Source: a virus. From it: 42,616 nt of DNA. Position numbers and translations under genes: made by a program. The notes under the pieces were generated by a model. The model was not told the origin of the DNA and ran no database searches. It was given only the letters and a program-made list of their open reading frames with translations. Positions 1 to 42,616 of the stretch are shown piece after piece; within the stretch, counting starts at the first letter, position 1, and each line of letters opens with the position of its first letter. The stretch covers positions 1-42,616 of the IMG/VR virus record IMGVR_UViG_3300034111_000709; one strand, 5' to 3'.

Positions 1-451
1 ATCGTCATCACCAACGGCAAGGAAAGTCACATCATGGCTCAGGCTGGCAGGAAACGGAAAACAGATGTCGAGCGCTATCCTGGTGGCCGCATTGCCAAGG
101 CTGACAGGGGCGATAGAGGCGAGACGGTGGAGCAAATCAAATCCACCGTCATAGCCCAGCGTGTGAAGATGTGGGGCGCGACAATCGAGAACGCATCAGA
201 CCAGCACTGGACCTGCCCGCTTGGTCAGTGGCGGATGCAAGCCAAGCAGGCCCGTGATGACAGCCAAGGGCTATCGGCTGTCCAGTATGAGGCCATCAAG
301 CGCTACGTGACGGTTCGGCACCTTAACCGCGTTGCGCAGGGCTACGGCACCGAACACCCGAAAAGCATCTCAGGTGAAATGGTAAGCGGCTCCGGTGGCA
401 TCGGCTTTGAGTATGACGATGATGAGGTGTTTCGCCGAATGAGGGAATACA
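1..451. repeat. Left copy of the near-identical terminal repeat
   Basis: Bases 1-451 align end to end with 42175-42616. Reading both copies side by side shows eight single-base differences and one 9-base indel, present here around 111-120 and absent in the right copy. All eight substitutions fall in third codon positions of the gene that starts at 34 and are synonymous; the indel is in frame. This fits a circularly permuted or terminally redundant genome whose contig ends come from two co-existing variants. A fixed terminal repeat would be expected to be identical. Confidence 0.9.
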
Positions 452-606
452 ACGGCGCACGGTCTGCCTTGCTGGAATATGCGGGCAGGGGCGTCGAATA
501 TGTGCGCGTTGTCGAGGGGCTGGCGCGGGATGAAACGCAAGCCCCGCACAGTCTGGGGACAGCGCGAGAGGCTGCTAACATTCTGGTGAGATACTTCGGC
601 ATGTGA
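34..606 (+). CDS. Conserved phage protein upstream of terminase; candidate late regulator
   Basis: A 190-residue protein that I cannot assign to a named family. The N-terminus is basic (AGRKRKTD) and the rest looks soluble and mixed alpha/beta, with an acidic EYDDDE patch near residue 130 and a helix-rich C-terminus. The chosen ATG has an AAGGAA Shine-Dalgarno about ten bases upstream. At the other contig end an in-frame ATG at 42163 would add 15 residues. Once the circle is closed it is the last gene of the rightward replication operon and lies immediately before the terminase genes, the place lambda-like phages put antiterminator Q. A late-gene regulator is therefore a positional guess only. 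The second copy differs only synonymously apart from three residues, so the protein is under selection. Confidence 0.8.
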   Translation: MAQAGRKRKTDVERYPGGRIAKADRGDRGETVEQIKSTVIAQRVKMWGATIENASDQHWTCPLGQWRMQAKQARDDSQGLSAVQYEAIKRYVTVRHLNRVAQGYGTEHPKSISGEMVSGSGGIGFEYDDDEVFRRMREYNGARSALLEYAGRGVEYVRVVEGLARDETQAPHSLGTAREAANILVRYFGM

Positions 607-631
607 CTTGCGTTAAGGCGCGAATAAGGAT

Positions 632-676
632 AAGGGCATTAATGCAGGGTGAGAATTTCCGCCCGCATTAGCCCTT
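632..676. terminator. Imperfect hairpin between convergent genes
   Basis: The arms 632-645 and 665-676 pair as AAGGGC..TAATGC with a two-base bulge, around a 19-base loop. No strong T tract follows on either strand, so it is a weak or bidirectional terminator candidate between the plus-strand gene ending at 606 and the minus-strand gene ending at 668. Confidence 0.35.
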
Positions 677-838
677 CGGTTTCCGTCCGCGTCTTTTGAC
701 CGGCTCCACACCGATAGCAGCTTGCATCCTCGCCATCAGTTCAGCGGCAGCATTCGCAGCGCCTCGGCGTTCGGCGGCTTCTATCTCGGCGGCTAGTGCA
801 GTGCGAAGCTGTTCAAGCGCTTTATCAACGGCGTTCAT
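668..838 (-). CDS. Small AT-hook-like basic protein
   Basis: A 56-residue minus-strand ORF starting MNAVDKALEQ and preceded by an excellent GGAGGTGAC ribosome binding site six bases from the ATG, the strongest in this region. Residues 1-42 are an Ala/Glu/Arg-rich amphipathic helix (probably coiled coil). The C-terminus KRRGRKPKG resembles an AT-hook or the H-NS core RGRP motif. It opposes the flanking plus-strand genes and lies in the only gap before the terminase. A small DNA-binding or nucleoid-type regulator is inferred. The opposite-strand ORF over the same bases lacks a ribosome binding site and looks like a shadow. Confidence 0.7.
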   Translation of the reverse strand: MNAVDKALEQLRTALAAEIEAAERRGAANAAAELMARMQAAIGVEPVKRRGRKPKG

Positions 839-892
839 GTGTCACCTCCAAAGGGCGATGACACAAGCACACACAAGCGAAAGTGACAAGCC

Positions 893-997
893 ATGAAGCC
901 CTGCCCCGGTTGCCCAAATCCCAAAGCCTGCGCAAAGGCTGGCAAGTGCATGAAGCCAAAGGCCAAGCCAGCGATGAAGCCTAAGAAGGGCTATTGA
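893..997 (+). CDS. Cys-rich mini-protein (CPGCP type)
   Basis: A 34-residue ORF starting MKPCPGCPNPKAC with four cysteines (CxxC then CxxxxxxC) and a very basic tail (KPKAKPAMKPKK). The spacing suggests a tiny zinc-binding knuckle. Similar mini-proteins occur next to terminase genes in other phages, from memory of the family. It ends eight bases before the terminase small-subunit ATG, consistent with co-transcription and coupling. The ribosome binding site is weak (GAAAGTGAC). Function unknown. Confidence 0.55.
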   Translation: MKPCPGCPNPKACAKAGKCMKPKAKPAMKPKKGY

Positions 998-1004
998 GGC
1001 TGAC

Positions 1005-1409
1005 ATGACGCGCAAGCCAAAGCCCGGTGCTGACGGTGATGTTACACCGGAAAAACAAGGGCTCGTTGCACCTTGGCAGGCAGGTCAGTCGGGCAATCCT
1101 AGCGGCAGACCCAAGGGCGCACGCAACAAGCTAGGCGAGGCGTTCATCGACGCTCTGCATGAGGATTTCAACGAGCACGGACAGGCTGCAATTGTCCAGG
1201 TGCGCACCGAAAAGCCAGACCAGTATCTCAAGGTCATCGCGTCGATCCTGCCGCGTGATTTGAATGTGAACATCAACCCGAATGATGAAATGACCGATGA
1301 GCAGCTTATCGAGCGCATCCGGTCCCTTGACGCCGCCATCCGGCCTTTCCTCAATCTTGAGGGAACAGGCGGCGCTTCTGGCGGAACTGGACCGGCGACG
1401 GCGCACTAA
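1005..1409 (+). CDS. Putative terminase small subunit (DUF5681)
   Basis: A 134-residue protein. Residues about 22-42 carry the DUF5681 signature (PWQAGQSGNPSGRPKGARNK), a short N-terminal module seen in many phage terminase small subunits and packaging-linked proteins. The middle is helical and the C-terminus is Gly/Ala-rich. It directly precedes and overlaps the terminase large subunit, which supports recognition of phage DNA for packaging. No classical HTH is visible, so the DNA-recognition role rests on the DUF5681 match and gene order. Confidence 0.75.
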   Translation: MTRKPKPGADGDVTPEKQGLVAPWQAGQSGNPSGRPKGARNKLGEAFIDALHEDFNEHGQAAIVQVRTEKPDQYLKVIASILPRDLNVNINPNDEMTDEQLIERIRSLDAAIRPFLNLEGTGGASGGTGPATAH

Positions 1410-2733
1410 CCTGCTGCCGCGCTATAAGCCATACGCAAAGCAGCGGGAGTTCCACGCCAACGGTCACAAGTTTCGGGAGCGGCTGTTTATGGCCGGCAAC
1501 CAGCTTGGCAAGACGGTCGCGGGTGCGGCTGAGACGGCGATGCACTTGACGGGGCTTTATCCCGACGACTGGCATGGGCGGCGCTTTGACCATCCGGTGA
1601 TCTGGATTGCAGGATCGGAAAGCTACGAGCTAACACGCGACGGCGTGCAGCGCTTGCTAGTCGGTCCACCTGCACAAGAAGAGGACTGGGGAACGGGTTA
1701 CATTCCCAAGTCGTGCATTGAAGGCAGCACACGGCGTTCTGGTGTGTCTCATGCGCTGGACACGGTGACAGTGCGGCATGTCTCTGGTGGCCTTTCTACG
1801 CTCTACCTGAAGGCATATGAGCAGGGCCGGGGCAAGTGGCAGGCCAACACGGTTCACGGCATCTGGTTCGACGAAGAGCCACCAAGCGACGTGTACTTTG
1901 AGGGGATTACGCGCACCAACGCGACGGGCGGCATGATCATGCTGACGTTCACGCCTTTGAAGGGCATGTCGGACGTGGTGGGGCGTTATATCCTGGAACA
2001 GAACCCGGATCGCATCGTCACCACAATGACGATTGACGACGCTGAGCACTACACGCCGGAGCAGCGCGAAAAGATTGCGGCCAGCTATCCGGCCCATGAG
2101 CGTGAAGCGCGCACCAAGGGCGTGCCTTCAATGGGTTCGGGGCGCATCTTCCCGGTTGCGGAAGAGAGCATCGTTGTTGATCCGATGGAGATCCCGAAGC
2201 ACTGGGCGCGCATCGCCGGTCTGGACTTTGGCTGGGACCATCCGACCGCTGCCGTTGAACTGGCATGGGACCGTGACGCTGACGTGATCTATCTCACGAA
2301 GGACTATCGCCAGCGTGAGGCGACACCGATCATTCACGCGGCTGCCGTCAAGCCATGGGGTGATTGGCTGAATTGGTCATGGCCTCACGATGGCAACAAC
2401 GACACGGCAGCGGGCGAGAACCTCGCCAGTCAATACACAAAGCAGGGCCTGAACATGCTGCCTGAAAGGGCAACAGACGAAAGCGGATCCAACAGTGTCG
2501 AAGCTGGCCTGATGGACATGCTGGACCGGATGCAGACCGGGCGCTGGAAAGTGTTCCGCACCTGCACGTCATGGCTTGAAGAGTTCCGGCTCTACCATCG
2601 GAAAGACGGCAAGGTCGTGAAAGAGCGTGACGATACGATTTCGGCCTCACGATATGCGCTGATGATGAAGCGCTTCGCAGACGTGCCGAAAGGCAAAGAC
2701 AACTGGAAATTCACGGCACGGAAGGTGATCTAA
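1297..2733 (+). CDS. terL: Terminase large subunit
   Basis: A 478-residue ATPase-nuclease that translocates DNA into the prohead and cuts it. Walker A is GNQLGKT at residues 67-73 and Walker B is GIWFDEE at about 188-194. The RNase H-like nuclease begins at GLDFGWDHP (308-316, Asp310), with a further acidic site in KERDDT (about 442-447). The size is typical of podovirus/P22-like large terminases. The ATG at 1297 overlaps the small-subunit gene by 113 bases. An internal TTG start near 1357 is possible because the first 20 residues are low complexity. It is followed three bases later by the portal gene. Confidence 0.95.
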   Translation: MSSLSSASGPLTPPSGLSSILREQAALLAELDRRRRTNLLPRYKPYAKQREFHANGHKFRERLFMAGNQLGKTVAGAAETAMHLTGLYPDDWHGRRFDHPVIWIAGSESYELTRDGVQRLLVGPPAQEEDWGTGYIPKSCIEGSTRRSGVSHALDTVTVRHVSGGLSTLYLKAYEQGRGKWQANTVHGIWFDEEPPSDVYFEGITRTNATGGMIMLTFTPLKGMSDVVGRYILEQNPDRIVTTMTIDDAEHYTPEQREKIAASYPAHEREARTKGVPSMGSGRIFPVAEESIVVDPMEIPKHWARIAGLDFGWDHPTAAVELAWDRDADVIYLTKDYRQREATPIIHAAAVKPWGDWLNWSWPHDGNNDTAAGENLASQYTKQGLNMLPERATDESGSNSVEAGLMDMLDRMQTGRWKVFRTCTSWLEEFRLYHRKDGKVVKERDDTISASRYALMMKRFADVPKGKDNWKFTARKVI

Positions 2734-2736
2734 CCC

Positions 2737-5070
2737 ATGGCTGAAAAGGACATTCCCAGCCGTGTGCGTGCTTTGGTGCGTGATTGCGAGGATTACCGGG
2801 ACGAGCGGTCACAGGACCGGCTCAAGGCCATGGCGTTTTATGATGGCGACCCAGAAGCGGTCCCATTCCAGAAGAACCGTTCGTCTGTCGTCACCCGTGA
2901 CGTGCGCGCTGCGATCAAGAAGGTTTTGCCTGCCATCACGCGGGTAATCCTCGGCGGCGATAAAGTGGTTGAATATCAACCCGTCGGCCAGAACGACGAA
3001 CAGACAGCCCAGCAGGCCAGCGATTACGTCAACCTGGTTATCATGGACGAATGCGGCGTTCGGCAGGCCATCCACGACGCGGTGATGGATGCGCTGAAGC
3101 TGCGCAACGGCATCCTGCACTGGTACGTTGACACCAAGATTGAGATCAAGACCAGCGAGCACAGCGGCCTTGACGAAATGGCCTTTGCCCAGCTTGTCGA
3201 GCCTGATGATGTCGAGGTGCTGGAACACAGCGCACGGCAGGAGATGGTTGACGGCCCTCAAGGCCAGATGCCGATTACGGTTCATGATGTCAAAATCCGC
3301 CGCAAGTCCACCAAGAAGAACATTCGCGTCGCCGCTCGGCCTCCTGAAGAGTTCCTGATCCACTCCGACGCGGTGACGCTTGAAGACAGCCCCATCGTCG
3401 GCGTCAAGACCAAGATGCGCCGCACTGATCTGGTCGCAATGGGCTACGATGCAAAGCGCATCCGTGAACTGCCTATTTCGGAAGGCGACGAAAGCGCGGA
3501 AGAGTTCGAGCGGCTGGAACGTCGCGACGTCATCGAAGGCCGTGACGGTGACGACCTGCACTGGACCACGCAAGAGATCGACTACTACGAACTGTATGTT
3601 CGGATCGATCAGGATGATGACGGCATCGCTGAACTGCGGCGCATTGTTTATGCCGGTTCAATCTCCGAACAGAACGAACTTGAAAACGACGAATGCGATG
3701 AAGTGCCGTTCGCGTCGATTGTCTGCGAACGCCAGCCGCACCAGTGGGAAGGCGTGGCAATCTCGGATGACCTGATCGAATTGCAGCGCATCAAGACGGT
3801 GCTGCTACGTAACACGCTTGATAACCTTTACTGGCAGAACAACCTTCAGCCGGCCATTCAAGAGGGCGCGGTATCCAACCCCGAGGCGGTGCTTAATCCA
3901 GAGTTCGGCCTGCCAATCCGCATCAAGCAGGGCTTTAATGTCCGTGATGCGGTTCAGTATCAGGTGGTGCCCTTCGTCGCGAAGGAAAGCTTCTCGATGC
4001 TGGAATATCTGGACGCCGAAGCGGCTGACAGAACCGGCATCAACGAAGCATCGAATGGCCTTGCACCGGACGCTTTGCAGAACATGACGGCTAAAGCCTC
4101 TGCGATGATCGAGCAGGGCGGTGTTGCCCAGACTGAGATGATGGTGCGCACGATTGCGGACGGTCTCAGGGCCATGTTTCAGGGGCTTCTAAGGCTGGTC
4201 ATTCGCCACCAGGATAAGCCCCGCACGGTCAAGCTGCGCGGCGAGTGGGTGGAGTTCGACCCGCGTCACTGGAATGCGGAAATGGACGCCTCAATCAATG
4301 TCGGTCTGGGTGCCGGCACTCGTGAACGCGACATGATGATGATGCAGATGATAATCGGGCTTCAGGAGCGGATTGTCGCCACGCTCGGCCCTGACAATCC
4401 ATTCGTCAAGCCTGAGAACGTCTATAACAGCTTTGAAGAGCTTGTGCGCGCGGCTGGCATCAAGACGCCTGACCGGTTCGTGACTAATCCGGACCCGCAA
4501 GAAGTTGCGGCGCGTCTGGAAATGGCCCGCAACAAGCCTGACCCTGAGATGATTAAAGCCAACGCGGCGATGCAGGTTGAGCAGATGAAGGCTCAAATCG
4601 CCATGCAGGTGAAACAGGCCGACATGGAAGTGCAGACCAACAAGGAACGCGCCCAGATGGAGGCTGACCTTCGCGTGAAGGCGGCTGAAATGGAAAAAGA
4701 CGCCATCGCGCGCCGTGAACAGCTTGAAGCCGACGCCATCAAGGAAGAGCAAAAGGCCAACCTTGAGCGTGAAAAGATGGCTCAGGCCCGTGAACTGAAA
4801 TTACTTGAACTCGCACAGCAGCGTGAACTTGCCGTCATGTCGAGCGGTGTCGAACAGGCCGAAAGCGGCGTGCAACAGGTGATTGAAGCCATCCAGATGC
4901 TGACCAATCAGGTTGAGGGCATCGGCGCACGCGATAGCGCACCCCGTCGCATTGTCCGTGATCCGGTGACGGGCGACATCGTGGGCGTTGAGGTTGACGG
5001 CGGATCTGCAAGGCGTGTGGTGCGTGATCCTGCATCCGGTGACATCATCGGCGTGGAGACGATCCAGTGA
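2737..5070 (+). CDS. Portal protein (P22-like, head-tail connector)
   Basis: A 777-residue protein forming the dodecameric DNA gate at the capsid vertex. Size, position after the terminase and the mixed alpha/beta N-terminal two thirds match P22-type portals. Residues about 605-705 form a long Lys/Glu/Met/Gln-rich helix, predicted coiled coil, comparable to the C-terminal barrel of P22-like portals. The last 40 residues hold two copies of a motif RRxVRDPxxGDIxGVE (about 736-751 and 758-773). The stop overlaps the GTG start of the next gene (GTGA). Confidence 0.9.
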   Translation: MAEKDIPSRVRALVRDCEDYRDERSQDRLKAMAFYDGDPEAVPFQKNRSSVVTRDVRAAIKKVLPAITRVILGGDKVVEYQPVGQNDEQTAQQASDYVNLVIMDECGVRQAIHDAVMDALKLRNGILHWYVDTKIEIKTSEHSGLDEMAFAQLVEPDDVEVLEHSARQEMVDGPQGQMPITVHDVKIRRKSTKKNIRVAARPPEEFLIHSDAVTLEDSPIVGVKTKMRRTDLVAMGYDAKRIRELPISEGDESAEEFERLERRDVIEGRDGDDLHWTTQEIDYYELYVRIDQDDDGIAELRRIVYAGSISEQNELENDECDEVPFASIVCERQPHQWEGVAISDDLIELQRIKTVLLRNTLDNLYWQNNLQPAIQEGAVSNPEAVLNPEFGLPIRIKQGFNVRDAVQYQVVPFVAKESFSMLEYLDAEAADRTGINEASNGLAPDALQNMTAKASAMIEQGGVAQTEMMVRTIADGLRAMFQGLLRLVIRHQDKPRTVKLRGEWVEFDPRHWNAEMDASINVGLGAGTRERDMMMMQMIIGLQERIVATLGPDNPFVKPENVYNSFEELVRAAGIKTPDRFVTNPDPQEVAARLEMARNKPDPEMIKANAAMQVEQMKAQIAMQVKQADMEVQTNKERAQMEADLRVKAAEMEKDAIARREQLEADAIKEEQKANLEREKMAQARELKLLELAQQRELAVMSSGVEQAESGVQQVIEAIQMLTNQVEGIGARDSAPRRIVRDPVTGDIVGVEVDGGSARRVVRDPASGDIIGVETIQ

Positions 5071-6200
5071 CCGTCTCGCTCAAGCACGGCTTTAACAGCG
5101 CGATTGCAGACGACCCGGCATCGGTAACGGCTGGCCATGTCCTGCCGTCTCACTGGAATGCCGAACACACGCTGACGGCGGCTGCGAATAGCGTCGTTGC
5201 CCGTGCGGCGGCGACTGGTGGCGCGGTGACGGATGTGGCGCTGTCGGCCAGCCAACTGCTAGGACGTGGCGCGACGGGCGACGTGGCTGCGATTACGCTC
5301 GGCACCGGGTTGAGCATGTCGGGTGCGACGCTCAATTCATCGGGCGTCCTGAACAACCTCACGGCGACAAGCGCACCGACTGTCAATGATGACAGCGGCG
5401 ATGGCTATGCGGTCGGCTCGCGCTGGCTTTGGGCTGCCCGCGGGCTGGAGTGGGTTGCAGTTAGCGTTTCAAGTGGCGCGGCACGGTGGGTTATCAGCTT
5501 GGTTCGTGCGCTGGAAATGGGGCGCTCCCCGTCCAACATCGTGCTGTTCACTGACCTTGAAGGCGCGACGACCCTCGACAACGATTTCAAGTCAGGTGAA
5601 TTTGTTTTTGGCGGCTTCGGCAGCACGCTTTCAATGCCATCGACAACAGATCAAGTGGCATCCAGCGCAAGGCGGTTAAGCGTAGCGTCGCTCGACACGG
5701 TGGGGCATATCGGCACGCACCACGAAAGCCACGGCCATCTTGTTCTCGGGTCTGGCGATTGGATTTACGGCGCGAGGGTGAACTATCGCCACCTGCCAAA
5801 CTCGACTGACGAATTTACATCATGGTGCGGGTTTACATTCACGAACCAAATCCAGGGCATCCCATCTGACCAAGCCGACGCCTGCGCGTTCACGTTGCGC
5901 CTGACGAGCGGTTCAGCCGAGTTCGTTTCCGTCACGCGCAACAACAGCGGCACGGTTCAATCCAACGTCCTGACCACGCCGACAACTGGAACATGGATGG
6001 ACCTGTTCATCTCGCTGCCATCGTCGGGCAATGCGCTGTTCTTTGTGAACGGCACGCAGGTCGCAAGCCATTCGACCAAGCCCCGAACGACTGTTGCCGT
6101 CCGGCCAACTGTCGTAATGCGCAAAGCGGCAGCGGGCGGCACTGCCACCCAAAGCGTTGACTTGGACATGCAACTTCTGGCCGGATTGGGTGTGCGATGA
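5067..6200 (+). CDS. Tail fibre/adhesin-like virion protein
   Basis: A 377-residue protein starting at a GTG that overlaps the portal stop as GTGA. The N-terminal ~120 residues (MTVSLKHGF, SHWNAEHTL, GAVTDVALSASQLLGR) look like the attachment region found in many phage fibre proteins. The C-terminal ~230 residues are Gly/Ser/Thr-rich beta structure of concanavalin/LamG-like character, inferred from composition only. It begins a run of adhesin-like genes that continues to about 10262. Receptor binding is inferred. Confidence 0.6.
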   Translation: MTVSLKHGFNSAIADDPASVTAGHVLPSHWNAEHTLTAAANSVVARAAATGGAVTDVALSASQLLGRGATGDVAAITLGTGLSMSGATLNSSGVLNNLTATSAPTVNDDSGDGYAVGSRWLWAARGLEWVAVSVSSGAARWVISLVRALEMGRSPSNIVLFTDLEGATTLDNDFKSGEFVFGGFGSTLSMPSTTDQVASSARRLSVASLDTVGHIGTHHESHGHLVLGSGDWIYGARVNYRHLPNSTDEFTSWCGFTFTNQIQGIPSDQADACAFTLRLTSGSAEFVSVTRNNSGTVQSNVLTTPTTGTWMDLFISLPSSGNALFFVNGTQVASHSTKPRTTVAVRPTVVMRKAAAGGTATQSVDLDMQLLAGLGVR

Positions 6201-6568
6201 GCATAATTCGCGAAGAAGTCACATTCCCTGATGGCCGCGTTGAAATCCGCGAATATCCCGCGACACCAGACCCGGTCCGCGTTCCCCAGAGCGTGACAGA
6301 AACCCAATTCATGCGCGCCGCTGTCAAGGTCGGCATCGTCACGACAGCCGAAGCCAAAGCCTATCTGGCGCGCGGTGTCATCCCGGCGTTTGTGGAAACG
6401 GCAGTTGCTCAAATCCCAGCCAACGTGCGCACGGATGCAGAATTGAAAATCATCGGTTCCGACACGTTCCACCGGGCCGATCCCGTATTCGCAATGCTCA
6501 TCGCGGGTGGAGCCGCGACATCTGAACAGGTTGATGACCTGTTTCGTCTTGCCGCAACCCTCGACTAA
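6197..6568 (+). CDS. Hypothetical protein in the fibre cassette
   Basis: A 123-residue soluble, helix-rich protein with no motif I recognise. The N-terminus REEVTFPDGRVEIREYP is beta-hairpin-like; the rest carries Ala-rich helices. It overlaps the preceding fibre-like gene as ATGA and precedes a gene with its own ribosome binding site. Small helical proteins next to fibre genes are often fibre-assembly or structural accessory proteins, which is the only basis for a guess here. Confidence 0.7.
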   Translation: MSIIREEVTFPDGRVEIREYPATPDPVRVPQSVTETQFMRAAVKVGIVTTAEAKAYLARGVIPAFVETAVAQIPANVRTDAELKIIGSDTFHRADPVFAMLIAGGAATSEQVDDLFRLAATLD

Positions 6569-6583
6569 CAACAGGAGACCAAC

Positions 6584-7030
6584 GTGTCAGCCTCAAACGC
6601 CTTTGAAACCAGCATCCTTCAGCACATCTTCCAGAATGCCGACATTGCCAACATCGGCGATGCGACCGGCCTGCGTGGCTCGACCACGGCAGGTTCGCTG
6701 CATGTGTCACTGCACACGGCAGATCCTGGAGAAGCAGGCGCACAGAACACGTCCGAGGTTTCCTACACCGGATACGCTCGGCAGGCTGTTGCCCGCTCCG
6801 CTGGTGGCTGGACGGTGTCTGGCAACAACGCATCCAACGCGGCGGCGGTTGTGTTCGGGCCTTGCACGGCTGGCTCGGCAACCATTACCCATTTCGGCAT
6901 CGGCACGGCATCTTCGGGCGCTGGCAACCTGCTGTTCAAGGGCGCGTTGACTGCCTCGATCAGCGTTACCACGTCCTCGAATGCCACGCAGACCTTCGCA
7001 ATCGGCGTGCTTGATGTGGACTGCGACTGA
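6584..7030 (+). CDS. Phage tail fibre-like structural protein
   Basis: A 148-residue protein. The start is GTG with an AGGAG site eight bases upstream. The sequence follows a recurrent phage family: N-terminal helix (ILQHIFQN), the strand SLHVSLHTADPGEAG, then GYARQAV, a GPCTAGSATITHFGIG stretch and a terminal NLLFKGALTASISV region. Members are annotated as small tail fibre or tail-tip proteins. It lies within a block of beta-rich virion genes and overlaps the next gene by one base (TGATG). Confidence 0.6.
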   Translation: MSASNAFETSILQHIFQNADIANIGDATGLRGSTTAGSLHVSLHTADPGEAGAQNTSEVSYTGYARQAVARSAGGWTVSGNNASNAAAVVFGPCTAGSATITHFGIGTASSGAGNLLFKGALTASISVTTSSNATQTFAIGVLDVDCD

Positions 7031-7485
7031 TGGCTGACAATGTAACAGCACTCGCCAACACAGGCACCGGCACGGACGTATTCGCAACCGATGACATCGG
7101 CGGCGTCAACTATCCGCGCACGAAAGTCGGGTTCGGTGTTGACGGCTCCTATGAGGACGCCAGCGCCACGAACCCGCTGCCTGTTCAGGCGTATGGCGAA
7201 CTGGTCGAGGCCATCGAGGCCATGCGCTTTGCGATTGCATCGCTGACCAAGACCATCGGTTATGCGCTGCCCAACGCATCGGGTTTCCCCATCATGGAAG
7301 CCCGGCAGGCGACTGCTGGCAACCTGCAAGTGACTGTCGGCAGCATCTCGGGCGGGCAGACGATTGCGACGGTTTCCACGCTCACGAACCAAAGCCAGAT
7401 CGGCGGCTTCTCAGCCAACGACCAAATCCCCGCTTTCATGCACCTTCAGGCGGATAACCTTCGCCGCAACATCTCGGTGACATAA
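7030..7485 (+). CDS. Hypothetical virion protein
   Basis: A 151-residue protein with a beta-rich N-terminus (TDVFATDDIGG, VGFGVDGSYED), a central helix (LVEAIEAMRFAIASLTKTIG) and a Gly/Thr-rich C-terminus. The first part resembles short segments found in phage tail and decoration proteins, but I cannot name a family. It is coupled to both neighbours by one-base overlaps (TGATG upstream, TAATG downstream), so it is probably made with them. Confidence 0.65.
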   Translation: MADNVTALANTGTGTDVFATDDIGGVNYPRTKVGFGVDGSYEDASATNPLPVQAYGELVEAIEAMRFAIASLTKTIGYALPNASGFPIMEARQATAGNLQVTVGSISGGQTIATVSTLTNQSQIGGFSANDQIPAFMHLQADNLRRNISVT

Positions 7486-8915
7486 TGCCAACAACCAACG
7501 GCAACCGCAAAATTCTCGACGTAAAGCGTTGGGAGTTCATGGCCCCTGCACCCAACAGCACGCAGGCTGGCTCGTTCATTGTGTCGTCGCGGCACTTCCG
7601 GCAGCAGCAAATGTTTGTGCGGTCGAACTCGGAAGCAATCATGTATAACCCGGCTGAAGATGGCTGGGTGAACCTTCCTGCCGTCGGCCTTGCTGGCACG
7701 TTCGGCGCGGGTGCAAGCGGGACTGCGGGCGCGTGGTCAACCGGCTCGACCGTTGGCGCGGGTTCGCTGACGGCGACGGCAGGCACGACCTCGACCATCA
7801 CGACCAACCAGAATTTTCAGCGCGACCTTCGCGGATACAAGGTGCATATCCTGTCCGGCCCGAATAACGGCTTGGTTCTGGATATTGTCAGAAACACCAC
7901 AGGCGCAAGCTCGATCATCACAGTTGCCACGCAAGGCACTGCCTTCAGCGCCTCGACGGTCTATCGCCTACTCACCCCGCGCTATTATGTCGTTGGCGCA
8001 GGCACGCTCGCGGCGGCTTCGTTCCGCGTGTATGACTACGCTACGAACACGTGGACAACGCTGTCGCAGACCGGCCTGCCCGCGTCGCTGGCGACTGACG
8101 GCAAGCTTATCGCCACCCCGTCCATCGTTGACGGCGACTTCAAGACGTTCGCGACTGGCACGGCGACATCGGGGACCTCCACAACCATCGTCCAGACCGG
8201 CAAGACGTGGACCGCATCATCGTGGATTAACTCGCAGGTTCGTATCACGGGCGGCACCGGGGCGGGCCAAATCCGCACCATCACGGCAAACACGGCTGAC
8301 ACGCTGACCGTCGCGACTTGGACAACCACACCGGACTCAACATCAACCTATGTCATCGAGGGGAACGACAACTTCCTCTACTACATGGGCAACAACGCGG
8401 TCACGATGTATCGCTACGACATCACGGCGAACACATGGTCCACACTCTCGCCGGGTGTTGCTCGCGGCGGTGCGCCGACAACCGGCATGTCGGGGCATTG
8501 GGTTCACTCGGTAAACGAGACGGACTGGACCAACGAAAGCGCAATCCAGAACGGGCGCTTCCTTTACTCTTTCCGTGGCGCGGCAGGTGCGCTGCTGGAC
8601 CGTTACGACATTGCGGCGAACTCATGGGCGGCGGTCACGTATGCGCCCGCAGCAGATACATTCACGACCGGCACCAAGTATGCGCTGCACGGCGGCACGA
8701 TTTACGTTCAGAAGGAAGCAACGGGCCGCTGGCTCGCGTTCGACATCGCGCGGGCTGAAATGTTCCCATGGAGCACCATGCTTTACCCGCAAGGCGCGGC
8801 CATCTTGGGCGATACGGCGTTTGATGTGCTCTACAAGGACGGATCAACCGAGATTTACTACGTCTACATTCTGCTCAACACCTCCAACGTCCTCTTGCGG
8901 CAAATGGTGATCTGA
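7485..8915 (+). CDS. Kelch-like beta-propeller virion protein
   Basis: A 476-residue protein with at least three Kelch-type blade motifs: YDYATNTWTTLS (about 183-194), YDITANTWSTLSP (about 310-322) and YDIAANSWAAV (about 374-384). Two copies of another module (about 110-160 and 240-290), each with a strand xxVxIxxGxxxG followed by Ile/Thr-rich strands and a Ser-Thr-x-Tyr end, interrupt the propeller. This architecture suits an extracellular surface-recognition or baseplate protein. Function is inferred; no catalytic motif is visible. It overlaps the next mini-gene as ATGA. Confidence 0.65.
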   Translation: MPTTNGNRKILDVKRWEFMAPAPNSTQAGSFIVSSRHFRQQQMFVRSNSEAIMYNPAEDGWVNLPAVGLAGTFGAGASGTAGAWSTGSTVGAGSLTATAGTTSTITTNQNFQRDLRGYKVHILSGPNNGLVLDIVRNTTGASSIITVATQGTAFSASTVYRLLTPRYYVVGAGTLAAASFRVYDYATNTWTTLSQTGLPASLATDGKLIATPSIVDGDFKTFATGTATSGTSTTIVQTGKTWTASSWINSQVRITGGTGAGQIRTITANTADTLTVATWTTTPDSTSTYVIEGNDNFLYYMGNNAVTMYRYDITANTWSTLSPGVARGGAPTTGMSGHWVHSVNETDWTNESAIQNGRFLYSFRGAAGALLDRYDIAANSWAAVTYAPAADTFTTGTKYALHGGTIYVQKEATGRWLAFDIARAEMFPWSTMLYPQGAAILGDTAFDVLYKDGSTEIYYVYILLNTSNVLLRQMVI

Positions 8916-9082
8916 TGACCATTGACCAGATCATCGAAATGCTTGAGCGACGTGTCGCCTATCTGAGCCAGTTGCGTTCAAGCGCGGCGGCATTGGGTGA
9001 CATCCCCCGTGTCGCATCAATTGACGAGGATCTGGCCGAAACTGAACTGACGCTTGCCACCCTGCTTGCCGCTAACGACTGA
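8915..9082 (+). CDS. Small helical protein, 55 residues
   Basis: The ORF starts at an ATG overlapping the previous stop (ATGA) and encodes MTIDQIIEMLERRVAYLSQL then an Ala/Leu-rich second helix, ending LLAAND. It reads as a two-helix hairpin or coiled coil. The overlap and the fact that it fills the whole gap to the next gene support expression. Function unknown. Confidence 0.65.
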   Translation: MTIDQIIEMLERRVAYLSQLRSSAAALGDIPRVASIDEDLAETELTLATLLAAND

Positions 9083-9092
9083 GTAACGCGCG

Positions 9093-10262
9093 ATGCTTGT
9101 CTTTTGGCTGGCAACCGGCGTCCTTGGCAAGCAAAGCGGCGGCATCACGGTCGCGTTTCAACCTGGCGCATTCCAGCCCGACGCTTGGCAGACTGAGGCC
9201 CTAGCGGCTGGCGGTGCAATATCCGGTTCAACGTCACTGACGTTCTCGCTAGCCGGTGCTGTTACAGGCGGCGCAGCGGTTGACGGCGCGTCAAGCCTGA
9301 CGTTCACGACGACCGGAGACCTTACCGGGTCTGGCGGTGCAGGCGCTAACATCGAAGGCGCAACGTCAATCACCTTCTCGCCAGCGGCTACGCTGCTGGG
9401 AGATGGCCCGCTTCTGGGTGCGTCAACACTAACCTTCACGCCAGCGGCGTCCCTGATCGGGGATGGTCCGCTTGCAGGTGCGTCTAGCCTGACGTTCACG
9501 CCAAGCGCTACGGCGTTCGGTGGCGGGCTGATCGAAGCGGCTTCCGCCCTGACGTTCACCACGGCTGGCAACCTGACCGGCAGCGGTTCGGGCGGTGATA
9601 TTGTCGGCTCAACATCGCTGACATTTTCGACGACCGCCACGGCGACCACGGCGGCACAGATTGACGGCGCATCGTCGCTCACATTCACCCCGGCTGGGGA
9701 TGCGTTCGGCGGCGGGCTTGTTACCGCTGCAACGTCGCTGACTTTCGCGACATCGGGCGACCTCACCGGGTCTGGCTCGTCTGTCGCAGACATCGAAGGC
9801 ACAACATCGCTGACGTTCGCCGCGTCTGCGCTGCTGTCCGGTGAAACATACATCGAAGGCGCAACGTCGCTCACGTTCGAGGTTGTGGCTAACAACGCTG
9901 CACCGATCACAGTCCGACGCGGTGATGATGCCGGGTTCAGAACGTCTGGCCAGTCTCGCAAGTTCTTCTACACGAAGCAAATCAAGGAACTGGAACGCGC
10001 TGCCGTCAGGCTCACAAGGCCCGACAAGACGCGAACCAAGAAAGCCGCTGCAATCGTCGCGGCATTCGACCCGATAGCGCTGCCATCGCTGGTGACGCCG
10101 ACCGCTATTGCAGACTTGCAAGATGCGATTGCCCAATTCAGATCCAGCGACATGGACGCGGCGGAACTGCGTGACCTGGTGCTTGCACAGGCCGAGACAA
10201 TCAGGCGTCGGGTTCGGCGTCGCAACGAAGAGGCAGCCCTTGTGCTGTTGCTTGCCGCATGA
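9093..10262 (+). CDS. SLTF-repeat virion protein
   Basis: A 389-residue protein. After a short start (MLVFWLATGVLGKQSG) and a FQPGAFQPDAWQTE segment common in phage structural proteins, residues about 43-265 hold eleven imperfect repeats of 18-23 residues built on Gly-Ala-Ser-Ser-Leu-Thr-Phe. The last ~115 residues change character completely: basic and helical, with IKELERAAVRLTRPDK and RRRVRRRNEEAAL. A beta-repeat shaft with a helical assembly domain is the simplest reading. There is no recognisable enzyme motif. It overlaps the following gene by four bases. Confidence 0.65.
   Translation: MLVFWLATGVLGKQSGGITVAFQPGAFQPDAWQTEALAAGGAISGSTSLTFSLAGAVTGGAAVDGASSLTFTTTGDLTGSGGAGANIEGATSITFSPAATLLGDGPLLGASTLTFTPAASLIGDGPLAGASSLTFTPSATAFGGGLIEAASALTFTTAGNLTGSGSGGDIVGSTSLTFSTTATATTAAQIDGASSLTFTPAGDAFGGGLVTAATSLTFATSGDLTGSGSSVADIEGTTSLTFAASALLSGETYIEGATSLTFEVVANNAAPITVRRGDDAGFRTSGQSRKFFYTKQIKELERAAVRLTRPDKTRTKKAAAIVAAFDPIALPSLVTPTAIADLQDAIAQFRSSDMDAAELRDLVLAQAETIRRRVRRRNEEAALVLLLAA
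9220..9880 (+). repeat. Eleven imperfect tandem repeats coding for SLTF units
   Basis: Within the gene at 9093-10262, units of roughly 54-70 bases recur, each containing a core coding for (G/A)xxS(L/I/A)TF followed by an Ala/Gly/Thr linker often ending GDG, GSG or FGGG. Spacing is always in frame while third bases vary, so the repeat is kept at the protein level. Confidence 0.85.
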
Positions 10263-10492
10263 ACGCCAAGGACCGCGCATCGCTGGCAGAGCAGATTATC
10301 AGCAATCCACTGCTTGAGGTGGTGCTGAACGAACTGGAACACGACGCAATCGAACGCGGCATTTATGCCCCGCCGAATGACCACGAAACACGGCAGTCAG
10401 CAATGGCTGAAGCCCGTGCCGTAAGAGCTTTCCGATCGAACCTTGCAGCATCCCTGCGAGACAATCGACCGACGAAAGGCGCACCCGTCTAA
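10259..10492 (+). CDS. Hypothetical protein, 77 residues
   Basis: Charged and helical, starting MNAKDRASLAEQIISNPLLE with an Ala/Arg-rich second helix. It overlaps the preceding gene by four bases (ATGA) and precedes the scaffold gene by 39 bases. The middle segment (LEHDAIERGIYAP) is reminiscent of small phage proteins found beside head genes, but I cannot name a family. A head-assembly accessory is possible from position. Confidence 0.65.
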   Translation: MNAKDRASLAEQIISNPLLEVVLNELEHDAIERGIYAPPNDHETRQSAMAEARAVRAFRSNLAASLRDNRPTKGAPV

Positions 10493-10531
10493 TCGGGGCG
10501 TCCACACAAACGCCGAAAGGCAACCCCAGAC

Positions 10532-11503
10532 ATGGTAAGCGAAAACGACAACCTGACCTCGGTCGGGACCGATAACGCGCAACCCTCTACCTCAAGCGAT
10601 ACCTCGGAAAGCTGGGACTACTTCGACCCTGATGAAGATCAGGACAACGGAGAAGCCCCAACGGAAACCGAGACCGATGGTGAGACGGATGAGGCCGCTG
10701 CTAGCGACCAAGAGGCCGAAGTCAGTGACGACGACGACGAGACCGAGACTGCCGAAGCGCCCGACAAGGACGTGAAGCCAGCCAAGGTTGACGACACCGT
10801 TATCGTTGAGTTGCAGTCAGGCGAAAAGGTTCCGCTATCGGAACTGAAAAACGGCTACCTGCGACAAGCCGACTATAGCCGCAAGACGCAAGAGACGAGC
10901 AACTATCGTCGAGCCGTCGAAGCGGAAGCCAATCAGCTACAGGCTATTACGAACACCTTTACCGAATATCTTGCGCAGAACATCCCGGAAGCACCAAGCC
11001 CCAGTCTGGCCTATTCAGATCCGGGCCGCTTTACCGCGATGAAGGCAACCCACGATGCGGCGGTCGCTCAGATTGAGCAACTGGTGCGGATGGGTGCCGA
11101 AGCTGCCAAAACCGCCAAGACAGTTGAAAACACTGGCCTCCGTGAGGAAGTGCTAAAGCAGGAAAACGAGGCTCTGGCAGCCGCGTTCCCTGAAACGCGC
11201 GACCGTGCGGGGCGTGAAAAGTTCTTCAACAATATCTATCAGGCGGCGCAGGAACTCGGTGTTTCTTCGCAGGAATTGTCTGCCGTCACAGACCATCGCT
11301 TTTTCGCGGCGCTGCACTTCGCAGCCATCGGAAAGCGGGCCTTGGCGGCACGTTCCAAGGCGCAAGAGAAGGTGAAGGATGTGCCACCCGTTGCCGCTCC
11401 AAAGCGGACCAAGGCGGCACCAACGTCCAACAATCGTGATGCCATGGCGAAGCTGGCTCGATCTGGATCGATCCGTGACGCAATGCGGATTGATTTTGAC
11501 TGA
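10532..11503 (+). CDS. Putative capsid scaffolding protein
   Basis: A 323-residue protein. Residues 1-90 are extremely acidic (runs of Asp/Glu such as DDDDETE). There follows a segment resembling the scaffold ELKNGYLRQADYSRKTQE box (about 108-125), long charged helices (130-255) and a basic C-terminal ~60 residues (KRTKAAPTSNN). Acidic N-terminus, helical middle and basic tail, located directly before the major capsid gene, are typical of phage scaffolds, whose basic tail binds the coat protein. A capsid-maturation protease is not visible here or nearby. A GAAAGG-type site precedes the ATG. Confidence 0.8.
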   Translation: MVSENDNLTSVGTDNAQPSTSSDTSESWDYFDPDEDQDNGEAPTETETDGETDEAAASDQEAEVSDDDDETETAEAPDKDVKPAKVDDTVIVELQSGEKVPLSELKNGYLRQADYSRKTQETSNYRRAVEAEANQLQAITNTFTEYLAQNIPEAPSPSLAYSDPGRFTAMKATHDAAVAQIEQLVRMGAEAAKTAKTVENTGLREEVLKQENEALAAAFPETRDRAGREKFFNNIYQAAQELGVSSQELSAVTDHRFFAALHFAAIGKRALAARSKAQEKVKDVPPVAAPKRTKAAPTSNNRDAMAKLARSGSIRDAMRIDFD

Positions 11504-11536
11504 CCCTCATCATCATCCCCCGAAAGGACTATCACA

Positions 11537-12529
11537 ATGGCTATCGTTGCTAACACCTTCCAGAGCACGTCTGCGAAGGCCAATCGCGAAGAACTGTCTG
11601 ACGTTATCAGCCGCATCACGCCGGAAGATACCCCGATCTATTCCATGATTGAAAAGGTGTCTTTCGATACCACTCACCCTGAATGGCTGGTGGATGATCT
11701 GGCAGCCCCAGTCGCCAACATCCAGCTTGAAGGTGACGAATACACCTTCGGAGCAACCAGCGCTGCCGTTCGTCTCGGCTCCTACACCCAGATCATGCGC
11801 AAGGATGGCGTCATTTCTGGCACGCAGGATGCCACCAACAACGCCGGCAACGTCGAGCAGGTGAAGTATCAGAAGCTCAAGAAGGGCGTCGAGCTTCGCA
11901 AGGATACCGAGTTCGCCATCGTTGACACCAACGCACAGGTGGCAGGCGCAACCCGTGAGTTCGGTTCGCTCAGCACCTGGATCACGTCGAACGTCTCGCG
12001 CGGTGCGACCGGCGCTAACGGCGGATATAATACCGGCACCGGCCTCACAGCCGCTCCGACCAACGGCACCCAGCGCGCCTTTACCAAGGTGCTCATGGAT
12101 ACCGTCATGCAGTCAGGCTACACGAACGGAGCAAATTTCCGCCATGTGTTCACTTCGCCTTACGTCAAGTCGGTGTTCGTCACCTTCATGTCGGATACCA
12201 ACGTCGCGGCCTTCCGCTACGCTGCATCCACCGGCAAGAACAACAGCATCATTGCCAATGCTGACGTTTACGAAGGCCCGTTTGGCAAGGTCATGATCCA
12301 CCCCAACCGCGTGATGGCTGGCTCTGCCACGCTCGCACGCAACGTCTTCTTTGTGGACCCCGAATATCTCCAGTTTGGCTGGTTCCGCAAGATCAAGGAA
12401 GACAAAGAGGTTGCCAAGACCGGCGACGCCAAGAAGTTCGTCCTGATCGGTGAAGGCGCTCTCAAGGTCAAGAATGAGAAGGGCCTTGGCGTCGTTGCCG
12501 ACGTGTTCGGCCTGACCTCCTCGACCTGA
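11537..12529 (+). CDS. Major capsid protein (DUF5309/SU10 type, HK97 fold)
   Basis: A 330-residue protein. The N-terminus (FQSTSAKANREELSDVISR, then PEDTPIYSMIEK) and the internal motifs TQIMRKDGVISGTQDA, KKGVELRKDTE and the C-terminal LIGEGALKVKNEKGLG are hallmarks of the DUF5309 / SU10 major capsid family. It assembles the icosahedral shell around the scaffold. An AAAGGA ribosome binding site lies eight bases upstream, in a 33-base gap after the scaffold gene. A terminator follows immediately (12566-12589), as expected for a very highly expressed gene. Confidence 0.92.
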   Translation: MAIVANTFQSTSAKANREELSDVISRITPEDTPIYSMIEKVSFDTTHPEWLVDDLAAPVANIQLEGDEYTFGATSAAVRLGSYTQIMRKDGVISGTQDATNNAGNVEQVKYQKLKKGVELRKDTEFAIVDTNAQVAGATREFGSLSTWITSNVSRGATGANGGYNTGTGLTAAPTNGTQRAFTKVLMDTVMQSGYTNGANFRHVFTSPYVKSVFVTFMSDTNVAAFRYAASTGKNNSIIANADVYEGPFGKVMIHPNRVMAGSATLARNVFFVDPEYLQFGWFRKIKEDKEVAKTGDAKKFVLIGEGALKVKNEKGLGVVADVFGLTSST

Positions 12530-12813
12530 TGCCGTGGCCTAAAGGCGTTCCACGCAAACCACAGGGGGCGGCAGCAATGCCGCCCTTTTCCATTTCACCC
12601 GAACCAGACGAGGCCATTGTGGCAGATACCAAATCCCCCGCACCCGTTGCCGTTAGTTCGGTCAAGGTCAAGGTCATTCGCGACTTCTGGCGCGAGGAAA
12701 AGCCGGACGGCACCGAGGACCGCGTTGTTGCCGGTTCGATCATTGAAGTGTCGGTTGATGCTGCCTTTGACGGCATCGAAGCCGGCATGTTCGAGCGGCA
12801 CAAGGGCGGCTGA
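12529..12813 (+). CDS. Hypothetical protein after capsid gene; start uncertain
   Basis: From the ATG overlapping the capsid stop (TGATG) this is 94 residues. The conserved-looking part is residues about 44-94 (KVKVIRDFWREEKPDG...GSIIEVSV), a small beta-rich fold. A rho-independent terminator lies inside the first 20 codons, so the native start may instead be the GTG at 12619, which has a GAGG site six bases upstream and would give 64 residues. Such small proteins between capsid and adaptor genes are often minor head or decoration proteins; this is inference. Confidence 0.6.
   Translation: MPWPKGVPRKPQGAAAMPPFSISPEPDEAIVADTKSPAPVAVSSVKVKVIRDFWREEKPDGTEDRVVAGSIIEVSVDAAFDGIEAGMFERHKGG
12566..12589 (+). 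terminator. Rho-independent terminator behind the capsid gene
   Basis: A perfect seven-base stem GGGCGGC (12566-12572) and GCCGCCC (12579-12585) around a six-base loop, followed by TTTT. It starts 37 bases after the major capsid stop and probably trims capsid mRNA or reduces expression of the downstream adaptor genes. Confidence 0.7.
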
Positions 12814-12814
12814 C

Positions 12815-13141
12815 ATGCAGATCCGTGATGGTGACTGGATCCTGCACGACTGGCAACCGAAGCTGGGCCGGCAGGTCTGGCGACGTGAGAACCCAGACGG
12901 CACACTCACCTTCCGGACAGATTACGAAGTCGAGCCGACCATTGATATCAACACGGCGCAGCGGAACATGGCAGCGCCAGGATGGTCTGGCGACTTTCAC
13001 CACGTCGCGTCAATCCCGCTCAACGTCCTTTACGATAGCGGCATGGCGCAGGCCCATACGGAAGGCGATACCGCCTTTGTGTCCCGCTGGCTTAATGACA
13101 GCGAAAACAGGGCGTGGCGGACAAAGGATGGCACCGTATGA
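12815..13141 (+). CDS. Hypothetical head-region protein, 108 residues
   Basis: Begins MQIRDGDWILHDWQPKLGRQ, is rich in Trp and Asp, and reads as a soluble beta protein (DWILHDW, TLTFRTDYEVEPT, SGDFHHVASIPL). The ATG lies one base after the preceding stop, and its stop overlaps the next ATG (ATGA). Proteins with the same flavour occur between capsid and adaptor genes in podophages, but I do not recognise a named domain. A structural or assembly role is inferred from position only. Confidence 0.7.
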   Translation: MQIRDGDWILHDWQPKLGRQVWRRENPDGTLTFRTDYEVEPTIDINTAQRNMAAPGWSGDFHHVASIPLNVLYDSGMAQAHTEGDTAFVSRWLNDSENRAWRTKDGTV

Positions 13142-13728
13142 GCGCTTTTGCGGACTATCTGGATCTTCGGCTAGCCGTCTCGGAGCATGTCGGCAATCGT
13201 GCCATTAGCGACGTGTTCCCGCGTCTGGTCAAAATGGCCGAGGCGACGTTGAACAAGAAACTGCGCACCCGTCAGCAGATCACCAACGGGACGTTGACCT
13301 TCACCGATGGCGTTGCGCCTTTGCCGGCTGATTGCCTTGAAATCATCTCACTGTTTTTCAACCCCACAACGACCATGCGGGCGGGTTCGATTGTTGATAC
13401 GCGCGACACTGCATCCGGTGATGACGCCTACGCTGTCTCGGGTTCAAATGTGCTGGTTTACGGCGCAACCGGAACGCGGTCTGTCATCTACTTCGCAGCC
13501 ATCCCGACGCTGACGACATCAACCACCACAAGCAACTGGCTTCTGGCTGCCCATCCGCAGGTTTACCTATACGCGGTCGGGTTCGAGGCTGCGAAGTTCC
13601 TGCGTGATCCTGAGTTGGCCGCAATGACCGACCAGCTATTTGCCGGCGCATTGAATGACATGCTGATTAATGACGAGCGGGACCGTTGGGCTAATGGCAT
13701 CGTGCGGCAGAGGACAATCACACCATGA
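13138..13728 (+). CDS. Putative head-tail adaptor protein
   Basis: A 196-residue protein starting MSAFADYLDLRLAVSEHVGN. This ATG was chosen because it overlaps the previous stop (ATGA); an in-frame ATG 24 bases upstream is less likely. The layout is N-terminal helices with LVKMAEATLNKKLRTRQQ, then a beta core (TLTFTDGVAPLPADCLEI) and a C-terminal helical pair ending in NDERDRWANG. This matches the gp6/gp4-like connector adaptors that sit below the portal in short-tailed phages, and it follows the capsid gene as those do. Confidence 0.65.
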   Translation: MSAFADYLDLRLAVSEHVGNRAISDVFPRLVKMAEATLNKKLRTRQQITNGTLTFTDGVAPLPADCLEIISLFFNPTTTMRAGSIVDTRDTASGDDAYAVSGSNVLVYGATGTRSVIYFAAIPTLTTSTTTSNWLLAAHPQVYLYAVGFEAAKFLRDPELAAMTDQLFAGALNDMLINDERDRWANGIVRQRTITP

Positions 13729-14333
13729 CGCTGCTCACGATAGCCCAAGACGTTGCCCGCAACACGGCTTTAGACGTTCCGGCGACTGCTGGCGGTTCGA
13801 CCGCGCGCGAGATTGTCAATATCGTCCAGTTCATCAACGACACCGGGCTTGATGTTGCACGGCGCGTGGATTGGGGCGCGCTGCGGCAAACTTCGACAAA
13901 GACAGGCACTGGCGCACTGGTGGCGCATAACATGCCAAGCGGCTTCTCGCGCCTGATCAACGGCAATGCCGTTTCGGCCAGCGGCGTTCCGGTTCGTGGC
14001 GGGCTGTCGCCTGATGAATGGGCATCCCTTACGCCGGTTGAGGGAACCCCGCGGTTCTTTCGTATGCGTGGCCACACCATTAGCTTTTATCCATTCCTTG
14101 CTACAGGCGCGACGGCGGTTGTTACGTTTCAAAGCCTGCATTGGGCGTCAAACGGCACCGAGCGCTTGAACCTTGATGCCGAAACAGCGCTCTTCCCCGA
14201 GGACTTGCTTGTGAAGGGCGCTATCTGGCGTCAACGTCGCCATGTCGGGCAGGACTTCGCCGACCAGATGGCTGAATTTGAAGCGGCTCTGGCTGATTAC
14301 GCAGCCTATGACGCGCGGGACCGTTCCCCATGA
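13725..14333 (+). CDS. Second adaptor-like connector protein
   Basis: A 202-residue protein: helical start (LLTIAQDVARNTALDVP, REIVNIVQFINDTGLDVARRVDW), then a beta domain (SGFSRLINGNAVSASGVPV, EGTPRFFRMRGHTISFYP) and a C-terminal helix (VGQDFADQMAEFEAALADYAAYDARD). The architecture parallels the gene just upstream, a helical N-terminus around a beta core, so the two may be paralogous or successive rings of the neck. Overlaps of four bases at both ends indicate translational coupling. Confidence 0.6.
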   Translation: MTLLTIAQDVARNTALDVPATAGGSTAREIVNIVQFINDTGLDVARRVDWGALRQTSTKTGTGALVAHNMPSGFSRLINGNAVSASGVPVRGGLSPDEWASLTPVEGTPRFFRMRGHTISFYPFLATGATAVVTFQSLHWASNGTERLNLDAETALFPEDLLVKGAIWRQRRHVGQDFADQMAEFEAALADYAAYDARDRSP

Positions 14334-15934
14334 TCCGGCCCGCAAGAGGTCAGGTCAGGCCAACGGCAGCCCGACCGGCAGCGATGAAGGCAAAGACATT
14401 CCCCGCACCACGTAGGGGCTGGGTGCTGTCCGAAAACTACGCCATCCAGTCACCTGAAACGGCACTGACGCTCGACAACTGGTTTCCGACCACAACCGGC
14501 ATCCGCGTGCGAGGTGGACGCGCCAAGAGCGCTACGTTGGCTGGTGCTATCCCGGTGCGGTCCATGTGGGAATATATCGGGGCATCCGGTCGCAAGCGCT
14601 TTGCCGCTGATCTCGACAAGGTCTATGACATCACCACGCCCTCCACCCCGACAACGCCAATCTCGGCCACGGTAACAGGGCGGACATCGGGCTATTATTC
14701 CACCGTCCAAATGACGACCGTTGGCGGGATTTATCAATATTGCTTTAACGGCACGAACAGCCCGCTTTTGTATGACGGCACCAGCTTCACACCGATTACG
14801 GGCGTTTCAACCCCGGCCATCACGGGCGTGACGACTTCGCTTTTGTCTCAGGGCTGGGTTTACTCCAATCGGATCTTTATGGTGCAGGGCGGCACCCAGA
14901 CGGCATGGTTCCTGCCCGTGGATAGCGTAGGCGGTGCGGCTCAGGACATATCGCTTGCGGGCGTGTTCCAGGATGGTGGCGCATTGCTGTTCGGCGCTAC
15001 ATGGTCGCTTGATGCCGGCGATGGCGTCAACCAGAAATGCGTGTTCGTCTCCACGACCGGTGAAGTGGCAATCTATCAAGGCACCGACCCGTCAGATCCG
15101 ACTAAATGGTCTATCCAAGGCGTCTATAACATCAGCCGCCCGCTCGGCATGAAGGCAATCATGCAGGCCGGTGGCGACTTGCTCATTGCGACTGAAGAAG
15201 GCGTCATTGCCCTGTCGGAAGCCGTCAGCAAGGACAGCGCTGCGTTGTCATTGTCGGCAGTGTCTCGCGCGATAGAGCCGGAATGGCGGAAGGAAGCCAA
15301 GGACCGTATTTCGCTGCCCTTCGAGATCCTGAAATGGTCAGCCAATTCGATGATGGTGGTCTCGCTGCCTCCCGTGACCGGGCTGGATGACATCTGCTTT
15401 GTCTGCAACATCCAGACGGGCGCATGGGCGCGGTTCACGAACTGGCAGACCCGGTGCATGTCGCTTTTCAATGGCCGGGGCTATTTCGGCGCGAACGATG
15501 GCTGCATCTATGAGATGGAAGCGGGCGGCTCTGACGACGGCACGCCCTACACGGCAGCCTACAGCGGGGCCTTCGACCATCTGGACGCACCCGGCGTTAC
15601 CAAGACAATCACGATGGCCCGAACCATCTTCAAGGCTGCAACCCCGATCATCGCCAAAGTGAGCGGCTCAACCGATTACGCCGAGACGTTGCCTAGCGCG
15701 CCGTCATCACCTGCGAACTTCCTGACCTCGGAATGGGATAGCGGGCTATGGGACAGCGCCTTGTGGGATACGTCGAACATCAAGGCGTCTTACAAAACCG
15801 GCTGGGTTGGCATCGGTGAAACCGGGTTTTCATTCGCTCCACAGGTTCAAGTCACCTACGGCGTCACGCCATTGCCTCGCGTTGAACTGGTGGCGTTCGA
15901 CATCGCCTATGAACAGGGCGGGCTTATCGTCTGA
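14330..15934 (+). CDS. Putative tail nozzle / DNA-stabilisation protein
   Basis: A 534-residue beta-rich protein. Features seen: AMKAKTFPAPRRGWVLSENYA (about 19-39), LDNWFPTTTGIRVRGG (about 48-63), a set of repeated strands that read like a propeller (YNISRPLGMKAI, DLLIATEEGVIAL), and a C-terminal FAPQVQVTYG...VELVAFDI. Proteins of this type follow the adaptors in P22-like phages (gp10 role, packaged-DNA stabilisation) and form the nozzle. The assignment rests on length, gene order and these recurring motifs. It overlaps adaptor 2 by four bases. Confidence 0.6.
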   Translation: MIRPARGQVRPTAARPAAMKAKTFPAPRRGWVLSENYAIQSPETALTLDNWFPTTTGIRVRGGRAKSATLAGAIPVRSMWEYIGASGRKRFAADLDKVYDITTPSTPTTPISATVTGRTSGYYSTVQMTTVGGIYQYCFNGTNSPLLYDGTSFTPITGVSTPAITGVTTSLLSQGWVYSNRIFMVQGGTQTAWFLPVDSVGGAAQDISLAGVFQDGGALLFGATWSLDAGDGVNQKCVFVSTTGEVAIYQGTDPSDPTKWSIQGVYNISRPLGMKAIMQAGGDLLIATEEGVIALSEAVSKDSAALSLSAVSRAIEPEWRKEAKDRISLPFEILKWSANSMMVVSLPPVTGLDDICFVCNIQTGAWARFTNWQTRCMSLFNGRGYFGANDGCIYEMEAGGSDDGTPYTAAYSGAFDHLDAPGVTKTITMARTIFKAATPIIAKVSGSTDYAETLPSAPSSPANFLTSEWDSGLWDSALWDTSNIKASYKTGWVGIGETGFSFAPQVQVTYGVTPLPRVELVAFDIAYEQGGLIV

Positions 15935-16386
15935 TGCAGATTGTCTGGGCGCAAGGCGCGGACAGCGAGTTCAATCACGCTTTGGCCGGCTGGCTGTCCG
16001 ATCAGATTTACGACGACGAGCGGCAGCTTAAAACGCCGAACCTGTGTTTCGGTGTGTTCAAGGGCCAGAAGCTTAAAGGCGCGGTGGCGTTCCACGATTG
16101 GAACCCGCGACATGGAACTATCGAGTTTTCAGCGGCAAGCCGTGACGAAAGCTGGCTTTCGCGAATGGTTATCCGTGAGATTGCCCGATACGCCTTCGAC
16201 GAGTTGGGGTGTCAGCTTCTGGTCACCCAGAACGATCCGGAAAACACCCGCGTTATTCGCATCATCAAGTCACTTGGCTTTGACCAAATCCTAATCCCGA
16301 ACCTACGGGGCAAGGGCAAGGCCGGCTCATTCATGACGCTGACGGTTGAGCAGCGCGACGCATCCAGATTTATCAGGAGTTCTTGA
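15934..16386 (+). CDS. GNAT-like acetyltransferase domain protein
   Basis: A 150-residue protein that reads as a GNAT fold. Strands FGVFKGQKLKGAVAFHDW, then TIEFSAASRDESWLSRMVIREIARYAFDELGC (the WLSR..I..IARYAFDELG helix) and LLVTQNDPENTRVIRIIKSLGFDQI, which is the typical motif A/B layout with NxxxxRVI...LGF. The classical Q/RxxGxG/A loop is poorly conserved, so catalysis is uncertain. Such genes recur between nozzle and ejection genes of podophages. The target is unknown: virion protein or host factor. Confidence 0.65.
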   Translation: MQIVWAQGADSEFNHALAGWLSDQIYDDERQLKTPNLCFGVFKGQKLKGAVAFHDWNPRHGTIEFSAASRDESWLSRMVIREIARYAFDELGCQLLVTQNDPENTRVIRIIKSLGFDQILIPNLRGKGKAGSFMTLTVEQRDASRFIRSS

Positions 16387-16387
16387 C

Positions 16388-17557
16388 ATGGGCGGCAGCA
16401 GTCCACCACCCCCGACACCTCCCAAGGAGACATCGGCGGCCCAGACCGGCGCGAATATCAGCACGGCCATTGCCAACAATTTTATGAGCAATGCGAACCT
16501 GATCGGCGCGGATGGTTCGACCCAGATGACGAACCAGACGGGGACATATACATTCACTGACCCCTACACCAATCAGTCCTATGACATCCCGACGTTTACC
16601 AGAACCGAAAGCCTGTCACCTGTTCGGCAGCAGACGCTTGCGCAAAACAATCAAGCGAACCTGAACCTTGCCACGCTCGGCGCGAACACGTCCCGCGACC
16701 TGATCGGCAACATGCAGAAGCAATTGACGGCGGCTGACCTCGGCCCGCGCCCTGAATTGGGCCAGCTTCGCACGAACTATGACACCGAGTTCACGGCAGA
16801 CCGGCAGCGCACGGAAGATGCCTTGTTCTCGCGCATCAACCCCAAGCTGCAACAAGACCGGGCAGCCCTTGAAACGCAATTGAGCAATCAGGGCATCAAG
16901 CTCGGTTCGTCTGGCTATGACCGGGCAATGTCCAACTTCGGGCAGCAGTCGAATGACGCTCGCATGGCTGCTATCCTGGCTTCGGGGCAGGAACAATCCC
17001 GCCTTGCGGATCTCGCCCGTCAGTCGGCTGGCTTCGGCAACGCTGCCCAGATGGACCAATACAACGCCGGCCTGTCGGGCAGGGCGCAGACCATGCAGGA
17101 AGCGTTCGCGCTTGATAACCAGCCCATCAACAAGGCGATGGCGCTGGCGTCTGGCACGCAGGTGGCGATGCCGCAGTTTCAAGCATTCAATTCGTCGCGC
17201 ATTCCAACGACTGACAACGCCGGCATCATCAACAACTACGATGCGCAGCAGTTCCAGCGCTGGCAGGCCGAAGAGCAGTCAAACCAGCGCATGCTTGGCG
17301 GGCTGATGGGCCTTGGTGGCTCGGCCTTGAGCCTGTTCCGGTTTTCGGACGAGCGGCTGAAAGAGGACATCGAGCCGGTCGGCACCCTCAAGGGCCACAA
17401 GCTTTACGAATACACCATGAAGGACAGCGGCGAAAAGCAGATCGGCGTCATGGCTCAAGAGGTGCGCAAAAAGCGCCCTGATGCAGTCAAGAAAGACCCC
17501 GAAAGCGGCTATCTCAAGGTCAACTACGGTGCCCTCTTCAACGCGGGGAAAAAGTGA
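16388..17557 (+). CDS. Virion protein with C-terminal peptidase S74 chaperone
   Basis: A 389-residue protein starting MGGSSPPPPTPP. This ATG follows the GNAT stop directly; an in-frame ATG 42 bases upstream would sit inside that gene. The middle is helical and Gln/Ala-rich (RQQTLAQNNQANLNL, RAALETQLSNQGIKLG). Residues 319-389 form an S74 intramolecular chaperone: FSDERLKEDI (Ser320, Lys325 as the candidate catalytic pair), then LYEYTMKDSG, IGVMAQEV and VNYGAL. In other phages this domain trimerises a fibre and cuts itself off before the Ser. The stop overlaps the next ATG by one base. Confidence 0.75.
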   Translation: MGGSSPPPPTPPKETSAAQTGANISTAIANNFMSNANLIGADGSTQMTNQTGTYTFTDPYTNQSYDIPTFTRTESLSPVRQQTLAQNNQANLNLATLGANTSRDLIGNMQKQLTAADLGPRPELGQLRTNYDTEFTADRQRTEDALFSRINPKLQQDRAALETQLSNQGIKLGSSGYDRAMSNFGQQSNDARMAAILASGQEQSRLADLARQSAGFGNAAQMDQYNAGLSGRAQTMQEAFALDNQPINKAMALASGTQVAMPQFQAFNSSRIPTTDNAGIINNYDAQQFQRWQAEEQSNQRMLGGLMGLGGSALSLFRFSDERLKEDIEPVGTLKGHKLYEYTMKDSGEKQIGVMAQEVRKKRPDAVKKDPESGYLKVNYGALFNAGKK

Positions 17558-20289
17558 TGGCCATCGGTTTCTTTGACGGCAACAAGGCCGACGCATCTCC
17601 CGAAAGCATCAAGCGCAAGCGTGCGATGATTGCTCGCCTTATGCAAACCGGTCGCGCTCCCCGTGACGTTGGCGAGGGCTTGAACGCCATCGGTCAAGGT
17701 TTGCAGGCTGCGGTGCTAGGCTCGCGTGCTGATGCCGCCGAACAGGCCAGCAACGCTTCCTCGGCTGAAGCCATGCGGGGCATCTACAGCGGCTTCGGCT
17801 CGCCCATGGCATCGGCTGGAAATCCGGTCGCGACGGGATCGGGCGCAACGCGGGTTGTCGCCGCGCCGGAACAGTTTGCGCAATTGTTCGCAGAGAATGA
17901 AGCCAAGCATAGCTTGCCGCAAGGCTATCTTGCGCGGGCAGCCCAGATTGAAAGCAATTTTAACCCGAGCGCCAAAAACCCCAATTCGTCGGCGGGCGGA
18001 ATATTCCAGTTTATCGATAGCACAGCACGGCAATATGGCTTGCGAAACAGGTTCGACCCCGTAGAGGCAACGGCGGCGGCGGCACGCTTGGCGGCAGATA
18101 ACCGTGATTTCCTTGCGCGTCGCCTTGGCCGTGAGCCGAGTGCTGGCGAGCTTTATCTTGCGCATCAGCAGGGCGCGGGCGGTGCGGCAAAGCTTCTGGC
18201 GAACCCCGACGCGCTTGCATCATCGGTTGTCGGCAATGCCGCAGCTCGCCTTAATCGAGGGGCAGGCATGACGGCTGGCGCATTCGCGAACCAGTGGATT
18301 AACAAATTCGGCACGCCGGTTGTGCGTCCCGGCCCCGGCGCTACACCGATGCCGCTTCAAACAGCATCAGCCGGCCCACAGTCCAACGATGCGCAGATGC
18401 AGGACGGCGCTGGCGAATTGCAGGCTGGCGGGTCTGGTCTGATGGCCGAACCCGCTGTCTATCGTGGCCAGCTTAACGATGTGCCATCTGGTGATTTGAT
18501 GCAGCGCGGCCCAATGCCGGCACTTCCACCGGGCTTTGATCTGTCAAGCTTGGTGATGCCTGCCGGTCAGCCTTCGGGCGCAATGGGGCAGGGCATCGCC
18601 GACAACGAAGAACAGACGCGCATCATGGAAGCGCAAATGGCGGCGGAACAGGGCCTGCCCTACGCCGGCAATGAACCCGGCCAGTTCAATAGCATGTTCT
18701 CGCCTGACCTTATGGGCGGCGGGCTTAACCCGTTTGTGCCTCGCGATATGGTCCAGCCAGAGGACGCCATCGCACAAGCCCCAGTCCCGATGCCGCCTCA
18801 AATGGATCGCGCAACCTTCGATCAGGTGACAGCCGGCCTTCCACAACGCGCACCGGCTTTTGCAGGGCAGGGCCTTGCGCCATCATGGGCGGGTGACCCC
18901 GACAAGCTAGCTCCAGGTGCCGAACAAGCGTCTTTCGTTATCCCTGCACGCGACACGGTGGCACTGCCAGCCGCGAACAACCGGCCTCCACAATCCCCAT
19001 TCGTGCCACCAGCCATGCGCGCACCTTTGCCGGTTGACATGGGCGGCGAGAACAGCGGCGGCAGTGCGATGCAGTTCATCGAAAGCGAATTTGCACGCCG
19101 GGAGGGCAGGCCAGACCCACGGTCAGCTATCGGCGCACCTCCAGCGCAGATATACAACGCATTCGTTCAACAGCCCACACAAGCCCCACAGATGCCCGCT
19201 GGCGGCGGTTCTGTTCAAGGTGTATCGCAGGGCGATACAATGGCGAGCGGCGCTGCACAGGCCCCGGCACAGGCTAGCAGCCGGATTGCCGAACTTGCAT
19301 CAATTGCAGGCAATCCCATGGTTCGCCCTGAAGTCCGTCAGCTAGCCATGGCGGAAATCCAGACGGAACGTGCAAGGGCGCTGGCGGATGCAGACCGGGC
19401 GCGGACTGAAGCCCAGAACCGTCGGACAGCGCGTGACCTTGGCATTCCTGAAAGCCTCGGTGGCGTTGGCCCGGTTGTCACGGCGCGCGCTCAACAGATG
19501 TTCGGCAACAAAACTGAGAACATTCCGGCGACCGTTGCAGCGCGTGAAGCCGAGGGGCGGCGCTTGGGCTTGCAGGGTTCGGCATTGCAGAATTTTGCGC
19601 TAACCGGGCAAATGCCAGTTGCCAGCCAAGACAACTTGGACGCGCAAGTTGCTGCCAGAAAGAGAGTTGCCGAACAAAACGGACTGAAGCCCGGCGACCC
19701 GCGCTATGAGGCCTATGTCTTGACTGGCAACATGCCGCGCCCAAACGACGCGCCACTTAGCGTATCTGATAGGAAGATCATTGTTGATGCAGAAGATTCA
19801 ATTATAAATTTTGATAACACCATTTCAATTTTGGCGCGGGCCAAAGAGCTAAACCCGAAAGCGTATAGCGGTCTTGGCGCTGGTTTGGCTGGCAAAATCG
19901 GAACATCTGGTTTGCCGGGTGCAAATCTGGCGTTTGACCCCGAAAGAGCCAAGGCCAGCCGCGAGTTCAACCAGCTTATGAGCGGGCAGGCGATTGAGCA
20001 GATGGCTCAAACCCTGAAGGGCGCGACGACTGAATTTGAATTGAAGCAGTTCGTTGAAATCCTCGGCGACCCATCAACCCCGCCCGACATTCGCGACCGC
20101 ACGATTGACCGCATGATGACGCTCGCACAGCGCCAGCGTAATCTTGCAGAAACTCGTTTCCGAGAAATTCGTTCAAGAGATTATTTTAAACCAGATAACC
20201 AGCGCGGTCAGCCATCCGGGCAGACCAACGCACCGGCTCAGGGCAGCAAGGTTCTCCGATACAACCCCAAGACGGGAGCGCTTGAATGA
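17557..20289 (+). CDS. Internal virion protein with lytic transglycosylase domain
   Basis: A 910-residue protein. Residues about 105-220 form an SLT-type lytic transglycosylase: catalytic Glu132 in AQIESNFNP, then SSAGGIFQFIDSTARQYG and ELYLAHQQGAGGA, the usual E-S, GxxQF and AYNAG-like blocks. The remainder is Ala/Pro/Gln-rich and disordered-looking (about 230-560), followed by helices (570-870). Phages with short tails inject such proteins so that the peptidoglycan is opened for DNA entry. The ATG at 17557 overlaps the previous stop; a GTG three bases upstream is the alternative. The stop overlaps the next ejection gene by four bases. Confidence 0.85.
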   Translation: MAIGFFDGNKADASPESIKRKRAMIARLMQTGRAPRDVGEGLNAIGQGLQAAVLGSRADAAEQASNASSAEAMRGIYSGFGSPMASAGNPVATGSGATRVVAAPEQFAQLFAENEAKHSLPQGYLARAAQIESNFNPSAKNPNSSAGGIFQFIDSTARQYGLRNRFDPVEATAAAARLAADNRDFLARRLGREPSAGELYLAHQQGAGGAAKLLANPDALASSVVGNAAARLNRGAGMTAGAFANQWINKFGTPVVRPGPGATPMPLQTASAGPQSNDAQMQDGAGELQAGGSGLMAEPAVYRGQLNDVPSGDLMQRGPMPALPPGFDLSSLVMPAGQPSGAMGQGIADNEEQTRIMEAQMAAEQGLPYAGNEPGQFNSMFSPDLMGGGLNPFVPRDMVQPEDAIAQAPVPMPPQMDRATFDQVTAGLPQRAPAFAGQGLAPSWAGDPDKLAPGAEQASFVIPARDTVALPAANNRPPQSPFVPPAMRAPLPVDMGGENSGGSAMQFIESEFARREGRPDPRSAIGAPPAQIYNAFVQQPTQAPQMPAGGGSVQGVSQGDTMASGAAQAPAQASSRIAELASIAGNPMVRPEVRQLAMAEIQTERARALADADRARTEAQNRRTARDLGIPESLGGVGPVVTARAQQMFGNKTENIPATVAAREAEGRRLGLQGSALQNFALTGQMPVASQDNLDAQVAARKRVAEQNGLKPGDPRYEAYVLTGNMPRPNDAPLSVSDRKIIVDAEDSIINFDNTISILARAKELNPKAYSGLGAGLAGKIGTSGLPGANLAFDPERAKASREFNQLMSGQAIEQMAQTLKGATTEFELKQFVEILGDPSTPPDIRDRTIDRMMTLAQRQRNLAETRFREIRSRDYFKPDNQRGQPSGQTNAPAQGSKVLRYNPKTGALE

Positions 20290-22370
20290 TCCGCGTCCAA
20301 GGCCCAGACGGGTTTTCAATCGAGTTCCCTGCCGACACGTCGCAAGACGTAATCCGCAATGTCATGTCGCAACGATATGGCGCGCCGGAAGCCAAGCAAG
20401 ACCCTGCGATGGCGTTGCCGTCTGACACGTCACTTGCGGCTGACCCAATCCGCGCTCAGGTTGACCGTGAACGCGCCGAAAGCCTGTTTAATAACCCACA
20501 GAGCTTTAACCGCTCGCGAACTGGCATTGCACGCCAGATCCTGCAAGGCGCAACCATGGGCGCAGCGGATGAGGTTCTTGCAGCGGCAACAACGCCATTT
20601 GAGATGATTAAGCGCGGCACGTTCAACCCAATCAAGGGCTATGAATATGCCAAGGCGGCAGAGGATGCGAGTCTTGAGGATGCGCGGGAACGCGGCGGCG
20701 TAACTGGTATGATTGCAGAGGCCATCGGTGGTGCTGGCTCTGGCATGGGCATCGCTAAAGCAATTCAAGCGGCACCGGCTGCGGTGTCTGGCGCGGGCAA
20801 GCTGGCGCAAACCTTGCTCGGCGGACTTCGCAGCACCGGCAATGTCGGAACCCGTGTTGGAACTGCTATCGGCTCCGGCGCTCTTTATGGCGGCCTTACC
20901 GGATTTAATGAAGGCTCAGGCGCAAGCCGGTTGTCCGGCGCTGGCACTGGCGCGCTTGTGGGCGGCGCATTAGGTGGCACTTTGCAGGGCGTCGGCGAAC
21001 TGGCCAAGCCAACGCTCGGGTGGGTGTCGGCATCCATGGACCCGAAAGGCTTTGCCCAACGCCAGCTTGCACGCGGCATTTCCGAAAGCGGCAAGGATGC
21101 ACGCGACATTGTGCGTGAGGTTGCCGAAGGGCAGCAGGCCGGTCAGCCGTTCGCGGTTGCTGATGCAATGGGCAAGGCTGGACAGAAGCAGCTTTCTGTT
21201 GTGGTGCGCAATCCAGGTGAAGGCAGCACAATGGCAACGGACTTTCTGGATGCCAGACAAGGGGCGCAGGGACGGCGGCTGCAATCATTCATTGCCGAAG
21301 GTCTGGACGCACCGCAAACAGCGCAACAGGCGCGGGCAGCGCAAACAGCGGCGAGAAATGCGGCGGCTGATGTCAATTACGCTGCGGCGCGTGGAAGTGC
21401 CGGGACGGTTGACCCATCCAAGGCTATTGCGGCGGCTGATGATTTCTTGCAGCCGGGTGCAATGCGCCTTATGTCGCCACAATCCGGCATTGCTGATGAC
21501 AGCGTCAGTTCGCTTGTGGGGCGTGCGCGCTCTTATTTAACGGATGGCAATTCCGTATTGAGCGATTTCAATTCGGCTCTTCGCGTCAAGGTCGATCTGG
21601 ACGGCATGATTGATAACGCCCGACCGGCAGCGCAGTCGAAATTGATCCCCATTCGCAACGCGCTTGATGATGCTCTTGCAGCGGCATCAAAGCCATATGC
21701 CAACGCCAGAAACACATTCCGCGAGCAGTCAAAGGCCCTTGATGCGCTCGACACCGGGCGCACGATGGCGACACGCGGTCGGTCAGAGGATACCATTCCA
21801 ACATTCCAAGGCATGACGGCACCAGAACAGGCCTCGGCCCGCATCGGCTATGCAGACCCCTTGATTGAGAAAATTCAAGGCGCACGAATGGGGACCAACA
21901 AAGCAGCCGACTTTACCGCCATGGGCGTTGGTGACGAACTAAGGGCCTTTGCCGCGCCGGGAAGGGCAGACCCTTTGATGTCCCGCATTGGTCGTGAGAA
22001 CACAATGTTCGACACGCGGGCGCGGGCCATGGGCGGATCACAGACGGCTGACAATCAGTCCGACAATATGGCGATGGCGGTTAACCCTGAAATTGTCAGC
22101 AATCTGTTGTCTGGCAACTGGATCTCGGCAGCACGAAACATCGTTTCCCGAGCTGGAGACAACCTCGGCGGCAATACAGCTCAGGTTCGCAAAGAGCTTG
22201 CCCAAATGCTGCTCAAGACCGGCGACGCCAAAGACCTGCCGAAACAGATCGTTGATGCAGTCATTGCGGAACAAAAGCGCAGGCAGGTTTCAGGCGCGGC
22301 CTTCCGTGGCCTGTTCGCAGGTGGCGGCGGTGCAGCCGGCAACGTCTCAGGCAGTCAGCCTAGAAAGTAA
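20286..22370 (+). CDS. Large internal virion / ejection protein
   Basis: A 694-residue protein opening with IRVQGPDGFSIEFPADTSQDVIRNVMSQRYG, a small beta-alpha module found at the start of many alphaproteobacterial phage virion proteins. Residues about 135-250 are very rich in Gly/Ala (GGAGSGMGIAK, VGTAIGSGALYGGLTGF, GALVGGALGGTLQG) with glycine-zipper spacing, which suggests membrane insertion during DNA delivery. The rest is helical and Ala/Arg-rich. It is the last gene before the strong terminator at 22523. An ejection-channel role is inferred from gene order and composition. Confidence 0.75.
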   Translation: MIRVQGPDGFSIEFPADTSQDVIRNVMSQRYGAPEAKQDPAMALPSDTSLAADPIRAQVDRERAESLFNNPQSFNRSRTGIARQILQGATMGAADEVLAAATTPFEMIKRGTFNPIKGYEYAKAAEDASLEDARERGGVTGMIAEAIGGAGSGMGIAKAIQAAPAAVSGAGKLAQTLLGGLRSTGNVGTRVGTAIGSGALYGGLTGFNEGSGASRLSGAGTGALVGGALGGTLQGVGELAKPTLGWVSASMDPKGFAQRQLARGISESGKDARDIVREVAEGQQAGQPFAVADAMGKAGQKQLSVVVRNPGEGSTMATDFLDARQGAQGRRLQSFIAEGLDAPQTAQQARAAQTAARNAAADVNYAAARGSAGTVDPSKAIAAADDFLQPGAMRLMSPQSGIADDSVSSLVGRARSYLTDGNSVLSDFNSALRVKVDLDGMIDNARPAAQSKLIPIRNALDDALAAASKPYANARNTFREQSKALDALDTGRTMATRGRSEDTIPTFQGMTAPEQASARIGYADPLIEKIQGARMGTNKAADFTAMGVGDELRAFAAPGRADPLMSRIGRENTMFDTRARAMGGSQTADNQSDNMAMAVNPEIVSNLLSGNWISAARNIVSRAGDNLGGNTAQVRKELAQMLLKTGDAKDLPKQIVDAVIAEQKRRQVSGAAFRGLFAGGGGAAGNVSGSQPRK

Positions 22371-22510
22371 CGGATAACCAGAAACCCGAAAACCCACGCG
22401 GCAAGATACGCTAACGCGGGTTTCCATCCTTCGCCCCAGAACGGCACTTTCGCCCGTTCGGCAACCTCTTTCGTGACGCGATACTCTCTCGGGTCAAGAT
22501 CAATCTGCAT
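22355..22510 (-). CDS. Small membrane protein, minus strand
   Basis: A 51-residue ORF starting MQIDLDPREYRVTKEVAERA. A single predicted membrane helix occupies about residues 32-49 (ALAYLAAWVFGFLVIRYF). It runs against the surrounding plus-strand genes and overlaps the end of the ejection gene by 16 bases. A GAGGT site lies only three bases from the ATG, closer than usual. The codon pattern and complete TM segment argue for a real gene in an otherwise empty gap. It could be a holin-like or superinfection-exclusion factor, which is a guess. Confidence 0.5.
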   Translation of the reverse strand: MQIDLDPREYRVTKEVAERAKVPFWGEGWKPALAYLAAWVFGFLVIRYFLG

Positions 22511-22522
22511 CAGACCTCACAG

Positions 22523-22546
22523 CCCGCCCTAACCGGCGGGTTTTTT
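22523..22546 (+). terminator. Strong rho-independent terminator of the late operon
   Basis: Stem CCCGCC (22523-22528) with GGCGGG (22535-22540), six-base loop, followed by six Ts (22541-22546). It lies 150 bases after the last ejection gene and just before the ribosome binding site of the tail fibre gene. Confidence 0.85.
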
Positions 22547-22563
22547 CGTTGAAAGGACACCCC

Positions 22564-23376
22564 ATGCCTCGAAGCGGCGGCGGTATATATAGCAAGGGCT
22601 CACCCAGCGTTGTCTCTGGAACAACCATCCAGAGCGCGGCTTATAACACCACGATAGACGATCTTGTGACGGATGCCAATGCAGCCCGTCCTATCTCGGC
22701 TGGTGGCACTGGTGCGGCCAATGCGGCGGATGCGAGGACCAACCTCGGCATCAGCGCGACGAATACGCCATTTACCCCGGCTGGCAACATCGCGGCGACG
22801 AACACTCAATCTGCTATTGTTGAACTGGACACCGAAAAGGCGGCGCTTGCTGGTTCATCGGCTCAGGCGTTTTCAGTCGCAGCGGCCACGGTTGCTGACC
22901 ACGCGGTGAGCCGGTCCTTCGGTGATGGCCGTTACAGAGCTATTTCATACACGACAAGCAATTCAAGTTATTTGTCAAACTCGGTCGCCGGAGCTTTTGG
23001 CAATAACATCATGCAAAATACGGAAGGCGCTGAATATCTCAGCCTTGCCATCACGCCACGAGCAACAACCAATCGACTGATTATCACAGCGGTTGTGCAT
23101 TGCTGCCCATCCGCATCTGCCTCGGTCCAGATTGGCTTGTTTCAAGACGCCACTGCTGCGGCTCTTACGCAATCAAATAACTCAATCGGAATTGCTGACG
23201 CGCTTATTCCGGTAATTTTAGAGCATGAGATGGCTGCCGGCACAACCAGCGCAACAACCTTTAAAATTCGAGGCGCGGCGAATTCTGGAAGTTTTGTTTT
23301 AAATGGCATTTCTGGCGGCGGGCGTGGCGGCGGGCGTCTTATTTCGCGACTGACAATCATTGAGGTTCCAGCATGA
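22564..23376 (+). CDS. Tail fibre protein
   Basis: A 270-residue protein. The ATG at 22564 was chosen for its GAAAGGA ribosome binding site; an in-frame ATG 15 bases earlier lies in the terminator tail. The N-terminus (RSGGGIYSKGSPSVVSGTTIQSAAYNTTIDDLVTDAN) is the conserved virion-attachment module of many phage fibres. It is followed by an ARPISAGGTGAANAADARTNLGI repeat unit that is common in fibres of lambda-like and alphaproteobacterial phages. The C-terminal ~150 residues are a beta-rich tip ending in a Gly-rich stretch (GISGGGRGGGRLIS) near the C-terminus. Receptor recognition is likely. Confidence 0.8.
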   Translation: MPRSGGGIYSKGSPSVVSGTTIQSAAYNTTIDDLVTDANAARPISAGGTGAANAADARTNLGISATNTPFTPAGNIAATNTQSAIVELDTEKAALAGSSAQAFSVAAATVADHAVSRSFGDGRYRAISYTTSNSSYLSNSVAGAFGNNIMQNTEGAEYLSLAITPRATTNRLIITAVVHCCPSASASVQIGLFQDATAAALTQSNNSIGIADALIPVILEHEMAAGTTSATTFKIRGAANSGSFVLNGISGGGRGGGRLISRLTIIEVPA

Positions 23377-23858
23377 CAACCCAAGGCCCACCACGGCCTA
23401 TGCAATGGTCTCGGTTGTCTGAAATCTATGTCGTAAACGGTCCCGCCAGACTTTACGCCAACAATGCCATTTACGCGATGATTGGCACGCAACCTCCATC
23501 CGGCACATTTCAGCCGAATACTTGGCACACTATCGACCTAAAACCATTTGGCGTCGGCGCTGATGCAAAAGCCGCCTTTTTAAGTGGGCTTTTGATTATC
23601 ACGCAGGGGACGACACCCTGCACAGCCGACATGCAAATTGTTTTTCGCGCTCCCGGCGACACGACAACGGACATCAACCGCCTGATGGGACAAGTTACCG
23701 AAGCCCATGCCGGAGGCGGGCAACGCTCCGGCTTCGCGTCTTGGGTTCCACTTTCTGACGGATGCGCGGAAATGGGGTTTCGGCTGTCAACTCCGGCGCA
23801 GTGGCCTCAATGGCCAGCTTACGGAGTAAATTTATCCGTGCAGATGTGGGGGCGCTGA
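23373..23858 (+). CDS. Fibre-associated hypothetical protein
   Basis: A 161-residue, probably beta-sandwich protein (TWHTIDLKPFGVGADAKAAFLSGLLIITQG, ASWVPLSDGCAEMGFRLS). It overlaps the tail fibre stop (ATGA), so the two are coupled. The sequence reads like a fibre tip or cap protein with paired strands and short loops, but I do not recognise a family. It has no signal peptide and no membrane segment. Base composition in this gene and the fibre before it is a little less GC-rich than in the capsid genes. Confidence 0.65.
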   Translation: MTTQGPPRPMQWSRLSEIYVVNGPARLYANNAIYAMIGTQPPSGTFQPNTWHTIDLKPFGVGADAKAAFLSGLLIITQGTTPCTADMQIVFRAPGDTTTDINRLMGQVTEAHAGGGQRSGFASWVPLSDGCAEMGFRLSTPAQWPQWPAYGVNLSVQMWGR

Positions 23859-23861
23859 CGC

Positions 23862-23996
23862 ATGAAAACAACTTACAAAAGCGTTGCAATCATCGGCCTG
23901 CTTGCCGTCATCCTCGCCGGTTGTGCAGCGCCACGGCACAACACGAACTGGGGCGCAATTTCCCACGAAGTCGGTCGCAGCATTAACCAGAGGTGA
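23862..23996 (+). CDS. Small lipoprotein upstream of endolysin
   Basis: A 44-residue protein: positive start (MKTTYKS), hydrophobic core VAIIGLLAVILAGC ending in a clear lipobox (LAGC, Cys21), then a short polar tail (RHNTNWGAISHEVGRSINQR). After signal peptidase II processing only about 24 residues would remain on the membrane. It starts three bases after the previous stop and precedes the endolysin ATG by three bases. It may be an entericidin-like toxin, a short outer-membrane spanin or an exclusion lipoprotein. The canonical Rz1-like gene lies further downstream. Confidence 0.7.
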   Translation: MKTTYKSVAIIGLLAVILAGCAAPRHNTNWGAISHEVGRSINQR

Positions 23997-23999
23997 CGC

Positions 24000-24674
24000 A
24001 TGAAAACCGCATGGAAGCTGGATCATTCATCCAACAATAAGCTGCAAGGCGTCCACCTGGCGCTTGTCGGCGTTGTCGAACGTGCAGCCCGTGAAGGCGC
24101 ACCCCGGTTCCGCGTTATCGAAGGCACACGCACCATGGCTCGGCAGCGCGAACTTGTGAAGCGTGGCGCATCCAAGACGCTGAACTCACGCCACCTGACA
24201 GGCCACGCGGTTGACATCGTGCCGGTGGATGCTTCCGGCAATGTGTCATGGGATTGGCCGCTGTATTATCCCCTCGCGAGGGCCATCAAGAGCGCTGCAC
24301 AGGCCGAAGGCGTGCCAATCGAGTGGGGCGGAGACTGGCGAAAATTCAGAGACGGCCCGCACTGGCAGCTTCCTTGGGCCAGCTTTCCGGCAAAGAATAT
24401 CCCGCCCGAGGCTGCGGCGGAAGAACCCATCACCGAACGCAAGGTCACGGACCTGTCACGGTCCCGCACGATGGCCGGTGGTGCCGTGTCCCTGATGGGT
24501 GGCGCGGCGGTGGCCGTCTCCGAAACCCGCACGGCACTGGAGCAGGCATCCGGTCCACTTAGCACCGGCTCGGTTCTAGGCATCGTCATCGGTGTGCTGA
24601 TCTTCGCAGGTGCGGCGCTGGCCATTTATGCCCGATGGGATGACGCTCGCGGACCACAAGGCGGTGACGAATGA
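24000..24674 (+). CDS. Endolysin, M15-type L-Ala-D-Glu/D-Ala peptidase with membrane anchor
   Basis: A 224-residue protein. The catalytic domain spans residues 1-130 with zinc-peptidase motif S63-x-H65-x-x-G68-x-A70-x-D72 (SRHLTGHAVD), a Glu in VPIEWGGDW (about 108) and the last ligand His121 in HWQ, as in T5-type endolysins. No N-terminal signal is present, but residues about 190-212 form a C-terminal membrane helix (GSVLGIVIGVLIFAGAALAIYA), giving a tail-anchored enzyme. It cuts peptide crosslinks or stems of peptidoglycan. Its stop overlaps the Rz-like ATG as ATGA. Confidence 0.88.
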   Translation: MKTAWKLDHSSNNKLQGVHLALVGVVERAAREGAPRFRVIEGTRTMARQRELVKRGASKTLNSRHLTGHAVDIVPVDASGNVSWDWPLYYPLARAIKSAAQAEGVPIEWGGDWRKFRDGPHWQLPWASFPAKNIPPEAAAEEPITERKVTDLSRSRTMAGGAVSLMGGAAVAVSETRTALEQASGPLSTGSVLGIVIGVLIFAGAALAIYARWDDARGPQGGDE

Positions 24675-24937
24675 TGCCCCTTTCGCTTTTACGTGCCGTC
24701 CCGCTCACAGCGTGGCTTGTGGCCGGCGTTCTTGTCGCTGCGGGCCTGTACCACTGGCGCGCGACGAATGCCGCCTATGAGGCTGGAAAAGCCGAGGCAA
24801 TCAAAACAATCACAGACGCAAACCAGAAGGCAAAGGACAAGGCCGATGCAGGCATCCAGAATGTTGACGATTGCTTTGCCGCTGGCGGCGATTGGAGCCG
24901 CGCTCGGGGCGTGTGCATCCTCAGTCCCGGTAAGTAA
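24671..24937 (+). CDS. Rz-like inner-membrane spanin candidate
   Basis: An 88-residue protein. Residues about 10-27 are a membrane helix (VPLTAWLVAGVLVAAGLY). Charged helix follows (AAYEAGKAEAIKTITDANQKAKDKADAG), then a short tail with two cysteines (DDCFAAGG, ARGVCIL). The periplasmic part is short for an Rz protein, but the gene hosts a nested lipoprotein gene in the +1 frame, the hallmark of Rz/Rz1 pairs. It probably joins outer-membrane disruption at lysis. Confidence 0.65.
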   Translation: MMPLSLLRAVPLTAWLVAGVLVAAGLYHWRATNAAYEAGKAEAIKTITDANQKAKDKADAGIQNVDDCFAAGGDWSRARGVCILSPGK

Positions 24938-25058
24938 ACCCTGCGGCGTTCTGACTGACAGCCTGATGACGGTGACGGCCACAACCCGCGACGGCGAGCG
25001 GCGGATTTCACGGCACTTTGAAGCAGGCGTCCGCGCCGGATGTTGGGGGCGGACATGA
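24846..25058 (+). CDS. Rz1-like lipoprotein (outer-membrane spanin)
   Basis: A 70-residue protein beginning inside the Rz-like gene in another frame (overlap 24846-24937). The alternative ATG at 24861 starts directly at the signal sequence MLTIALPLAAIGAALGAC. The lipobox is LGAC (Cys at about position 23), followed by ASSVPVSKPCGVLTDSL and a conserved-looking end HFEAGVRAGCW. The nested start, lipobox and position after the inner-membrane partner identify the o-spanin. Its stop overlaps the holin candidate ATG. Confidence 0.72.
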   Translation: MQASRMLTIALPLAAIGAALGACASSVPVSKPCGVLTDSLMTVTATTRDGERRISRHFEAGVRAGCWGRT

Positions 25059-25282
25059 GCGAATCCACAGACACGCGAGACCGGGTGATTAAACTCGAAA
25101 GCGACCTGAAGCACTTGACGGATGCGGTGGACGGCATGTCAGCCAAGGTCACGGCCATGCACGATTTGCTCCAACAGGCACGCGGGGCTAGATGGCTTAT
25201 CCTGACGGCTGCGGCGCTCGGTGGGTTCGTTAGCGCAAAGCTTGCGGCGTTCATGCCGTGGCTCACGTTCACGCCCAGATGA
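25055..25282 (+). CDS. Holin candidate (coiled coil plus C-terminal membrane helix)
   Basis: A 75-residue protein: residues 1-45 are a heptad-like helix (TRDRVIKLESDLKHLTDAVDGMSAKVTAMHDLL) and residues about 49-68 a membrane helix (ARWLILTAAALGGFVSAKLAAF), ending MPWLTFTPR. This is the layout of XhlA/BhlA-type membrane lysis proteins. It overlaps both neighbours by four bases (ATGA), placing it firmly in the lysis cassette. No other multi-pass holin is visible here, so it is the best holin candidate. Confidence 0.65.
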   Translation: MSESTDTRDRVIKLESDLKHLTDAVDGMSAKVTAMHDLLQQARGARWLILTAAALGGFVSAKLAAFMPWLTFTPR

Positions 25283-25500
25283 CATTCCTAGACGCGCAGA
25301 CCGACGAGCACGCGATGGACGCTCTCGACCGTCTGGCAATCATCCCCGCCATTCTGCAACCGATAGCCGCTGCCGGTGTCATGCACGCGGGGCTTGCTGT
25401 CGTTTCGCAGCACCTAGGCCACGGTCTCGCGACGGAACTTCTCCGCGACCTGCAACGGCAAATCGACCACTGGCGCGATGACGGCCAGATCGACGGCTAG
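25279..25500 (+). CDS. Hypothetical lysis-cassette protein, 73 residues
   Basis: Starts at an ATG overlapping the holin candidate stop. A moderately hydrophobic stretch (LAIIPAILQPIAAAGVMHAGLAVV, about residues 19-42) is followed by an amphipathic helix (LATELLRDLQRQIDHWRDDGQID). It could be a peripheral membrane protein or an antiholin-like partner. No family recognised. It is the last plus-strand gene before the convergent regulator pair. Confidence 0.65.
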   Translation: MTFLDAQTDEHAMDALDRLAIIPAILQPIAAAGVMHAGLAVVSQHLGHGLATELLRDLQRQIDHWRDDGQIDG

Positions 25501-25538
25501 CAACAGTTTTAGCCCGCGTTGAACACACCCATCGACGG

Positions 25539-25724
25539 TTAATCAGGCCACGGCTGGACGCCACGGATAAGCGCAGCACATGCAAGGGCAATGTATCGCG
25601 GGATGGCAGACCGGCCCTGCTCATATGCGGTCCATGTGTTCGGTGCGATGCCCAAACGACGACAAGCCTCGGCATTGGATATGCCGAGGGTGTTGCGCCA
25701 TGCGGTGAGGTCTGCGGGTGTCAT
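25539..25724 (-). CDS. HTH XRE-family regulator, 61 residues
   Basis: A compact Cro/CI-type helix-turn-helix: LTAWRNTLGISNAEACRRLGIAPNTWTAYEQGRSAIPRYIALACAAL. The recognition helix is APNTWTAYEQGRSAIP and the first helix pair ISNAEACRRLG. No dimerisation or cleavage domain follows, so it is Cro-like and not a full CI repressor. It is the second gene of a two-gene minus-strand operon, overlapping its partner by four bases, and probably binds the palindrome in that operon's promoter (25972-25985). Confidence 0.8.
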   Translation of the reverse strand: MTPADLTAWRNTLGISNAEACRRLGIAPNTWTAYEQGRSAIPRYIALACAALIRGVQPWPD

Positions 25725-25939
25725 TCGTAATCCTCGTTTTGGCGTGCAAAGGCGTCAGCGTTACGCTCCCATGCTTCCTGACGCATATATGATTGAAAGA
25801 GACTGTGGGAGCACGCACCACGCGCTCCGTAAGTGTTTGCCTGTTCCATGCTGGGGACGATGAGCTTCCTGATTTCCCAGCGGCCCACGGGCAGGCCGTG
25901 AGACTTAGCGATGCGGCAGGCTTTTAAAATTGTAATCAT
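25721..25939 (-). CDS. Small hypothetical protein, first gene of the regulator operon
   Basis: A 72-residue protein starting MITILKACRIAKSHGLPVGR. The ATG was chosen because a GGGAG ribosome binding site lies eight bases upstream and 26 bases separate it from the -10 element. A much longer reading frame through the promoter is not credible. The N-terminal ~30 residues look like a small wHTH-type fold (CRIAKSHGLPVGRWEIRKLI). The C-terminus is charged (EAWERNADAFARQNEDYE). An excisionase-like or repressor-partner role is possible but not demonstrated. Confidence 0.7.
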   Translation of the reverse strand: MITILKACRIAKSHGLPVGRWEIRKLIVPSMEQANTYGARGACSHSLFQSYMRQEAWERNADAFARQNEDYE

Positions 25940-25965
25940 GTCCGTGTCTCCCTGTTGATGTCCCC

Positions 25966-25993
25966 ATAATATCGCAAATCTGCGACGTGTCAA
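25966..25993 (-). promoter_or_regulatory. Near-consensus sigma-70 promoter for the regulator pair
   Basis: Read on the minus strand: a perfect -35 TTGACA (plus 25988-25993), a 16-base spacer and -10 TATTAT (plus 25966-25971). The start codon at 25939 lies 26 bases past the -10. It is the best promoter match I found in the window. Confidence 0.8.
25972..25985. promoter_or_regulatory. Operator-like palindrome inside the promoter
   Basis: The inverted repeat TCGCA-AATC-TGCGA fills the spacer between -35 and -10 of the minus-strand promoter. Occupancy would block that promoter, consistent with autoregulation by the HTH protein of the same operon. It may also affect the divergent gene at 26040. 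Confidence 0.6.
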
Positions 25994-26039
25994 CAGGCAA
26001 TTTTGCTTTTTTAGCAGGCCCCCCCCGAAAGGAACTCCC

Positions 26040-26447
26040 ATGTTCAAGGATGCCATCCCCGGCACGCCTCCGATGCGCCGTGTCACCCGCCCGATGGATT
26101 TTATCGTGTGGTTTCTGGTCCTGCTGTTCGTTCTAACAGTCGCGAGCCGGTCAAATGCGCAAAATTCTGCACCACAATGCGTCACGCTCGCGCAAGCGAC
26201 AGAACAGGCCGACCGGGCCGGCGCTGCCATTGTCCACCTGACACCGGAACAGGCTAAACGAGCCGCAGCTATATACGATAGCATCCCGCCTGCTACCATC
26301 AGCAATTCGGCCAGCGCGGCGTTGGTGTTCCTGCCCATCGGCGGCGCTATCCTGGTTGGTCCGGCTGGCATGTATTGCGGTTCAGCCCGCATACCTCCGG
26401 AGGCATGGGACCAGATCGTCGCCCGCATCATGGGGTGGCGCAGCTAA
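26040..26447 (+). CDS. Membrane-anchored or exported hypothetical protein
   Basis: A 135-residue protein. After a basic start (RRVTRPMD), residues about 20-41 are a membrane helix ending in SNAQ (DFIVWFLVLLFVLTVASRSNAQ), either a signal anchor or a cleaved signal peptide. The following domain has CVTLAQATEQADRAGAAIVHLTPEQAKRAAAIYDSIPP and a second hydrophobic Gly-rich stretch (ALVFLPIGGAILVGPAGMYCG). Two cysteines may form a disulfide in the periplasm. A GAAAGGA site follows a run of eight Cs. It overlaps the next gene by one base. Function unknown. Confidence 0.75.
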   Translation: MFKDAIPGTPPMRRVTRPMDFIVWFLVLLFVLTVASRSNAQNSAPQCVTLAQATEQADRAGAAIVHLTPEQAKRAAAIYDSIPPATISNSASAALVFLPIGGAILVGPAGMYCGSARIPPEAWDQIVARIMGWRS

Positions 26448-27529
26448 TGGGAGCGCCGTCACTTTCAGCCGCTGACGTTGACGCCATTTTTCGCGCCCTT
26501 GAGCAGTTTAACGGAAACCAAACTCATGCGGCCAACGCGCTCGGCATCCCGCGCAAGACATTCGCCAACCGCTTGAACCGGGCCACAGCGCTCAAGGCTC
26601 AGTCTCAGTCAAGGCCCTTCGTCGCTCCGGTCCTGCCATCATCCAAACTGCCACTGGCCGACCTGATAAAAAAGCGCATCGCCGAAAGCGAACGTGTCAT
26701 TGAAGCAGACGACGCCACGCACCTCATCCGCATCCGATTGAATACACCCGGCCCGGTGGGGCTGATGGTGTTCGGTGATCCGCACGTTGATAACTCCGGG
26801 TGCAATTTCAAGCTGCTGCATGACCATTTGGCCATCGCTGCCAAGCGGCCTGAATACGTGTTCGCAGGCAACATCGGGGACATCACCGATAACTGGGTGG
26901 GCAGGCTTCAACGCCTATACGCCGAAAGCGGCACGACTGTCTCAGATGCGTGGCGGCTGGCCGAATGGATGCTACGCGGCGCTGGCGTCAATTGGCTGTT
27001 CCTTGTGCGGGGGAATCATGACGCATGGTCTGGGCCATCTGATCCCCTCGATTGGATCATGCGAGGCTCGGAAGGCGTTGACCAGCCGCACGGCGTAAGG
27101 CTCGCGCTCGACCATCCGAACGGCGTCGAGACGCGGATTAACGCAAGGCACAATTTCAAAGGCAATTCGCAATTCAACCCGCTTCACGGCTTGGCGAGGG
27201 AGCAGCTATTTGGACACCGGGACCATATCGTTGTCGCTGGCCACCTGCACATGGGAGCAGATGCCGGAGACGTGATGCCATGCGGAACCGTGACGCAATT
27301 GGTGCGGACATCGGGCTATAAGGTTGTGGACGATTACGCGAAACAGGGGCAGTTCAGGGCGCGCAAGATCCACCCATCTGCAATGGTTATCATCGACCCC
27401 GCCAAGCCCGACAACTGCCGCTCGCGGGTCTGGTGCGCACCGACTGTCGAGGAAGGCGCGGACTATCTGGACTGGCTCCGAAGCAGGTTCGAGCGCGGCG
27501 CAAAGACGAAGGTGAAGCGCAATGACTGA
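26447..27529 (+). CDS. Fis-type HTH fused to calcineurin-like metallophosphoesterase
   Basis: A 360-residue protein. Residues about 10-45 form a Fis/HTH_8 domain (AIFRALEQFNGNQTHAANALGIPRKTFANRLNRA), as found at the end of NtrC-type activators. The phosphoesterase follows with the full metal set: GDPHVD (110-115), GDxxDN in GNIGDITDNW (141-150), GNHD (189-192), a His in ARHNFKG (about 235) and GHLH (265-268). It likely acts on nucleic acid or nucleotide substrates with DNA targeting by the HTH. The ATG at 26447 overlaps the preceding stop (TAATG); an upstream in-frame ATG lies within the previous gene. Confidence 0.85.
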   Translation: MGAPSLSAADVDAIFRALEQFNGNQTHAANALGIPRKTFANRLNRATALKAQSQSRPFVAPVLPSSKLPLADLIKKRIAESERVIEADDATHLIRIRLNTPGPVGLMVFGDPHVDNSGCNFKLLHDHLAIAAKRPEYVFAGNIGDITDNWVGRLQRLYAESGTTVSDAWRLAEWMLRGAGVNWLFLVRGNHDAWSGPSDPLDWIMRGSEGVDQPHGVRLALDHPNGVETRINARHNFKGNSQFNPLHGLAREQLFGHRDHIVVAGHLHMGADAGDVMPCGTVTQLVRTSGYKVVDDYAKQGQFRARKIHPSAMVIIDPAKPDNCRSRVWCAPTVEEGADYLDWLRSRFERGAKTKVKRND

Positions 27530-27758
27530 CACGATAAACCCGCACCACTACCAGAATGCCAAATGGCAGGCGATCGACGTAATGGAGGACGTGCTGTCAG
27601 CCGTCTCCGAAAACGGCAATCCGGTAGCAGCTTACAACATCGCGGCGGCCCTGAAATACCTTCTAAGGGCTGGCAAGAAGGGCGACACGATGGAACAGGC
27701 ACAGAAGGCAGAATGGCACATCAGGCGTGCAATCAATCACCTAGCGCCGCGTGATTGA
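27522..27758 (+). CDS. DUF3310 family protein
   Basis: A 78-residue protein carrying the DUF3310 pattern: NPHHYQNAKWQAIDVMEDVL, then YNIAAALKYLLRAGKKGDTMEQAQKAEWHIRRAINHL. Such proteins are widespread in phages and sometimes annotated as nucleotide-kinase-like; the biochemical role is unsettled. It overlaps the phosphoesterase gene by eight bases and ends the short plus-strand operon, facing the minus-strand early operon. Confidence 0.85.
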   Translation: MTDTINPHHYQNAKWQAIDVMEDVLSAVSENGNPVAAYNIAAALKYLLRAGKKGDTMEQAQKAEWHIRRAINHLAPRD

Positions 27759-27849
27759 GCACTCATCCTGCGGTCTGTTTTCATCGGCGGCAAAACAGGC
27801 TGCAATCTGCGGAATTATCCCGTTCGGTGCATTTCAGTCCGGATTTGGA

Positions 27850-28203
27850 CTAATCAGCCGGAACTGTCCCGCTCGGGATGATGGCGGCGTGTTCAAATTC
27901 CTTGATGACGGCGGCGGCGAATTCAGGGCTGACAATATCGCCGGCTTCATTGTGAAAGGCGTCCTCGGTGTCAAATGTCAGCCGGAATGTGCCATCTTTC
28001 ATAATGATAAGCGCGGCATAACCCCAAAGCGATACAGCGCGATCGACCATATCGGCTGGCGGTGGTGGTGGTGGCGTCCAGTCGTCATGCAAAAGCGGGT
28101 TGTCGGGAACATAGATGCTCACCACGTCCCCTTCCTGATGTGTCTTGAACTCATCAGCGACGTATGCGCCATCAGGGATGCTTGTGCTGGCTTGGCTGGT
28201 CAT
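27850..28203 (-). CDS. Hypothetical protein at the end of the leftward operon
   Basis: A 117-residue protein. The ATG at 28203 was chosen because it overlaps the previous stop (ATGA); the longer frame would run into the upstream gene. It contains a Pro run (WTPPPPPPADMVDR) followed by AVSLWGYAALIIMKDGTFRLTFDTED and a helix EFAAAVIKEFEHAA. It is soluble and unassigned. It is the promoter-distal gene of the minus operon; a short hairpin (AGTCC/GGACT, 27836-27851) overlaps its stop codon, which makes a weak terminator candidate. Confidence 0.7.
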   Translation of the reverse strand: MTSQASTSIPDGAYVADEFKTHQEGDVVSIYVPDNPLLHDDWTPPPPPPADMVDRAVSLWGYAALIIMKDGTFRLTFDTEDAFHNEAGDIVSPEFAAAVIKEFEHAAIIPSGTVPAD

Positions 28204-28388
28204 TTGGCCTCCGGTGGGGAGGGGAGTGGCATCCAGTGGGTTGGGTCGCAGGATTGTCGGGCTTCCGACCTGACCCACCACTGCAATTCGTCATCCTGAA
28301 ATGCAAAATAAATGTCTGATTGTTCTACGACTAAGAAATTCACGAATGGCGTTTCAGGCGCTGTCTCAATCGGCTTCCATTCACTCAT
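28200..28388 (-). CDS. DUF551 protein (first copy)
   Basis: A 62-residue protein with the DUF551 layout: WKPIETAPETPF at the start, strands in the middle, and THWMPLPSPP at the end. DUF551 proteins are common in phages and prophages; function unknown. A second, longer member is at 32139-32381 in the same operon. ATGA overlaps on both sides show tight coupling. Confidence 0.85.
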   Translation of the reverse strand: MSEWKPIETAPETPFVNFLVVEQSDIYFAFQDDELQWWVRSEARQSCDPTHWMPLPSPPEAK

Positions 28389-28573
28389 AGCGCGTCCCTC
28401 ATTTCCTTCACCATCTTCGCGCCGTATGTGGCGGCGGCTTTAACCCGTAGCAACTCGCCCTCCAGATACTCCACGCGCTTCCGAGCCTCGCGCAGTTCAG
28501 ACGCGATGACGCGGACAGTTTCGAAACCGGGCAGGCGTTGGCTGGCGAGAAGGGCTAGTTCGTTGTCAGTCAT
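28385..28573 (-). CDS. Small coiled-coil protein, 62 residues
   Basis: Almost entirely helical: an N-terminal DNELALLASQRLPGFE segment, then VRVIASELREARKRVEYLEGELLRVKAAATYG with heptad-like leucines. ATGA overlaps at both ends. Function unknown; an oligomerisation partner or host-factor inhibitor is possible but there is no direct evidence. Confidence 0.75.
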   Translation of the reverse strand: MTDNELALLASQRLPGFETVRVIASELREARKRVEYLEGELLRVKAAATYGAKMVKEMRDAL

Positions 28574-29118
28574 GACGGCTCCTTCAGTGCGCGGATGGCG
28601 TCAACGGCTTCACTGTCGGAAACCATAAGTATCGCATCTCCGCAGCATTCGGGCGGCGAGCCGACGCCATAGCCGCAACATTCTTGGCGGCACACTGCTT
28701 TAGCTTTCTGCTCAACCGCAGCCGCCGCTTCCTCCAGCGCCGCTGCCCGCGCCTCATCCCGCTCGCGGGTCAGGCGCTCAACATCGGCGGCGAGGTTTGT
28801 GGCACGGGCTCGCCAATCGACGTTCGCCGTCGCTGGGTCAATCGCCGCAAAGCCTTGCATCGGGCCTTGATGCACGTCGCCTCTCAGCCGCGCCTCATCC
28901 CGCTCGCGGGTCAATTCGGCGATGCGGGTTTCAGCGTCTAAAAGCGCATTGCATGGGGCCTGCGCCATTCTGCACAAATCAATGTCGTTGAACCGCGAGC
29001 GCGCCTCATCCCGCTCGCGTATCAACGCCTCGTACACCGTCATTGCTGCCCGGTGGTAGATGTCGCCGGCATGTGCGGACAGTCCGTATAGATCACCGGC
29101 TATGTGTGTTTCAGTCAT
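28570..29118 (-). CDS. Coiled-coil protein with RERDEAR repeats and Cys cluster
   Basis: A 182-residue protein. The motif (T/I)RERDEAR(x) occurs three times (about residues 33-40, 70-77 and 116-123) at in-frame spacings in a long charged coiled coil. The C-terminus has a cysteine cluster (CRQECCGYG...PPECCGD) that may bind a metal, then SDSEAVDAIRALKEPS. Similar coiled-coil proteins occur in early phage operons without a known role. It overlaps both neighbours (8 bases upstream, 4 downstream). Confidence 0.75.
   Translation of the reverse strand: MTETHIAGDLYGLSAHAGDIYHRAAMTVYEALIRERDEARSRFNDIDLCRMAQAPCNALLDAETRIAELTRERDEARLRGDVHQGPMQGFAAIDPATANVDWRARATNLAADVERLTRERDEARAAALEEAAAAVEQKAKAVCRQECCGYGVGSPPECCGDAILMVSDSEAVDAIRALKEPS
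28749..29019 (-). repeat. Three copies of a ~19-24-base in-gene repeat
   Basis: A segment coding for RERDEAR occurs at 28749-28772, 28890-28913 and 29001-29019. The first two copies share 24 identical bases, the third 19. Offsets of 141 and 111 bases are both multiples of three, so the repeat is preserved as a coiled-coil unit. Confidence 0.85.
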
Positions 29119-29335
29119 CGAGCTTCAACTCCTGCGATAGTTTGACCATTTCATCCAGTGCTGCGCGCCCGGTGACATTCGGCCAGAAATCGCCGCACCG
29201 CTCATCTTCCGGCTGCCGCTGAAAATCCGTGAACGCCTGCTGATATTCGCTCGGCACCGTCCCGCTTGCCTTATGCCGGTAGCACCGGGTGCGGGCAGGG
29301 CATTCGTCGTCTGCGCACATGCTGATGTCGGGCAT
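29111..29335 (-). CDS. Small Cys-containing hypothetical protein
   Basis: A 74-residue protein starting MPDISMCADDECPARTRCYRHKASG. The ATG at 29335 overlaps the previous stop as TAATG; the longer in-frame start is inside the upstream gene. Cys7, Cys12 and Cys18 with a nearby His suggest a small metal site. A similar head (CADDECPxRxxCYRH) recurs in short phage proteins, from memory. The rest is polar (PEDERCGDFWPN) with a C-terminal helix. Function unknown. Confidence 0.8.
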   Translation of the reverse strand: MPDISMCADDECPARTRCYRHKASGTVPSEYQQAFTDFQRQPEDERCGDFWPNVTGRAALDEMVKLSQELKLDD

Positions 29336-29535
29336 TAGTCGGCCTTTCCATATCCAAGCCACTGGTCTGGCATCCACGGTGCGGGCATTATGACGGGCCG
29401 GGGTGATGGGTCAACCGGCACAATGCGGATTGTCCCATCAGGCGCTATCTCGACGGCACGCGGCACACGTCCAGCATCAGCCGCACGGACGGCACGGGCC
29501 ATGTCTGACATCGTGACGCGGGCGGGGCGTGTCAT
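29335..29535 (-). CDS. Hypothetical protein, 66 residues
   Basis: Starts MTRPARVTMSDMARAVRAAD at the ATG overlapping the methylase stop (ATGA); a longer frame into that gene is discounted. A short helix-turn segment is followed by a beta hairpin (PRAVEIAPDGTIRIVPVD), a pattern shared by small phage proteins of unknown role. It ends in an aromatic-rich tail (MPAPWMPDQWLGYGK). Confidence 0.75.
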   Translation of the reverse strand: MTRPARVTMSDMARAVRAADAGRVPRAVEIAPDGTIRIVPVDPSPRPVIMPAPWMPDQWLGYGKAD

Positions 29536-30101
29536 GGGGTGCCTCCCCACTGTTCGGCCATCGCCTGCGCAATGCCGGTGAATGTTCGGCTGCGTTCTTT
29601 CCAGCGGTCTGGACCGGGCGGCATCCGGTGAACCCGCGCCTCGCGACCTTCCACGATGTTGGTCGGCGTCAGCTTCGGCAGATCTTGCAACCAAAGGCAG
29701 GTTGCCTTGGTTTCACCATGCCCGAACTGCCAAGGCTGGATGATCTGATCCGGCTTGCGAATGCGTGACGAGATAACGCTAATCGGGTTTTCAATCGCAA
29801 TCTTGGCTATCGGCGCGCACGTCAGCGCGCGCACAAAATCAAGCGCCTGCTCCTGTTCCTCTCGCTTGTCCTTAAACCATCGCGCTCCACTGACTGACAG
29901 GTGCGTGCAGGGCGGGTGCGCAATCATCAAATCCCATACCCAAGGCGTCTTAGCCAGAACGTGAAAGATGCTGTCCTGATAATGCTCTGCGGCCCCATCT
30001 TCAGCAGGCAACAAATCACAGGACCAGGCGTCATGGCCAAGGGCGCGAAAGGCCCTTCGCACAACCCCGCTATATTCGCAGGCGACAAGAACGCGCATCA
30101 T
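29532..30101 (-). CDS. Half-length cytosine-methyltransferase-like protein
   Basis: A 189-residue protein with the SAM-site half of a DNA cytosine methylase: motif I-like ACEYSGVVRRAF (about 8-19), motif II-like DAWSCDLLP (about 24-32), motif IV HPPCTHLSVSG with the Pro-Cys pair (about 61-71) and motif VI IENP (about 103-106). The target-recognition domain and motifs VIII-X expected in a ~330-residue enzyme are absent. The family is common in phages and is usually annotated as a DNA methylase. Activity on DNA is plausible, but an alternative base-modification role is open. It is coupled by ATGA on both sides. Confidence 0.75.
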   Translation of the reverse strand: MMRVLVACEYSGVVRRAFRALGHDAWSCDLLPAEDGAAEHYQDSIFHVLAKTPWVWDLMIAHPPCTHLSVSGARWFKDKREEQEQALDFVRALTCAPIAKIAIENPISVISSRIRKPDQIIQPWQFGHGETKATCLWLQDLPKLTPTNIVEGREARVHRMPPGPDRWKERSRTFTGIAQAMAEQWGGTP

Positions 30102-30322
30102 TCCCCGCCTTTCATCGTTCGCACGATAGCCCTAGCTGCGGTGCGTGGCGTCCAGTCAAGGTCTATGCTGTCGGTGATGATTTCTGTGAGCCGTTCCTCA
30201 TCGAAGCTGGCGAGCAATGCGCGGGTTTCCAGCACCTCGGTTGCGATGGCTACTTCGGCGTAGTCACCCGTCATGCGCCCATACTCGCGGGCAGCAATTA
30301 CCTGTTGATCTGTCAGTCTCAT
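30098..30322 (-). CDS. Hypothetical protein, 74 residues
   Basis: Acidic and helical: LTDQQVIAAREYGRMTGDYAEVAIATEVLETRALL then DEERLTEIITDSIDLDWTPRTAARAIVRTMKGGE. It reads as a small alpha-helical bundle. No motif recognised. It lies between the HNH nuclease and the methylase-like gene with ATGA overlaps at both ends, which supports expression as part of the operon. Confidence 0.8.
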   Translation of the reverse strand: MRLTDQQVIAAREYGRMTGDYAEVAIATEVLETRALLASFDEERLTEIITDSIDLDWTPRTAARAIVRTMKGGE

Positions 30323-30699
30323 CGGAACATGGCCCTTCTCGGCAGTGCCGCAAGCTTCTCAGGCTGGCGAGCGGTGGATGGTTTGATCGGCTTCGGTGCA
30401 AAGCCGGGTGACTGGATGGGCTTGGCTGGTGGTGCTTTCGCGCCTTTGTCGATAGCTTCCCGGCGCTTGGCTTTGGCTATCGCTGGAATGTCAACCGTTG
30501 CGGTGTGGGCGCGGTGGCACTTGCGATGCGCAACACGCCAGTTGGTTTCGTCATCAGCGCCAAGCAATTCCAGCGGGATTTCGTGCGACACGTCCCATGC
30601 TTCACCGGCCTGCACCTTTCCTTTGCACAAATGGCACTCGCCGGAATGGCGTTCGAAAATGGCCAGCCGGGCCTTGGTGCTGATGCGCTTGCGTTTCAT
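30319..30699 (-). CDS. HNH endonuclease
   Basis: A 126-residue protein starting MKRKRISTKARLAIFERHSG; this ATG overlaps the previous stop. The zinc/HNH core is CHLCKGKVQ (Cys22, Cys25), WDVSHEIPLELLGADDETNWRVAHRKCHRAHT (His39, Asn53, His58, Cys61), so the beta-beta-alpha metal finger is complete. The C-terminus is a basic, Pro-rich tail (PAKPIQSPGFAPKPIKP). In this operon with ERF it could act in recombination, in DNA packaging or as a nicking enzyme; it is not next to an intron or terminase. Confidence 0.85.
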   Translation of the reverse strand: MKRKRISTKARLAIFERHSGECHLCKGKVQAGEAWDVSHEIPLELLGADDETNWRVAHRKCHRAHTATVDIPAIAKAKRREAIDKGAKAPPAKPIQSPGFAPKPIKPSTARQPEKLAALPRRAMFR

Positions 30700-31028
30700 G
30701 TCCGCACCATTCGCAATTCTTGGCGCTGGTTCGCGTCTTGTGATTGCCATTCGGTAAATCTCATCTTCAGGAACTCAGCTTCGATCCGCGCAAGGTTCGC
30801 TTGTTCCCTCGCGCGCACCATCTTCTTGATGTAGTCGGCCCATTCCGGTGATGCCTTCACAGTCAACTCGGCCCTGCTCACCGGCACGTCGCCGAGCCTG
30901 ATCATCTTTTGCGAGAGGAATGCGCTCTTGCCTTCCTCCAGCATGTCGGCGGCAGCGTTCAGGTCTGCCCACTTCTGGGCGGCGTGATACCACTGCTCAG
31001 ATGGTGGGATGTTGTGGCCGATGTTCAT
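30696..31028 (-). CDS. Hypothetical protein adjacent to ERF
   Basis: A 110-residue protein starting MNIGHNIPPSEQWYHAAQKWADLNAAADMLEEGKSAFLSQK. Long helices continue with LTVKASPEWADYIKKMVRAREQANLARIEAEFLKMRFTEWQS. This small helical family recurs next to ERF and Gp157 genes in phages of alphaproteobacteria, suggesting a recombination accessory. There is no catalytic motif. ATGA overlaps at both ends. Confidence 0.8.
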   Translation of the reverse strand: MNIGHNIPPSEQWYHAAQKWADLNAAADMLEEGKSAFLSQKMIRLGDVPVSRAELTVKASPEWADYIKKMVRAREQANLARIEAEFLKMRFTEWQSQDANQRQELRMVRT

Positions 31029-31651
31029 GCTGCTTCCCTGACAAGTTTATCGCGAACCCACAAAATGCGCTTGTTGAGCGTGTCATATTCGCTGTCAGAC
31101 AAGGCGTTGAATGCCACCTTGTTCGTGTCGTTTTCGCACCATTTGTCCAGCGCCTTAATCGTATCGCACAGCTTGAGTGCTTCCGTAATAGTGGCGAGGG
31201 CAGGGCTGTCGGGCGCAGCCGGTGGCGGTGCCTTTACGGGCGCAGGACGTGGCGTCCGGTCCATTGCAGCCTCACCGTCATCGTCAACCGGAGGCAAGCC
31301 AAGCGTGGCCATCAGGGCGTATCGGCATCCGTATGTGATAGCCGAGCCGACGCCTTGCGGATCCCGCTTTTGCAGCGGCACATGAAGCGTCGAGCGGAGC
31401 CACTGGCCGCTTGTGTGCATCAGCATCGTGGTGATTTCGATGGCACCATCCACCAACGCACCAGGTGCCTGCGTGAACGCCAGATTGGCCGATTGCAGGG
31501 CAGGGCGCGCCGTATCAATCACGCTTTCCAGCGAGGCATACGACGACTTGAACGCGGGGTTCTTGCTGTCCTTGGTTGCACCACGCATTGCGCCCTGAGC
31601 GGCATGAATGGCGACAAAAAGCTTGTCCACGTTATCGCTTGTCTGGATCAT
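31025..31651 (-). CDS. erf: ERF-family single-strand annealing protein
   Basis: A 208-residue recombinase of the Essential Recombination Function family (P22 Erf type), which anneals complementary single strands and may circularise phage DNA. ERF signatures: KLFVAIHAAQGAM, KDSKNPAFKSSYASLESVIDTARPAL, LAFTQAP, EITTMLMHTSGQWLRSTL and the QGVGSAITYGCRYALMATLGL core that ends the domain (about residue 125). The C-terminus is a Pro/Ala linker and a short helical tail. The ATG at 31651 follows the Gp157-like stop as TGATG; a GTG three bases earlier is possible. Confidence 0.92.
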   Translation of the reverse strand: MIQTSDNVDKLFVAIHAAQGAMRGATKDSKNPAFKSSYASLESVIDTARPALQSANLAFTQAPGALVDGAIEITTMLMHTSGQWLRSTLHVPLQKRDPQGVGSAITYGCRYALMATLGLPPVDDDGEAAMDRTPRPAPVKAPPPAAPDSPALATITEALKLCDTIKALDKWCENDTNKVAFNALSDSEYDTLNKRILWVRDKLVREAA

Positions 31652-32142
31652 CACAGCACCTTTACGATTGGCTTGCCGGTCACGAGTGACGCGCCCTGCA
31701 TCACTTCCCCGGCTTCTAGCGCCGCCTTGATGGCAGCCTTGTCGGGTTCAATTCTGGTCCGCGCATAGCCCTGCGGTGGCGTAAAATCGTCAGCCAAAAC
31801 CAGCGACACGCGGCCCGGTGACATGCTCACGGTTCCGGCTGGGGTCTGCATCTTGCGCAGCCCAACGGCGTCCATCACCAGCCCCATCAGCTTTCGACGG
31901 GCTTCGGCTCGGGCTGTCCAGCGGTCGGACAATCTCGCGTAATCTTCCGCCAATTTGTCCATGGCTTCACCGTTGGCGAGTGCTTCCCGGCGCTCAATGA
32001 CAAGCCGCTCCATGATGGCCGGCGCGTCGGTTTCCCCTTCAATAATGTCCGCCAGAAATGCGTCATCCTCGGCGATTTCAGGGTGTGCTTCGATCAGCGA
32101 GGCATGTGCAGCGCGGAGATGTTGAAGAAATTGCGGGTTCAT
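31651..32142 (-). CDS. Gp157-like protein
   Basis: A 163-residue protein of the Siphovirus Gp157 type: acidic helices (ALANGEAMDKLAEDYARLSDRWTARAEARRKLMGLVMDAVGLRKMQTPAGTVSM in successive pieces), then the conserved beta segment GRVSLVLADDFTPPQGYARTRIEPDKAAIKAALEAGEVMQGASLV. Gp157 proteins typically sit beside ERF or RecT recombinases and were first linked to phage resistance. This one is directly upstream of ERF, so they are co-expressed. It probably acts in recombination or DNA protection. Confidence 0.85.
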   Translation of the reverse strand: MNPQFLQHLRAAHASLIEAHPEIAEDDAFLADIIEGETDAPAIMERLVIERREALANGEAMDKLAEDYARLSDRWTARAEARRKLMGLVMDAVGLRKMQTPAGTVSMSPGRVSLVLADDFTPPQGYARTRIEPDKAAIKAALEAGEVMQGASLVTGKPIVKVL

Positions 32143-32381
32143 GGTCCGTTGTCCTGTTTTGGTGGGTCAGGGAGGTGCATCCAGTGCGTTGGCGCTGAAT
32201 ATTCTTCTGGGTCGATGCCAAGCGACGCGAAAACCCAGCGACCTCCGTCAAAGTGGCCGTCAAGGTATCCGTCTGCGATCCATCCGATCCGGTAAACCCC
32301 ATCAGCCATAGTCCACGCATAGCAGCCCAGAATATCAGTTCCATCCCGTGGCGCTGTCGAAATCGGTTGCCACTTGCTCAT
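32139..32381 (-). CDS. DUF551 protein (second copy)
   Basis: An 80-residue protein with WQPISTAPRDGTDILG at the start and THWMHLPDPP near the end, the DUF551 frame; strands such as RIGWIADGYLDGHFDGGRWVF lie between. It resembles the shorter 28200-28388 protein, and the two may be diverged duplicates. ATGA overlaps on both sides. Function unknown. Confidence 0.88.
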   Translation of the reverse strand: MSKWQPISTAPRDGTDILGCYAWTMADGVYRIGWIADGYLDGHFDGGRWVFASLGIDPEEYSAPTHWMHLPDPPKQDNGP

Positions 32382-32566
32382 GTCTCTTCCCTTTCACGAC
32401 GTGCCCAATTCAGGTTTTCTTTCACTGCCTTACGCAGCCGCGCAATCTCGGCGCACTTCTGGTCAATGCACTTTGCGTGCAGGCCGGCCTTGATCTCGGC
32501 AGCGTATTCGCCGGCAATCTGGCGCTGCGTTTTGGCCAGCCGGATGAATGCGTTTGCGAGGCTCAT
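32378..32566 (-). CDS. Small basic helical protein, 62 residues
   Basis: A long amphipathic helix with two cysteines: LANAFIRLAKTQRQIAGEYAAEIKAGLHAKCIDQKCAEIARLRKAVKENLNWARRE. The CIDQKC pair could bind metal or form a disulfide. It overlaps neighbours by ATGA. No family recognised. Confidence 0.75.
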   Translation of the reverse strand: MSLANAFIRLAKTQRQIAGEYAAEIKAGLHAKCIDQKCAEIARLRKAVKENLNWARREREET

Positions 32567-32715
32567 TCTGCGTGCTCCCTAAAACGCTGTTCTGGTGTCC
32601 GGCGTGGCTCACCGTCTGGCTCTGGTGCGATGGCGTTGACGGTCCCGCGAAGTGCAGCGGCGCACAGAAAGCCGACAAGGCCGGCGAAGATGAGAAGGCC
32701 GATTAGCTCGCTCAT
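32563..32715 (-). CDS. Single-pass membrane mini-protein, 50 residues
   Basis: Starts MSELIGLLIFAGLVGFLCAA with one N-terminal membrane helix (residues about 4-21), followed by a polar tail (VNAIAPEPDGEPRRTPEQ). It exactly fills the gap between its neighbours, overlapping the upstream stop as TGATG and the downstream ATG as ATGA. That is strong evidence that it is a genuine gene. Function unknown; early-expressed phage membrane peptides often modify the host envelope or exclude other phages. Confidence 0.78.
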   Translation of the reverse strand: MSELIGLLIFAGLVGFLCAAALRGTVNAIAPEPDGEPRRTPEQRFREHAE

Positions 32716-33035
32716 CACAGACCCTCCCCCTCTTCAAACTCAATGCGAATGCAGGCGATGCGCCTATCCCAAGCCGCCATGTCCGCGTCCTCGCGCGAGG
32801 CAAAGCCATGATGAGGATTGACATTAATCCACCGGACGCGCTTGGGCTTGACCTCGACCAGATCCAGATTTGACAGCGCAGGGCAGCACCCAGAAGCGGG
32901 CCAATCGCACCCGACCCAAACCCCGTCGCATCTTTTATATGCCCCGATGACAGGGCAATCTCCGCCCGCGTCAGTCATCAAAAGCCGGACCTCGCGTCCG
33001 TCTCGCGTGCGGTATTTTTTGCTCATGTCAATCAT
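32715..33035 (-). CDS. Hypothetical protein, 106 residues
   Basis: Starts MIDMSKKYRTRDGREVRLLMTDAGGDCPVIGAYKRCDGVWVGCDWPASGCC. The ATG overlaps the previous stop (ATGA); the longer frame runs into that gene. The N-terminus (KKYRTRDGREVRLL) matches a small phage family with a beta-rich core. The four cysteines of CDG...CDWPASGCC may bind a metal. The C-terminus is WINVNPHHGFASREDADMAAWDRRIACIRIEFEEGEGL. Function unknown. Confidence 0.8.
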   Translation of the reverse strand: MIDMSKKYRTRDGREVRLLMTDAGGDCPVIGAYKRCDGVWVGCDWPASGCCPALSNLDLVEVKPKRVRWINVNPHHGFASREDADMAAWDRRIACIRIEFEEGEGL

Positions 33036-33343
33036 GGCTGCACCTTGCTTGCACGTGCTGCGGCAAAGCGTTCGGTGATAACCGCGCGCTGCTCGTCTGA
33101 CATTTCGCGCTTGTCGCGCATGGGATTGCTGTTCATTCGATACGGCCAAAGCGCGCATTTGACGGACACGCATCGCCGAACCTCGGATTGCTGGCCACCG
33201 CAACAATCAAGACACTTTGCGCGGATGACTGATCTAAGCGGCAGCGCCTCATGGCCGAGCGCTTCAAGTTCGCCTTTGTCCATTTCGCGAGGGTCTTTGC
33301 CAACCATGCCGCCAGCGATTTCATCAAAGACAAGCCCGCTCAT
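33032..33343 (-). CDS. Cys-rich zinc-finger-like phage protein
   Basis: A 103-residue protein with the motif IRAKCLDCCGGQQSEVRRCVSVKCALWPYRMN (about 40-71): a CxxCC...C...C cluster ending in WPYR, a recurrent phage zinc-ribbon-like signature. The flanking helices are charged (DKGELEALGHEALP). Proteins of this kind are found in early phage operons and are presumed DNA or protein binders. ATGA overlaps on both sides. Confidence 0.85.
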   Translation of the reverse strand: MSGLVFDEIAGGMVGKDPREMDKGELEALGHEALPLRSVIRAKCLDCCGGQQSEVRRCVSVKCALWPYRMNSNPMRDKREMSDEQRAVITERFAAARASKVQP

Positions 33344-33456
33344 GGCTGCACCATGGGAATGAGCAGATAACCCAGCGCGCCGGTTGCGATGATGATTGCA
33401 ATGGCCATCACGTCGGTGATGTCAGCCTTGCGGATGGACGCGATGAACAGGCTCAT
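33340..33456 (-). CDS. Single-pass membrane micro-protein, 38 residues
   Basis: Starts MSLFIASIRKADITDVMAIA and continues as a membrane helix (about residues 16-33) with a short end. Overlaps of ATGA upstream and downstream place it precisely between two genes, so it is probably translated. Function unknown. Confidence 0.65.
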   Translation of the reverse strand: MSLFIASIRKADITDVMAIAIIIATGALGYLLIPMVQP

Positions 33457-33725
33457 GTGCGTCCCTCCGCCTTAGCGATTGCGGCACGAATGGCTGACTT
33501 TGCCTTTGCGCGTTCGTCGGCTGTTGCTGTCGGATCCGCTGCAATCTCGGCCAAGGTTAGCGCTGCCAGCATGTCTGGTGCGGCGGCAAGCAAGTGGGCG
33601 TTGGCGTTAATTTGCGAATTGCTGCCGTCGCACAGAAGCGCAACCTGAAAGTCGCAAACCTCTACAAATACCATTGACTGCCTCTGCCGCACTTCCCACG
33701 GCCCCGGTGTGTGTGCGTTGCTCAT
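33453..33725 (-). CDS. HTPGPW-type phage protein, 90 residues
   Basis: Contains the recurrent phage pattern AHTPGPWEVRQRQS...VALLCDG...INANAHLLAAAPDMLAALTLAE, a family found in early operons of many temperate and lytic phages. The Ala-rich C-terminal helices (ADERAKAKSAIRAAIAKAEG) follow. Biochemical function unknown. ATGA overlaps at both ends. Confidence 0.88.
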   Translation of the reverse strand: MSNAHTPGPWEVRQRQSMVFVEVCDFQVALLCDGSNSQINANAHLLAAAPDMLAALTLAEIAADPTATADERAKAKSAIRAAIAKAEGRT

Positions 33726-34060
33726 GACAGCGCCTCCTCAATCGCTTCTTGGATTGCCTGCTGGACGGCGCGAAGGCCATCGCCAGTCGTGAACCAAGCT
33801 TCGATGACATCGGCGAGGCAGACCGGCATCATGTAACGACGCCACGCGCCTTCGTGATATTCGCGGTATCCGATAACGTGGCCCTGCTCAGTGTCATACA
33901 CAGCCTCGATGCGGTCATTCATGCCTTCGATGCTGACGATGAAAGGCCCAAAGCTGAACTGTTCCAGCGACACGTTGACCTGATCTGGAACGAGGCTGGC
34001 ATTGTAATCCGTGCCAGCAAATCCGGGCGGATAGTGCGGGTGGTTTGTGTAAGAAGGCAT
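33722..34060 (-). CDS. Hypothetical protein, first gene of the leftward operon
   Basis: A 112-residue protein starting MPSYTNHPHYPPGFAGTDYN. This ATG has a GGGAG ribosome binding site eight bases upstream; the longer frame would cross the promoter. Seen: SLEQFSFGPFIVSIEGMNDRIEAVYDTEQGHVIGYREYHEG (beta-rich) and a C-terminal helix rich in Ala/Glu (LRAVQQAIQEAIEEAL). No family named. Its promoter region is shared with the Cro-like gene at 34201. Confidence 0.75.
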   Translation of the reverse strand: MPSYTNHPHYPPGFAGTDYNASLVPDQVNVSLEQFSFGPFIVSIEGMNDRIEAVYDTEQGHVIGYREYHEGAWRRYMMPVCLADVIEAWFTTGDGLRAVQQAIQEAIEEALS

Positions 34061-34086
34061 TGCCGTCTCCCTGTGGTGTGGGAGCA

Positions 34087-34114
34087 TTGATAGCCGTTCT
34101 ATCACGCAAAGCAA
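34087..34114 (-). promoter_or_regulatory. Candidate promoter of the leftward early operon
   Basis: On the minus strand, TTGCTT (plus 34109-34114) lies 16 bases before TATCAA (plus 34087-34092), a moderate sigma-70 match. The -10 overlaps the 34088-34104 palindrome, so a bound regulator would block it. The first gene starts 27 bases downstream. Confidence 0.4.
34088..34104. promoter_or_regulatory. Operator-like perfect palindrome
   Basis: TGATAG-CCGTT-CTATCA, a 17-base perfect inverted repeat with a five-base centre. A partial copy, TGATAG-CGCTG-CTA, occurs at 34123-34136, 35 bases away centre to centre. Repeated operators between divergent operons beside a Cro-like gene form a typical phage switch. 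Confidence 0.65.
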
Positions 34115-34200
34115 GCGAAAAATGATAGCGCTGCTAATTTATTTTTATCGTGCGAAATTGGGCTTGCGTCCTGTCTGTTAGGTGTGCTAGCAGAACAATC

Positions 34201-34392
34201 ATGAACATACAGCACACATTCGCCGAGCACGGCATCGTCAAGCTTCACCTGGCCCGCGCTCTGGGCATCACTCACGGCGCTATCAGTCAATGGCGGCGCA
34301 TACCAGCCGACCGCGTGATTGACGTTGAGCGCGTCACCGGTATCCCGCGCGAAAAGCTGCGCCCTGATTTGTATGCCGAACGCGCGCAATGA
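34201..34392 (+). CDS. Cro/YdaS-like HTH regulator
   Basis: A 63-residue DNA-binding protein: FAEHGIVKLHLARALGITHGAISQWRRIPADRVIDVERVTGIPREKLRPDLYAE. This is the YdaS/Cro pattern, with the HTH helix pair KLHLARALGI and HGAISQWRR and the PREKLRPDLY end. It starts the rightward operon and likely controls the palindrome region upstream (34088-34136). No strong ribosome binding site is visible. Its stop overlaps a short ORF by ATGA. Confidence 0.88.
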   Translation: MNIQHTFAEHGIVKLHLARALGITHGAISQWRRIPADRVIDVERVTGIPREKLRPDLYAERAQ

Positions 34393-34496
34393 CATCAAAT
34401 TTCAAGCCTTCGGCCCTGACGCAGCTAGCGCAGGTCAAAAAAAAGCGACCGCGCCGAAGCGGGCCGCCATCAAGGTAGTGACAACATGCAAGTAAC
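34389..34496 (+). CDS. Very short ORF with an A9 run (low confidence)
   Basis: 35 codons starting MTSNFKPSALTQLAQVKKK at an ATG overlapping the Cro-like stop. The coding frame crosses nine consecutive As (34437-34445) and overlaps the next gene by 11 bases. The basic product looks like a leader or an accident of the overlap. It may only carry ribosomes to the gene at 34486. Confidence 0.3.
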
Positions 34497-35415
34497 AGAA
34501 TCCTATTCGAGCGGCAACGTGAAGTCGCTGCGTCCCCGCATTCTCAACACAGATTTAGATGCCGTTCGGCGCGCTGATGCCATCGAAGCCGACCGCTGGT
34601 TGAGCAACCAAGTTGCTAAGGCCGATGCTGAACCCTTCACCGAAGTTGTCACTCTGACGCCCGGTCTGGCCGAGGCGCTTATGAGGCGCAACGAAAAGAA
34701 CAGGGCGATCCGCGAGACAAATCTTGAGCGCATCAAGCGCGACATCGAAACTGGCAACTGGCAGTTCAACGGCGCGTCTATTGTCGTCAGCAGGAACGGC
34801 CTGATGAATGACGGACAGCATCGCTGCCGCGCTGTTATTGACACGAACATTCCGATCAAGATTGTCATGGTGTTTGGCATTGACCGCGACAGCCGAATGA
34901 CGCTGGACCAAGGCGCATTGCGGTCGGTCGGCAACTATCTGGCCATGAACGGAATGTCTAACGTCAACGTCCTTGCGGCCACTGCGGCCCTTGTCTGGCA
35001 GTGGCGCAAGTATGGGTTCGTATCGAACCACGCGCGGTTAAAGCCGACAAAGACGGAAGTGCGCGTGCTTGTCGAACATGATGCGCAAGTCTCGGAAAGC
35101 GCCATGTTCTGCACGATGCCCGGCGTCCGCACTCTCGGTTCAACATCAATGTTCGCTTTTGCCCATTACGCGGCGCGCGAGGCGTCGAACGTGATTGAGG
35201 CAGACGCATTCATCAAGAAATTGATCGAGGGAACCTACCTCAAGAACGGCGACCCGCTTTTGTATTGCCGAAAGCGCCTGATGGAAACAAAGGGCCGTTC
35301 CGACATCCAAAGCCGCGCGGAACTGCTGTTCAAGACATGGAACGCTTATCGCCGCGACGAGCGGGTTGAGCGCATCATCGTCAACGGCAAGACCCTCCCC
35401 AAGTTGGAGGCGTGA
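34486..35415 (+). CDS. DGQHR/ParB-fold phage protein
   Basis: A 309-residue protein. The hallmark is DGQHR at residues 109-113 (MNDGQHRCRAVI), preceded by an N-terminal ParB-like stretch (RETNLERIKRDIETGNWQFNGASIVVSRNG) and followed by VMVFGIDRDSRMTLDQG. DGQHR is shared with ParB-superfamily and DndB-type proteins, which bind nucleotides or act in DNA modification and replication control. The C-terminal half is helical with charged ends (AELLFKTWNAYRRDERVERIIV). It pairs with the ParB gene four bases downstream. No nuclease site is clear. Confidence 0.78.
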   Translation: MQVTESYSSGNVKSLRPRILNTDLDAVRRADAIEADRWLSNQVAKADAEPFTEVVTLTPGLAEALMRRNEKNRAIRETNLERIKRDIETGNWQFNGASIVVSRNGLMNDGQHRCRAVIDTNIPIKIVMVFGIDRDSRMTLDQGALRSVGNYLAMNGMSNVNVLAATAALVWQWRKYGFVSNHARLKPTKTEVRVLVEHDAQVSESAMFCTMPGVRTLGSTSMFAFAHYAAREASNVIEADAFIKKLIEGTYLKNGDPLLYCRKRLMETKGRSDIQSRAELLFKTWNAYRRDERVERIIVNGKTLPKLEA

Positions 35416-35418
35416 TCT

Positions 35419-36228
35419 ATGGAAACCGCCGCCATTGAAACCAAGCTGATTGTCATCCGGCAAGACGCCAGGAAGGTGGACGACGCCACGATCAAGGCGC
35501 TTGCCGCCAGCATCGCAGAAATCGGCATCATCAACCCTCTTCGTGTCCGTCCGTCGCGCGGCTTCGTCGATGGCGTGCAGTCTGACGTTTATGAAGTCAT
35601 TGCAGGCGTCCACCGTCTAAAGGCCGCTCGCAAGGCCGGCCTTGAAGCAGTCCCGTGTGTCATCGTTGATGACGACGACCTGCACGCCGAATTGGCGATG
35701 ATTGACGAAAACTTGTGCCGCGCTGAACTGTCCCCAGCCGACAGGGCAGCACAGACGGCGCGGCGCAAGGCCATCTATCTGGAATTGCATCCTGAGACTG
35801 CGCAGCACGTTGCTGGTGGGTTGGCTAGGCAGGGGGCAGCAGACGACAACTTGTCGTTTGCTGCTGCCACTGCTGCCGTCATCGGCAAGACGGAACGCAC
35901 TGTTCAGCGAGACGCAGAGCGCGGCGAAAAGATTAGCGACCGCGCACTGGCCTTGGTTCGCGGCTCGCGCCTCGACACCGGCGAATACCTCGACAAGCTG
36001 AAAAAGCTGCCGCACGACGAACAGGTGGCAAAAGTTCAACGGGACCGGACGCAGCCAGTCCAAGCCCGCAAGCCCGTCAAGATTGCTGACGACCCGCTGT
36101 CAGACATGGAGAGCCAGGAACGGCAGGTTGCCGCCCTGATGGCAGCTTGGAACCGCGCATCCCCTGACGCCCGCCAAGAGTTTCTGCAACGCATTGACGC
36201 GCCTGTGTTCGATGCAGGCGCAGCATGA
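35419..36228 (+). CDS. ParB-like nuclease/partition domain protein
   Basis: A 269-residue protein. ParB N-terminal domain: DDATIKALAASIAEIGIINPLRVRP, box II as IAGVHRLKAARKAG (61-74) and ENLCRAELSPADRAAQ (97-112), with the expected LxxSIxExGxxxPL pattern. The typical ParB HTH is replaced by a helical region (AVIGKTERTVQRDAERGEKISDRAL) that still resembles a small HTH. The C-terminus is helical. In phages such proteins condense or partition DNA or modify host gene expression. A strong terminator follows at 36276. Confidence 0.85.
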   Translation: METAAIETKLIVIRQDARKVDDATIKALAASIAEIGIINPLRVRPSRGFVDGVQSDVYEVIAGVHRLKAARKAGLEAVPCVIVDDDDLHAELAMIDENLCRAELSPADRAAQTARRKAIYLELHPETAQHVAGGLARQGAADDNLSFAAATAAVIGKTERTVQRDAERGEKISDRALALVRGSRLDTGEYLDKLKKLPHDEQVAKVQRDRTQPVQARKPVKIADDPLSDMESQERQVAALMAAWNRASPDARQEFLQRIDAPVFDAGAA

Positions 36229-36323
36229 CTTTCACCCTTCCCCCCGCTGCTTTCCTCCCTGTGCGGCGGGCAACTGCCGGGGCTTCGGCCTCGGCCTTTT
36301 ATTCCAATGTGAGTGACCCATGA
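36225..36323 (+). CDS. Possible 32-residue ORF bridging ParB and HNH-AP2 genes
   Basis: An ATG overlaps the ParB stop (ATGA) and the stop overlaps the next ATG (ATGA), so the 91-base gap is exactly filled by MTFTLPPAAFLPVRRATAG followed by a Ser/Ala-rich end. The strong terminator at 36276-36300 lies inside it. Translation through the stem could disrupt the terminator, making this an attenuation-type leader rather than a functional protein. Confidence 0.35.
   Translation: MTFTLPPAAFLPVRRATAGASASAFYSNVSDP
36276..36300 (+). terminator. Rho-independent terminator with TTCG tetraloop
   Basis: Eight-base stem GCCGGGGC / GCCTCGGC (one G-U pair) closed by a TTCG tetraloop, followed by CTTTTATT. 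This is a very stable hairpin 48 bases past the ParB stop, before the HNH-AP2 gene. Confidence 0.8.
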
Positions 36324-36829
36324 CAGGACCAATTCGACCGATACGCATTGAAGGCGACGTTGCATATGTGACGTTGACGCAAGGATATGAAGCCATCATC
36401 GACGCCGCCGATGTGCCGCTTGTTGAGGGGTTTAATTGGTGCGCCGTATGCCCCGGCCGAAAATTTTATGCAGCGCGGGGCAAGAAAGTAAACGGCAAAA
36501 TAAAGCAGATACTCATGCACCGCGTGATTATGAATACCCCAAACAAAATGGAGACAGACCATATCAATGGCGACGGCTTAGATAATAGGCGGGTCAACTT
36601 GCGGGTTGCTACCACTTCTCAAAACCAAATGAACAGAGGAGCGCCGGCAACCAACACTAGCGGTTTTAAGGGTGTCGCGTGGTATGAAAGAGACAAAAAA
36701 TGGCGCGCGCAAATTACGAATAACGGTTCTCGATGGTGGCTTGGCGATTTCGACACGCCAGAAGCCGCCCATTCCGCATATGTTGCCGCAAGCGAATTGC
36801 TGCACGGTGAATTTGCGAGGGCAGCATGA
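36320..36829 (+). CDS. HNH homing endonuclease with AP2 domain
   Basis: A 169-residue protein. The HNH part has MHRVI (His67), METDHINGDGLDNRRVNLR (Asp80, His81, Asn83, Asn89, Asn93). The AP2 DNA-binding part covers about 112-163 (NTSGFKGVAWYERDKKWRAQITNNGSRWWLGDFDTPEAAHSAYVAASELLHGEFA). Freestanding AP2-HNH enzymes are mobile elements of phage genomes. Base composition is visibly less GC-rich than its neighbours and it sits just behind a terminator, both signs of a late insertion. It overlaps the DnaA-like gene by four bases. Confidence 0.9.
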   Translation: MTGPIRPIRIEGDVAYVTLTQGYEAIIDAADVPLVEGFNWCAVCPGRKFYAARGKKVNGKIKQILMHRVIMNTPNKMETDHINGDGLDNRRVNLRVATTSQNQMNRGAPATNTSGFKGVAWYERDKKWRAQITNNGSRWWLGDFDTPEAAHSAYVAASELLHGEFARAA

Positions 36830-37395
36830 GCCTCGCAGACCACATCCCAACAGCCGCAGACCATGCAGCCCGTCGCGCTAGAATGGGCCTTGCACCAGCA
36901 GCCAGCAGCCCGGTTTTCATTCCGCGCGAACCGGCCAAAAAACCGGACATGGTTGCGGCAAAGCCAGCACCGCCCGCGCCCTTGGTTGACACGATTATCG
37001 CGAAATATCTTTACGTTTCAACGCCTCAAGGCCCCGTTGGGATGGCCGAAACCAAACAGCTTGTAGCGGCCATTGCCAAGCGCCACGGCGTGACGTTTGC
37101 CGACATTATGGGACCATGCCGGAGGGCTAAAATCGTGGCCGCTCGGTTCGAGGCTATCGTTGCTGTTGCGCAGGTTCGGTATGCGTGGAGCCTGCCCCAG
37201 CTTGGCCGGTTCTTTGGCGACCGCGACCACACCACAATCCTGCACGCCATGAGAACAATGGCCGTCAAAACAGGCGAGACCATTCGCGGTTATACGCCAG
37301 AAGCGGCGGCGGACGTGCTCGACCGGCAGCGCGATAAGAACCGCGACGCAATCAAGACCTACCGCAGCAAGCGCAATGCAAAGGTGGCATCGTGA
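36826..37395 (+). CDS. DnaA domain IV-like replication protein
   Basis: A 189-residue protein with a disordered start (residues 1-50) and then a DnaA C-terminal fold: AAIAKRHGVTFADIMGPCRRAKIVAARFEAIVAVAQVRYAWSLPQLGRFFGDRDHTTILHAMRTM in successive pieces (about 81-145). GDRDHTTILHA (131-141) equals the DnaA signature that reads DnaA boxes. No AAA+ domain is present, so it binds without ATP-driven unwinding, and the adjacent helicase may supply the motor. The C-terminus is basic (KTYRSKRNAK). It ends in a GTGA overlap with the helicase. Confidence 0.88.
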   Translation: MSLADHIPTAADHAARRARMGLAPAASSPVFIPREPAKKPDMVAAKPAPPAPLVDTIIAKYLYVSTPQGPVGMAETKQLVAAIAKRHGVTFADIMGPCRRAKIVAARFEAIVAVAQVRYAWSLPQLGRFFGDRDHTTILHAMRTMAVKTGETIRGYTPEAAADVLDRQRDKNRDAIKTYRSKRNAKVAS

Positions 37396-38789
37396 GCCTG
37401 ACCGATTACCGAAACCTTATTGCCAAGAGCCATGGCGCGTTTGTGCCGGTCGGCTTCGATGGTGACTTTGACCTTCCGGCCTCGCTGTTTCCGCACCAGA
37501 AGGCCGCTGTTGAGTTCAGCCTTCGCGCCGGGTCTAGTGCGATGTTCCTTGACACCGGACTGGGCAAGACACGTTCCGCCCTTGCATGGGGGCAGGAGGT
37601 TGTCAGCCGCACGAATAAGCCTGTCCTGATGCTGGCCCCTCTTGGCGTCACGCGCCAGCACAAGACCGAGGCTGACGACATCGGCATTGATGCCTGTGTT
37701 TCGCGTGACGGTGGACCGCAAGATGCGCGCATCGTCATCGCCAACTATGAGCGGCTGCACCTGTTCAACCCGTCCGACTTTTCCGGCATCATTCTTGATG
37801 AGAGTTCGATCCTCAAGAGCTTTTCAGGCCAGACCACAAAGCGGCTGATCGAGGCATTTGCCCGCACGCCTTACCGGCTGGCCTGCACTGCTACGCCAGC
37901 CCCGAATGACCACACCGAGCTTGGCACTCACGCCGAGTTCTTGGGCATCATGACACGTGATCAGATGCTTATGCGTTGGTTCCTGCATGACAGCGCAGAC
38001 ACCGGCACATGGCGCTTAAAAGGCCACGGCGTGCGCCCGTTCTGGGATTGGGTGGCGTCATGGGCAAGGTGCGTCAGCAAGCCTTCCGATCTGGGCTTTT
38101 CGGATGCCGGCTTTGACATGCCGGAACTGAACATGCACCGGCACCTAGTCGCGGCTGATCGCACAAAGGGCAAGGGCGAAGAGAAGGACGGGCAAGCCCA
38201 TCTGTTCCGGATGCCCGATATGTCCGCCACGTCCGTGCATCAGGAAAAGCGGCTGACATGCGAGGCTCGCGCTTCGATGGTTGCCGACATCGTGGCCAAC
38301 GAGCCAAACGAGCCATGGACGGTCTGGGTCGAGACTGATTACGACGCCGATGCCATCATGGCGGCAATACCTGGAGCCGTTGAGGTTCGCGGTTCGATGA
38401 CCGCCGAACAGAAGGAAGAGCGGCTAACGGCATTTACGCAAGGCCAGATCCGCGTCCTTGTGACGAAAGCCAGCATCGCAGGGTTCGGCCTGAACTGGCA
38501 GCATTGCGCACGCACTGTCTTTGCCGGGATGAGCTTTTCCTACGAGGCATTTTATCAGGCTGTTCGCCGGCATTGGCGCTTTCGCCAGACCCGCCCGGTC
38601 GATTGCCATGTTGTCTTTGCCGATACCGAAGCGGCCATCTGGGATGTTGTGAGCCGCAAGGCAGGAGACCACAACGCCATGAAACGCGAGATGACGCAGG
38701 CTATGGCCCGCGCCCATCGCACCGAAACCCGCCTTCATTCCTATGAACCCCGCAAGCAGGCGATTGTTCCTGCATGGATGATGTCATGA
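37392..38789 (+). CDS. SF2 (SNF2-like) DNA helicase
   Basis: A 465-residue protein with a GTG start overlapping the DnaA-like stop. N-terminal ATPase lobe: FPHQKAAVEF (Q-like), DTGLGKTRSA (54-63, Walker A), LAPLGVTRQ (Ia), LDESS (135-139, Walker B in DESS form), CTATPAPND (165-173, motif III). C-terminal lobe: VLVTKASIAGFGLNWQHC (V) and FYQAVRRHWRFRQ (VI, with the arginine fingers). It is shorter than cellular SNF2 proteins, as usual in phages. It lies upstream of and overlaps a DNA methylase gene, a pairing often seen in phages. Confidence 0.9.
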   Translation: MSLTDYRNLIAKSHGAFVPVGFDGDFDLPASLFPHQKAAVEFSLRAGSSAMFLDTGLGKTRSALAWGQEVVSRTNKPVLMLAPLGVTRQHKTEADDIGIDACVSRDGGPQDARIVIANYERLHLFNPSDFSGIILDESSILKSFSGQTTKRLIEAFARTPYRLACTATPAPNDHTELGTHAEFLGIMTRDQMLMRWFLHDSADTGTWRLKGHGVRPFWDWVASWARCVSKPSDLGFSDAGFDMPELNMHRHLVAADRTKGKGEEKDGQAHLFRMPDMSATSVHQEKRLTCEARASMVADIVANEPNEPWTVWVETDYDADAIMAAIPGAVEVRGSMTAEQKEERLTAFTQGQIRVLVTKASIAGFGLNWQHCARTVFAGMSFSYEAFYQAVRRHWRFRQTRPVDCHVVFADTEAAIWDVVSRKAGDHNAMKREMTQAMARAHRTETRLHSYEPRKQAIVPAWMMS

Positions 38790-39691
38790 CCAACGCAGTC
38801 CTCGACCAGTACATTTCCAACCGCTTCGCCGCATACAATGCCGACACGGTGGAATTTACCTCCACGATGCCGGATAACAGCGTCGGCCTGTCCGTCTATT
38901 CGCCGCCATTCTCGCAGCTTTATGTCTATTCCGAGAGCGAGCGCGACATGGGCAACGTGGCGGATCATGACGAGTTCGCAGAGCGCTATCGTTACCTTGT
39001 GCGTGAGCTTCTGCGCGTCACAAAACCCGGCAGGATTAGTGCCGTCCATTGTTCCGATCTGCCGACCAGCAAGCAGCGTGACGGCGTGATAGGGCTGTTC
39101 GATCTGCCGGGCCTTATCCGCCAGGTTCATGAGGATGAAGGCTGGGTTTACCATTCCCGCGTGACCATCTGGAAATGCCCCGTGGTCGAAATGACCCGCA
39201 CCAAGGCGCATGGCCTGCTTTACAAGACACTGCGCACCGATGGCAGCCGCGTTCGTGTCGGGATGCCTGATTATCTGATGGTGTTCCGCAAGGAAAGCGA
39301 CGGCAAGACGCCGGAGCCGGTGACGCATGATCCCGGTGTTTATCCTGTCTCATGGTGGCAGGAAGCGGCATCGCCGGTCTGGACCACGATCGACCAAACA
39401 GACGTTCTAAATGTCGCTGTTGCCCGCGATGACAAGGACGAGCGGCACCTTTGCCCGCTCCAGTTGGACGTGATCGAACGCGCTGTGCATCTGTGGAGCA
39501 ACACGGATGATCTGGTTTACTCGCCATTTATGGGCATCGGATCGGAAGGCTATGTGTCGATCAAGCACGGTCGCAGGTTCGCCGGCACCGAGCTAAAGCC
39601 CGCGTATTTCAAGCAGGCTGTCCGCAATCTCAAGATGGCAGAGGATACCGGCACGGAAGGCGATTTGGTGTCAAAGATGGTGGCCGCATGA
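38786..39691 (+). CDS. Amino-methyltransferase (adenine-N6 or cytosine-N4)
   Basis: 301 residues from the ATG that overlaps the helicase stop (ATGA); an in-frame ATG 12 bases earlier is possible. Motif IV is YSPPF (near residue 34), the SPPY/F variant. Motif I comes late in the protein as SPFMGIGSEGYVSIKHGRRFAGTELKP (about 250-277), giving the beta-group order. Middle: DLPTSKQRDGVIGLFDLPGLIRQVHEDEGWVYHSRVTIWK. It probably methylates phage DNA to escape host restriction; no cognate nuclease is present. The following stop overlaps RusA. Confidence 0.88.
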   Translation: MTNAVLDQYISNRFAAYNADTVEFTSTMPDNSVGLSVYSPPFSQLYVYSESERDMGNVADHDEFAERYRYLVRELLRVTKPGRISAVHCSDLPTSKQRDGVIGLFDLPGLIRQVHEDEGWVYHSRVTIWKCPVVEMTRTKAHGLLYKTLRTDGSRVRVGMPDYLMVFRKESDGKTPEPVTHDPGVYPVSWWQEAASPVWTTIDQTDVLNVAVARDDKDERHLCPLQLDVIERAVHLWSNTDDLVYSPFMGIGSEGYVSIKHGRRFAGTELKPAYFKQAVRNLKMAEDTGTEGDLVSKMVAA

Positions 39692-40047
39692 TGACCGTCA
39701 CACTCGGCTGGCCGTCCCGCGCACTATCACCCAACGCACGCACCCACTGGGCAGCGCTGGCGAGGGCGAGGAAGGCTGCTCGGAAGGAAGGGTTCTACGC
39801 AGCCCGTGCGGCTGGCGTGCTTGCTGGCGTGTCGTCTGTGTGCATCCAGGTTACGTTCGTTCCACCGGATGCCAGACGCCGCGATTGCGACAATTTGGTT
39901 AGCCAAATAAAGGGCCAAATTGACGGCATATCAGACGCTATCAGAATCGACGATAGCCGCTGGATCTGGGCCGCTCCTGTCATGGCCGCGCCTGAGAAAC
40001 CGGGCCGCGTCGTCGTCACGCTTACGCCTGTTGAGGTGGTGGCATGA
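39688..40047 (+). CDS. rusA: RusA-type Holliday junction resolvase
   Basis: A 119-residue protein with the RusA active site: RRRDCDNLVSQIKGQIDG (Asp66, Asp68) and ISDAIRIDDSRW (Asp88/Asp89), preceded by the beta strand VCIQVTFVPP. It cuts Holliday junctions made in replication and recombination so that branched phage DNA can be packaged. Length agrees with the family (~120). Its ATG overlaps the methylase stop and a second ATG lies three bases downstream. Confidence 0.92.
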   Translation: MMTVTLGWPSRALSPNARTHWAALARARKAARKEGFYAARAAGVLAGVSSVCIQVTFVPPDARRRDCDNLVSQIKGQIDGISDAIRIDDSRWIWAAPVMAAPEKPGRVVVTLTPVEVVA

Positions 40048-40682
40048 GTGTCGCGGCCTTTATTGCAGACATGGTGCGCGCTGGCGTCGATCCTGATTTG
40101 ATCGGTCGGGCAGCCGAGCTTTTGGCCGCGCGTGAGCCTGTCGCAGTTAAGGACGATCAAGCCGAACGTCGCCGCGCATCTGATCGTGAACGCAAGGCAT
40201 TCCGCAGAATTCCGCAGAATTCCGCAGACACCCCTTCCTCCCCCTTTATTCCCCCCGCTCTTTCCCCCACACCCCCTATCTCACCCCCCTATAATCCCCC
40301 ACCAACCCCTTCTCTGTCGGGTCCGGCTTCGCCAGACACCGACCGTGCGCCAGTCAAGGCTTCATCGAAGGCAAAGGCAGGATACACCCCAGAGTTCGAG
40401 TTGGTCTGGTCCGAATGGCCGAAAAGCCCAACCGAAAGCAAAAAGCTGGCATTCGACCGCTTTGCTCGCCTTTCCAAGCCTGACCGGGATGCGTGTTTTG
40501 ACGGCGCAATGGCTCAGACGATGTGGCTGGAGGCTGAAACCGAACGCCGCAAAGGACGTGATCCACCCCCTCGGTTGCACCTTTCGACGTTCATCAGCGA
40601 ACGGCGATGGGAGAACCTGCTGAACACCGAATTCAACCGATACGGACGCACCCCATGGCCAACGACGCAAGCGCAACGATGA
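40044..40682 (+). CDS. Replication protein-like with Pro-rich linker
   Basis: A 212-residue protein. Residues 1-60 are helical (FIADMVRAGVDPDLIGRAAELLAA, ERRRASDRERKAFRR). Residues about 62-100 are a Ser/Pro linker from an extreme C-rich stretch. The C-terminal domain reads YTPEFELVWSEWPKSPTESKKLAFDRFARLSKPD...LHLSTFISERRWEN, a pattern found in phage replication accessory or helicase-loader proteins. It overlaps RusA by four bases and the next gene by four. An in-frame block of three 10-base DNA repeats is at 40199-40228. Confidence 0.75.
   Translation: MSVAAFIADMVRAGVDPDLIGRAAELLAAREPVAVKDDQAERRRASDRERKAFRRIPQNSADTPSSPFIPPALSPTPPISPPYNPPPTPSLSGPASPDTDRAPVKASSKAKAGYTPEFELVWSEWPKSPTESKKLAFDRFARLSKPDRDACFDGAMAQTMWLEAETERRKGRDPPPRLHLSTFISERRWENLLNTEFNRYGRTPWPTTQAQR
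40199..40228 (+). repeat. Three perfect 10-bp direct repeats (iteron-like)
   Basis: ATTCCGCAGA is repeated three times without spacer, followed by a C-rich, pyrimidine-rich run to about 40310. Because the period is not a multiple of three, each copy is read in a different frame, so conservation is at DNA level. Candidate origin or protein-binding block. Confidence 0.75.
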
Positions 40683-41233
40683 TTGACAGCGTGTTTCTCG
40701 CCAAGCTGGTTCTAAGTGAGCTTTACGGCAACCCCGTCGAGGGTCTGGCCGAACGGCTCAAGGAACGCGCACCACGGGCCATGACTGAGGACGCATTGAA
40801 CGCGGCAGCGGAGCACATCATCCGCACCCATGGCAGCGGCTCATTCCCAAAGTATCCGGCCTGCATCGACGCAATCGAGAAGTTCCACGGCGCATACGGG
40901 CCTGCCATGCAAGCCCATGGCGCATCCGCACAGGCCATCACGAAAGACAACTACGCTGATCGCGCAATCCAGTTCTGCCGGCGTGCTGGTGCCTCTGGTT
41001 TCAACGCAAAGGTCATCAAGCGCGAGGACGACGAAAGCACCTGGCTCACGTGGCAGGAGTATTACAAGGCCATCGGAATGCACGGTCTGGCTGGCCACAT
41101 GAAGTCGGCCCAGATCATGACGGTGCCGGCTGACTGGCCTTGGGAGTTCGACACGTTTTCACCAATCGGATCGGCAATCCAGCCGCCGATTTACATCCAC
41201 ACAGAGCGTAAGGTTTACAGGGGCGGCGAATGA
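40679..41233 (+). CDS. Replication-region hypothetical protein, 184 residues
   Basis: The ATG at 40679 was chosen for its ATGA overlap with the preceding stop; in-frame ATGs at 40655 and 40607 lie within that gene. Helical start (FLAKLVLSELYGNPVEGLAERLKERAPRAMTEDALNAAAEHIIRTHGSGSFPKYPACIDAIE), middle NYADRAIQFCRRAGASGFNAKVIKREDDESTWLTWQEYYKAIGMHGLAGHMKSAQIMTVPADWPWEFD, ending in a polar tail. The second part resembles proteins seen next to phage replication initiators. No catalytic motif recognised. Confidence 0.75.
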   Translation: MIDSVFLAKLVLSELYGNPVEGLAERLKERAPRAMTEDALNAAAEHIIRTHGSGSFPKYPACIDAIEKFHGAYGPAMQAHGASAQAITKDNYADRAIQFCRRAGASGFNAKVIKREDDESTWLTWQEYYKAIGMHGLAGHMKSAQIMTVPADWPWEFDTFSPIGSAIQPPIYIHTERKVYRGGE

Positions 41234-41451
41234 AGGACACCAACGAAATGAAAATCTCAGGCTTCGGGCTGGGCGCATGTGCGAACGGTTTCATCATCAC
41301 CGTGACGTTTGCCGACGCTGAGTGTGAGATCGAAGAGAACTTTATCGCGACCGACAAAAACCACCTGTCAACACTCGTTAGCGGGTTTATCAGCCGCATC
41401 AATGCACCGACACAGCCCCTGAAAATCATCAGCAAGGAGACCCGGCAGTGA
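41230..41451 (+). CDS. Hypothetical protein, 73 residues
   Basis: A small mixed-fold protein: MKISGFGLGACANGFIITVTFADAECEIEENFIATDKNHLSTLVSGFISRI read in parts. A central strand-helix pattern (CANGFIITVTF, ENFIATDKNHLSTLVSGFI) without membrane helix. It overlaps the previous stop by ATGA and ends in GTGA with the next gene. Less GC-rich than the replication genes. No family recognised. Confidence 0.75.
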   Translation: MKDTNEMKISGFGLGACANGFIITVTFADAECEIEENFIATDKNHLSTLVSGFISRINAPTQPLKIISKETRQ

Positions 41452-41798
41452 ACAGTTTGTCATGGATGATTTACCTCGCAAGCATTGCGGGGAGTTTATC
41501 AATCGCCTTAGTGGCGGTAGGCATCGCTCTCATTATAGGCGGCGTGGTCTGCGTGATGAGGGTCGATCTTGATAACATCGGACGCGAAAAGAAACTTGTA
41601 TGGCCTCGCTGGCCGTTTCTCGTCGCTGCTCCTTTGTTCATATTTGCCGCACTGCTCCCAAGTGAAAGAGCGGTTTATCTAATCGGCGCTTCTCAAATGG
41701 GCGAGAAGGTCATCGAAGACCCGGCAACCGCTGAAATGATGCGCGACGTTCGGGAAATTATCAGCAGCAAACTCAAGGAAATGAAGGCGAAAAAATGA
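41448..41798 (+). CDS. Two-pass membrane protein, 116 residues
   Basis: A GTG start (GTGA overlap) with an AAGGAG ribosome binding site nine bases upstream. Two membrane helices: MIYLASIAGSLSIALVAVGIALIIGGVVCVM (about 7-37) and WPFLVAAPLFIFAALLP (about 52-68). The soluble C-terminus is charged (MGEKVIEDPATAEMMRDVREIISSKLKEMKAKK). It could be an early envelope-targeting or exclusion protein. Its stop overlaps the next start by ATGA. Confidence 0.78.
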   Translation: MNSLSWMIYLASIAGSLSIALVAVGIALIIGGVVCVMRVDLDNIGREKKLVWPRWPFLVAAPLFIFAALLPSERAVYLIGASQMGEKVIEDPATAEMMRDVREIISSKLKEMKAKK

Positions 41799-42079
41799 GC
41801 ACACGCATGGACATCAAAAGCTGGCGCAAGTCCCGTAACGGCAAGGCATACGCCATCCGCATCGGCAGCACATGGACCAACGACAAGGGCGTTACCTACC
41901 TTGAGTTCGACGCCCTGCCATTGCCAGATGAGCAAGGCCGCGTGTCGTGTTTTCTGGAAGAGCCACGCGAACGGGCAGAGCCGGGCGTGCAGGGCTTTGC
42001 GCGTCAGATGGCACCTAGCGGCGCTGGCAAGCCGTCGCAGCTTAACGACAGCATCCCATTCGCGCCGGAGTGGCGCTGA
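41795..42079 (+). CDS. Hypothetical protein, 94 residues
   Basis: Starts MDIKSWRKSRNGKAYAIRIGSTWTNDKGVTYLEFDALPLPDEQGRVSCFLEEPRE (after five preceding residues), a beta-rich small protein whose SWRKSRNGKAYAIRIG..W.NDKG pattern appears in several phage proteins of unknown role. The Pro-rich C-terminus ends FAPEWR. It overlaps the previous stop by ATGA and the following micro-gene by one base (TGATG). Presumably soluble. Confidence 0.78.
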   Translation: MSTRMDIKSWRKSRNGKAYAIRIGSTWTNDKGVTYLEFDALPLPDEQGRVSCFLEEPRERAEPGVQGFARQMAPSGAGKPSQLNDSIPFAPEWR

Positions 42080-42159
42080 TGGTTGAAGTGGCTGAGGGCT
42101 TAGCTATTTTTGTCGCGTTTTTTTTCATCGGCTTTTTGTTGCTGCAAGTCCCTCGATAA
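42079..42159 (+). CDS. Membrane micro-protein, 26 residues
   Basis: Starts at the ATG overlapping the previous stop (TGATG). MVEVAEGLAIFVAFFFIGFL with a Leu-rich end QVPR: a single membrane helix spans residues about 8-22. It has the composition of a phage-encoded membrane micro-peptide. Translation is likely because it is coupled, but nothing is known about function. Confidence 0.6.
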   Translation: MVEVAEGLAIFVAFFFIGFLLLQVPR

Positions 42160-42174
42160 CTCATGCGCCGCGTC

Positions 42175-42616
42175 ATCGTCATCACCAACGGCAAGGAAAG
42201 TCACATCATGGCTCAGGCTGGCAGGAAACGGAAAACAGATGTCGAGCGCTATCCTGGTGGCCGCATTGCCAAGGCTGACAGGGGCGAGACGGTGGAGCAG
42301 ATCAAATCCACCGTCATCGCTCAACGTGTGAAGATGTGGGGCGCGACAATCGAGAACGCATCAGACCAGCATTGGACCTGCCCGCTTGGTCAGTGGCGGA
42401 TGCAAGCCAAGCAGGCACGTGATGACAGCCAAGGGCTATCGGCTGTCCAGTATGAGGCCATCAAGCGCTACGTGACGGTTCGGCACCTGAACCGCGTTGC
42501 ACAGGGCTACGGCACCGAACACCCGAAAAGCATCTCAGGTGAAATGGTAAGCGGCTCCGGTGGCATCGGCTTTGAGTATGACGATGATGAGGTGTTTCGC
42601 CGAATGAGGGAATACA
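42175..42616. repeat. Right copy of the near-identical terminal repeat
   Basis: Aligns with 1-451 with eight third-position substitutions and lacks the 9 bases found near 111-120. It starts 12 bases after the ATG at 42163 and ends in the middle of the gene, exactly where the window stops. The circle closure would be 42174 to 1. Confidence 0.9.
42208..42616 (+). CDS. Second, partial copy of the gene at 34-606
   Basis: Begins MAQAGRKRKTDVERYPGGRIAKADRGETVEQIKS and is cut off by the window end after about 136 codons. It lacks three residues of the left copy in the RGDRGE stretch; the rest of the shared part is identical at protein level. An in-frame ATG at 42163 would add MRRVIVITNGKESHI to the start, and only here is the true upstream context visible. 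The ATG at 42208 has the better ribosome binding site (AAGGAA). Because the contig is redundant, this is probably the same gene as 34-606, not a paralogue. Confidence 0.85.
   Translation, partial: MAQAGRKRKTDVERYPGGRIAKADRGETVEQIKSTVIAQRVKMWGATIENASDQHWTCPLGQWRMQAKQARDDSQGLSAVQYEAIKRYVTVRHLNRVAQGYGTEHPKSISGEMVSGSGGIGFEYDDDEVFRRMREY

Follow-up and report, generated by a model that had tools for sequence, protein, structure and literature searches.

The window analysed here, a virus record of 42,616 bases from IMG/VR, carries a gene for a small protein that has the DNA-reading domain of DnaA (domain IV) and lacks the AAA+ motor. According to a structural model, domain IV is predicted to be flanked by a short helix at the N-terminus, a linker without order and a basic C-terminal helix. 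The best single explanation, to which we give a probability of roughly 0.45, is that this stand-alone domain IV binds DnaA boxes of the host and competes with host DnaA. The protein would bind TTATNCACA-like sites in the manner of host DnaA, and its main targets would be oriC and DnaA-regulated promoters on the host chromosome. A reader unable to bind ATP or to assemble into a filament would compete for these boxes with DnaA; in infection, host initiation would then be lowered, or DnaA-controlled transcription changed. We infer the binding to host sites, and the same applies to DNA binding as such, to its specificity and to the effect on the host. Occupancy of host oriC by the protein is consistent with the data.

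Phages can stop host replication through the binding of replication proteins; a copy of the DNA-reading head of the host initiator would instead compete at the DNA. If this were shown, DnaA boxes could be blocked with a tool that is easy to express, and a group of phage proteins whose current, perhaps mistaken, annotation is that of replication initiators would gain a function.

Domain architecture and DNA-reading residues

The sole Pfam domain in the protein is Bac_DnaA_C (PF08299; 50.7 bits against a cut-off of 31.5, E 1.8e-13). The protein also matches PHROG 27829, 'DnaA-like replication initiation protein', over nearly the whole length of the profile (positions 2-65 of 72; E 3.9e-10, PHROGs being without curated cut-offs). 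NCBIfam models of DnaA align with its C-terminal part alone, far under their full-length cut-offs; the full-length DnaA model TIGR00362 is not reached (46.1 versus 343.9 bits). The DnaA AAA+ domain (PF00308) was not found by Pfam search in the protein or anywhere in the window. The earlier note had read GDRDHTTILHA as the signature of a DnaA domain IV without AAA+ ATPase, and this is borne out by the PF08299 match above its cut-off, by the predicted fold and by the absence of PF00308. A comparison with models of defence systems gave no match for the protein. Among relatives the gene is under purifying selection (omega of 0.11-0.21 for the domain), and the open reading frame is therefore a real gene.

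Table 1. Positions of the DnaA_C gene, its parts and the genes that follow it in the window.
Feature	Position	Strand	Evidence or remark
DnaA_C gene, 189-aa protein holding domain IV only	36826..37395	+	ORF ATG to TGA; PF08299; PHROG 27829; purifying selection
Predicted short N-terminal helix, residues 10-19	36853..36882	+	Block pLDDT 78
Bac_DnaA_C (DnaA domain IV) region, residues 78-144	37057..37257	+	Pfam; predicted fold
GDRDHTTILHA recognition-helix signature, residues 131-141	37216..37248	+	Sequence; contact-position comparison
Predicted basic C-terminal helix, residues 158-188	37297..37389	+	Moderate confidence, block pLDDT 57-71
SF2 (SNF2-like) helicase	37392..38789	+	Helicase_C 34.3 bits; context, not judged part of DnaA_C function
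N6/N4 DNA methyltransferase, accompanies SF2 gene	38774..39691	+	99% identical in relatives
Gene distantly matching phage replication initiation proteins	40044..40682	+	phrog_270, E 1.2e-5 (weak)

An AlphaFold2 model of the protein, built from 44 sequences, is confident across residues 71-150 (block pLDDT 79-95). In this model, the domain IV fold is predicted together with its basic loop and helix-turn-helix. Its top matches by structure are without exception DnaA domain IV (Z values of 9.3-11.6), well ahead of unrelated rows, the first of which has 5.7; they include 8btg_C (VIA Z 11.6, 80 residues aligned, rmsd 2.3) and 1j1v_A (VIA Z 11.4, 78 aligned, rmsd 2.4). By sequence, the closest PDB entry is 1j1v, E. 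coli DnaA domain IV on DnaA-box DNA. The protein thus shares with DnaA domain IV (PF08299; 1j1v, 3pvp, 8btg) the fold and all eight of the base-contact residues listed below. It is unlike DnaA in that domains I-III are missing, while an N-terminal helix, a linker and a C-terminal helix have been added; within the domain, there is a one-residue insertion close to the basic loop, and D replaces G at E. coli position 431.

In E. coli DnaA, base-specific contacts are made by residues 399, 423, 432-435 and 438-439 (PMC5043019). Their counterparts in the window protein are R99, P124, R133-D134-H135-T136, L139 and H140, each of which is the same as in E. coli (R399, P423, R432-T435, L438, H439) and in the five Rhizobiales DnaAs compared. 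Since all eight positions are identical, reading of DnaA boxes is plausible, and DNA binding of the DnaA-box type is likely for the window protein. R99, R107, D134 and H135 are invariant across 14 diverse phage and plasmid proteins, a set chosen without regard to the signature. The register is sure for R99 and ambiguous for R107, owing to the residue inserted nearby; this insertion could also mean that the protein acts on diverged sites, which is a point against the main reading. The viral contigs behind alignment A3 were collected with a DNA pattern for FGDRDHTT, so the conservation of that stretch in A3 is built in, and A2 alone is valid there.

Candidate DnaA boxes on phage DNA

Exact TTATNCACA was not found in the 42,616 bases of the window, nor in the 40.6 kb relative G003. 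As 0.3-0.5 exact boxes would be expected by chance over 42 kb, their absence from the window is unremarkable. Sites with at most one mismatch from TTATCCACA number 1 in the window versus 4.2 in shuffles, and the core TNCACA seemed twofold depleted there in comparison with dinucleotide shuffles. A third-order Markov model, however, predicts 43.1 cores in the window, where 43 are counted. This accounts for the entire number, leaving no sign of site avoidance, and the idea that the phage avoids DnaA boxes was dropped.

Sites with up to two mismatches form no unusual cluster in the window relative to permuted consensus patterns, and iterons were not found between 33 and 42.6 kb. Across 45 phage records with DnaA_C genes (the window and 44 others), 13 exact boxes were counted, versus 8 for a reversed control pattern; box clusters were not found in these records, the maximum being three boxes per record. 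The search for DnaA boxes in the phage that had been proposed earlier therefore came out negative, both for exact boxes in the window and for clusters in the 45 records. An origin on the phage marked by clustered boxes or by iterons was accordingly rejected, clusters being missing from the 45 records and iterons from 33-42.6 kb of the window, and a canonical phage origin looks unlikely from these sequences. In the alphaproteobacterial phages of a published study, DnaA sites were likewise not unevenly distributed (PMC9437464). Because clusters are missing from all 45 records, the window included, canonical boxes in the phage genome are probably not what the protein chiefly targets, and its main targets would most likely lie on the host chromosome.

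In relatives L005-L008, TTATTCAGA, one mismatch from a DnaA box, is present 17 bases 5' of the DnaA_C start (L005 7984, L007 6234, L008 1281); these relatives are without the HNH gene described in the next section. The site could be autoregulatory or due to chance. It is not present upstream of DnaA_C in the window.

Gene neighbourhood and alternative roles

Directly upstream of DnaA_C, at 36320-36829 of the window, lies an HNH-AP2 endonuclease gene. It is 60-100% identical in L002-L004, was not found in L005-L008, and is probably a mobile insertion. In L007, the counterpart of window 41795-42079 is followed by the counterpart of 34-606; since genes of both window ends are joined there, the window probably represents an almost entire genome that is circularly permuted. 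The integrase family PF00589 was not found in the window. The relatives of its terminase and of DnaA_C point to a putative host in the Rhizobiales.

The order DnaA_C, SF2 helicase, methyltransferase, RusA is common to the window, L003 and L005-L008; in the window, the end of DnaA_C and the beginning of SF2 share 4 bases. Such an overlap suggests coupled translation and would suit the proposal, made in the earlier note, that DnaA_C places the adjoining SF2 helicase on a phage origin. The helicase itself is real, as its Helicase_C match indicates (Table 1), but its recruitment by DnaA_C is highly improbable. In L002, whose DnaA_C is 98.9% identical to that of the window, SF2 and methyltransferase are missing and RusA comes directly after DnaA_C; in L004, genes for ParB and PAPS-reductase stand where the two would be; and the 45 records offer no box cluster. 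SF2 and methyltransferase, moreover, keep an identity of about 99% between phages in which that of DnaA_C is 80-92%, with differences of up to 20%, which identifies the pair as a separately moving cassette. On these comparisons DnaA_C appears as the more constant member, with a role that is independent of SF2 and of any single initiator. Next in likelihood after competition at host boxes, though tentative, is that the protein is an accessory factor or regulator working at diverged or single sites of the phage's own DNA, for instance as a transcription regulator of early or replication genes or as an origin helper. The window carries other replication genes, including an initiator-like one, and DnaA_C lies in one strand-coherent run with the helicase, methyltransferase, RusA and initiator-like genes; this location in a replication and recombination module also fits a role on phage DNA, and is a further point against the main reading. 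In other phages, similar genes adjoin DUF1376, RusA, single-strand annealing or DNA polymerase genes, and the TTATTCAGA site of L005-L008 may be counted on the same side. Its absence upstream in the window argues the other way, as do the lack of iterons and the finding that box-like sites are not clustered beyond permuted controls. In L008, a different initiator family (phrog_3729) occupies the position of the 40044..40682 gene; this exchange of the initiator-like gene while DnaA_C stays also speaks against a role on phage DNA, and shows that DnaA_C is not tied to one initiator.

Several otherwise distant phage DnaA_C proteins have a short N-terminal motif in common, approximately LxxHYxxVRxRL (HYxxVRxRL); its bearers are L009 (7731-8387), L014 (9821-10372), L026, L027 (5977-6441), L031 (5737-6231), L034, L064 and L086. 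The pattern is present in 9 of 52 representatives, versus a mean of 0.1 for shuffled N-termini. Because it came from the same data, the ranking of held-out proteins is the fairer test: a motif model trained on four of the bearers places held-out DnaA_C proteins at or near the top of 11,077 ORFs, with L034, L064, L026 and L035 as independent cases. In these distant members, the motif is possibly a docking segment. It would acquire a central role if binding to host boxes served to bring host factors to phage DNA, or to shield promoters essential to the phage, rather than to inhibit DnaA, with the N-terminal helix as a docking motif. We consider this improbable. The recurrence of the motif and the held-out ranking favour it, as does the conservation of residues 1-23 in the window family, which in the most diverged relative, L008, exceeds that of the drifting linker; yet the motif model does not pick out the window protein. 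The presence of HYxxVRxRL in the window protein was rejected, given that its N-terminus does not score. Domain-IV-only proteins of this kind might together make up a widespread phage strategy for taking over the DnaA-box network of the host. In it, a copy of the host's origin reader, free of the ATPase and fitted with a docking segment, would block DnaA sites or reprogram them, alongside phage copies of other alphaproteobacterial cell-cycle regulators; so broad a generalisation is doubtful.

Related proteins in phages, plasmids and chromosomes

Proteins consisting of domain IV only occur in phages annotated from Rhizobium, Bradyrhizobium, Sulfitobacter, Pelagibacter, Synechococcus and Microcystis, and also on alphaproteobacterial plasmids; of 62 viral stretches that contain the FGDRDHTT pattern, the majority hold such proteins. 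Many viral proteins in BFVD/UniProt are named 'Chromosomal replication initiator, DnaA C-terminal' (uncultured Caudovirales phage), so the kind is already known in databases. Named examples are gp62 of Sulfitobacter phage phiGT1, QIG70462.1 of Rhizobium phage RHph_N28_2 and gp20 of Pelagibacter phage HTVC034P. Like the window protein, phage proteins of this kind are small, have the same single domain and are often located in early or replication modules. They are unlike it in their N-terminal parts, and identity (about 30-40%) is confined to the domain. In a literature search, for which most subscription journals were outside reach, no work on the function of any phage protein of this kind came up. 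The window protein hence adds to a kind of phage protein that is annotated already (PHROG 27829) and apparently not previously tested.

Domain-IV-only proteins are also encoded on Rhizobiales chromosomes, as 'hypothetical protein' entries that are PRK06030-like by likeness. They share with the window protein the small size, the Pfam domain and the lack of an ATPase, but in all four that were compared the H of DHTT is replaced by R and proline 423 is lost. Capture of such a chromosomal protein by the phage was rejected, both on account of this R in the reading helix and because the window protein misses the PRK06030 cut-off (16 versus 136 bits). About 108 of 150 genomes sampled from this one order have a second Bac_DnaA_C protein besides DnaA. 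Most of the 13 such proteins examined (L137-L149) have RDRTT, not RDHTT, in the reading helix, which suggests a changed specificity.

Another comparison is offered by YfdR, from a cryptic prophage of E. coli. YfdR is reported to be a prophage product tied to reduced host replication initiation; it is set apart from the window protein in that it is described as binding the DnaA protein and not as having the DNA-reading domain of DnaA (PMC4776307).

The phages and plasmids that carry DnaA_C often encode GcrA or GapR as well. Both are alphaproteobacterial cell-cycle regulators. GcrA was found in 11 and GapR in 13 of 46 phage and plasmid records, a count that covers DnaA_C-carrying records alone and includes some near-duplicates; among the records concerned are G155, G172, G183, G184, PP438432.1, OP596614.1 and NZ_CP063402.1. 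Neither regulator is present in the window.

Two further arrangements of the domain were observed in phages. L086 and L035 encode a protein with two tandem DnaA_C-like domains, the first of which has a degenerate signature. In L010 (579-3498), a DnaA_C gene is located in an apparent Mu-like phage, near open reading frames that by eye resemble GemA and Mor.
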